In this document: piece after piece, positions 1 through 34,630 of the stretch
Numbering within the stretch: position 1 is the first letter of the stretch
Layout: each line of letters opens with the position of its first letter
Origin: Clostridia bacterium
GTDB taxonomy: Bacteria; Bacillota; Clostridia; Oscillospirales; CAG-272
DNA length: 34,630 nucleotides
Direction: 5' to 3'
NCBI GenBank assembly: GCA_017522795.1
Contig: JAFWXZ010000070.1
Span: forward strand, 70,202 to 104,831
The notes under the pieces: generated by a model
Told to the model about the DNA's origin: nothing
Database searches by the model: none
Seen by the model: the letters and a program-made list of their open reading frames with translations, nothing else
Made by a program: the position numbers and the translations under genes

Positions 1-1651
1 CGGTACTGTAGACGGCTCCAGCTACATCGATTACGAGATAGGTAATTATGAGGGCGGAATTCTTGCAACTAAGTTTACCTTCGCTGCAGGTACACCCGCA
101 AACGCTTCTACCGCTTTCTGGAATGATCAGAACCTTGCACAGAACATTAAGGTTCCTGTAAGACAGGACGGCACTCGCGTTATCGCAGTTATCACCAACC
201 ACGGCACTGAGGATATTACGATCACCTTTGGTCAGGTTGACAGCGCGAGCGATAAGGGTAGCGGAACAATCCTTGTTCCCGCAGGCAGAACCGCAGCCGT
301 AGAGTACAAGGTTACATCCGGCGCAGCTCAGGGTAATAACGGTTGGATCGCAGTAAGAAATAACGTTGAGACAGAAACCGTTGTTACGGTATACGGATAC
401 TTCTGCGTAGAAGATGATATCGCTTCTCTTGAAATTAAGACTCCCGCTGAAAAGCTTTCATTCTCTGCGGGCGATACATTCACCGCTGAGGGACTTCGCC
501 TCGCTATTGCTTCCAAGGTAGAGGGTGCAACCGCAAACTATGGTGAAACTGAGATCTACTCCAACTTCTCTACAGATTTTGACGGTTATGTATTCACTGC
601 TAAGGATTCCGGTACTAAGACTGTAACTGTTTCCTTCGGTGGCGCAACAGTCACCTACGAGATTACAGTGCTTGACCACGCTCACCAGGCTGTAGAGCAC
701 GCAGGCGTTAACGCAGTTAAGTGTGAGAGCGACGGCTACGAGACCTACTACTCCTGCTCCGTTGCAGGCTGTGATAAGATCTTCTCTGACGCAGCATGTC
801 AGAACGAGATTTCAGCACCCGTAGTTATTAAGGCTCATAACGAAAGCACTACAATTCCCGGTCAGGAGGTCGTTTGCCCTGAGTGTGGTAAGGCTACTGG
901 CGAAATCCGCGATCCCGATGGTTGGATTCACTTTGCGCCCGGCGTTGTTTGGTCCGACTACTATGAAGCAATAGAGGGTACTGTTGACGGCTCAAGCTAC
1001 ATCGATTATGAGATCGAAAACTATGAGGGCGATATTCTTGCAACCAAGTTTACTTTCGCGGCAGGCACACCTGCAAATGCTTCTACCGCATTTTGGAATG
1101 ACAAGGATTTTGCTCATAATATCAAGGTTCCTTTAAGAGACGGCGGCACCCGTGTTATCGCAGTTATTACTAACCATGGTACCGAAGATATCACAATCAC
1201 CATAGGTCAGGTTGATAATGCGAAGGACACCGGTAGCGGCACGGTTCTTGTTCCTGCAGGAAAGAGCGCTGTTGTAGAATACAAAATTACTTCCGGTGCA
1301 GACCTTGGCAACAACGGTTGGATTGCAGTAAGAAACGACGTTGCTACCGAGACCGTAGTGACTATGTACGGTTACTTCTGTGCAGAACAGGATGCAGAGG
1401 ATCTTGTTATTAAGACTCCCGCAACCAAGACTACATTCCAGGTTGGCGATACCTTTACTGCAGAAGGACTCCGCCTCAAGCTGTCCCCCGATAACGCTGC
1501 TTCAGGTGCATACTACGGTCAGACAGAGGTATACTCCAACTACACCACCAATTTTGATGGATACACCTTCACTGCAGAGGATGTTGGTACAAAGACAGTT
1601 ACCGTATCCTTCGCAGGTGCAACTGTAACCTACGAAATTACTGTTGAATAA
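1..1651 (+). CDS. Exported repeat protein with Ig-like modules, 5' end outside window
   Basis: The frame is open from base 2, so the start lies upstream. The visible 549 residues contain two tandem copies with a period of 325 residues (975 nt): GTVDGSSYIDYEI begins at base 2 and again at base 977. Each copy has a beta-rich module of about 140 residues ending near YGYFC, then a module of about 90 residues that resembles a bacterial Ig-like (Big_3 type) fold (TFTAEGLRL, then GTKTVTVSF and TYEITV). Between the copies is a Cys/His-rich linker with CESDGYETYYSC, AGCDKIFSDAAC and VCPECGK, of the kind seen in large surface proteins of gut Bacillota. The protein stops right after the last Ig-like strand with no LPXTG motif or membrane anchor, so any cell-wall attachment must be in the missing N-terminal part. 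Surface location and adhesion or glycan binding are inferences. A terminator follows. Confidence 0.75.
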   Translation, partial: GTVDGSSYIDYEIGNYEGGILATKFTFAAGTPANASTAFWNDQNLAQNIKVPVRQDGTRVIAVITNHGTEDITITFGQVDSASDKGSGTILVPAGRTAAVEYKVTSGAAQGNNGWIAVRNNVETETVVTVYGYFCVEDDIASLEIKTPAEKLSFSAGDTFTAEGLRLAIASKVEGATANYGETEIYSNFSTDFDGYVFTAKDSGTKTVTVSFGGATVTYEITVLDHAHQAVEHAGVNAVKCESDGYETYYSCSVAGCDKIFSDAACQNEISAPVVIKAHNESTTIPGQEVVCPECGKATGEIRDPDGWIHFAPGVVWSDYYEAIEGTVDGSSYIDYEIENYEGDILATKFTFAAGTPANASTAFWNDKDFAHNIKVPLRDGGTRVIAVITNHGTEDITITIGQVDNAKDTGSGTVLVPAGKSAVVEYKITSGADLGNNGWIAVRNDVATETVVTMYGYFCAEQDAEDLVIKTPATKTTFQVGDTFTAEGLRLKLSPDNAASGAYYGQTEVYSNYTTNFDGYTFTAEDVGTKTVTVSFAGATVTYEITVE

Positions 1652-1690
1652 TTAAATAATTATTAGAGTAATTCTGTAAAATAAAAGGCA

Positions 1691-1722
1691 GAGGCATCGC
1701 AAAAGCGATGCCTCCGTTTTTT
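1691..1722 (+). terminator. Intrinsic terminator after the repeat protein
   Basis: Perfect 10-bp stem GAGGCATCGC / GCGATGCCTC with an AAAA loop, followed by CCG and a T tract at 1717-1722. A T-rich stretch also follows the stem on the minus strand, so it may also end the leftward rubredoxin transcript. Confidence 0.9.
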
Positions 1723-1774
1723 GTTTTCAGTGATCTGCTTAGAGTTCACCTTGAAATTGTTTTGTTAAGAATAA

Positions 1775-1933
1775 TCAAGCCTCTTCAAAGAGCTCCTTGC
1801 CAACGCCGCAGACAGGGCATTCAAAGTCCTCGGGAAGATCCTCGAACTTTGTTCCGGGGGCGATACCCTGCTCGGGAAGTCCAAGCTCCTCGTCATATTC
1901 CCAGCCGCAAGGGCCACATACGTATTTTGCCAT
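1775..1933 (-). CDS. Rubredoxin
   Basis: A 52-residue protein. It starts [18 protein letters not shown] and ends in [15 protein letters not shown], giving the two CxxCG knuckles (C6/C9 and C39/C42) that bind the single iron of rubredoxin; [12 protein letters not shown] between them is the family's usual central segment. Length fits rubredoxins (50-55 residues). A purine-rich site (GAAAGGAA) lies about 9 nt upstream of the ATG. It sits 98 nt downstream of fprA on the same strand. Rubredoxin is the known electron donor to FprA-type flavodiiron proteins, so the pair makes biochemical sense whether or not they share one mRNA. Position 7-8 of the first knuckle is Gly-Pro rather than the commoner Thr/Val-x, a minor variation. 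Confidence 0.93.
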
Positions 1934-2006
1934 ATTTATTTTTCCTTTCAATTAATCAAATTTTTGTTTTCTGTATTCATTATAACCAAAAATCAGATAA
2001 TCTACC

Positions 2007-2019
2007 GTGACAAAGTCAC
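2007..2019. promoter_or_regulatory. Palindrome upstream of rubredoxin, possible operator
   Basis: GTGAC-AAA-GTCAC, a perfect 5-bp inverted repeat, between the fprA stop and the rubredoxin start. A TATAAT-like box for the minus strand lies at 1979-1984 (antisense ATTATA), about 22 bp away, but without a good -35. The shape resembles CRP/FNR-type half sites, with a shorter spacer than usual. It could instead be a short mRNA hairpin between two co-transcribed genes; there is no U tract. Confidence 0.35.
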
Positions 2020-2031
2020 AAAAAACTGAAT

Positions 2032-3180
2032 TTATTTAACAAGCTCCTCTGCAAGTGTCACGACCTGTGCTTTGCTCTCCTCGTTAAGCGCGGAAAGTAT
2101 CCTCACCTCGGTCTCTGCAAGAGCGAGATTCTTGCTCTTTTCCAGCATGGATTTCATCACCTTTGTTGCCATAGGAGCCCAGGAGCCGTTCTCAATGAAC
2201 GCGACGAGTCTGTTCTGGTAATTTCTCTCGGTAAGGTGGTTAATAAACTCCTTCATAAAGGGGAAAACGTCTGCGTTGTAGGTGGTGGTTGCGAGAACGA
2301 GCCTGTCGTATCTGAAGGCGTCCTCAACCGCCTCGTGCATATCGCATCTGGCAAGGTCGCTGACCGCCACCTTGACTCCCCGATTCGTCAGCTCCTCTGC
2401 CAAAAGCTCTACTGCCGCCTTCGTATTGCCATAAACCGAGGTGTAGGCGATGCACACACCCGATGCTTCGGGACGGTAGCTTGACCAGACGTCATAGAGA
2501 TTAATATAGTAGCTGAGATTTTCGCTAAGAACGGGACCGTGCAGGGAACAGATAAGGTCTATATCAAGCGCCGCTATCTTTTTCAGTATAGTCTGCACCT
2601 GCGCTCCGTATTTTCCGACGATGCCGATGTAATAGCGTCTCGCCTCGCACGCCCATTCCTCCTCGGTGTCAAGCGCGCCGAATTTTCCAAAGGCGTCGGC
2701 AGAGAACAGCACCCTGTCAGTCGAATCATAGGTCATAATTACCTCGGGCCAATGTACCATAGGCGCGGTAATAAAGGTGAGCTCGTGTCTGCCAAGCGAG
2801 AGCTTATCCCCATCGCCGACAACGATGCATCCGTCGGCAAAATCTATGCCAAAAAAGCCCTTTATCATATTAAACGCCTTTGCAGATGCCACAATGGTAA
2901 CATCAGGAAAGACCTTTACAAACTCCATAATGCTGGAGGAGTGGTCGGGCTCCATATGCTGAATAATAAGATAATCGGGCGTTCTCTCACCAAGGGCGGA
3001 TTTGATCTTATCTATCCACTCGGCAGAGAAACGGATATCCACGCTGTCCATAATTGCTGTTTTTTCGTCAATTATAGCATAGGAGTTATATGCCATACCG
3101 TTTGGAACTGAATACTGTCCCTCAAACAGATCTATTTCGTGGTCGTTTACACCAACGTATTTAATATCATTAGTAATCAT
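2032..3180 (-). CDS. fprA: Flavodiiron protein (FprA-type oxygen/NO reductase)
   Basis: 382 residues, close to the usual 390-400 for FprA. The N-terminal half is a metallo-beta-lactamase-like diiron domain with every expected ligand visible: HxExDH at H75-E77-D79-H80 (QHMEPDHSSS), H143 (MVHWPEV), D162 (SADAFG) and H214 (SLHGPV). The C-terminal 145 residues are a flavodoxin domain that starts at IAYTSVYGNTKAAVELL, the FMN phosphate-binding loop. These enzymes reduce O2 to water, and in some cases NO to N2O, in the cytoplasm of anaerobes, using electrons from rubredoxin, which is encoded just downstream. It has its own consensus promoter at 3212-3240, and GAGG lies 6 nt before the ATG. Confidence 0.95.
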   Translation of the reverse strand: MITNDIKYVGVNDHEIDLFEGQYSVPNGMAYNSYAIIDEKTAIMDSVDIRFSAEWIDKIKSALGERTPDYLIIQHMEPDHSSSIMEFVKVFPDVTIVASAKAFNMIKGFFGIDFADGCIVVGDGDKLSLGRHELTFITAPMVHWPEVIMTYDSTDRVLFSADAFGKFGALDTEEEWACEARRYYIGIVGKYGAQVQTILKKIAALDIDLICSLHGPVLSENLSYYINLYDVWSSYRPEASGVCIAYTSVYGNTKAAVELLAEELTNRGVKVAVSDLARCDMHEAVEDAFRYDRLVLATTTYNADVFPFMKEFINHLTERNYQNRLVAFIENGSWAPMATKVMKSMLEKSKNLALAETEVRILSALNEESKAQVVTLAEELVK

Positions 3181-3211
3181 ATTATACCTCTTTAATAATT
3201 ATATCCAATCG

Positions 3212-3240
3212 ATTATAACATAAACCAAGTAGAATATCAA
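3212..3240 (-). promoter_or_regulatory. Sigma-A promoter of fprA
   Basis: Read on the minus strand: TTGATA (3235-3240), 17-nt spacer, TATAAT (3212-3217). The -10 is a perfect match and the -35 has one mismatch. It lies about 30 nt upstream of the fprA start. Confidence 0.88.
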
Positions 3241-3254
3241 TATTTATATAGCAA

Positions 3255-3281
3255 AAAACGCCTGCAATAGCAGGCGTTTTT
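3255..3281 (-). terminator. Intrinsic terminator after apbE
   Basis: Stem AAAACGCCTGC / GCAGGCGTTTT, 11 bp, with loop AATA; runs of A and T on either side make it work in both directions. It separates apbE from fprA, which has its own promoter. Confidence 0.92.
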
Positions 3282-3284
3282 GAC

Positions 3285-4343
3285 TTATTTATCAAAGAGA
3301 TGATCCTTGAAATTATCGGAATAGTGCTTTACCTCGTTCTCGTCCACCCAGATCGCCTCAACTCCGTCAAGCGAGTTGATAAGGGCCATTCCATCCTCGA
3401 TGCTCATACAGAACAGCGCGGTAGAAAGTCCGTCACCCTTTCCCGAGTCAGAGCAGATAATTGACACCGACAGCAGTCCCTTCGCGGGCATAAGAGTGTC
3501 GGGGTCGATGATGTGGTGATAGCGCTTGCCGTCAACAACGTAGTATCTCTGATACGATCCGCTGGTGACGATGGCATTGTCCTGAAGTCCGATATATTCG
3601 ATATAAGGTACTTCCTCGTTGGCAGCGGGATTTTCGATACCTGTTTTCCATTTGCTGCCGTCTGCCCTTGCACCGACGGTGCGGATATTTCCGCCAACGT
3701 TTACAACGTATCCCGTCTTGCCCATGCTTTCAAGCATCTTAGCTGCCATCTCGACCGCGTAGCCCTTCGCAAACGCGCCAACGTCAAGAGTCATCTTGGG
3801 ATCGGCAAGATATACTGTAGAGTTCTTTTCGTCAATGATAAGGTCGTTTATGTCGGTATGCTCGGATGCCGCCTCAAGCTCGTCCATTGGGGGAAGCTCT
3901 GCATCCCAAGGAGCGTCAATTCCTGCGGCGCGGTAGTCATGCCAGATAGACAGCACGCTGCCCATAGCTACGTTCATTTTTCCACCCGTCAGAGTGTACA
4001 TCTCCTTGGCGTAAAGGAGCATATCTATTATTCTTTTGTCAACCTTTACGACTCTGTGCTCACCGTCCACAAGCTTGTTTACGGTGCAGAGGTTGTTAAT
4101 ACCCTCGTACTCGTTATAGATGTCAAAGAGCCTGTGATATTCGCCGAGCAGGTCAAGCACCTTTTTGCTAACCTCTCCGAATCTCTCGCCCTCCGTCTCA
4201 TAGCCTACTATGGTGGTCACGGTGTCAAAGATGCTGAAGGAGTAGGATTTATACTGTTGCTTCTCGGGCTCGGTGCAGCCTACAAGAGAGTAGGGCAGCA
4301 GAAGCGAGAGGACAACCAATAAAATAATCAGCCTTTTTTTCAT
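3285..4343 (-). CDS. apbE: FAD:protein FMN transferase, lipoprotein
   Basis: 352 residues from the chosen ATG at 4343. The frame extends 7 codons further, but GAGG lies 6 nt before this ATG and the signal peptide begins here. MKKRLIILLVVLSLLLPYS then LVGC is a lipobox with C23 as lipidated residue, so the protein is held on the outer face of the membrane. ApbE hallmarks are present: DVGAFAKGYAVE, NVGGNIRTVG, TSGSYQRYYVVDGKRYHH and IDPDTLMPAKG. The enzyme moves FMN from FAD onto a Thr/Ser of an exported partner, forming a phosphoester-linked flavin. The gene directly upstream encodes a membrane-anchored protein with two FMN-binding-like repeats, a plausible substrate. The start is only 67 nt from the upstream stop, with an intrinsic terminator between and no obvious promoter, so apbE may be expressed by read-through. 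Confidence 0.93.
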   Translation of the reverse strand: MKKRLIILLVVLSLLLPYSLVGCTEPEKQQYKSYSFSIFDTVTTIVGYETEGERFGEVSKKVLDLLGEYHRLFDIYNEYEGINNLCTVNKLVDGEHRVVKVDKRIIDMLLYAKEMYTLTGGKMNVAMGSVLSIWHDYRAAGIDAPWDAELPPMDELEAASEHTDINDLIIDEKNSTVYLADPKMTLDVGAFAKGYAVEMAAKMLESMGKTGYVVNVGGNIRTVGARADGSKWKTGIENPAANEEVPYIEYIGLQDNAIVTSGSYQRYYVVDGKRYHHIIDPDTLMPAKGLLSVSIICSDSGKGDGLSTALFCMSIEDGMALINSLDGVEAIWVDENEVKHYSDNFKDHLFDK

Positions 4344-4363
4344 TTTTACCTCGGGTGTAATCA

Positions 4364-4387
4364 AAAAGGGAGGATGCCCTCCCTTTT
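4364..4387 (-). terminator. Terminator between the FMN-binding-like gene and apbE
   Basis: Stem AAAAGGGAGG / CCTCCCTTTT, 10 bp, with a 4-nt loop (ATGC); the U tract on the minus-strand RNA follows the stem. It stands 20 nt upstream of the apbE start codon, so it can act as a partial terminator that sets the ratio of substrate to transferase. Confidence 0.85.
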
Positions 4388-4410
4388 GATCAATTTATTT
4401 GTTCAATAAA

Positions 4411-5544
4411 TTACTGAGCGTTTGCGATAGACTTAACAACTACGTCAATGATGCCGTCTATGGACATGGTGCAGCCTGCGCCAAGAAGTGCATCGTCGTT
4501 GGAGATAACGTAGCCGTTATCCATTTCCTGAGTAGCCATACCGTCAACCTGTGCGCTTGTCATACCTACGATGTGTGCAGAGAATGCTGCAGACTGAAGG
4601 TACCACTCCTTAACGGTCTCGTTACCAACGAGGGAGTGACCGAACTTAGACATGTTGTATTCTTCCTTGAGCTCTCTCTTAGTGCCCTTGAAGGAGGTGC
4701 CGGTGATAGCGCCGGTAGCATCAAAGGTGGTCTTGGGCTGGATAGCATCGTTAAGAGAAGCTACGATCTTACCGTCAACAAGTGCGGTAGCAGCGAAATC
4801 AGAGTAAACCTGGATTGCGCCGTCCTTCTCGGAGGTAGCAGCTGCAGAGTCGCTGTCTGCGGAGTTGATTGCAAGGCCGAGGGTAATAGTGCCTGCGGTC
4901 TTGAAGGTAGCCTTCTGATCATCGTTGCCGGCCTTTACAACCGCATTGATGAAGTCGGTGATAGAGATGGTGCAACCTGCGCCGAGAAGAGCCTCGTCCT
5001 TGGAGATAACGTAGCCGTTATCCATTTCCTGAGTACCCATAGCCTTAACCTGTGCGATGGTCTTGCCTACGCACCAAGCCTCGAAAGCGTCTGCCTGCTC
5101 GAACCACTCCTTAACGGTCTCGTTACCAACGAGGGAGTGACCGAACTTAGACATGTTGTAATCATAACCAAGCTCTCTCTTTGTCTTGGTATTGCCGATA
5201 GTGAAGGTGCCATCCTCGTTGATGGTAACCTTGTTCTGAATAGCGTCTACATAGCAGTGAACGATAACGCCGTCCTTGTCAAGAACAACTGCTGCGATAG
5301 TGCCGTCAACCTGTGCGTTGGTGTCGTTGATGGAAACAACTGCGCCCATACCAAGGGTGTACTCCTGCTCGGTAGGACCTGCGGGAGTGTTGTTGCCACC
5401 AAGTACAACGATAAGTACTACTGCAAGAATAACTACTGCTGCTACTGCACCGATAATGATGCCGAGAGTCTTCTTGTCAAGGGGTTTCTTCTCAACGGGA
5501 GTCTCGGTGGGCTGCTCGTTGACATTCTTCATTTCTTCGCTCAT
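4411..5544 (-). CDS. Membrane-anchored protein with two FMN-binding-like repeats
   Basis: 377 residues from the ATG at 5544; the frame extends 27 codons further, but AAGGAGAT lies 6 nt before this ATG. Residues 1-26 are charged and cytoplasmic (MSEEMKN...), 27-48 form one membrane segment, and the rest is outside. Two repeats follow with a period of 167 residues (501 nt); each has KDGxI-type strands, YNMSKFGHSLVGNETVKEW, QEMDNGYVIS and a closing LLGAGCT(I/M)SI. The repeats share a 58-nt stretch with no difference (4602-4659 and 5103-5160), so duplication is recent or maintained by conversion. The closing motif sits where FMN_bind domains carry the [S/T]GA[T/S] flavinylation site, and apbE is adjacent, so it may be a covalent flavoprotein in extracytoplasmic electron transfer. 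The motif is not canonical, so the flavin is unproven. Confidence 0.7.
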   Translation of the reverse strand: MSEEMKNVNEQPTETPVEKKPLDKKTLGIIIGAVAAVVILAVVLIVVLGGNNTPAGPTEQEYTLGMGAVVSINDTNAQVDGTIAAVVLDKDGVIVHCYVDAIQNKVTINEDGTFTIGNTKTKRELGYDYNMSKFGHSLVGNETVKEWFEQADAFEAWCVGKTIAQVKAMGTQEMDNGYVISKDEALLGAGCTISITDFINAVVKAGNDDQKATFKTAGTITLGLAINSADSDSAAATSEKDGAIQVYSDFAATALVDGKIVASLNDAIQPKTTFDATGAITGTSFKGTKRELKEEYNMSKFGHSLVGNETVKEWYLQSAAFSAHIVGMTSAQVDGMATQEMDNGYVISNDDALLGAGCTMSIDGIIDVVVKSIANAQ

Positions 5545-5596
5545 TTTAAAATCTCCTTTTAAAATTTTATTATTTTTGAGTTTTACTCCACTCGCA

Positions 5597-5625
5597 ATTA
5601 TAACATATAAATCTTTAAATGTCAA
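5597..5625 (-). promoter_or_regulatory. Consensus sigma-A promoter of the FMN-binding-like gene
   Basis: Minus strand: TTGACA (5620-5625), 17-nt spacer, TATAAT (5597-5602). Both boxes match the consensus perfectly, suggesting strong expression. Confidence 0.92.
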
Positions 5626-5695
5626 GATTATACTTTTATATTTATAATTGATATATTTTTAACGAAATTAAACCGATAAAAGCACACTAAACAAC

Positions 5696-5724
5696 TTGAC
5701 ATAAACTTCGAAAAATGTTAAAAT
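5696..5724 (+). promoter_or_regulatory. Sigma-A promoter of the AEC transporter operon
   Basis: TTGACA (5696-5701), 17-nt spacer, TAAAAT (5719-5724). It diverges from the promoter at 5597-5625 and would drive the AEC transporter and possibly rnc-rimM-trmD. Confidence 0.88.
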
Positions 5725-5766
5725 ATCTTGTTAAGCAAAGTATATGAGAAAAAACAGGAGATAAAA

Positions 5767-6750
5767 ATGGATATAGTTGTAAAGTTAATATACAACGTTG
5801 CGCTGCTTTTTATTATGATGGTTCCCGGAGTTTTGATGAAAAAGTGCAAGCTCTGCTCGGATAGCTTCGGAAAGGGTCTGTCAAATCTTGTGCTTTACAT
5901 AGCCCAGCCGGCGCTTACCTTCGTTGCATATCTTCGCCCCTATGATGAAAAGATAATGATAAACGCTATATACGTTTTCGTTTTCTCCATAATTCTTCAC
6001 GCGCTCTTTGCCGTTGCGGCTATGCTTTGCTTTAAGAAAGCCCCCGATTCTATGCGCCGTATGCTAAGATTTGCTACGATCTTCTCAAACGTTGCGTTTA
6101 TGGGTATCCCGCTTATTGCAGCAGTTCTTGAGGACACCTATCCCGGCTCTACCGTTTACGCACTGCTTTATAGCGTCACCTTTAATGTGTTCCTATGGTC
6201 GCTCGGCGCCTGGATATGCACAAACGGCAGAGATTCCGATAAGGACGGCGTGGACGACCATGAGGAGCATAAGCAGAAAACATCCATCTTGCAGGCATTC
6301 ACTCACCCAATCACCATCGCATCGGCTATTGGTCTGATATTCTTTATTTTCCCCATACACACCTACGTGAACGGAACTATTATTGAGGAGTCCTTCGTTA
6401 TGCTGAAGGGGCTGGTTGCACCGCTCTCTATGGTAGTTATCGGACTTCGCCTTGCGGACATGAGCTTTAAGGGAATGCTTAAGGATAAGGGAATGTACGT
6501 ATTTATTGCCTTAAGACATATTATTTTGCCCCTTTTGTCACTTGGCATCGTAAAGCTTGTCGGCTTGATCATTCCCCTTGATCCCGCGGTGGAGATGGTG
6601 ACGGTAATTCTCGCGGCGGCTCCCGCCGCAACCTCGGCTACTATGTTTGCCGAGAAGTTTGACTGCGATGCTATCTACGTTTCAAGGTTGGTCACGGTTT
6701 CCACACTTATTTCTATAATTACAATACCCCTGATACTTTTGTTAGTGTAA
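5767..6750 (+). CDS. AEC family (auxin efflux carrier-like) transporter
   Basis: 327 residues from the ATG at 5767, which has AGGAGA 5-6 nt upstream; the frame is open 13 codons earlier but without such a site. About ten hydrophobic segments cover the whole protein in two halves split by a charged loop near residue 160-180 (DSDKDGVDDHEEHKQK). Features of the family: VPGVLMKKCK and LVLYIAQPALTF in the first helices, and LAAAPAATSATMFAEKF in the second half. Bacterial AEC proteins export or exchange small organic acids such as malate; the substrate here cannot be read from sequence. rnc follows after 6 nt, so translation is probably linked. Confidence 0.85.
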   Translation: MDIVVKLIYNVALLFIMMVPGVLMKKCKLCSDSFGKGLSNLVLYIAQPALTFVAYLRPYDEKIMINAIYVFVFSIILHALFAVAAMLCFKKAPDSMRRMLRFATIFSNVAFMGIPLIAAVLEDTYPGSTVYALLYSVTFNVFLWSLGAWICTNGRDSDKDGVDDHEEHKQKTSILQAFTHPITIASAIGLIFFIFPIHTYVNGTIIEESFVMLKGLVAPLSMVVIGLRLADMSFKGMLKDKGMYVFIALRHIILPLLSLGIVKLVGLIIPLDPAVEMVTVILAAAPAATSATMFAEKFDCDAIYVSRLVTVSTLISIITIPLILLLV

Positions 6751-6756
6751 AGAAAG

Positions 6757-7866
6757 ATGAATTTTAATAGTATTATTCCCGAAATAGAGAAAAAAATAGG
6801 CTACGTCTTTAAGGATAAAAGCCTTATAACACAAGCATTTACCCGATCCAGCTTCTGCAACGAGCATAAGGGCAGAGGGGGCATGGAGTATATCTCCAAC
6901 GAGGTGCTGGAGTTCTTTGGCGACAGCGTGCTTTCCACCGCGATTATCAGTATGATGCTGAGGGAGAAGACCGAGAGATACGAGCACGGAATTTATACGA
7001 GGCTTGACGAGGGCGATTTCTCTAACATACGCTCAAAGCTCAGCGACAAGCGTAATCTGTCGCGCAGTATGGCGTTGCTTGGACTGCAGAAATATCTCCG
7101 TATGGGCGAGGGTGACGGAAAGCTCGGTATAGAGAACGAGCCCTCGGTAATGGAGGACCTTTTTGAGAGCATTATCGGCGCTGTATATATCGACTGTGGT
7201 ATGGATATGGCGCGCGTTATCACCGTTGTGGCGGGGATGCTTGACGTATCCGTATACTTCTCGGGTGAGGCGGCTCCCATTCAGAGCTATAAGAACGCCC
7301 TGCAGGAGTTTTGCGCGGACAAAAAGAACCGTCTGCCCGCACCGATATACAAAACCGTATCCGAGTCGGGCCCCGATCACAAGCGAGTTTATGAGAGGGC
7401 GGTTATTATCGGTGATAGAACGGTTGCCACGGGTAAGGGAAAAAATCAGAAAATTGCCGACAGCGCAGCAGCCGAAGCGGCCCTTGAAATACTGAAAAAA
7501 GAGCAAGATAATACCAAAAAAGTAAATATAAGTTTGCTTTCCGACCTTAAAAATCACGCGATAAAGAATAAACAGCCATCTCCCGAGTTCAGAGATCTGG
7601 GCGAAAGTCCTACATCAACGGCAAGCTCTAGGGAGTTTGTAATTGAGTGTCGCTGTATGGGAAAGTCGGCGGTTGCTATTGGCAAGAGCAAGCAGGAGGC
7701 AAGAGCTTTGGCAGCGGAGAAGGTGCTTTTGGAGTTGCTTCCGAAGAAGGAAACCTCGTCCGCTCGTAAAAACGGCAAAAGAGTTGCAAAGCCTGCTGCG
7801 AAAAAGCCTGCTTCACAGGCGAAAAGAACTTCAAAAAGAATTAGTAAGCCTAAAAAGAAATCCTGA
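6757..7866 (+). CDS. rnc: Ribonuclease III with a second dsRNA-binding domain
   Basis: 369 residues, far above the usual 220-250. Residues 1-160 are the RNase III catalytic domain: the signature NEVLEFFGDSVLS at 48-60 and EDLFESIIGAVYID at 133-146 hold the acidic metal ligands. Residues 174-247 are a dsRNA-binding domain (SYKNALQEF ... GKGKNQKIADSAAAEAALE). Unusually, residues 260-329 look like a second dsRNA-binding domain (LLSDLKNHAIKNKQPSPEF ... GKSKQEARALAAEKVLLELL), and 330-369 form a Lys/Arg/Ser-rich tail. The enzyme cleaves double-stranded RNA in rRNA precursors and mRNA. The start follows the AEC stop by 6 nt with AAAGAAAG as a weak ribosome site. Catalysis is expected to be normal; the extra domain probably tightens RNA binding. 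Confidence 0.93.
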   Translation: MNFNSIIPEIEKKIGYVFKDKSLITQAFTRSSFCNEHKGRGGMEYISNEVLEFFGDSVLSTAIISMMLREKTERYEHGIYTRLDEGDFSNIRSKLSDKRNLSRSMALLGLQKYLRMGEGDGKLGIENEPSVMEDLFESIIGAVYIDCGMDMARVITVVAGMLDVSVYFSGEAAPIQSYKNALQEFCADKKNRLPAPIYKTVSESGPDHKRVYERAVIIGDRTVATGKGKNQKIADSAAAEAALEILKKEQDNTKKVNISLLSDLKNHAIKNKQPSPEFRDLGESPTSTASSREFVIECRCMGKSAVAIGKSKQEARALAAEKVLLELLPKKETSSARKNGKRVAKPAAKKPASQAKRTSKRISKPKKKS

Positions 7867-7881
7867 ATCTGAGGACAAAAT

Positions 7882-8406
7882 ATGAAAAAAACCTATCTTG
7901 AGGGTGGACGGATCTGCACCTCTCACGGAGTACGCGGACTTGTGAAGGCGGAGCATCTTTGCGACTCGCCGAGGGTTCTGCTTGACGTAAAGAAAATATA
8001 TTTCAAGGAGCGCGACGGCTCTTATACCGAACGGGGACTGACCTCTGCATCGGTTATGGGGCAGTTTGTCCTTATGGGAATTGAGGGCATCTCCTCCCGC
8101 GAGGAGGCTATTGCTTATCGCGGCAAGCTCTTTTATCTGCATCGCGACGATATTCCTCTGGCTGAGGGAGCCATGCTTATCGCCGATATGATCGGTCTGC
8201 CCGTTTATCACGCGCAGAGCGGCGAGAGCCTTGGCGAAATAGCCGACGTCAGCGACGTGGTCGGCAGAAGAATTTATACCGTAAAATATCAGGGACGCGA
8301 GGTTCTTATCCCCGACGTGCTCGAATTTATAAAGGAGATAAGCGAGGACAGGGGTATGGCGGTTCTGCCTATTCCGGGCCTTTTCGATGCGGCAGATGAG
8401 GTTTGA
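7882..8406 (+). CDS. rimM: Ribosome maturation factor RimM
   Basis: 174 residues, normal length. The N-terminal barrel starts LEGGRICTSHGVRGLVKAE, the conserved GxI...HGxxGxVK motif, and the C-terminal PRC-barrel has VYHAQSGESLGEIADV, VLIPDVLEFIKEI and the closing IPGLFD. RimM binds ribosomal protein S19 and helps mature the 30S head. GAGG precedes the ATG by 7 nt. It overlaps trmD, the standard partner, but rpsP and the KH-domain gene that normally precede rimM are absent; rnc takes that place. Confidence 0.95.
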   Translation: MKKTYLEGGRICTSHGVRGLVKAEHLCDSPRVLLDVKKIYFKERDGSYTERGLTSASVMGQFVLMGIEGISSREEAIAYRGKLFYLHRDDIPLAEGAMLIADMIGLPVYHAQSGESLGEIADVSDVVGRRIYTVKYQGREVLIPDVLEFIKEISEDRGMAVLPIPGLFDAADEV

Positions 8407-9139
8407 CGTTATGACGCTTTTTCCGGATATGGTGCGCGGCGTTCTCTCTGAGAGCATTATAGGCAGAGCGCAGAGCGGCGGTCTTATCGAGATTGCCTGC
8501 CACGATATCCGCGAATTTTCTAAGGATAAGCACAGAAAGGTTGACGACACCCCCTACGGCGGCGGTGTTGGTATGGTTATGTCCTGTCAGCCTATATACG
8601 ATTGCTACGAGAGTATAGCGAATGCTATTCCGGAGGGCAGCAAAACGAGAGTTATCTATATGTCCCCAAAGGGCAGAATGTTCTCTCACTCGGTGGCAAA
8701 GGAGCTTTCCGAGTATGATAATCTTATATTTCTCTGCGGTCACTACGAGGGCGTGGATCAACGTGTGATCGATGAGATCGTTGATGAGGAGATTTCCATC
8801 GGCGACTATGTTGTGACGGGCGGTGAGATCCCCGCCTGTATAGTTATAGACGCGGTGTCAAGGCTGCTTGACGGCGTTCTCGCATCCAGCGAGTGCTACG
8901 AGGGCGAGTCGGTTGCTTCGGGTATTCTTGAATATCCACAGTACACAAAACCTCGCGAGTTCCGCGGCAGAGAGGTGCCCGAGATACTTCTTTCGGGCGA
9001 CCACGCAAAGATCGACAGATGGCGGCTGGAGGAGGCGGTGAGGATCACTAAGGAGCGACGTCCCGATATGCTACTCGCCCACCCCGAAATAGAGGAATCT
9101 CTGAAACCTAAAAAGAAAAGGAGGGTAAAAAATGGCTAA
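8396..9139 (+). CDS. trmD: tRNA (guanine-N1-)-methyltransferase
   Basis: 247 residues from ATG 8396. This start aligns with the family N-terminus (MRFDVMTLFPDM); an ATG three codons earlier at 8387 is the alternative, and neither has a clear ribosome site, so translation is likely coupled to rimM (11-nt overlap). The trefoil-knot SAM site is intact: YMSPKGRMFS, LCGHYEGVDQRV and EISIGDYVVTGGEIPA. RTVDD-like RKVDDTPYGGGVGM is also present. TrmD methylates G37 next to the anticodon in several tRNAs, preventing frameshifts. The C-terminus is Lys/Arg-rich (KPKKKRRVKNG). rplS, the usual next gene, is replaced by a membrane protein gene. Confidence 0.96.
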   Translation: MRFDVMTLFPDMVRGVLSESIIGRAQSGGLIEIACHDIREFSKDKHRKVDDTPYGGGVGMVMSCQPIYDCYESIANAIPEGSKTRVIYMSPKGRMFSHSVAKELSEYDNLIFLCGHYEGVDQRVIDEIVDEEISIGDYVVTGGEIPACIVIDAVSRLLDGVLASSECYEGESVASGILEYPQYTKPREFRGREVPEILLSGDHAKIDRWRLEEAVRITKERRPDMLLAHPEIEESLKPKKKRRVKNG

Positions 9140-10922
9140 ACCGTCTCTTCGAGAGATATTTTTTGACAACGACGATATAAGCTCGTCTGTCGGTAGCAAG
9201 CACGGTATTTACTCCCGTGAGTTCTCGGGCTCAATAACCCAGAGAATGAAAAAAATGCTCTCCTCAAGATTTTTTAAGCTTGCAAAAGCGGCGTCATATC
9301 TTATAGCCCACATTTCCACGCGTGTATACGGTACGGCAATGCTTTGCTTCGGTATTCTGGGCACCATTATGCACTTTCTCGGCTTCGGCGCGGGGGAAGA
9401 TATTGCGAATCCCATAGTCGGCATCATTTTTGCGCTACTCTCGATTCCTTTTCTTCTTGCGGATAAGCCGCTACCGATTTTCTTGCAGGATTTCAAGCCC
9501 ACCGATCTTCTCTTCTTCGAGTTTTTCTGTATGAAGAGACATACCGTACTTGAGAGCGAAAGACGCTTTCCTATATCAGTTGCCATCATAATCGGCTGTG
9601 TTCCCGCGCTGTTTTCTGCGCTGATACCTCTTTGGCAAATGGCACTTATTATCGGAATACTCGTCTGTGTGTATATCGGCATTGAGTCACCTGAGTTTAT
9701 CTTTTTCACGTCGCTGTTTTCGCTGCCTTTTCTCAGATATATCCCGTCAAGCGATCTTGTACTTTCGCTTGCTCTTACGCTGGCGGTTATATCTTTCTTG
9801 ACAAAGGCGCTTCACGGCAGACGAGTTCTGTATATCGAGCAGTATGATATATGCCTTGGTGCGATGCTTTTGTTCATACTTATCAGCGGTATTTTTGTCA
9901 AGGGCATAGAGTCCTTCTCGAGCTCTGTGCGAATGATTATTCTTGCCTGTGGATACTTCCTTGCGGGTAATATAATCACCAACCGCCGCCTTGCATCCCT
10001 CGCGGCAAATTCCATAGTAATCTCGGGAACTATCGCCTCGCTCGTGTCCGTAGTTCAGCTTATCGCCGTGTGGGCAAGGTCCTCTTCCGAGCTAATCGTT
10101 GAGGAGCTGTCTGCGGTGCTATCCCGCGCAGACGGTGTTGCTGTAGTCCTTATGACTGCGGTAGTGTTTGCGGTCGGTATGGCGGCAGAGTCATCCTTGC
10201 GTTACAGAGTGGCGTACATTTTGTCAGCAGCTGCCTGTATCATCGCTCTCATCATCTCGGGCGAGGTGTTCGCGCTTACCTCTCTGCTGCTCGGCATCGG
10301 AGCCTACGCGGTTATCAAGTCAAACAAGCTTCCTTGGCTATTTATGCCACTGCTTCTTTTGGCGGCGGTGCTGTTTCTCCTTCTTCCGAGCGGTGTGCTT
10401 GACGTTATATTTAAGTATAGCCCGTCGGTCGTATCGGCAAAGGAGCTGTTCACCCTCTGGAATGGAAGTATGAGAGCATTTGCAGACAATATGCTGGTCG
10501 GTATCGGTATCGGTAAGGAGAGCTTTGCTGCGGAAATGGCAAATCTGGGCATTTTCGGTCATCCCGATTCCTCCAATCTTTTTATAGAGCTTGGACTTGA
10601 GGCGGGAATGTTTGCGCTTATTTGCTTTATGCTGATGCTTTTTACCCGCCTGAAGCATAGGGCGCATCAGTATCTCTACGTCAGAAATTCTCAGGTTGCA
10701 ATGCTGTCAAACCTCAGCGGAGTATGTCTTTTCAGTCTGCTTGCCTTTGGTATGGTTAATTATATTTGGTCGGACATTTCGGCGTATTATTTGTTCTGGT
10801 GCATCTTCGGTATCGGAAGCGCCACACTTCGCGTTGCAAAGAACGATTACGACGATAGAGTAGTATACTATGAGGAGACGAGCGACTTTGATTCCTCTGT
10901 AATTGATATTGAAATTGGGTAA
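9132..10922 (+). CDS. O-antigen ligase/polymerase-like membrane protein
   Basis: 596 residues with about 12 to 14 hydrophobic segments from residue 60 to 570 and a charged N-terminus of about 45 residues. The late segment NMLVGIGIGKESF, then GHPDSSNLFIELGLEAG, fits the Wzy_C/RfaL-type pattern of O-antigen ligases and polymerases, in which a large outer loop before the last helices carries a conserved H-(S/N)-x-(Y/F)-L-E-L-like motif. Such proteins join glycan chains at the outer face of the membrane. In a Gram-positive cell this would mean wall-polysaccharide or exopolysaccharide polymerisation, or a spore-related glycan; no glycosyltransferase genes are nearby to decide. The ATG overlaps trmD by 8 nt and GGAGGG lies 6 nt upstream, so it is the last gene of the rnc-rimM-trmD run. 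The long cytoplasmic-looking ends are not explained. Confidence 0.7.
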   Translation: MAKPSLREIFFDNDDISSSVGSKHGIYSREFSGSITQRMKKMLSSRFFKLAKAASYLIAHISTRVYGTAMLCFGILGTIMHFLGFGAGEDIANPIVGIIFALLSIPFLLADKPLPIFLQDFKPTDLLFFEFFCMKRHTVLESERRFPISVAIIIGCVPALFSALIPLWQMALIIGILVCVYIGIESPEFIFFTSLFSLPFLRYIPSSDLVLSLALTLAVISFLTKALHGRRVLYIEQYDICLGAMLLFILISGIFVKGIESFSSSVRMIILACGYFLAGNIITNRRLASLAANSIVISGTIASLVSVVQLIAVWARSSSELIVEELSAVLSRADGVAVVLMTAVVFAVGMAAESSLRYRVAYILSAAACIIALIISGEVFALTSLLLGIGAYAVIKSNKLPWLFMPLLLLAAVLFLLLPSGVLDVIFKYSPSVVSAKELFTLWNGSMRAFADNMLVGIGIGKESFAAEMANLGIFGHPDSSNLFIELGLEAGMFALICFMLMLFTRLKHRAHQYLYVRNSQVAMLSNLSGVCLFSLLAFGMVNYIWSDISAYYLFWCIFGIGSATLRVAKNDYDDRVVYYEETSDFDSSVIDIEIG

Positions 10923-10990
10923 AAATACCCTCAAAAAGCAGTTTTGTTCAAAAAAACCGATAAAATAACATTTATTATTTCAAAAAGGTA

Positions 10991-11019
10991 TTGATTTTTT
11001 GTTAAAAATTTGATATACT
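10991..11019 (+). promoter_or_regulatory. Sigma-A promoter of ptsH
   Basis: TTGATT (10991-10996), 17-nt spacer, TATACT (11014-11019), about 40 nt before the HPr start. Confidence 0.85.
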
Positions 11020-11058
11020 TGTTAAGAAGTAAGATTTAGAAATCCAAGGAGAAAAAAT

Positions 11059-11325
11059 ATGATTTCTCGTAATGTTACTATTCGCAACAGCGTTGGTCTT
11101 CACGCAAGACCTGCAACCTTCTTTGTACAGAAGGCAAATTCCTTCAAGAGCTCTATCTGGGTTGAAAAGGAGGATTGCCGCGTGAATGCAAAGAGCCTGC
11201 TTGGTGTCCTTTCTCTTGGAATCACTAAGGGAACCGATATAACCCTTATCGCAGACGGTGCTGATGAGAGCGCCGCAGTTGAGGGACTTGCAGAGCTTGT
11301 TGATGGCGAGTTTGGCGAGAAGTAA
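11059..11325 (+). CDS. ptsH: Phosphocarrier protein HPr
   Basis: 88 residues, the normal length. H15 in SVGLHARPA is the histidine phosphorylated by enzyme I, and S46 in NAKSLLGVLSLG is the site used by HPr kinase, so both transport and catabolite-control functions are possible. AAGGAG precedes the ATG by 8 nt, and it has its own promoter. No enzyme I or HPr kinase gene is in the window; a regulatory-only HPr cannot be ruled out, but retention of H15 argues against a Crh-like protein. Confidence 0.95.
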   Translation: MISRNVTIRNSVGLHARPATFFVQKANSFKSSIWVEKEDCRVNAKSLLGVLSLGITKGTDITLIADGADESAAVEGLAELVDGEFGEK

Positions 11326-11370
11326 TTGAGCGCACCCTGACACAGATGCGTGTTTCTTGGGGCGGCTCCA

Positions 11371-11417
11371 AAAGGGTGACGTGTACGGTTTCGGTGCTCG
11401 TTGCCCTTTAATTTTTC
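11371..11417 (+). terminator. Possible terminator between ptsH and uvrC
   Basis: AAAGGG (11371-11376) can pair with CCCTTT (11404-11409), followed by AATTTTTCTT. The loop is 27 nt and contains a second short stem. A longer pairing of GAGCGCACC (11328 on) with GGTGCTC (11393 on) is an alternative fold. The support is only moderate. Confidence 0.4.
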
Positions 11418-11444
11418 TTATTCTATCACCTGAGGAGGTACGGT

Positions 11445-13280
11445 ATGTCCGCAATAGCAAGGCTTCGGGACAAGGCAAATTCTCTGCCCACCGTCCCCGG
11501 GGTGTATATAATGAAGGACGCGTCGGCAAACGTTATCTACGTCGGCAAGTCCAAGAAGCTTAAAAACAGAGTGACAAGCTACTTTACGGGAAACAATCAT
11601 ACGCCAAAGACTGCAAGAATGGTGTCGCTGGTGGATGATTTTGACTATATAGTATGTAAGACCGAGATTGAGGCGCTGACGCTTGAGAACGTGCTTATCA
11701 AGCGGCATATGCCAAAGTACAATATTCGCTTAAAGGACTCAAAGTCCTATCCTTACATCAAGGTGACAAACGAGGAATACCCCAAATTGTTCGTCACCCG
11801 CGAGAGAAAGAGCGACCGTGCGCGCTATTTTGGTCCATATCAGGGCGCATCATCGGCGTACGCTGCTCTTGAGGCGGTGATGAAGGTATTTGCGCTCCCC
11901 ACCTGCAAGCGCTCTTTTCCAAAGGATATAGGTAAGGATCGCCCCTGCATTTACAGGGATATGGGCAGATGTATTGCCCCCTGCGCGGGAAATGTCACGC
12001 CCGAAGAATACCGCGAGAGAGTCCGCTCGGCAGAGCGGGTGCTTGACGGAAACACCGCCGCAGCGAGAGATGCCCTTCGTGCCGATATGGAGCGGGCGGC
12101 AGAGATGCTGGAGTTTGAGCGCGCTGCCGCAATCCGAGATCAGCTTCTCGCCCTTAACAGACTGTCCGAAAAGCAGAAGGTGGTTGCTGACGTAAAGGTA
12201 AGCCGAGATATTTTCGCCCTCTGTGTCAGCGAGGGCGTGGGCGTTATGTCGCTTCTTTCAGTAAGAGAGGGCGCTTTGGTAAACAAGAGCGTATTTATGC
12301 TCTCTGCCGCAGATCCCGTCACACCCGACGAGGCGGTTTCGCTTATCGCCGCCCATTACGATGCGGGTGGCAGTATACCGAAGGAAATTATGCTTGCCTT
12401 TGATGCCACCGAGGAGGATATTGCCCTTCTGTCCGAATATATGTCGCTGCTTGCAGGCAAAAGGGTTGCTGTTAAGATCCCCGAGCGCGGTGACGGTCGC
12501 GCCCTTTGCGATATGGCTGTGCAGAATGCGAGGGAGGCGGCAAGACAGTATCGTCTCGAGGGCGAGAGGGAGGATAAGAACATCCGTCGTCTTGCCGATC
12601 TGCTTGGCCTTGCCGAGCCGCCGAAGCGCATCGAGGCTTACGATATTTCAAATATCGGCAACGAGAATATCGTTGCATCTATGGTAGTCTGGTCTGGCGG
12701 AAGGCTGAAAAAGAGCGATTACAGGCTGTTCTCCATAAAAACCACCGACGGCGCCGACGATTACGGCTCTATGCGTGAGGCGCTCACCCGCAGGCTATCC
12801 CATATTGGTGACGGCTCCGGCTCGCTTGGCGAGATGCCCGATCTTATATTGGTGGACGGCGGTGATGCCCATGTGGGAGTGGCAAAGAGCGTGCTTGCAT
12901 CTATGTCGCTTGAGATCGCGGTGTTTGGAATGGTTAAGGACGATTTTCATAAAACCCGCGCCCTGACCGATGGCAAAAATGAGATTTCAATAGCAAAAGA
13001 GTTTGATATGTACGCTTTTATTTACAATTTGCAAGAGGAAGCCCATAGATTTGCGGTTAAAAACTCCCAGCGCGGTAAAATAAAAACGATGACACATTCC
13101 ACTCTTGAGAAAATAGAGGGTATAGGTCCTGCCAAGGCGAGAGCGTTGCTTTCGGCTATGCCTATGGCAAGGATACGCGCCGCTACGGCAGAGGAGCTTT
13201 GCGCTGTTCGGGGCATTGGCAGAGCGGATGCCGAGAGAATAGAGGCGTATTTTAAGGAAAAACGAGGTAAAAGGAAATGA
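11445..13280 (+). CDS. uvrC: Excinuclease ABC subunit C
   Basis: 611 residues, normal for UvrC. The N-terminal GIY-YIG nuclease reads GVYIMKDASANVIYVGKSKKLKNRV; the four cysteines of the Fe-S site follow in TCKRSF, RPCIYRDMGRCIAPC. The UVR helical pair is near residue 200-235, the RNase H-like second nuclease starts around RIEAYDISNIG with LVDGGDAHV, and two helix-hairpin-helix motifs close the protein (IEGIGPAKARALL and VRGIGRADAERI). UvrC makes both cuts around a DNA lesion after loading by UvrA and UvrB. GAGGAGGT lies 6 nt before the ATG. rsmD overlaps its stop codon. Confidence 0.97.
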   Translation: MSAIARLRDKANSLPTVPGVYIMKDASANVIYVGKSKKLKNRVTSYFTGNNHTPKTARMVSLVDDFDYIVCKTEIEALTLENVLIKRHMPKYNIRLKDSKSYPYIKVTNEEYPKLFVTRERKSDRARYFGPYQGASSAYAALEAVMKVFALPTCKRSFPKDIGKDRPCIYRDMGRCIAPCAGNVTPEEYRERVRSAERVLDGNTAAARDALRADMERAAEMLEFERAAAIRDQLLALNRLSEKQKVVADVKVSRDIFALCVSEGVGVMSLLSVREGALVNKSVFMLSAADPVTPDEAVSLIAAHYDAGGSIPKEIMLAFDATEEDIALLSEYMSLLAGKRVAVKIPERGDGRALCDMAVQNAREAARQYRLEGEREDKNIRRLADLLGLAEPPKRIEAYDISNIGNENIVASMVVWSGGRLKKSDYRLFSIKTTDGADDYGSMREALTRRLSHIGDGSGSLGEMPDLILVDGGDAHVGVAKSVLASMSLEIAVFGMVKDDFHKTRALTDGKNEISIAKEFDMYAFIYNLQEEAHRFAVKNSQRGKIKTMTHSTLEKIEGIGPAKARALLSAMPMARIRAATAEELCAVRGIGRADAERIEAYFKEKRGKRK

Positions 13281-13855
13281 TGAGAATAATTACAGGTAGC
13301 GCAAAGGGAAAGAAGCTGGTAAGCCTTGAGGGCGATGCCACAAGACCTACTTCCGAGAGAATAAAGGAGGCGGTTTTCTCCTCCATTCAGTTTGACGTGG
13401 AGGGCAGACGCGTGCTCGATCTCTTCGCTGGATCGGGACAGATGGGACTTGAGGCGCTCTCTCGCGGCGCGGCAAAGGCTACCTTTATCGACCTCTCCCG
13501 CGAGGCGATGGATATAGTTAAACAGAATGCTAAAGCTACAGGCTTCTTTGACGTGAGCCACTTCCTCGTCAGCGATTGGCGTAATTATATCAGAAAGGCA
13601 TCGGGAAGGGAGCAGTACGACCTTGTTTTTATTGATCCCCCATATGCTATGGAGTGCTGCGCCGATGCGGCGGCATATCTGGCAAAGACCGAGCTTATCA
13701 TTCCCGGTGCGATAGTGGTGCTTGAGTCGGGCGAGGAGGAGATCAGTCTTGACGATCCCAGACTCGCAGGCTATAGGGTTATAAAGTCCACCCACTATGG
13801 CAAAAAGACCTTCGTTAATATTCTGTTCTACGAGGGCGGGGAGGCAGCAGAATGA
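13277..13855 (+). CDS. rsmD: 16S rRNA (guanine966-N2)-methyltransferase
   Basis: 192 residues, the usual size. N-terminal MMRIITGSAKGKKL, then RPTSERIKEAVFSSI, the SAM-binding motif LDLFAGSGQMGLEALSRGA, and the N-methyltransferase motif DPPY (FIDPPYAMECC). It methylates G966 of 16S rRNA during 30S assembly. ATGA overlaps the uvrC stop; a second ATG at 13280 is equally usable with AAGG upstream. It overlaps coaD by 4 nt; rsmD-coaD is a widespread pair. Confidence 0.96.
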   Translation: MMRIITGSAKGKKLVSLEGDATRPTSERIKEAVFSSIQFDVEGRRVLDLFAGSGQMGLEALSRGAAKATFIDLSREAMDIVKQNAKATGFFDVSHFLVSDWRNYIRKASGREQYDLVFIDPPYAMECCADAAAYLAKTELIIPGAIVVLESGEEEISLDDPRLAGYRVIKSTHYGKKTFVNILFYEGGEAAE

Positions 13856-14322
13856 GCGTAATTCTCCCCGGTAGCTATGATCCCGTCACCAAGGGACATT
13901 TGGACATCATCCGCCGCGCAGCCGAGAAATTCGACGAGGTTTACGTGGTCGTTTTCACCAATCCGAAGAAGCAGTATATGTTCTCGGTGGAGGACAGGGT
14001 GCGTATGCTTATGATCGCCACCGACGACCTTGATAACGTGCTTGTCAGCTACTCAAACGGGCTTGTGATCGACTATATGACCGACCACGAGATAAGCAAG
14101 ATCATCAAGGGCTATCGCACCGACGAGGATCTTAAATGGGAGCGCGAGCAGGCAGATTGGAACTATGAGCACGGCAGATATGAGACCGAGCTTTGGAAAT
14201 GCCGCGACGGTCTCGAGGGCATCAGCTCCACCGCCGCAAGAGAAGCGCTTTTGGAAAACGAGCCCCTCGATATGCTTCCCGAAAAGGTGGCAGAGTATAT
14301 AAAGGAAATCAAGAGCAAATAA
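13852..14322 (+). CDS. coaD: Phosphopantetheine adenylyltransferase
   Basis: 156 residues, typical. The nucleotidyltransferase motif is GSYDPVTKGHLDII (the (T/S)xGH class), the central part has IIKGYRTDEDLKWEREQA where most bacterial enzymes have IVRGLR..., and the ISST-type motif is GISSTAAREALL. It adds AMP to 4'-phosphopantetheine to give dephospho-CoA, the penultimate step of coenzyme A synthesis. The ATG overlaps the rsmD stop by 4 nt. GSYDP in place of the common GSFDP is a conservative change. Confidence 0.96.
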   Translation: MSVILPGSYDPVTKGHLDIIRRAAEKFDEVYVVVFTNPKKQYMFSVEDRVRMLMIATDDLDNVLVSYSNGLVIDYMTDHEISKIIKGYRTDEDLKWEREQADWNYEHGRYETELWKCRDGLEGISSTAAREALLENEPLDMLPEKVAEYIKEIKSK

Positions 14323-14338
14323 TAAATGTAATTTAAAA

Positions 14339-14374
14339 TATGGGGCTGTGAAAAGCCACTGCTTCAGCCCCATA
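14339..14374 (+). terminator. Hairpin after coaD
   Basis: Stem TATGGGGCTG / CAGCCCCATA, 10 bp, with a 16-nt loop containing GAAAAGCCACTGCTT. The following bases are AAAAAACTTTT, not a clean T tract, so termination may be weak. Confidence 0.5.
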
Positions 14375-14394
14375 AAAAACTTTTAAAAAAACTA

Positions 14395-14423
14395 TTGACT
14401 TTTATAAACTCTTATGATATAAT
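14395..14423 (+). promoter_or_regulatory. Promoter of the tRNA-Met/tRNA-Glu pair
   Basis: TTGACT (14395-14400), 17-nt spacer, TATAAT (14418-14423), 31 nt before the tRNA-Met. Confidence 0.9.
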
Positions 14424-14454
14424 AGCAAAGCGAGGTTTGACGAAAGCAAATTTT

Positions 14455-14531
14455 GGCGGATTAGCTCAGTTGGCTAGAGCGTCCGGTTCATACCCGGCAG
14501 GTCGTTGGTTCAAATCCGACATCCGCTACCA
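14455..14531 (+). tRNA. tRNA-Met (CAT anticodon)
   Basis: 77 nt with CCA encoded. Acceptor GGCGGAT / ATCCGCT, D-stem GCTC/GAGC, anticodon loop TTCATAC, T-arm GTTGG-TTCAAAT-CCGAC. The CAT anticodon also occurs in tRNA-Ile2 modified by TilS. The acceptor starts G-U, unlike the mismatched first pair of initiator tRNA, so elongator Met or Ile2 is more likely. Confidence 0.93.
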
Positions 14532-14537
14532 CACCTC

Positions 14538-14612
14538 GGCCCGTTGGTCAAGCGGTTAAGACACGGCCCTTTCACGGCTGTAACATGGGTTCGATTCCCG
14601 TACGGGTCACCA
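14538..14612 (+). tRNA. tRNA-Glu (TTC anticodon)
   Basis: 75 nt with CCA encoded. Acceptor GGCCCGT / ACGGGTC, D-arm GTCA...GACA, anticodon loop TTTCACG, T-arm GGG-TTCGATT-CCC. It starts 6 nt after tRNA-Met, in the same transcript. Its T-arm sequence recurs in split form in the region that follows (see findings). Confidence 0.94.
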
Positions 14613-14621
14613 AACCCGAGA

Positions 14622-14653
14622 AAGCACCACGAAAAGTGGTGCTTTTTCTTTTT
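14622..14653 (+). terminator. Terminator of the tRNA pair
   Basis: Stem AAGCACCAC / GTGGTGCTT (14622-14630 and 14636-14644), then TTTCTTTTTC. An outer inverted repeat AAACCCGAG / CTCGGGTTT (14612-14620 and 14655-14663) encloses it. Confidence 0.9.
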
Positions 14654-14699
14654 CTCGGGTTTGGCGACCCGTATGTCTCGAACCCACTCGCGCACGCAA

Positions 14700-14970
14700 A
14701 GTCAAGCATTTCATAGCTATGAATTGCTTATTTTACAACTCATCACCTGCGCGAATCGGGTTCGAAACATTGCTCCGCCGCTTCCGTGTCGGAAGCCTTG
14801 CAGGGCGGAGCAAATTCCCGTACGTGCGACTCCGTCGGGATCGACCCACCCTGAAAATCTGCGATTTTCAGGATATGGGTTCGCATTTGCCGCTCGGAGA
14901 TCGGCAAGCTTGTTTGCCAGGCGTAGAGCGAGCAAATATTCGCCCCAGCGAAATTCCCGTACAAATGGCA
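14700..14970. repeat. Stem-loop array beside tRNA-Glu
   Basis: This gene-free stretch is almost wholly palindromic. Hairpins: 14704-14729 (AAGCA-T-TTCATAG with its mirror); 14770-14813 (TTGCTCCGCC / GGCGGAGCAA enclosing GCTTCCG-TGT-CGGAAGC); 14851-14872 (CTGAAAATC-TGC-GATTTTCAG); 14885-14937 (ATTTGC / GCAAAT with inner CGCTC / GAGCG); 14939-14951 (ATTCGC-CCCA-GCGAAAT). GGGTTCG at 14758 and 14878 and ATTCCCGTAC at 14814 and about 14953 are the two halves of the tRNA-Glu T-arm, here separated by hairpins. No convincing reading frame. Confidence 0.8.
14824..14886 (+). repeat. 63-nt direct repeat, copy 1
   Basis: Identical over 63 nt to 15729-15791. It begins GTGCGACTCCGTCGGGATC, holds a 9-bp hairpin with loop TGC, and ends ATATGGGTTCGCAT. 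The similarity continues more loosely to 14962. Confidence 0.95.
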
Positions 14971-14998
14971 GACGGATTCGGTGTTCGCCTACTTTTTC

Positions 14999-15027
14999 TT
15001 GACATAACAAATACAATATGATATAAT
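14999..15027 (+). promoter_or_regulatory. Consensus promoter of the AT-rich small gene
   Basis: TTGACA (14999-15004), 17-nt spacer, TATAAT (15022-15027): perfect in both boxes and in spacing. Confidence 0.93.
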
Positions 15028-15065
15028 TAAATCAACCACATAAACTTGTTAGGAGGAGCGTTAAA

Positions 15066-15608
15066 ATGAAGAAAACAGCATTTTCAAATAATTATACCAA
15101 ATGGGTAATTTTTGCAATCATCTTGTTGTTTCTCGTTAGTGCAGTAATTGTGCTTGTTAATGTTATTGAGCACTCATCAAATATTTCAAAAGAGCTGGAA
15201 AGTTTCTCTATAAACAATTTAACAAGCGAAGATATTGTGGAAAAAGAAGTTTCATCCATATTTGCTGTGTCGAGAAAATATGATAGCAATACAAAAACCG
15301 GTGTTGATGGTGCATCAAAATATGAGGATACAGATCATATTAACTTCAAATGCAAGAGAATAACGGGTATTAATAGAATATCTGCAACAAAGGTAAAAGA
15401 TTGCACATTAACACTTAATATCTCTTCAACATTATCATCAGGTAATGCTAAAATTGTTGTTATTTGTGATAATGAAATACTGGAATATGTTGAGTTTGGT
15501 CAAGATAAAGCTCTTACCTACACAGTAAGCGGTGAACACATTTATTCTGTTAAAATACTCTGTGAGGAAGCAGAACTAGAAATTGATGTGACAAGAGAAA
15601 TAAAGTAA
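15066..15608 (+). CDS. Small membrane-anchored protein of unknown function
   Basis: 180 residues; I do not recognise the family. Residues 12-34 are one membrane segment (WVIFAIILLFLVSAVIVLVNV), preceded by Lys-rich residues, so the remainder should be outside the cytoplasm. A low-complexity stretch rich in Ser, Glu and Asn (35-75) leads to a C-terminal domain of about 100 residues with alternating hydrophobic strands (CTLTLNISSTL, AKIVVICDNEILEYVEF, HIYSVKILCEEAELEIDV), probably a small beta sandwich. AGGAGGAG lies 6-7 nt before the ATG. The gene is clearly more AT-rich than its neighbours, has its own consensus promoter and terminator, and lies between two copies of a 63-nt repeat next to tRNA genes, which points to acquisition as a cassette. 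Confidence 0.85.
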   Translation: MKKTAFSNNYTKWVIFAIILLFLVSAVIVLVNVIEHSSNISKELESFSINNLTSEDIVEKEVSSIFAVSRKYDSNTKTGVDGASKYEDTDHINFKCKRITGINRISATKVKDCTLTLNISSTLSSGNAKIVVICDNEILEYVEFGQDKALTYTVSGEHIYSVKILCEEAELEIDVTREIK

Positions 15609-15686
15609 AAGCTATATTAAGTAATCTATATTTGCACTGATTCGCATAATGACGTTCGATTTAGCTTGAAAAAGGCTCACCATGGA

Positions 15687-15724
15687 AAAAGACAGGCATC
15701 CAAGCATGGACGCCTGTCTTTTTT
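15687..15724 (+). terminator. Terminator of the AT-rich gene
   Basis: Stem AAAAGACAGGC / GCCTGTCTTTT, 11 bp, followed by TT; it ends 4 nt before repeat copy 2. Confidence 0.93.
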
Positions 15725-15728
15725 CATT

Positions 15729-15867
15729 GTGCGACTCCGTCGGGATCGACCCACCCTGAAAATCTGCGATTTTCAGGATATGGGTTCGCATACCCCGTGA
15801 AGCCGTCTGGGAGCTTGCTCACAAGCGGCAAGCGTGGGTATATTCGCCTATGGCGAAATTCCCTGTA
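15729..15867 (+). repeat. 63-nt direct repeat copy 2 with stem-loop continuation
   Basis: 15729-15791 is identical to 14824-14886. The following part parallels the first copy: a stem ATACCC / GGGTAT takes the place of ATTTGC / GCAAAT, inside it GCTTG-CTCA-CAAGC, then TTCGCC-TAT-GGCGAA and ATTCCCTGTACGGG, the tRNA-like end. Confidence 0.92.
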
Positions 15868-16102
15868 CGGGCTCCGCACAAAACCGCAAGGGGTATTGCG
15901 CTCGGGACATTATTTGTGCGAATTACACTTTTAGCACCGACTGCAAGCGACATCTCCGCGCCGGGCAAGATACCGACTGTGTAGGTATACGCTTAAATTA
16001 TCTCGAATTTTCTATATATATAGTTATTTCTTTCTTTTTATTAAAAATTTTCTCTTTTGTGTAACCTTCCCCAAAAATCCGTGTCTTATATAATAAAAGA
16101 GG
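15868..16102. other. Gene-free stretch before the serpin promoter
   Basis: It contains one hairpin with an 8-bp stem, CGCACAAA / TTTGTGCG (15875-15882 and 15913-15920), and then AT-rich DNA. A frame at 15834-16064 crosses the hairpins and has no ribosome site, so I do not call it a gene. Confidence 0.6.
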
Positions 16103-16131
16103 TTGACATAATTTATTGTTTATTTTATAAT
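16103..16131 (+). promoter_or_regulatory. Consensus promoter of the serpin gene
   Basis: TTGACA (16103-16108), 17-nt spacer, TATAAT (16126-16131). The last T of the -10 box is the base next to the foldback element's flanking TA. Confidence 0.92.
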
Positions 16132-16133
16132 TA

Positions 16134-16408
16134 GCCATAAGGTAATCGAACTAATAAGGTTTTAAAGAATAGATTTTTCCCTATTCATCGCCAAAATTTT
16201 CTTAAATATCCGCATATTCCTCAAAAATTTTGACTCGACTATGAAAAAATCTATTTCTTTAAAACTGCTTCGCACCATACGGCGAATTAATTTTTGATGG
16301 ATTTTTTTGGATTTTGCCGCAGTCAAGTGCGGACTTCACAAGGCGGAAGCCATAAAAATACGCGAAAATTCATAGCCGTAGGGCCTATGAGTTCGATTGC
16401 CTTATGGC
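16134..16408. mobile_element. 275-bp foldback element (MITE-like) forming the serpin leader
   Basis: Terminal inverted repeats GCCATAAGGTAATCGAACT (16134-16152) and AGTTCGATTGCCTTATGGC (16390-16408) match at 18 of 19 positions. TA flanks both ends (16132-16133 and 16409-16410), as expected for insertion at TA by IS630/Tc1-type elements. Nested inside are a 20-bp arm GTTTTAAAGAATAGATTTTT (16159-16178) with its near-perfect complement (16245-16265, one bulged T) and CAAAATTTT / AAAATTTTG (16192-16200 and 16224-16232). No open frame. It fills the gap between the -10 box and the ribosome site of the serpin gene, so it is transcribed as leader RNA. Confidence 0.7.
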
Positions 16409-16425
16409 TAAAAGGGGGATTTATT

Positions 16426-17739
16426 ATGAAAAGGGCAGTATCGTTAATTCTCGTTTTATCAATGCTTTTCGCGCTTGTTTCCTGCGTGGCGGATTATAAG
16501 AAAAATTCACTTGCATCTGCTGCCGAGAAGATGAGCGTCAGCTATAGCGATGCACGGCAGGATGGGTACGCAGAGTTTCTTGAAAGGTTGGAACGCTTCG
16601 CCGCTAAGCTGACCTACGAGGTCTATTCTGACAACGAAAAGCAAAGTAATGTTTGCATATCACCTATTTCCGTGTATATGGCTTTGGCTCTCGCCACAGA
16701 ATGTGCAGGGGGAGAAACACGCGCCGAGATACTTGACGCAGTCGGAGTCACTTATGATGAGGTAAGAAGCTTTACCAAGTATTTATACGCCTTCTCAAAC
16801 ATGGAATTCTATTACAGGGATCTGTTAGAAAACCGTCAGGTGTCAGCATTTGAGGAGCTTGCGAACTCGCTTTGGGCAAATAAGGCGCTACGGCTGAAGC
16901 AGTCCTGTATAGATGATCTTGCTACAAACTATCACTGCGATCTTTTCGCCGCTGAGCTTCATACCGACGAGGGAGAAAAGGCAATCAACTCCTACATTAA
17001 GGATAAAACCCACGGTATTATCGACGGCGGTATTGACCTCTCTCCCGAAACCGTGATCACGCTTATTAATACCTTTTATCTTAAAGAGGTATGGAACGCC
17101 TTTGGCGATAAGCTGACTTTTACGGATAAGGCTTACGATTTCAAGAATGCTGACGGAAGCATAACGAGCACCAAGCTGCTGCAGGGGTATTATTTCAACG
17201 GTAAGGCTTTTGAGGGTGATGGATATACCTCATTCTATACTCGTACAGAGCATGGCTTTGATATTAAGTTTATCCTTCCGACAGAGGGACACAGTCTTGA
17301 CGAGGTATTTACCGAGGAGAATATTTATACTATAAACAATCTCGGTGATTATGAATCCGTCGATGATGAAAATATGCTGCTTTATCACACCAGAGTATTT
17401 TTCCCCGAGTACAAGGCGTCCTTTGACGGCGATATATTAACCATACTGAAGGATCGGTTTGGTATAGACAGTCTTTTTGATGTTGACAGATGCAACCTGT
17501 CCACCCTTACGGATGATCCTGTTTACTTCTCGTCTGTGATACACAAGTGCAGTCTTGACGTAAATGCAAGGGGTATTGAGGGCGCGGCAGTCACCGTTAT
17601 GGTTGGCGATGGAGCTGCTGGCCCCGGAGAATACGAGGACGTTTACCAAGATTACATCGTAGACAGAGCCTTTGGCTTCGTTATCTCGGACCATTTCGGA
17701 GCCGTGCTTTTCTCGGGCGTTGTAAATGGTATAGAATAA
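16426..17739 (+). CDS. Serpin (serine protease inhibitor), lipoprotein
   Basis: 437 residues from the ATG at 16426, which has GGGGGA 6-7 nt upstream; the frame opens 44 codons earlier, inside the foldback element, without a usable start. MKRAVSLILVLSMLFALVSC is a lipoprotein signal with C20, so the inhibitor is tethered outside the cell. Serpin core features: SNVCISPISVYMALALATECAGGET (helix B), TLINTFYLKEVW, and the C-terminal FGFVISDHFGAVLFSGVVN that inserts into the sheet. The reactive loop reads ARGIEGAAVTVMVGDGAAGP. It keeps G15, E13, A11, A10 and T8 of the hinge, but P14 is Ile and P12 is Gly. Counting from the hinge puts P1 near Ala, suggesting elastase- or subtilisin-like targets, an inference. 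The segment from P1' to the breach (DRAF) is several residues longer than in alpha-1-antitrypsin. Confidence 0.9.
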   Translation: MKRAVSLILVLSMLFALVSCVADYKKNSLASAAEKMSVSYSDARQDGYAEFLERLERFAAKLTYEVYSDNEKQSNVCISPISVYMALALATECAGGETRAEILDAVGVTYDEVRSFTKYLYAFSNMEFYYRDLLENRQVSAFEELANSLWANKALRLKQSCIDDLATNYHCDLFAAELHTDEGEKAINSYIKDKTHGIIDGGIDLSPETVITLINTFYLKEVWNAFGDKLTFTDKAYDFKNADGSITSTKLLQGYYFNGKAFEGDGYTSFYTRTEHGFDIKFILPTEGHSLDEVFTEENIYTINNLGDYESVDDENMLLYHTRVFFPEYKASFDGDILTILKDRFGIDSLFDVDRCNLSTLTDDPVYFSSVIHKCSLDVNARGIEGAAVTVMVGDGAAGPGEYEDVYQDYIVDRAFGFVISDHFGAVLFSGVVNGIE

Positions 17740-17764
17740 GTACGGTTTCTACAGATAAAATAAA

Positions 17765-17790
17765 GGCACCGCTACCCGCGGTGCTTTTTG
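17765..17790 (+). terminator. Terminator of the serpin gene
   Basis: Stem GGCACCGC / GCGGTGCT with a 5-nt loop, followed by TTTTT. Confidence 0.9.
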
Positions 17791-17799
17791 CTATCCTAC

Positions 17800-17828
17800 T
17801 TGCTTTTTTTTGCTACTTATTGTATAAT
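17800..17828 (+). promoter_or_regulatory. Promoter of the phosphoesterase gene
   Basis: TTGCTT (17800-17805), 17-nt spacer, TATAAT (17823-17828). Confidence 0.85.
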
Positions 17829-17857
17829 GATGTCAACTAAATTTAATGAGGTTGTTT

Positions 17858-19144
17858 ATGAAGCATAGCTTATTAATCCGCTTGGTAGCCTGCCTTTTGC
17901 TCGGCGTTTTGCTGTCAGCCTTGTGCTTTTCGCTCTCCTCCTGTGAAATTCAGCCGGGCGAGAGGGAGACCACCGTCTTTATTGCCACGGACATTCATTT
18001 GTTTTCGGATAATCTTTTAAGCGAGGACAATCAGCGCTATACGAAGGATAAATTCGTCAGCGACGGTCGTATTCAGGAATATGATTATCAGCTTATGGAG
18101 GCTCTCGTGGAGCAGGTGAATGCACAGATCCCCGAGTACCTTATCCTTACAGGTGACCTGACCTTTAACGGCGAGCGGGATTCTCATCTTGAGGTGGCAA
18201 GACTCCTTTCGGGTGTAAATCCCGATACAAAGGTGCTTGTTATACCCGGAAACCACGACGTCTATTCCATTAACGCCGTATCGGTAATAAAGGATAAGAT
18301 GGAGGCCGTCGATAGCATCACAGCCGAGGATTTCAGAGAGATATATGCCGATTTTGGATACGAGGATGCGCTCTATTATGACGAGCTGTCGCTGAGTTAT
18401 ATCTGGGAGCTTGATGATGATAAATGGGCGCTGATGCTGGATACCAGTCTTTCTCGGTACAACGAGGAGAACGATTATCAGATAGTGGGCGGAGGAATTG
18501 AGGAATCAACGCTTGCCTGGCTTGAGGAGAAGCTTATCTATGCCAAGGAAAACGGTATAGACGTCATCTCCTTTTCTCATCACAATCTGCTGGTGCATAA
18601 TCAGCTTTTTGAGTACAATTACACGATGCGTAATTCGGGTGAGGTTCTTGCGCTGTTTGCAGAATACGAGGTGAAGCTTAATTTCTCGGGACATCTGCAT
18701 ATTCAGAGCATAAAGAATACACAGGTGGACGGAACAACTATTTACGACGTTTCGGGTGGCTCGCTTCTCGACTACGGCAACCGCTACGGCAGACTTGATA
18801 TCTACGATAACTGCTATTCCTATGAGTCAAAGCCTCTCCCTGTTTCCGAGAAAATAAGAGAGCACTCCTTTGAGGTGTTTTCTACAAAATATTACTACAA
18901 AACCTTCCTCACCTATAAGACGAGTCTTGGCGCGGAGGATGCCGAGCGGGCAACTCGGGTGTTGAGTGAAATAAATGCCTATTATTTCGACGGCTCGTAT
19001 GAGCAGATTCGCTCGCTGGTATGGAAAAACCGCGCTCTTATCGGTCTTATCGAGCGGAACACCAAGGACTATGATTCCTCCTACGTAAGCTCAATAATAA
19101 ACGTAGAAAGGGAAAATCAGCACAGCATTTTAATAGAAAGATAA
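17858..19144 (+). CDS. Calcineurin-like metallophosphoesterase, lipoprotein
   Basis: 428 residues from ATG 17858. An ATG at 17846 is in frame, but the GAGG site lies between the two, so the later one is chosen. The signal ends in a lipobox with C29 (SLSSC). All five metallophosphoesterase motifs are present: ATDIHLFSD, LTGDLTFNG, IPGNHDVYS, FSHHNLLVH and SGHLHIQS, so a dinuclear metal site should form. The last 130 residues form an extra domain. The substrate is unknown; exported members of this family cleave nucleotides, phosphodiesters or wall polymers. It follows the serpin gene, another exported lipoprotein, but has its own promoter and terminator. Confidence 0.9.
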   Translation: MKHSLLIRLVACLLLGVLLSALCFSLSSCEIQPGERETTVFIATDIHLFSDNLLSEDNQRYTKDKFVSDGRIQEYDYQLMEALVEQVNAQIPEYLILTGDLTFNGERDSHLEVARLLSGVNPDTKVLVIPGNHDVYSINAVSVIKDKMEAVDSITAEDFREIYADFGYEDALYYDELSLSYIWELDDDKWALMLDTSLSRYNEENDYQIVGGGIEESTLAWLEEKLIYAKENGIDVISFSHHNLLVHNQLFEYNYTMRNSGEVLALFAEYEVKLNFSGHLHIQSIKNTQVDGTTIYDVSGGSLLDYGNRYGRLDIYDNCYSYESKPLPVSEKIREHSFEVFSTKYYYKTFLTYKTSLGAEDAERATRVLSEINAYYFDGSYEQIRSLVWKNRALIGLIERNTKDYDSSYVSSIINVERENQHSILIER

Positions 19145-19149
19145 AGAAG

Positions 19150-19178
19150 GCCGCAGGGAAATTAACCCTGCGGCTTTT
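19150..19178 (+). terminator. Terminator of the phosphoesterase gene
   Basis: Stem GCCGCAGGG / CCCTGCGGC, 9 bp, loop AAATTAA, then TTTTG. Confidence 0.82.
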
Positions 19179-19233
19179 GAATAATTTTTCTTTCCTTTGC
19201 CCATAATTCTGAAAACGGATTTGCGAGGGAAAA

Positions 19234-20667
19234 GTGAAAAACAGGCTTTACAGTGATTACGGTCGGAATATTGAAATGATGAGCGGTCTGCTCAGGGTAA
19301 ACGAGAGCTTTGATATGATAGAGCGGCATCTGACGGTCTGCAACAAGGATATGTGCTTTTATTATATTGACGGATTTGTAAAGGACGGCGAGATGCTGCG
19401 TATTATGCAGTATCTCCTCTCTCAGAAGACTATAGGAACGGCAGAGGAATTGGAGCGAAGGATCCCTTACGTTGAGGTGGAGCTGTCGCAACAGACCGAG
19501 AAAATAATCCGCGCGGTTTTGTCGGGACAGACGGCAGTTTTTGCCGAGAGCTTTGGCGATACGGCTATACTACTCGACCTGCGTACCTATCCCGCAAGAC
19601 CTACCGCAGAGCCCGAGAGCGATAGGGTGATGCAGGGCGCAAGAGATGGTTTTGTGGAAACCCTGGTGGTGAACACCGCTCTCATTCGTCGAAGAATACG
19701 CGATCCGAGGCTGACTATGGAGCATTTTTCTCTCGGCGGCTCGTCGGGTACCGACGTGGTGGTCTGCTACGTAAAGGATGTTGCCGACGGTGAGACGGTG
19801 GAGGAGGTGAAGCGGAAGCTCTCATCTGTCCGCCCGAAATCTCTGACTCTCGGTTATCAGAGCCTTGCCGAAACGCTGATAAGATCGGGATGGTACAACC
19901 CATTCCCGAAGATCCGCACCACCGAGCGTCCCGACACCGCCGCCGCACAGCTTCTCGAGGGCTCGGTCATAGTGATCTGCGACACCTCGCCCCAGGCGAT
20001 GATACTGCCAACCTCGATTTTTGACTATCTTGAGGAAACCACAGATTTCTGCTTTCCACCACTTACAGGCAGCTATCTTCGCTTTGTCCGAACGGCAATT
20101 CTACTTTTGTCGGTCATAATCACACCTCTCTGGTATTTAGCAATAGAATACGCCGACCGCCTGCCGGACTGGCTTGCCTTTATAGTGCCCGACGACTCGG
20201 GCGCGTTGCCGATTATTTTCCAGCTATTCCTTGTGGAGTTGGCTATTGACGGACTGAAAATTGCATCGATGAACACTCCGGATATATTATCAAACTCGCT
20301 ATCAGTGGTGGGTGCGCTGATCCTCGGTGATTTTGCTGTGGAGGTTGGCTGGCTCTGCGCCGACGTGATACTTTATATGGCGTTCGTCGCCATAGCGAAT
20401 TTTGCCCAGCAGAACTATGAGCTTGGCTATGCCTTCAAGTTTATGCGAATGATGATACTCGCCTTGGTCTACTTCCTCGGAATATGGGGCTTTGTGGCGG
20501 GAATATTGCTCTTTGTTTTCTTCGTCAGCACCAACAGAACCCTGTCGGCAAAGCATCATTATCTCTATCCCTTGATCCCCTTTAACCGAAAGGATTTTAT
20601 GCATCTTATCATCCGCCACAGAAAGCGTGATTTTGATAAAAGCGAGGAAAGCAAGGCTAAAATGTAA
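19234..20667 (+). CDS. spoVAF: GerA-family spore germination protein, SpoVAF-like
   Basis: 477 residues from a GTG start with GAGGGA 4 nt upstream. The N-terminal half (1-270) is the cytoplasmic GerA domain: FYYIDGFVKDGEMLRIMQYL is typical of SpoVAF, and VNTALIRRRIRDPRLTMEHFSLG is the hallmark segment of GerA A subunits. The second half has five or so membrane segments (FVRTAILLLSVIITPLWYLA, ILSNSLSVVGALILGDFAVE, FLGIWGFVAGILLFVFFVS). SpoVAF works in the inner spore membrane with the SpoVA dipicolinate channel. Here it stands alone, without spoVA genes beside it. It is the best direct sign that the organism forms endospores. Confidence 0.88.
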   Translation: MKNRLYSDYGRNIEMMSGLLRVNESFDMIERHLTVCNKDMCFYYIDGFVKDGEMLRIMQYLLSQKTIGTAEELERRIPYVEVELSQQTEKIIRAVLSGQTAVFAESFGDTAILLDLRTYPARPTAEPESDRVMQGARDGFVETLVVNTALIRRRIRDPRLTMEHFSLGGSSGTDVVVCYVKDVADGETVEEVKRKLSSVRPKSLTLGYQSLAETLIRSGWYNPFPKIRTTERPDTAAAQLLEGSVIVICDTSPQAMILPTSIFDYLEETTDFCFPPLTGSYLRFVRTAILLLSVIITPLWYLAIEYADRLPDWLAFIVPDDSGALPIIFQLFLVELAIDGLKIASMNTPDILSNSLSVVGALILGDFAVEVGWLCADVILYMAFVAIANFAQQNYELGYAFKFMRMMILALVYFLGIWGFVAGILLFVFFVSTNRTLSAKHHYLYPLIPFNRKDFMHLIIRHRKRDFDKSEESKAKM

Positions 20668-20679
20668 ACTATAATTAGA

Positions 20680-20706
20680 AAAAAGCAGGCGTTTGCCTGC
20701 TTTTTT
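20680..20706. terminator. Bidirectional terminator between spoVAF and the transporter
   Basis: Stem AAAAAGCAGGC / GCCTGCTTTTT, 11 bp, loop GTTT; A and T tracts on both sides serve the convergent genes. Confidence 0.93.
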
Positions 20707-20718
20707 GTTGTTTTTGTG

Positions 20719-22128
20719 TCAATCTTGTGCGTGCTTTTCTCTTAGGAACTGCACGTTTCTCTCCACCTCTCTCTTGTGCAGAGGATACCAGAACCACAGC
20801 ACCGCCGACAGCAGAATAAAGCCTATGGCGGGGATAAGTGTGGAGATGTCGAAAATGCCCTCCTTAACGCTCTCGGGCAGAGTCGCGCCCGGCAGCTTTT
20901 CATAGCCGATAAGGGTGAGAAACAGACCTGTAAGTCCTGCCGCTGCCGCCTGGCCTATCTTTCTTGCGAAGGAATACATTGCGTATATCGATCCGTCCTC
21001 ACGAATGCCGTTTCTGATCTCGGAGTAGTCTATAACATCGGTTATCAGCGCCCAGGAGACCATTGCGAAAATGCCAAGACCGAGCCAGGAGAACAGATTT
21101 ACTGCTACGTACACCCACACGCTCTGCGGTCGGACGAAGAACAGCACAAGGCATACAACCGCGGCAAGCAGATTTGACGCTACGCTTATCTCCGCCTTGC
21201 CGAATTTCTGCGCCAGCGGTCTTGCCAGCGCCGCCGCTACCACCATTCCGAGCATCATAGCGATGGTTGATGCCGACTGTGCTGCGGTGTTGGCGTAATA
21301 GTCGGGGTAGACATAGTTTGCCATCTGCTGCAGGGTAAACTGTGACAGCAGCATCAGTATTGACGCCACGATTATGGAAATCAGCGCTCGGTTTGTCAGC
21401 GCGCTCTTCAGCATTCCGCCAACGCTCGTGCGCCGCACCTCTGCCGCCTCGTCGGGAATAACGCGCTCGGTTATCATCACGTAGCAGAGAAGATAGGCAA
21501 CTACCGCCAGCACCGAGAAAACTCCCGCGATAAAGGTAAATCTCTCACCGTTCATCTCGGCAATCTCCACTCCGTCAACTATCCTCGTGTCGTATGCCAC
21601 GAGAGGCACGCCTGCGCCCACTATAACGCCGGCAAGGGTGCTTCCCATAGTGCGGAAGGTGGACAGCGACTGTCTGTCCGCGCTCTCGCGTGAGATGGTG
21701 GATGCCATAGAGCCGTATGGAATGTTTATAGAGGTGTAGAAGATAGAGCCCCAGAGGATATAGGTGACCACAAGCCAGAGAATTCTGAACCACTCGGGAC
21801 GGGAGGCGAAGGCGGACTGATAAATGAGAAAGGAGGCTATTGCCACAGGCGCGCACATACGAAGTATCCATGGCTTGAATTTTCCTGCCGCCGTCGGTCT
21901 TGAACGGTCGCAGATTCTGCCCATGGTCACGTCGGTAAAGGCGTCCACGAACCTCGCCAGCATCATCACTATACCAACCACGCCCGCGCTGAGATGCATA
22001 ACGTCGGTGTAAAACTTCAAAAGAAAGCTGGAGGAGAGCAAAAAGGTGAAATCATTTCCGAAATCACCGAATAAATATCCGATCTTATCCCTTATTCCAA
22101 AGGGACGGGTAGCATTATTAACCTTCAT
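20719..22128 (-). CDS. GPH-family sugar:cation symporter (MFS)
   Basis: 469 residues with twelve hydrophobic segments. The start IRDKIGYLFGDFGNDFTFLL and DAFTDVTMGRICDRS match the glycoside-pentoside-hexuronide (MelB-type) symporters; DVT-x-G-x-xxDRS contains the acidic residues of the cation site in helix II. WILRMCAPVAIASF and FAMVSWALITDVIDYSEIRNG in the second half are also typical. It would import a glycoside, pentose or hexuronate with H+ or Na+; the sugar cannot be told, as no glycosidase lies nearby. There is no strong ribosome site right before the ATG: AAAGG lies 13 nt upstream inside a possible hairpin (22134-22173). Confidence 0.88.
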   Translation of the reverse strand: MKVNNATRPFGIRDKIGYLFGDFGNDFTFLLSSSFLLKFYTDVMHLSAGVVGIVMMLARFVDAFTDVTMGRICDRSRPTAAGKFKPWILRMCAPVAIASFLIYQSAFASRPEWFRILWLVVTYILWGSIFYTSINIPYGSMASTISRESADRQSLSTFRTMGSTLAGVIVGAGVPLVAYDTRIVDGVEIAEMNGERFTFIAGVFSVLAVVAYLLCYVMITERVIPDEAAEVRRTSVGGMLKSALTNRALISIIVASILMLLSQFTLQQMANYVYPDYYANTAAQSASTIAMMLGMVVAAALARPLAQKFGKAEISVASNLLAAVVCLVLFFVRPQSVWVYVAVNLFSWLGLGIFAMVSWALITDVIDYSEIRNGIREDGSIYAMYSFARKIGQAAAAGLTGLFLTLIGYEKLPGATLPESVKEGIFDISTLIPAIGFILLSAVLWFWYPLHKREVERNVQFLREKHAQD

Positions 22129-22133
22129 TTTTT

Positions 22134-22173
22134 AAAAAAGCCTTTCATTTGCTACCGTTATTATGGCTTTTTT
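22134..22173 (-). promoter_or_regulatory. Leader hairpin before the GPH transporter
   Basis: AAAAAAGCC (22134-22142) pairs with GGCTTTTTT (22165-22173) around a 22-nt loop. On the transporter mRNA this fold ends 5 nt before the ATG, has the layout of a weak terminator, and would cover the AAAGG ribosome site. Confidence 0.4.
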
Positions 22174-22214
22174 CGGGGAATTTATGAAAAAAATCAAAAA
22201 AGATGAAAAAACTA

Positions 22215-22243
22215 TTGCATTTTTAAAATGTTTATGGTAAAAT
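22215..22243 (+). promoter_or_regulatory. Promoter of secG
   Basis: TTGCAT (22215-22220), 17-nt spacer, TAAAAT (22238-22243). Confidence 0.82.
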
Positions 22244-22297
22244 ACCTTTGTTAATCATACTCGCTACTGCGAGAAATATTATGAAAGGAAGCGAAAA

Positions 22298-22606
22298 ATG
22301 GAAATTCTTGAAATCGTACTTCTCGTACTGCTTCTCGTTTCTGCTGCATTCATCGTTGTTGCAGTCGTTCTTCAGAAAAGTAATGAGGACGGACTCTCCG
22401 GCACTATCGCAGGCGGCTCCGAGACCTTCTACGGTAAGGATAAATCCGCCGGCGCAGACAGAGTTCTTTACAAGTGGACTCTTATTGCTGCAATAATCTT
22501 CGCGCTTGCAGTTCTGGTTGTATTCATTATTCAGCCCGACTACGCCGAATCCTACTCTCTCGAAGGCTGGAAGGATCTTGTAAACTATTCTCACCTGTTT
22601 AACTAA
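22298..22606 (+). CDS. secG: Preprotein translocase subunit SecG
   Basis: 102 residues with two membrane segments: 4-24 (EIVLLVLLLVSAAFIVVAVVL) and about 62-82 (ALIAAIIFALAVLVVF-like), separated by the loop QKSNEDGLSGTIAGGSETFYG, which keeps the conserved Q-(S/x)-x-x-x-G-x-(S/G)-G-x-x-x-G-(S/G) pattern of SecG. It is an accessory part of the SecYEG channel. It has its own promoter and a terminator before rnr; secG followed by rnr is common in Bacillota. AAGGAAG lies 6-7 nt before the ATG. The C-terminal 20 residues (EGWKDLVNYSHLFN) are beyond the usual end. Confidence 0.93.
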   Translation: MEILEIVLLVLLLVSAAFIVVAVVLQKSNEDGLSGTIAGGSETFYGKDKSAGADRVLYKWTLIAAIIFALAVLVVFIIQPDYAESYSLEGWKDLVNYSHLFN

Positions 22607-22612
22607 AACATT

Positions 22613-22647
22613 AAGGGCGCTGATATTTCAGACGCCCTTTGTTTTTT
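22613..22647 (+). terminator. Terminator of secG
   Basis: Stem AAGGGCG / CGCCCTT with a 13-nt loop, followed by TGTTTTTT. Confidence 0.87.
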
Positions 22648-22709
22648 ATGACTTTTATTTTTCTCCGCTCTGCATAGAATAAGTGAAAATGAACGGGGAT
22701 GTGATATAT

Positions 22710-24812
22710 ATGAAGAAGAAAAAGGATTTTACTAAATTTACGAAAAGAAACACTCATAAGCGCAGATCAAAGGAGCAGGCGAGAGCCGCTCTTATGAAGG
22801 CTGTGCGCGAGGTGGGGGTTGACCCCTCGGTCGCGAAAATCAGCTCGGGCGCTATATTGAGCTATTCCGACGAGGGCAGACGGGGAAGCATTACCGCCAC
22901 GGGCATTTATCAGGGCTCGAAAAACGGCTATGGCTTCGTTGCGCTCGAGGGGGAGAGCAGGGATGTTTTTATTCCCTCGGGCAACTCCCGCGGCGCGCTG
23001 GACGGTGACTACGTTGATATTGTCTACCGCAAATACAGAGATTATAACGGCGAGGAAAAGACCGAGGGCCGCGTGACTCGCATTTCTCAGATCGGCAGAA
23101 GAACGGTCATCGGCAGACTCTCGGAGGATATCCGTCGCCACGGCAGAAGATACTTCCGCGTGTTTTATATTGAGCCCGACGATCAAAGGCTGTCCTTTAC
23201 TCCCTACGTCAGCGATCTCGGCGGCGCCCGTCTCGGTGATAAGGTAGAGGCTCTTTTGCGCCGCGATGGAACCGACCGCCCCGACTGCGACATTATCCGT
23301 GTGTTTGGCAAGGACGGAACGAGGGCGGCAAGCTACGAGGCTATTCTTGCCGAGTGCGATATTATTACCGATTTCACTCCCGATGAGCTGGCGGCGGCTG
23401 ATTCTGCCGCGGCAGAGCAGCTTTCATACGAGGGCAGGGAGGATCTTACAAAAGAAACAATATTTACCATTGACGGCGAGGGGGCAAAGGATCTTGACGA
23501 CGCTATCTCTCTGCGCCGCCTGCCGGGCGGAAAATGGAAGCTCGGCGTGCATATTGCCGACGTCTCTCACTACGTCCGTGAGCGCACACCTCTTGACAGA
23601 TGCGTTATGGCGCGGGGCACAAGCGTGTATTTTATTGATAAGGTAGTTCCTATGCTGCCTCCCGCGCTCTCAAACGGCGCCTGCTCGCTGAACGCGGGCG
23701 AGGATAAGTATACGATCAGCGCCCATATTACTCTTGACGGTGAGGGAAATATTTTAGATTTGAAGCTCTCGCCGGCGGTCATTCGCAGCCGCGTGCGCGG
23801 AGTGTATTCGGAGGTAAATAAGCTCATGTCGGGAGAGGCAAACCCCGATATAAAGAAAAAATATGCGTCGGTTCTTCCTACGCTGACTAAAATGCGCGAG
23901 CTTTACGAGATACTCCTTGAAAAGAGTAAAAGGCGGGGCGCAATAGACTTTGATGCAGACGAGCCCGTGATTACTCTCGGTGCGGACGGTCTGCCACTGG
24001 ATATCGTCCGCCGTGAGCGGGGCTTATCCGAGCGGATAATTGAGCAGTTTATGCTTACCGCAAACGAGGCGGTGGCATCCTATCTTTACGGTATGGGAAT
24101 TCCTTGTGTTTACCGTATTCACGAGCCGCCGCCTGCGGATAACTACGCGGATTTTCTCTCATATCTTGAGAGCCTGGGCTTTGACGTGCGGAAGATGAGA
24201 AAGCAGGAGCCTACCTCGGCGGATCTTGCGGCGCTACTGAAGCTTGCCGAGCAGAAGGGACTTGCCGAGCCCGTGTCATATACGATGCTCAGGTCAATGT
24301 CAAAGGCGAAGTATTCCGAGCAAAAAATCGCGCATTTCGGACTTGGAATCGAGGATTATTGTCACTTTACCTCGCCCATCAGGCGTCTTTCCGATCTTGC
24401 CACCCATAGAATTATAAGGCGCACACTATTTGAAAACAAACGCCCCGAGTCTTATGTGTCCTACGCGCGCAGAGCGGCTGCCGCCGCCACCGAGGGCGAG
24501 ATAAGAGCCGTGACGGCAGAGCGTAGAATCGAGGATCTCTATAAGGTTATCTATATGCAGAGCCGCGTGGGAGAGAGCTTCACCGCCACCGTCAGCTCTA
24601 TTACCTCCTTCGGTATGTTTTGCACCCTTGATAACACCTGTGAGGGACTTGTTCCAATCAGCGAGCTTGACGGGGTGTATACCTTTGATGAGAGAAATCT
24701 CACCCTGCGCTCATCTCACCACATCTATCGTATAGCAGATAAAATCGAGGTCGTGCTTGAGGAGGCAAATATCACCCGCGGAAAGCTTCGTTTCTCGGTG
24801 AAAACCAACTAA
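22710..24812 (+). CDS. rnr: Ribonuclease R
   Basis: 700 residues from ATG 22710. ATG 22689 and GTG 22683 are in frame alternatives; GGGGA lies 10 nt before the chosen start and the Lys-rich N-terminus fits. Order of domains: a basic N-terminal segment (KKKKDFTKFTKRNTHKRRSK), cold-shock domains (GSITATGIYQGSKNGYGFV and the following 100 residues), the RNB exonuclease with FTIDGEGAKDLDDAISL (metal-binding Asp residues) and the GVHIADVSHYV motif, and a C-terminal S1 domain (GESFTATVSSITSFGMFCTL). It degrades structured RNA from the 3' end. smpB, often next to rnr, is absent here; the next gene is a CPBP protease. Confidence 0.95.
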   Translation: MKKKKDFTKFTKRNTHKRRSKEQARAALMKAVREVGVDPSVAKISSGAILSYSDEGRRGSITATGIYQGSKNGYGFVALEGESRDVFIPSGNSRGALDGDYVDIVYRKYRDYNGEEKTEGRVTRISQIGRRTVIGRLSEDIRRHGRRYFRVFYIEPDDQRLSFTPYVSDLGGARLGDKVEALLRRDGTDRPDCDIIRVFGKDGTRAASYEAILAECDIITDFTPDELAAADSAAAEQLSYEGREDLTKETIFTIDGEGAKDLDDAISLRRLPGGKWKLGVHIADVSHYVRERTPLDRCVMARGTSVYFIDKVVPMLPPALSNGACSLNAGEDKYTISAHITLDGEGNILDLKLSPAVIRSRVRGVYSEVNKLMSGEANPDIKKKYASVLPTLTKMRELYEILLEKSKRRGAIDFDADEPVITLGADGLPLDIVRRERGLSERIIEQFMLTANEAVASYLYGMGIPCVYRIHEPPPADNYADFLSYLESLGFDVRKMRKQEPTSADLAALLKLAEQKGLAEPVSYTMLRSMSKAKYSEQKIAHFGLGIEDYCHFTSPIRRLSDLATHRIIRRTLFENKRPESYVSYARRAAAAATEGEIRAVTAERRIEDLYKVIYMQSRVGESFTATVSSITSFGMFCTLDNTCEGLVPISELDGVYTFDERNLTLRSSHHIYRIADKIEVVLEEANITRGKLRFSVKTN

Positions 24813-24854
24813 ATGACAACTAAACTTTGTAAAATGTGAAGAAAGGAGAGAAAA

Positions 24855-25661
24855 ATGAGCAAAAGAATAAACATTTTGACGGCGTGTTATACGTTGTTTT
24901 TGGTGATGCTTTTTGGCTCGGCTACCTTCTCTGGCATTCTGTCCGAGGCGGTGTATTACCTTGCCTTTATCATACCGATCGCCATCGCGCTGATAAGCTG
25001 TCGCGGTGAAGAGAGCGATCCGAAGAAATATCTCACCATCGACGCAGACGGTATAAGGTTGTCCTGGCCCGTGGTATTTCCTACTATTTCGCTTACTATC
25101 CTGCTATCATACCTCACCTCTCTTCTAATTTTTGCTATAACCGGTCAAACTAACAACGTGGACCTTGGCGATTCCTATATCCTTGCCATGATCACCCATG
25201 CTCTTGTACCTGCAATATTTGAGGAGGCGCTGTTCAGATACGTTCCTATGCGCCTGCTCGCCCCCTATTCAAAGAGGGGAGCGATATTTATATCGGCATT
25301 CTTCTTTTCGCTGGTACATCTGGATCTTTTCACCATACCGTATGCATTTATCGGCGGCGTGATATTTATGGCGATAGACCTGGCAACCGAAAGCGTAATA
25401 CCATCGGTGGTTATCCACTTTATAAACAATGCCCTGTCTGTCAGTATGTTCTTCGCCCCCTATGAGCACGTAATGATTCTTACCTACATCTGGCTCGGTG
25501 TGCTCACTCTCGTGTCGGTGCTTGCCATTTTCAGAGAGCGAGAGACCTATGAGCTTGAATTGTTTATGTTGAATGAAAAGGGCGAGGGTGCCCGCTTTAC
25601 CGTAGGAATGCTTTTCTTTGCTCTTTTGACAATGACTGTTGCGGTGGTGAATCTGCTTTAA
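24855..25661 (+). CDS. CPBP family intramembrane metalloprotease
   Basis: 268 residues with about seven or eight membrane segments. The three CPBP (type II CAAX prenyl protease-like) motifs are present: EEALFR, FSLVHLD and HFINNALS, giving the Glu-Glu, His and His/Asn residues for zinc and catalysis in the membrane. Bacterial members act in processing or immunity of exported peptides, but the substrate here is unknown. AAAGGAG precedes the ATG by 6 nt. The stop is 9 nt before tadA, so the two are likely co-transcribed. Confidence 0.9.
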   Translation: MSKRINILTACYTLFLVMLFGSATFSGILSEAVYYLAFIIPIAIALISCRGEESDPKKYLTIDADGIRLSWPVVFPTISLTILLSYLTSLLIFAITGQTNNVDLGDSYILAMITHALVPAIFEEALFRYVPMRLLAPYSKRGAIFISAFFFSLVHLDLFTIPYAFIGGVIFMAIDLATESVIPSVVIHFINNALSVSMFFAPYEHVMILTYIWLGVLTLVSVLAIFRERETYELELFMLNEKGEGARFTVGMLFFALLTMTVAVVNLL

Positions 25662-25670
25662 GGAGATATT

Positions 25671-26150
25671 ATGGACAACGTTAATCTTACAGAGGACGAA
25701 AAATATATGGAGGAGGCAATAAGGCTGGCTCTTCTTGCCGCCGAGCGTGACGAGGTACCCGTCGGTGCCGTCTGCGTTCGCGTCGGTGAGATAATTTCAT
25801 CTGCATTCAACACCCGCGAGGAGTCGAAGTGCGCTACCCACCATGCAGAAATTCTGGCTATTGAGGCAGCCTGCCGCGCTCTCGGAGGTTGGCGACTTCC
25901 CGGGGTGACGCTTTACGTCACTATGGAGCCCTGCGTTATGTGCGCAGGTGCGATAATCAATTCAAGGATAGAACGGGTGGTCTTTGGCGCGAGAGATCAC
26001 CGCTTCGGCGCCTTCGGCTCCGCTCTTGATGTAAACGGGGCGGGGTTGAATCACAGACCCGAGGTGGTAGGCGGCGTCCTTGGCGACAGATGCGCCGAGA
26101 TACTCTCGTCCTACTTCAAGGCAAAGCGAAAGAAGCCTCAGGAGACTTAA
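25671..26150 (+). CDS. tadA: tRNA-specific adenosine deaminase
   Basis: 159 residues, normal for TadA. Zinc site and catalytic Glu: HAEILAIEAA (H and E) and PCVMCAGAI (two Cys). EVPVGAVCV and NTREESKCATHHAEI match the substrate pocket; DVNGAGLNHRPEV closes the core. TadA converts A34 of tRNA-Arg(ACG) to inosine. AAGGAG lies 6 nt upstream of the ATG. In many Bacillota tadA is followed by the SRP RNA gene and dnaX; here neither is seen. Confidence 0.95.
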   Translation: MDNVNLTEDEKYMEEAIRLALLAAERDEVPVGAVCVRVGEIISSAFNTREESKCATHHAEILAIEAACRALGGWRLPGVTLYVTMEPCVMCAGAIINSRIERVVFGARDHRFGAFGSALDVNGAGLNHRPEVVGGVLGDRCAEILSSYFKAKRKKPQET

Positions 26151-26163
26151 TTCGTGGACAAAT

Positions 26164-26192
26164 TTGCCATAAATGTCAAACAAAGGTATAAT
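26164..26192 (+). promoter_or_regulatory. Upstream promoter P1 of the acyl ligase gene
   Basis: TTGCCA (26164-26169), 17-nt spacer, TATAAT (26187-26192). Confidence 0.82.
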
Positions 26193-26206
26193 AAATCCTC
26201 ATTTGC

Positions 26207-26235
26207 TTGACAAAAAACCACATATGTGCTATCAT
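26207..26235 (+). promoter_or_regulatory. Downstream promoter P2 of the acyl ligase gene
   Basis: TTGACA (26207-26212), 17-nt spacer, TATCAT (26230-26235). It stands 43 bp after P1, so transcripts from P1 include P2. Confidence 0.85.
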
Positions 26236-26241
26236 TACTAT

Positions 26242-26391
26242 GTTTGGATGTTTTCTAAACGAATACTTTTGCGCGGGTTAATATAAGAGCTGCCGTAGCA
26301 CTTCCCGACATCCCCCGATCCTGGCGGGCTGCTATGCTGAACACTGTTTTAGTCGGTTGCAAAATTTTAAATGTGAAAGGTGCTTCAGAAA
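26242..26391 (+). promoter_or_regulatory. Structured 150-nt leader of the acyl ligase gene
   Basis: The transcript from P2 has about 150 nt before the ATG. An extended stem is visible: CGTAGCA / TGCTATG (26295-26301 region and 26331-26337 region) stacked on CCCG / CGGG, and TTTTGC (26266 on) can pair with GCAAAA (26358 on) to close the whole leader. No T-box, purine, SAM, THF or ZTP riboswitch signature was recognised, and it does not match SRP or 6S RNA. Its role is unknown. Confidence 0.45.
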
Positions 26392-28104
26392 ATGAAAGCA
26401 AAGGCATTAAGAGAAAAAAGAGAATTTCGCGACATTCGCGAGATGGTAGAGGACATTGGCGAGCGCTTCTGCGGTATGGTTGCATACCGTTATCGCGTTA
26501 AGCCCCACGACAAGGAGGTCGTAAAGATCACCTATGATCAGATGCGCGACCACGTTCGTGCCTTCGGTACCGAGCTTGTAGCCCGCGGCCTTCAGGGCAA
26601 GAAAATCTGCGTTATCGGTAAGCATACCTATCAGCTTATCCAGAGCTATTACGCTACTATGGCGATCGGCTCCGTTTGGGTTCCCCTCGATCGTGACTGG
26701 ACAAAGGAGGATCTGCTTGAGACCGTCAGAAGCGGTGAGTGCGATTACCTTATGTGCGACCTTGACATCAGAGAAAAGTGCGAGTACATCACCACCGAGC
26801 TTGGTATGCCTGCTCCCCTCTTCCTTAATGGCGACGGCGAGGACAGCCTTGTAGCCTGGCGCGAGGCGGGTGCAAAGAAGTTTGCAGAGAATCCTTCTCT
26901 CTACTACGATGCTCCCATCGATCCCGATGCGCTTGCAGAGCTTGTGTTCACCTCTGGTACCACAGGTCAGGGTAAGGGCGTTATGCTCTCCCAGCGCAAC
27001 TTTATGTCCGACCTCTCGGACGTTATCCCTTTCATCGACTTCTCGACCAGATGTATGAACGTGCTTCCTCCCCATCACACCTATGGCTCGTCCGTTTCTA
27101 TCTTCGGACAGAACTCTATCGGCTGTGACGTTTACATCTCCTCGGGTGTTAAGTACATTCTCAAGGAGCTTCAGGAGCATAAGCCCGGTCACCTTGTTGC
27201 AGTTCCCCTCTATGTTGAGACCTTCTACAGAAGAATTCTCAAGGGCATTGACGAGAAGGGCAAGTTTGTTGCCGCTCTTGTAAAGGGACTTATCAAGCTC
27301 AATAAGAGCTGCCATAAGATCGGTCTCAAGCCCTTCGATAAGCTCTTCAAGAAGATGATCCTCTCCAACTTCGGCGGCGAGCTTAATATGATCATCTCCG
27401 GCGGCGCTCCTCTCAATCAGGAGATGGCAGAGCTCTTTGACGGTCTTGGCGTTAAGGTTCTTAACGGCTACGGCATCACCGAGTGCGCTCCCATTATCGC
27501 CGTAAATCACAACAATTACATCGTTCCCAAGAGCGTTGGACCCGTTCTTCCCATCGTTGATTGCCGTATTGCAGATGCAGACGACTCCGGCGAGGGCGAG
27601 ATTCAGGTTAAGGGCCCCAATATTATGATCGGCTACTATAAGAATGACGAGGCAAATGCCGAGGCATTCACCGAGGACGGCTACTTCCGTACAGGTGACG
27701 CAGGCCGTATGGTTATTACCAAGGAGGGTGACCGCATCCTCTATATCACGGGTAGATTCAAGAACATCATCATTCTCTCCAACGGTAAGAACGTTTATCC
27801 CGAGGAGATCGAGGATGCTCTCAGTGCAACTCCAGGCCTCGTTGATATCGTAGTTTACGAGGGTAAGAGTCGCCGTGGCATCGCCTTCAACACCATCGTT
27901 GCTGAGATCTATCCCGACAAGGTAGTTCTTGATGAAAAGGGCATCACCGACCCGAAGGCATACTTCCAGAAGTTTGTCAACGAGTACAACAAGACCGCCG
28001 TTCCCTATAAGAAGGTGGGACTCGTAAAGGTTCGTGAGGAGGAGTTCCCCAAGAACACTCTCCGTAAGATTTTGAGGAGAAAGATGGATATGACCATCGA
28101 CTAA
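26392..28104 (+). CDS. AMP-binding acyl-CoA/acyl-ACP ligase
   Basis: 570 residues from ATG 26392, with AAAGG 11 nt upstream; a GTG four codons earlier lacks a site. The ANL superfamily motifs are intact: FTSGTTGQGKGVMLSQ (P-loop), NGYGITECAP (A5), YFRTGD (A7), YITGRFKNIIILSNGKNVYPEEIED (hinge), and a C-terminal lysine in FPKNTLRKILRR. It is nearest to long-chain fatty acid ligases (FadD type), which adenylate a fatty acid and transfer it to CoA or to ACP. Codon choice is strongly biased (for example AAG, GTT, CTC, CGC/CGT), and two promoters precede it, so it is probably highly expressed. It forms a single-gene unit bounded by its own terminator. Confidence 0.9.
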   Translation: MKAKALREKREFRDIREMVEDIGERFCGMVAYRYRVKPHDKEVVKITYDQMRDHVRAFGTELVARGLQGKKICVIGKHTYQLIQSYYATMAIGSVWVPLDRDWTKEDLLETVRSGECDYLMCDLDIREKCEYITTELGMPAPLFLNGDGEDSLVAWREAGAKKFAENPSLYYDAPIDPDALAELVFTSGTTGQGKGVMLSQRNFMSDLSDVIPFIDFSTRCMNVLPPHHTYGSSVSIFGQNSIGCDVYISSGVKYILKELQEHKPGHLVAVPLYVETFYRRILKGIDEKGKFVAALVKGLIKLNKSCHKIGLKPFDKLFKKMILSNFGGELNMIISGGAPLNQEMAELFDGLGVKVLNGYGITECAPIIAVNHNNYIVPKSVGPVLPIVDCRIADADDSGEGEIQVKGPNIMIGYYKNDEANAEAFTEDGYFRTGDAGRMVITKEGDRILYITGRFKNIIILSNGKNVYPEEIEDALSATPGLVDIVVYEGKSRRGIAFNTIVAEIYPDKVVLDEKGITDPKAYFQKFVNEYNKTAVPYKKVGLVKVREEEFPKNTLRKILRRKMDMTID

Positions 28105-28114
28105 GTTTTATAGT

Positions 28115-28565
28115 GTAAAAATCGGCTAAAAAAGTCGTTCGCTCCCACTCGCAGTAGTTTTCTACAGCTTCGGGTCGCGAACGGCTTTTTTATCTCAATT
28201 TTTCCTACTCTAAAACCCGTGCTGTTTTACAAGTGGCTATTTTTCCTCGTTTTTTCCTATCTCAAAAGCGGGCATTTGAAACGTAAAATCGGCTAAAAGT
28301 CGTTCGCTCCCACTCGCCTATTTAAGCCTTCCCTGTTGGGGTAGCGAAGCGTCTCCGAGGTATTGAATTACAGTCCGGTGGACTGTCAGACCCGAGGAGT
28401 GACCGAGCCGCAGCGAGACGGGGGACCACCTTTGGTGGTGGATGAGGTGCTTCGGGTCGCGAGCGGCTTTTTTATCTCAATTTTTCCTACTCTAAAACCG
28501 CAAGGGTTCCTTGTGATCGGCGATTTTTCCTCGTTTTTTCCTATCTCAAAAGCGCGCCTTGAATG
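28115..28565. repeat. Duplicated terminator unit with a 145-nt insert
   Basis: Two tandem units, 28115-28282 and 28283-28565. Both start GTAAAA(A)TCGGCTAAAA, continue GTCGTTCGCTCCCACTCGC, then CTTCGGGTCGCGA(A/G)CGGC with TTTTTTATCTC, and end TTTTTCCTCGTTTTTTCC. In unit 2 the terminator loop is replaced by about 145 nt (28318-28448) that is GC-rich and has its own hairpins (CAGTCC-GGT-GGACTG, ACCACC-TTT-GGTGGT). No gene is seen; frame 28363-28644 crosses the hairpins and is not supported. Confidence 0.8.
28127..28192 (+). terminator. Terminator of the acyl ligase gene
   Basis: Stem AAGTCGTTCGC / GCGAACGGCTT (28132-28142 and 28177-28187) with flanking A and T runs and one G-U pair, closing a 34-nt loop with inner GTAG-TTTT-CTAC; then TTTTTATC. 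Its stem recurs at 28298 and 28460 (next entry). Confidence 0.85.
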
Positions 28566-28694
28566 TAAAAAGCAAAATCATTATCACACAAACAAGGCCG
28601 AGCACTTCGCTCGGTATTATTTAATTAATAAAGCAAAAGAATAAAAAACATAAGATAATAAAATAACATCTCCCAAAAAGCTAACAAAAAACAC
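28566..28694. other. Short intergenic tract before the citrate operon
   Basis: Contains one hairpin, CCGAGC-ACTTC-GCTCGG (28598-28614), with a weak T-rich tail, then AT-rich DNA up to the promoter. Nothing else seen. Confidence 0.5.
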
Positions 28695-28723
28695 TTGACA
28701 AGCAGAGATTCATATAGTATAAT
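28695..28723 (+). promoter_or_regulatory. Consensus promoter of the citrate operon
   Basis: TTGACA (28695-28700), 17-nt spacer, TATAAT (28718-28723): perfect match. The leader from about 28730 is 95 nt. Confidence 0.94.
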
Positions 28724-28738
28724 AAACACAAAAGTAAA

Positions 28739-28756
28739 TTGTATACAAGTATACAA
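28739..28756. promoter_or_regulatory. GntR-type operator
   Basis: TTGTATACAAGTATACAA. The first ten bases are a perfect palindrome (TTGTATACAA) and the overlapping second box AAGTATACAA differs at one base. TTGTATACAA-like palindromes are typical operators of FCD/FadR-subfamily GntR regulators. It begins 15 nt after the -10 box, where a bound protein would block transcription. The likely binder is the GntR protein encoded at 30202-30861 in the same operon. Confidence 0.75.
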
Positions 28757-28778
28757 AATCACCCAATGCGCAACAAGT

Positions 28779-28798
28779 CAGCGGACAGAGGTCCGCTG
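28779..28798 (+). promoter_or_regulatory. Leader hairpin before the citrate synthase gene
   Basis: Stem CAGCGGAC / GTCCGCTG, 8 bp, loop AGAG, between the operator and the ribosome site (AGAGAGGGA). No U tract follows, so it is more likely to stabilise the mRNA than to terminate it. Confidence 0.5.
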
Positions 28799-28824
28799 TT
28801 CTGTGAGGGAAGAGAGGGAAAACT

Positions 28825-30201
28825 ATGTTAAACAAAAACCGACACACAAATCTGCTTGAGCAGTCGCAGTACAAATACTCGCTGCAGGACGTTGACGAGC
28901 CCAATCTCTATCGGGAGATATATCCTTACGACGAGATACCAAAGGTTGCCTTCAACCACCGCCGCGTGCCCCTCTGTATGCCTGAGGAAATATGGATAAC
29001 CGACACCACCTTCCGTGACGGACAGCAATCCCGCGCGCCCTATACAGCCGATCAGATCGTGGATCTTTATAAAATGCTTCACCGTCTTGGCGGACCGAAG
29101 GGTATTATTCGTCAGTCGGAGTTCTTTGTATATACGAAAAAGGACAGAGAGGCGCTGCTGCGCTGTATGGATCTCGGATATAGATTCCCCGAGGTCACCA
29201 CTTGGATCAGGGCAAAGAAAGAGGACTTTATGCTTGTTCGCGATCTGGGTATAAAAGAAACGGGAATCCTGGTTTCCTGCTCGGATTACCATATATTTAA
29301 GAAGCTGGGGCTTTCGCGCGGCGAGGCTCTCGACCATTATCTTGGCGTTGTAAAGCGCGCATTTGACGCAGGCATTCGCCCGAGATGTCATCTCGAGGAT
29401 ATCACGCGCGCCGATTTTTACGGTTTCGTAGTTCCTTTTGTAAACGCTCTGCACGATTTGTCCGACGAGGCAGGCATTCCCGTGAAGATCAGAATGTGCG
29501 ATACCTTAGGCTATGGCGTTTCCTATCCGGGTGTTGCCCTGCCGAGAAGCGTGCCCGGAATCGTCTACGGCTTGCACCATTACGCCGACGTTTCCTCGGA
29601 TATGCTTGAATGGCACGGACACAACGACTTTTACCACGGTGTCACAAACGCGGTCAACGCCTGGCTTTACGGAGCGTCGGGTGTAAACTGCTCGTTGCTC
29701 GGCATAGGTGAGAGAACGGGCAATATTCCTACCGAGGCTATGGTTATGGAGTATGCCGCAATACGCGGTACTACCGACGGAATGGACACCACCGTTATCA
29801 CCGAGATCGCCGAGTACTTTAAAAACGAGCTCGGTTATAATATCCCCCCTATGACTCCCTTCGTAGGCTCTGCGTTTAATCTCACCCGCGCGGGTATTCA
29901 CGCCGACGGAATTATGAAGGACACCGAGATATATAACATTTTTGACACCGATAAAATACTTAATCGCTCTGCCGAGGTAGCTATCTCCAACACCTCCGGC
30001 ACGGCGGGCATAGCTTATTGGATAAACAAGCATCTCGGTCTTGAGGGAGATGAGGCTTTTACAAAGCAGTCTCCTCTCGTAATAGCCGTCAAGGATGAGA
30101 TAGACAGTCTTTACGAGGACGGCAGAACCACCTTAATGGGAAATGACGAGCTGTTTGAAATTATAGACCGCCTTTCCGAGAAAAATAAGGAGAAAAAGTA
30201 A
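28825..30201 (+). CDS. (Re)-citrate synthase, isopropylmalate/homocitrate synthase family
   Basis: 458 residues. The HMGL-like TIM barrel is shown by ITDTTFRDGQQSRAPY near residue 60 (metal and acyl-CoA site), RCHLEDITRADFYGF, KIRMCDTLGYG and EWHGHNDFYHGVTNAVNAW (two metal-binding His). The leucine-sensing domain of LeuA (IPMS) is absent, and the last 100 residues differ. Members of this family in clostridia such as C. kluyveri make citrate from acetyl-CoA and oxaloacetate with Re-face stereochemistry; in C. acetobutylicum the same gene is followed by aconitase and isocitrate dehydrogenase. The same order here, with no ordinary citrate synthase visible, makes that call much better than homocitrate or isopropylmalate synthase. 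First gene of the operon. Confidence 0.85.
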   Translation: MLNKNRHTNLLEQSQYKYSLQDVDEPNLYREIYPYDEIPKVAFNHRRVPLCMPEEIWITDTTFRDGQQSRAPYTADQIVDLYKMLHRLGGPKGIIRQSEFFVYTKKDREALLRCMDLGYRFPEVTTWIRAKKEDFMLVRDLGIKETGILVSCSDYHIFKKLGLSRGEALDHYLGVVKRAFDAGIRPRCHLEDITRADFYGFVVPFVNALHDLSDEAGIPVKIRMCDTLGYGVSYPGVALPRSVPGIVYGLHHYADVSSDMLEWHGHNDFYHGVTNAVNAWLYGASGVNCSLLGIGERTGNIPTEAMVMEYAAIRGTTDGMDTTVITEIAEYFKNELGYNIPPMTPFVGSAFNLTRAGIHADGIMKDTEIYNIFDTDKILNRSAEVAISNTSGTAGIAYWINKHLGLEGDEAFTKQSPLVIAVKDEIDSLYEDGRTTLMGNDELFEIIDRLSEKNKEKK

Positions 30202-30861
30202 ATGATAGTTGACAAAAATTCAAAATCTCTTGAGGAAAACGTTTTCTTAACCTTAGAGGACGAGATTTTATCGGGAAAGCTGAAACGTGGGGAAATTCTC
30301 ACCGAGACAACTCTTTCGTCAAGACTCGGAGTCAGCAGAACGCCTCTTCGCGGTGCGCTGCATCGTCTTTTTGAGGAGGGGCTTATCGATATCACCCCCA
30401 ATCGCAGCGCGGTGGTTGTGGGAATCGGGCGCGAGGAGTTGGTCGATATTTATAAAATGAGAATACGACTTGAGGGGCTTGCCTCTGCCGAGGCTGCCGG
30501 GAGAATTAGCGATGCCGATAAAAAAAGGCTTTCGGAAATCGTAGAGCTGTGCGATTTTTATATCGGAAAGCGTGACGCCGAGAAGCTAAAGGAGCTTGAC
30601 TCCGAGTTCCACGGCATAATTTACAGAGCATCGGGCAACCGTCTGCTGAACAAGACTCTCTCGGAGCTTCACAGAAATATTCATTTTTACAGAAAACGCT
30701 CGCTTGCGGTGGCGGATAGACTTGAAAGATCTGCCGAGGAGCATAAGCAGATACTTTCCGCCATAGAGCGCGGCGATGCCAAATTGGCAGACAGACTCAC
30801 CTCGGCTCACGTTGAGGCGGCGCTGAATAACCTGCTTACCGTCAGCGATATAGAGAATTAA
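30202..30861 (+). CDS. GntR family transcriptional regulator, FCD subfamily
   Basis: 219 residues. The N-terminal winged helix is ILSGKLKRGEILTETTLSSRLGVSRTPLRGALHRL, with the recognition helix at SRTPLRGAL. The C-terminal FCD ligand domain shows YKMRIRLEGLASAEA, DSEFHGIIYRASGN and EEHKQILSAIERGD, in which the Asp and the three His residues bind a metal and a carboxylate ligand. TAAATG: the ATG touches the citrate synthase stop, and AAGGAG lies 11 nt before it. The ligand could be an operon metabolite such as citrate or 2-oxoglutarate (inference). Its likely site is the tandem TTGTATACAA motif near the promoter, so it should regulate its own operon. Confidence 0.92.
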   Translation: MIVDKNSKSLEENVFLTLEDEILSGKLKRGEILTETTLSSRLGVSRTPLRGALHRLFEEGLIDITPNRSAVVVGIGREELVDIYKMRIRLEGLASAEAAGRISDADKKRLSEIVELCDFYIGKRDAEKLKELDSEFHGIIYRASGNRLLNKTLSELHRNIHFYRKRSLAVADRLERSAEEHKQILSAIERGDAKLADRLTSAHVEAALNNLLTVSDIEN

Positions 30862-30865
30862 TAAT

Positions 30866-32797
30866 ATGGGATACACAATAGTACAGAAAATAATTAAAAG
30901 CCACCTTGTCAGCGGAGAAATGACGGCGGGCAGTGAGATCGCCCTGCGTATTGACCAGACCTTGACTCAGGATGCCACGGGTACGATGGCTTATCTTCAG
31001 CTTGAGGCTATGGAGATAGAGCGAGTAAGGACCGAGCTTTCGGTGGCGTATATAGATCACAATACATTGCAGTCGGGCTTTGAGAATGCCGACGATCACC
31101 GATACATACAAACGGTGGCAAAAAAGCACGGCGTGCGCTTCTCCCGTCCCGGAAACGGAATTTGCCATCAAGTTCATCTTGAGCGCTTTGGCGTGCCGGG
31201 GAAAACCCTTATCGGCTCGGACAGCCATACTCCCACCGCGGGAGGCATTGGTATGCTCGGTATGGGCGCGGGAGGTCTCGACGTGGCGGTGGCTATGGGC
31301 GGCGGCGCTTATTATATCACTATGCCGAGGGTTATCAAAATCAACCTTACAGGCAGACTCCCAGACTATGTATCGGCAAAGGATGTTATTCTTGAGGTTT
31401 TGCGTCTGCTTGGTGTCAAGGGAGGTGTCGGCGCGGTTATTGAGTACGTAGGCGAGGGAGTTAAGACTCTCACCGTACCGCAGCGCGCTACTATTACCAA
31501 TATGGGCGCAGAGCTCGGAGCTACAAGCTCTATCTTCCCCTCGGACGAGCTGACGCTCGCATTTATGAAGGCGCAGGGAAGGGAGTCTGATTTTACCGAG
31601 CTTTATCCCGATGCCGACGCGGTATACGATTCGGAATATACTATTGATCTCTCGTCACTTATGCCCCTTGCTGCCTGTCCTCACAGCCCCGATAACGTTA
31701 GGTCGGTGGAGAGCCTTTCTGGAATGAAGATCGATCAGGTCTGTATCGGATCTTGCACAAATTCATCTCTGTCCGATATGCTCACCGTTGCGGCGATGTT
31801 AAAAGGAAAAACCGTTCATCCCGACGTTTCACTCTCCATCTCTCCGGGCTCAAAGCAGGTTTATACTATGCTTGCCGAGTGCGGAGCTCTTGCAGATCTT
31901 ATTGCGGCAGGCGCGAGAATTCTTGAGTGCGCTTGCGGTCCCTGTATTGGAATGGGTTTTTCGCCCAAATCTGCGGGTGTCAGCCTGCGTACCTTTAACC
32001 GCAACTTCCTCGCTCGCTCGGGCACCGCAGATGCAAGCGTGTATCTTGTTTCACCCGAAACGGCTGCAGCCTCTGCCATAGCAGGCGTCTTTACCGATCC
32101 GACTACCCTCGGAGCAGCTCCGAGCATTTCCTTACCCGATAAATTTACCGTTAACGATAATCTTATCGAGCTTCCCGCATCTGTCGACGAGGCGAAAAAT
32201 ATAACCGTAGAGCGCGGTCCGAACATCAAGCCTATTCCTAAGGGAAAGGCGCCCGACAGAGATCTTGATTGTGAGCTGATCTTAAAGGTGGGCGACAATA
32301 TTACCACCGATCACATTATGCCCGCGGGCGCAAAGATTCTGCCCTATCGCTCCAACGTTCCAAAGCTCTCGGAGTTCTGCTTTACCGTCTGTGATAAGGA
32401 CTTTCCGAGGCGCGCATTGGCAGCGGGTGGCGGAGTGATCCTCGGCGGTCATAACTACGGTCAGGGCTCCTCTCGCGAGCATGCGGCTCTCGTTCCTCTT
32501 TATCTTGGCGTGAAGGCGGTGATTGCCAAGAGCTTTGCCCGTATCCACGTGGCAAATCTTATTAATTTCGGAATTGTTCCTATGACTCTTGCCTATGAAA
32601 AGGATTACGATCGTATATCCGAGGGCGCAAAAATATCTATAAGCGGATTTTATAATGCGGTAAAGAGTGAGAGCGTGGCATACTTGACAGTAGACGGCTT
32701 GAATGAAAAAATACCGCTTAACCTTAATCTTACATCAAGGCAAAGAGATATACTTCTTGCCGGAGGAATGTTGAATTACACCAAAAATGCAAAGTGA
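30866..32797 (+). CDS. acn: Aconitate hydratase
   Basis: 643 residues, the short form common in clostridia. The three Fe-S cysteines are in CIGSCTNSS and ECACGPCIG. Other motifs: HQVHLERFGVPGKTLIGSDSHTPTAGG, GAGGLDVAVAMGGGAYY, and the C-terminal swivel domain with DNITTDHIMPAG, GGHNYGQGSSREHAALVP and FARIHVANLINFGIVPM. It isomerises citrate to isocitrate through cis-aconitate. It starts 4 nt after the GntR stop. Homoaconitase and isopropylmalate isomerase are relatives, but they usually have separate subunits or different flanking genes; the next gene supports aconitase. Confidence 0.93.
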   Translation: MGYTIVQKIIKSHLVSGEMTAGSEIALRIDQTLTQDATGTMAYLQLEAMEIERVRTELSVAYIDHNTLQSGFENADDHRYIQTVAKKHGVRFSRPGNGICHQVHLERFGVPGKTLIGSDSHTPTAGGIGMLGMGAGGLDVAVAMGGGAYYITMPRVIKINLTGRLPDYVSAKDVILEVLRLLGVKGGVGAVIEYVGEGVKTLTVPQRATITNMGAELGATSSIFPSDELTLAFMKAQGRESDFTELYPDADAVYDSEYTIDLSSLMPLAACPHSPDNVRSVESLSGMKIDQVCIGSCTNSSLSDMLTVAAMLKGKTVHPDVSLSISPGSKQVYTMLAECGALADLIAAGARILECACGPCIGMGFSPKSAGVSLRTFNRNFLARSGTADASVYLVSPETAAASAIAGVFTDPTTLGAAPSISLPDKFTVNDNLIELPASVDEAKNITVERGPNIKPIPKGKAPDRDLDCELILKVGDNITTDHIMPAGAKILPYRSNVPKLSEFCFTVCDKDFPRRALAAGGGVILGGHNYGQGSSREHAALVPLYLGVKAVIAKSFARIHVANLINFGIVPMTLAYEKDYDRISEGAKISISGFYNAVKSESVAYLTVDGLNEKIPLNLNLTSRQRDILLAGGMLNYTKNAK

Positions 32798-32808
32798 GGT
32801 TTACAAAA

Positions 32809-33978
32809 ATGATTGATTATAATATAAATCTTGACGAGGCTTGCCTGAAGTTCAGAAAAATTCTTGAAAAGCAGCTTGAGCGTGTTGAGGATATGAAGGC
32901 GCAGGGGGACTTTACCGACTATGCCTCACTTGATACGATAAAGATCGGTGTCTGCGGCGGAGACGGCATCGGACCCATCATCACCAAAGAGGCTGCGCGA
33001 GTGCTTGAATTCATTCTCTCCGATCTCGTAGAGTGCGGCAAGGTGGAGTTCAGACAGATCGAGGGGCTTACCATTGAAAACCGTATTGCCAAGGGCAAGG
33101 CTATTCCCGATGAGGTTATGGCAGAGCTTAAGGCTTGCGACGTAATACTGAAGGGCCCCACGACCACTCCCCAGAAGGGTGACGGAATGCCAAATATCGA
33201 GTCGGCAAACGTCGCTATGCGAAAGGCACTTGATCTTTTTGCCAATATCCGTCCCGTAAAAGTGCCCGAGGAGGGTATAAACTGGTGCATATTCCGTGAA
33301 AATACCGAGGGTGGATACGCGGTTGGTTCGTCGGGCTTTAACGTGACAGATGATCTGGCGGTGGACTTTACAGTCACCACCAAGCAGGGCTCTGACAGAA
33401 TTGCACGCATAGCCTACGATTACGCGAGAAAGAACGGACGCACCCGTGTTTCGTTGGTTACAAAAGCAAATATTATTAAGACCACCGACGGTAATTTCCT
33501 TGAGGATTGCCACAAGGTAGCCGCTCTCTATCCCGAAATAACCACTGACGAGTGGTATGCCGACATTATGACGGCAAAGCTGGTGGATAAAAAGCGTCGC
33601 GCCGATTTCCAGATACTTCTTTTACCTAACCTCTATGGCGATATCATCTCCGATGAGGCGGCTGAGTTCCAGGGCGGTGTCGGTACTGCCGGATGCGCCA
33701 ATATCGGTAAAAAATACGCTATGTTTGAGGCGATTCACGGCTCAGCTCCCAGAATGGTAAAGGAGGGTCGAGATATTTACGCCGATCCATGCTCAATGCT
33801 ACGCGCCTGCGTGATGCTACTCTCCCACATCGGCTATCAGGACCGCGCCGACCGTCTTGAGCGCGCGCTCGACATTTGCACCTTCGAGGAAAAGAAGCTT
33901 ATTATAACCGGACGTGACACAGGTGCAACCTGTCGCCAGTTCGGCGATTACGTAATGGAAACGCTGAAGGGACTGTAA
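32809..33978 (+). CDS. icd: Isocitrate dehydrogenase
   Basis: 389 residues from ATG 32809, with GAGG 8 nt upstream, overlapping no codon of acn except the preceding stop region; a GTG at 32794 is unlikely. Motifs of the beta-decarboxylating dehydrogenases: GGDGIGPII, NIESANVAMRKALDLFANIRPVK (substrate loop with Ser and Arg), FRENTEGGY, KANIIKTTDGNF, the Asp pair in LLLPNLYGDIISDEAAEF, and the nucleotide loop EAIHGSAPRMVKEGRDIYADP. Isocitrate is converted to 2-oxoglutarate and CO2. NAD or NADP use cannot be settled by eye; the loop lacks the Lys-Tyr pair of E. coli NADP-IDH. 3-isopropylmalate dehydrogenase is a relative, but the operon context favours IDH. Last gene of the operon. Confidence 0.9.
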   Translation: MIDYNINLDEACLKFRKILEKQLERVEDMKAQGDFTDYASLDTIKIGVCGGDGIGPIITKEAARVLEFILSDLVECGKVEFRQIEGLTIENRIAKGKAIPDEVMAELKACDVILKGPTTTPQKGDGMPNIESANVAMRKALDLFANIRPVKVPEEGINWCIFRENTEGGYAVGSSGFNVTDDLAVDFTVTTKQGSDRIARIAYDYARKNGRTRVSLVTKANIIKTTDGNFLEDCHKVAALYPEITTDEWYADIMTAKLVDKKRRADFQILLLPNLYGDIISDEAAEFQGGVGTAGCANIGKKYAMFEAIHGSAPRMVKEGRDIYADPCSMLRACVMLLSHIGYQDRADRLERALDICTFEEKKLIITGRDTGATCRQFGDYVMETLKGL

Positions 33979-33986
33979 AAACAAAA

Positions 33987-34007
33987 AGCAGACCGTGGGG
34001 GTCTGCT
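33987..34007 (-). terminator. Hairpin at the icd end, terminator for leftward transcripts
   Basis: Stem AGCAGACC / GGTCTGCT, loop GTGGG. The A-rich side (33979-33987) becomes a U tract only on the minus strand, so it would stop transcription coming from the tRNA-Gly side. Near-identical hairpins stand at 34198-34218 and 34541-34561. Confidence 0.7.
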
Positions 34008-34020
34008 GAAGTATTCATAG

Positions 34021-34529
34021 CGGCTTTAATTTATGAAGGAGCGGATTACGCTGAGTATTTTCGTTTTGGTACGAAAATACTCGCAGAGTTTGCTTGCGCA
34101 AACGTCACGCACAAATCGCTTTGTTGCGATTTGTTGCTTGGGGCTAATCGTCGCTTTGGTGCGACGAAAGCCCCAAAAAGTAGGTTCCAAAACAAAAAGC
34201 AGACCGCAAGGGTCTGCTGAAGTATTCATATTGGCTTTAATTTATGAAGGAGCGGATTACGCTGCGTTGTTTCGCTTTGGTGCGAAACAACACGTACAAT
34301 TTTGCAAAGCAAAATTGAGGGCTTCGCGCCGTTTTGGTACGGCGCAGCCCCGTCCGTCCAAAAGAAAAACCGTACCACTTTGGGTACGGTTTATAGCGGC
34401 TCAAACTTTAGAAGGAGCGGATTACGCTGCGTTGTTTCGCTTTGGTGCGAAACAACACGTACAATTTTGCAGAGCAAAATTGAGGGCTTCGCGCCGTTTT
34501 GGTACGGCGCAGCTCCGTAAGGTTGGGTT
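34021..34529. repeat. Stem-loop array carrying repeated tRNA-Gly 3' ends
   Basis: Three units starting near 34021, 34231 and 34397. Each has GGAGCGGATTACG (34038-34050, 34249-34261, 34414-34426), equal to the last 13 nt of the tRNA-Gly at 34571-34583, then hairpins. Stems with a TTTGGT loop: GTATTTTCGT (34055-34080), TCGTCGC (34148-34167), GTTGTTTCGC (34266-34291), GCGCCGT (34326-34345); a TTTGTT variant with stem ACAAATCGC is at 34111-34134. Others: GTTTGC-TTGC-GCAAAC (34088-34103) and CAATTTTGC-AAA-GCAAAATTG (34297-34317). Unit 3 repeats unit 2 almost exactly. Terminator-like hairpins end units 1 and 2 (34198-34218; AACCGTACC / GGTACGGTT at 34368-34391). No gene seen. Confidence 0.85.
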
Positions 34530-34572
34530 CCAAAACAAAAAGCAGACCACGAGGGTCTGCTTTTTGTTTTGG
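34530..34572 (-). terminator. Terminator of tRNA-Gly
   Basis: Perfect 19-bp stem CCAAAACAAAAAGCAGACC and its complement with loop ACGAG. The right arm includes the CCA complement of the tRNA; the A-rich left arm is a U tract on the minus-strand RNA. Confidence 0.88.
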
Positions 34573-34630
34573 AGCGGATTACGGGGCTCGAACCCGCCAC
34601 CTCCACCTTGGCAAGGTGGCGCTCTACCAA
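34570..34630 (-). tRNA. tRNA-Gly (GCC anticodon), 5' end outside window
   Basis: On the minus strand: the end of the D-arm (TTGGTAGAGC), anticodon stem CCACC / GGTGG around loop TTGCCAA (anticodon GCC), T-arm GGCGG-GTTCGAG-CCCCG and acceptor strand ending ATCCGC-T-CCA. About 14 nt of the 5' side are cut by the window edge. Confidence 0.93.

Follow-up and report, generated by a model that had tools for sequence, protein, structure and literature searches.

Tandem hairpin units ending in copies of a tRNA-Gly 3' end in a Clostridia bacterium: candidates for small elements that insert at tRNA genes

Genomic islands that integrate into tRNA genes displace a 3' fragment of the tRNA they target, and their crossovers fall in the anticodon loop, in the T-loop or at the junction of the T and acceptor stems, according to the account that accompanies the Islander set (PMC4383910). 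In Dehalococcoides, tandem arrays of islands are bounded by 20-bp copies of the ssrA 3' end, for which T-loop insertion was inferred; as characterized there, these islands use only the tmRNA gene, carry genes and include a serine recombinase module (PMC3146451). Gene-bearing islands are accordingly known to show displaced tRNA 3' ends, tandem arrays and crossovers in the T-loop (PMC4383910, PMC3146451). Short extragenic hairpins are known separately as REP elements, which together with BIMEs are repeated, non-coding and linked to the TnpA-REP transposase (RAYT), as outlined in PMC6006769.

Here we describe hairpin units at the end of a 34,630-nt stretch of DNA (the window), which is the final 34.6 kb of a 104.8-kb contig in a genome bin of 1.65 Mb and 78% completeness. 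The last gene of the window (32794-33978) belongs to the isocitrate/isopropylmalate dehydrogenase family, scoring below the curated cut-offs of single models, and about 590 bp of non-coding DNA separate it from a tRNA-Gly(GCC) gene on the opposite strand. By its sequence, this block consists of three small non-coding hairpin units in tandem, and each unit closes with a direct copy of part of the 3' half of the neighbouring tRNA. Our preferred reading, with somewhat less than even confidence, is that the units are elements which would insert at tRNA genes, the predicted cut lying in the T-arm. From the sequence comparisons, a so far undescribed type of small element that inserts at tRNA genes is likely, as is the copying of its ends from the target tRNA. 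No description of gene-free units with inverted and direct copies of the neighbouring tRNA appeared among the titles and abstracts that searches of an open-access library listed.

The units share with the Islander islands a tRNA gene as target, a displaced 3' fragment of that tRNA downstream in the same orientation, and the T-loop or T/acceptor class of crossover (PMC4383910). They differ in also holding an inverted tRNA piece, in that one core serves 22 tRNA species, and in size, since the gap of 72-175 nt between tRNA and direct copy in the listed units of a related kind (type II, see below) has no room for an integrase gene. Such units are probably absent from the Islander set, because candidates are tested there for an integrase gene (PMC4383910). 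Like REP elements they are short, repeated, extragenic, non-coding hairpins (PMC6006769). Unlike those, they are connected with tRNA 3' ends through their copied arms, and no clear association with a Y1 transposase is seen in the genus. MITEs are short and non-coding, with terminal inverted repeats and a direct target duplication; the inverted ends of the present units are target sequence rather than the element's own, with arms that follow the adjacent tRNA, and the duplicated stretch, at a fixed position in the tRNA, often reaches or exceeds ~20 nt. Casposons insert at tRNA 3' ends with direct target duplication, but the present units are too short for cas1 or polymerase cargo. Integron attC cassettes combine a fixed frame with a variable folded stem, whereas the present units are without genes.

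The tRNA-Gly array and its hairpin loops

On the minus strand, tRNA-Gly (61 nt present, identical to an intact relative) is followed by a 20-bp terminator-like palindrome and by three units of hairpins A, B and C (Table 1). Every unit closes with CGTAATCCGCTCC, corresponding to C63-C75 of tRNA-Gly, and then with another terminator-like hairpin; three such minus-strand hairpins were found, compared with a mean of 1.3 in shuffles. The 13-mer GGAGCGGATTACG occurs at 34038, 34249 and 34414, in addition to 34571 inside the tRNA, so the original prediction that the units contain 13 nt of the adjacent tRNA-Gly and mostly carry terminator hairpins is borne out. Units 1 and 2 are tandem copies with 92% identity, and the stems of unit 3 differ. 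An inverted tRNA piece spans 10 nt in unit 1, 8 nt in unit 2 and a faint 6 nt in unit 3. The suggestion that hairpins had replaced the tRNA body is not fully accurate, since a direct piece of the 3' half is retained, together with an inverted piece in units 1 and 2 and a faint one in unit 3. The direct copies begin at C63, near the T/acceptor junction and not in the T-loop, and the window's own units are less regular than type II units, in which the frame (a direct copy on one side, an inverted copy on the other) appears most clearly.

Table 1. Features of the tRNA-Gly block and of a second tRNA locus in the window
Feature	Coordinates	Strand	Remarks
tRNA-Gly(GCC) 3' part	34570..34630	-	Rfam tRNA 36.5 bits, cut at 5'; 5' end lost at contig end
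20-bp perfect palindrome, terminator-like in both directions	34529..34573	.	arm takes in the tRNA's own TCCA
Unit 1 inverted piece of tRNA 3' half, AGCTCCGTAA	34511..34520	+	9/10 to A58-A67; from sequence
Unit 1 hairpin A	34491..34510	.	stem GCGCCGT, loop TTTGGT
Unit 1 hairpin B	34462..34482	.	CAATTTTGC.AGA.GCAAAATTG
Unit 1 hairpin C	34431..34456	.	stem GTTGTTTCGC, loop TTTGGT
Unit 1 direct copy of tRNA-Gly C63-C75, CGTAATCCGCTCC	34414..34426	-	
Unit 2 terminator-like hairpin	34367..34392	-	hairpin scan
Unit 2 inverted piece of tRNA 3' half, AGCCCCGT, 8 nt	34346..34353	+	from sequence
Unit 2 hairpin A	34326..34345	.	loop TTTGGT
Unit 2 hairpin B	34297..34317	.	
Unit 2 hairpin C	34266..34291	.	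loop TTTGGT
Unit 2 direct copy of tRNA-Gly C63-C75	34249..34261	-	
Unit 3 terminator-like hairpin	34198..34218	-	hairpin scan
Unit 3 hairpin A'	34148..34167	.	stem TCGTCGC, loop TTTGGT, within GGGGCT/AGCCCC
Unit 3 hairpin B'	34112..34133	.	CAAATCGC.TTTGTT.GCGATTTG
Unit 3 extra hairpin	34088..34103	.	GTTTGC.TTGC.GCAAAC
Unit 3 hairpin C'	34053..34082	.	12-bp stem, loop TTTGGT
Unit 3 direct copy of tRNA-Gly C63-C75	34038..34050	-	
Last terminator-like hairpin, adjoining the dehydrogenase stop codon	33987..34007	-	hairpin scan
tRNA-Glu(TTC), second locus	14538..14612	+	
Inverted piece of tRNA-Glu 3' half, imperfect	14662..14685	+	from sequence
Direct copy of tRNA-Glu 3' part, ATTCCCGTACG	14814..14824	+	offset 201 after tRNA
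Second direct copy, ATTCCCGTAC	14953..14962	+	offset 340

TTTGGT closes perfect stems at 34065 (12 bp), 34155 (7 bp), 34276 (10 bp), 34333 (7 bp), 34441 (10 bp) and 34498 (7 bp), within a span of 34053-34510. That different stems close this one loop had been claimed and is confirmed, with four distinct stems in the six hairpins because units 1 and 2 are tandem copies. The accompanying claim that both sides of the stems change together stands in part: the four stems are real, but they occupy two unit positions (A and C), each offering only two variants for comparison within this genome. Six TTTGGT hairpins are far beyond chance. The window has 26 hairpins with a 6-nt loop and at least 7 perfect bp (both strands), 12 of which carry TTTGGT or its complement, whereas 20 Markov-1 simulated windows (one strand) gave a mean of 2.3 such hairpins and never two sharing one loop. 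Elsewhere in the window, TTTGGT forms the loop of a single stem of at least 5 bp (28431, 5 bp).

The loop is nevertheless a local feature, and the general phenomenon is the tRNA part. In the window's genome the 12-mer CGYTTTGGTRCG occurs 6 times, always inside the block (reversed control, 0); 196 family genomes, the window's included, hold 229 occurrences compared with 369 of the reversed control, so it is the rarer of the two. TTTGGT was rejected as a general signal on these counts, which, together with the other loops of other units, also tell against a protein that reads the loop, as had been proposed. In G216, whose dehydrogenase is 94% identical (locus L083), hairpins with ACCAAA loops follow the same tRNA-Gly beside the same dehydrogenase gene and are intermixed with an unrelated unit, and in other genomes quite different hairpins stand at the corresponding place. 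The idea of a hairpin-swapping element comes close to this picture, in that the tRNA frame is constant while the hairpin core differs between genomes.

The named relatives of the dehydrogenase gene come from bins titled Clostridia, Clostridiales, Oscillospiraceae or similar, many of them from ruminant hindgut. Only L083 (RGIG4006), which has the same array as G216:C76, carries a tRNA-Gly near this gene among 80 named relatives (flanks of at most 3 kb, some contigs being shorter), and conserved synteny of the array with the dehydrogenase gene was rejected. Within the window, genes for an isopropylmalate/homocitrate-synthase-like protein, an aconitase and the isocitrate-type dehydrogenase lie almost consecutively at 28825-33978. 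At L087, the 3' side of the dehydrogenase gene holds hairpins linked by a constant GTGAAGTT. Contigs end at or near tRNA units in G000:C76, G207:C31, G223:C36 and G216:C17, suggesting that these repeats break assemblies.

Copies of tRNA 3' ends and the type II core in related genomes

A copy of the tRNA's own 3' end (11 nt or more out of its final 24, no farther than 500 nt downstream) lies behind 7 of 23 tRNAs of the window's genome, compared with 2 of 431 tests with foreign tRNAs (other amino acids) and 0 of 23 upstream; the 23 are those that ARAGORN finds in the fetched loci and that have 100 nt or more free downstream (Rfam matches 27). Loci chosen by type II gave 48/76 own copies, against 11/1520 foreign and 0/76 upstream. 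At tRNA-Gly loci of the genus the counts were 17/69, with 0/69 upstream and 24/779 for other tRNAs, where neighbouring tRNA units occupy the same stretch. A first and more biased set of 105 distinct tRNA genes, partly chosen through tRNA-Gly matches, included 27 with at least 11 nt of their own last 25 nt repeated within 1.4 kb downstream (32 copies); its controls gave 1 upstream, 2 for the gene's first 25 nt, 0 for its middle and 10 for inverted matches downstream. About a quarter to a third of the sampled tRNA genes in the genus repeat their own 3' end downstream. In other families of the class (26 loci), a copy follows 3 of 87 tRNAs, with 1 of 87 upstream, and all three, at L311, L313 and L315, have the same layout, so the phenomenon is not confined to the family, yet is rarer outside it. 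A second locus within the window (14455-14962) consists of tRNA-Met and tRNA-Glu, a terminator-like palindrome, an inverted tRNA-Glu piece, hairpins and two direct copies (Table 1).

The type II core is a 99-nt sequence from behind the tRNA-Gly of G278. Within the genus it matches 106 times, in 34 of 70 genomes, and a close version (E 1e-6) is present in 73 of 246 family genomes, spread over 33 of 71 genera; copy numbers in the latter search are lower bounds, with at most three candidates per genome scored for most genomes. Across the class it was found in 8 of 291 genomes, the window's among them. The fetched loci contain 100 distinct copies, of which 70 follow a tRNA on the same strand at a distance of at most 400 nt (24 tRNA species); for the other 30, the contig extends upstream by less than 400 nt in 14 cases and by 400 nt or more in 16. 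Some of the tRNA-distant copies occupy other hairpin frames. One is the core hairpin at 28359-28413 in the window, away from any tRNA, which lies within another palindromic frame and between two repeats, GTCGTTCGCTCCCACTCGC and a longer one ending TTTTTTATCTCAATTTTTCCTACTCTAAAACC (region 28320-28460). A further modular hairpin family stands behind tRNA-Gly in L065 and L052, where differing hairpins form arrays with a constant ATATCATC or GATGAAATC linker. Searches for the type II core on plasmids and phages (blastn, distant mode) and in IMG/VR (one exact 23-mer pattern) gave no match, and thus nothing to suggest that other mobile elements carry it.

Sites are filled or empty among related genomes. 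The Val-Asp spacer, in 26 distinct sequences, measures 23-60 nt in 16 and 91-202 nt in 10, and the long spacers include several unrelated cores within one frame. Asp-Gly spacers (17) are short in 8 (13-28 nt), filled in 7 (116-174 nt) and have a left end only in 2; all 8 Asp-Phe spacers are of 7-28 nt. In the Asp-Gly spacers of L055, L057 and L062, type II left ends (CGCTCGAACAGAG or GGCTCGAACAGAG) stand without core or right copy, and these remnants could possibly be deletion or excision scars.

The usual type II layout is an inverted copy of the neighbouring tRNA 3' half to the left and a direct copy to the right, with both junctions in the T-loop, and arrangements of the same kind stand behind 22 kinds of tRNA gene in relatives, usually with the neighbouring tRNA's own end. 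The junctions were counted for the 60 cores that lie no more than 140 nt from a tRNA (22 species), using tRNAs whose last 24 nt begin with TTC. An inverted arm of at least 7 nt, which repeats the T-arm or the entire 3' half of the neighbouring tRNA as its reverse complement, is present in 52 units and ends at T54 in 48 of these; a direct copy of at least 9 nt is present in 53, starting at T55 (23) or C56 (19) in 42 of them, and 13 copies comprise the full 22 nt of T55-A76. Both an arm of at least 7 nt and a copy of at least 11 nt occur in 45 of the 60, while 15 are without one or the other. The left arm reads TTGAA in 13/13 units behind TTCAA tRNAs, and TCGAA in 43/47 and TTGAA in 0/47 behind TTCGA tRNAs, so that agreement between arm and tRNA extends at least from position 57; because T54-C56 are invariant in tRNAs, the junction itself is fixed only to T54-G57. 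With these junctions and the own-tRNA counts above, the originally noted link to tRNA 3' ends proves real and general.

Each of the 22 tRNA species has a direct copy of at least 11 nt in at least one unit, and many direct copies end in CCA. The match continues beyond A76 for at least 4 nt in 15 of 32 copies (7.1% of shuffled pairs) and for at least 6 nt in 9 of 32 (1.8%). The terminator palindrome extends into the tRNA or the inverted tRNA piece at several loci, and at some the flanking terminator is duplicated together with the tRNA end. Of the 100 type II copies, 76 were long enough to extract, and 48 of these (few gaps, identical rows once) entered the tests of nearest neighbours and stem changes. 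Nearest neighbours by the core alone were in the same genome for 14.8 of 48 copies (shuffled mean 2.6, maximum 9.8), and the isotype was shared with the nearest neighbour for 9.8 of 43, which is within the shuffles (mean 4.1, maximum 10.8).

A possible insertion route and its alternatives

The frame, the match to the neighbouring tRNA, the type II T-loop junctions, the tandem copies and the filled and empty sites can be read directly from the sequences. A route by which insertion might produce them would begin with a cut in the T-loop, between T54 and T55/C56, by a nuclease or recombinase acting in trans. From T54, the free 3' end would be extended through the remaining tRNA and the terminator, and the extended strand would fold back on the terminator hairpin and copy itself to T54, giving the inverted arm. 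Joining of the hairpin core to the old T55-A76 strand would then give the direct copy. The tRNA would stay whole and retain a terminator, and hairpin cores could be exchanged or kept perfect via template switching. Such a cut, extension, fold-back and rejoining would yield every part of a type II unit, duplicated terminators included. Points against it include the 30 of 100 type II copies with no tRNA inside 400 nt, the 17 of 32 copies with a match of less than 4 nt past A76, the 15 of 60 units that miss an arm or a copy, a junction resolved only to T54-G57, the tendency of nearest neighbours to share the isotype, although within the shuffles, the G-T excess of the hairpin survey described below, and the C63 start and lower regularity of the window's own units. 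As for the enzyme, a Y1 transposase (PF01797) was considered and not found in the bin of the window's genome; genomes with type II have it in 12 of 34 cases and the others in 6 of 36 (counted by eye, many bins being incomplete), which is no clear association. Tyrosine recombinases, present in 63 of 70 genus genomes, are too common to be informative.

These recombinases would nonetheless suit the main rival, in which the units are minimal site-specific cassettes, gene-free tiny islands whose attachment site carries a tRNA 3' end, and a tyrosine or serine recombinase in trans joins them at the T-loop or the T/acceptor junction, leaving the displaced 3' end as the direct copy. The displaced fragments and crossover positions described for known tRNA islands (PMC4383910), the Dehalococcoides arrays as presented in PMC3146451 and the C63 start of the window's copies all accord with it. 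A T-loop crossover accounts for the direct copy, but the tRNA-matching inverted arm lies outside the model, a donor-supplied end does not explain one core with the ends of 22 tRNA species, and the match past A76 in 15 of 32 copies fits copying from the target better; we regard cassettes as unlikely.

The stems bear on two further alternatives. Type II stems show two-sided changes at 8 of 11 pairs, and their cells comprise 508 Watson-Crick pairs, 7 G-T, 5 A-C and 8 other. Without any mobile element, tandem duplication of tRNA 3' ends and replication template switching at palindromes could make hairpins and inverted arms and keep them perfect, in which case the two-sided changes need no selection on structure. 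It has been proposed that a single template-switching event can generate a hairpin or compensatory changes at several bases (PMC8794818), and the near-perfect pairing of the stems and the terminators duplicated with tRNA ends agree with this. A core that accompanies 24 tRNA species and occurs in 33 of 71 family genera requires spread and not only local duplication, however, and the sharp T54 junction is unexpected, which makes a purely local origin rather unlikely.

Alternatively, the hairpins may be functional RNA, read through from the tRNA and serving as decoys or sponges for tRNA-processing enzymes. The units do stand in sense orientation behind tRNAs, with CCA at the end of many copies, and folding of the minus strand is strong (z -17.9 on 20 shuffles). 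Among 274 non-terminator hairpins behind tRNAs, read on the tRNA-sense strand, 42 G-T compare with 14 A-C and 2755 Watson-Crick pairs; some strand bias exists in this survey, and its G-T excess points the opposite way from the type II stems, toward RNA-level selection. Those stems are nearly without G-T, whereas tRNA acceptor stems (98 genes) have 51 G-T and 2 A-C. RNAalifold gives type II similar energies on either strand (-11.4 and -10.3), which favours neither. A terminator-like hairpin stands between tRNA and core in 44 of 60 type II cores, presence varies between relatives, a simple sigma-70 scan of 33900-34630 found no promoter-like site, and Rfam searches of the window and of 11 loci gave no family other than tRNA at gathering score. 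The decoys raised in the original prediction are thus not well supported, since type II stems have few G-U steps and most cores lie behind a terminator-like hairpin, and we consider this explanation improbable. On balance, a DNA-level origin of the covariation, e.g. by template switching as put forward in PMC8794818, is favoured over selected RNA.

If insertion with copying from the target tRNA is right, these units provide a natural case in which covariation of stems, commonly read as proof that an RNA is functional, arises by DNA copying. Island searches that demand an integrase gene would miss such units, and the repeats seem to cause assembly breaks at the tRNA loci concerned. A single T-loop cut would give the element many tRNA genes without harm, unlike islands bound to one target. 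In its broadest and more doubtful form, which we think somewhat unlikely on the present comparisons, this gut Clostridia family would harbour a new class of mobile DNA, namely gene-free hairpin elements for which the universal T-loop is a single target in all tRNA genes, with both ends copied from the target (one inverted by terminator fold-back, one direct), a tRNA that always survives, and any hairpin as cargo.
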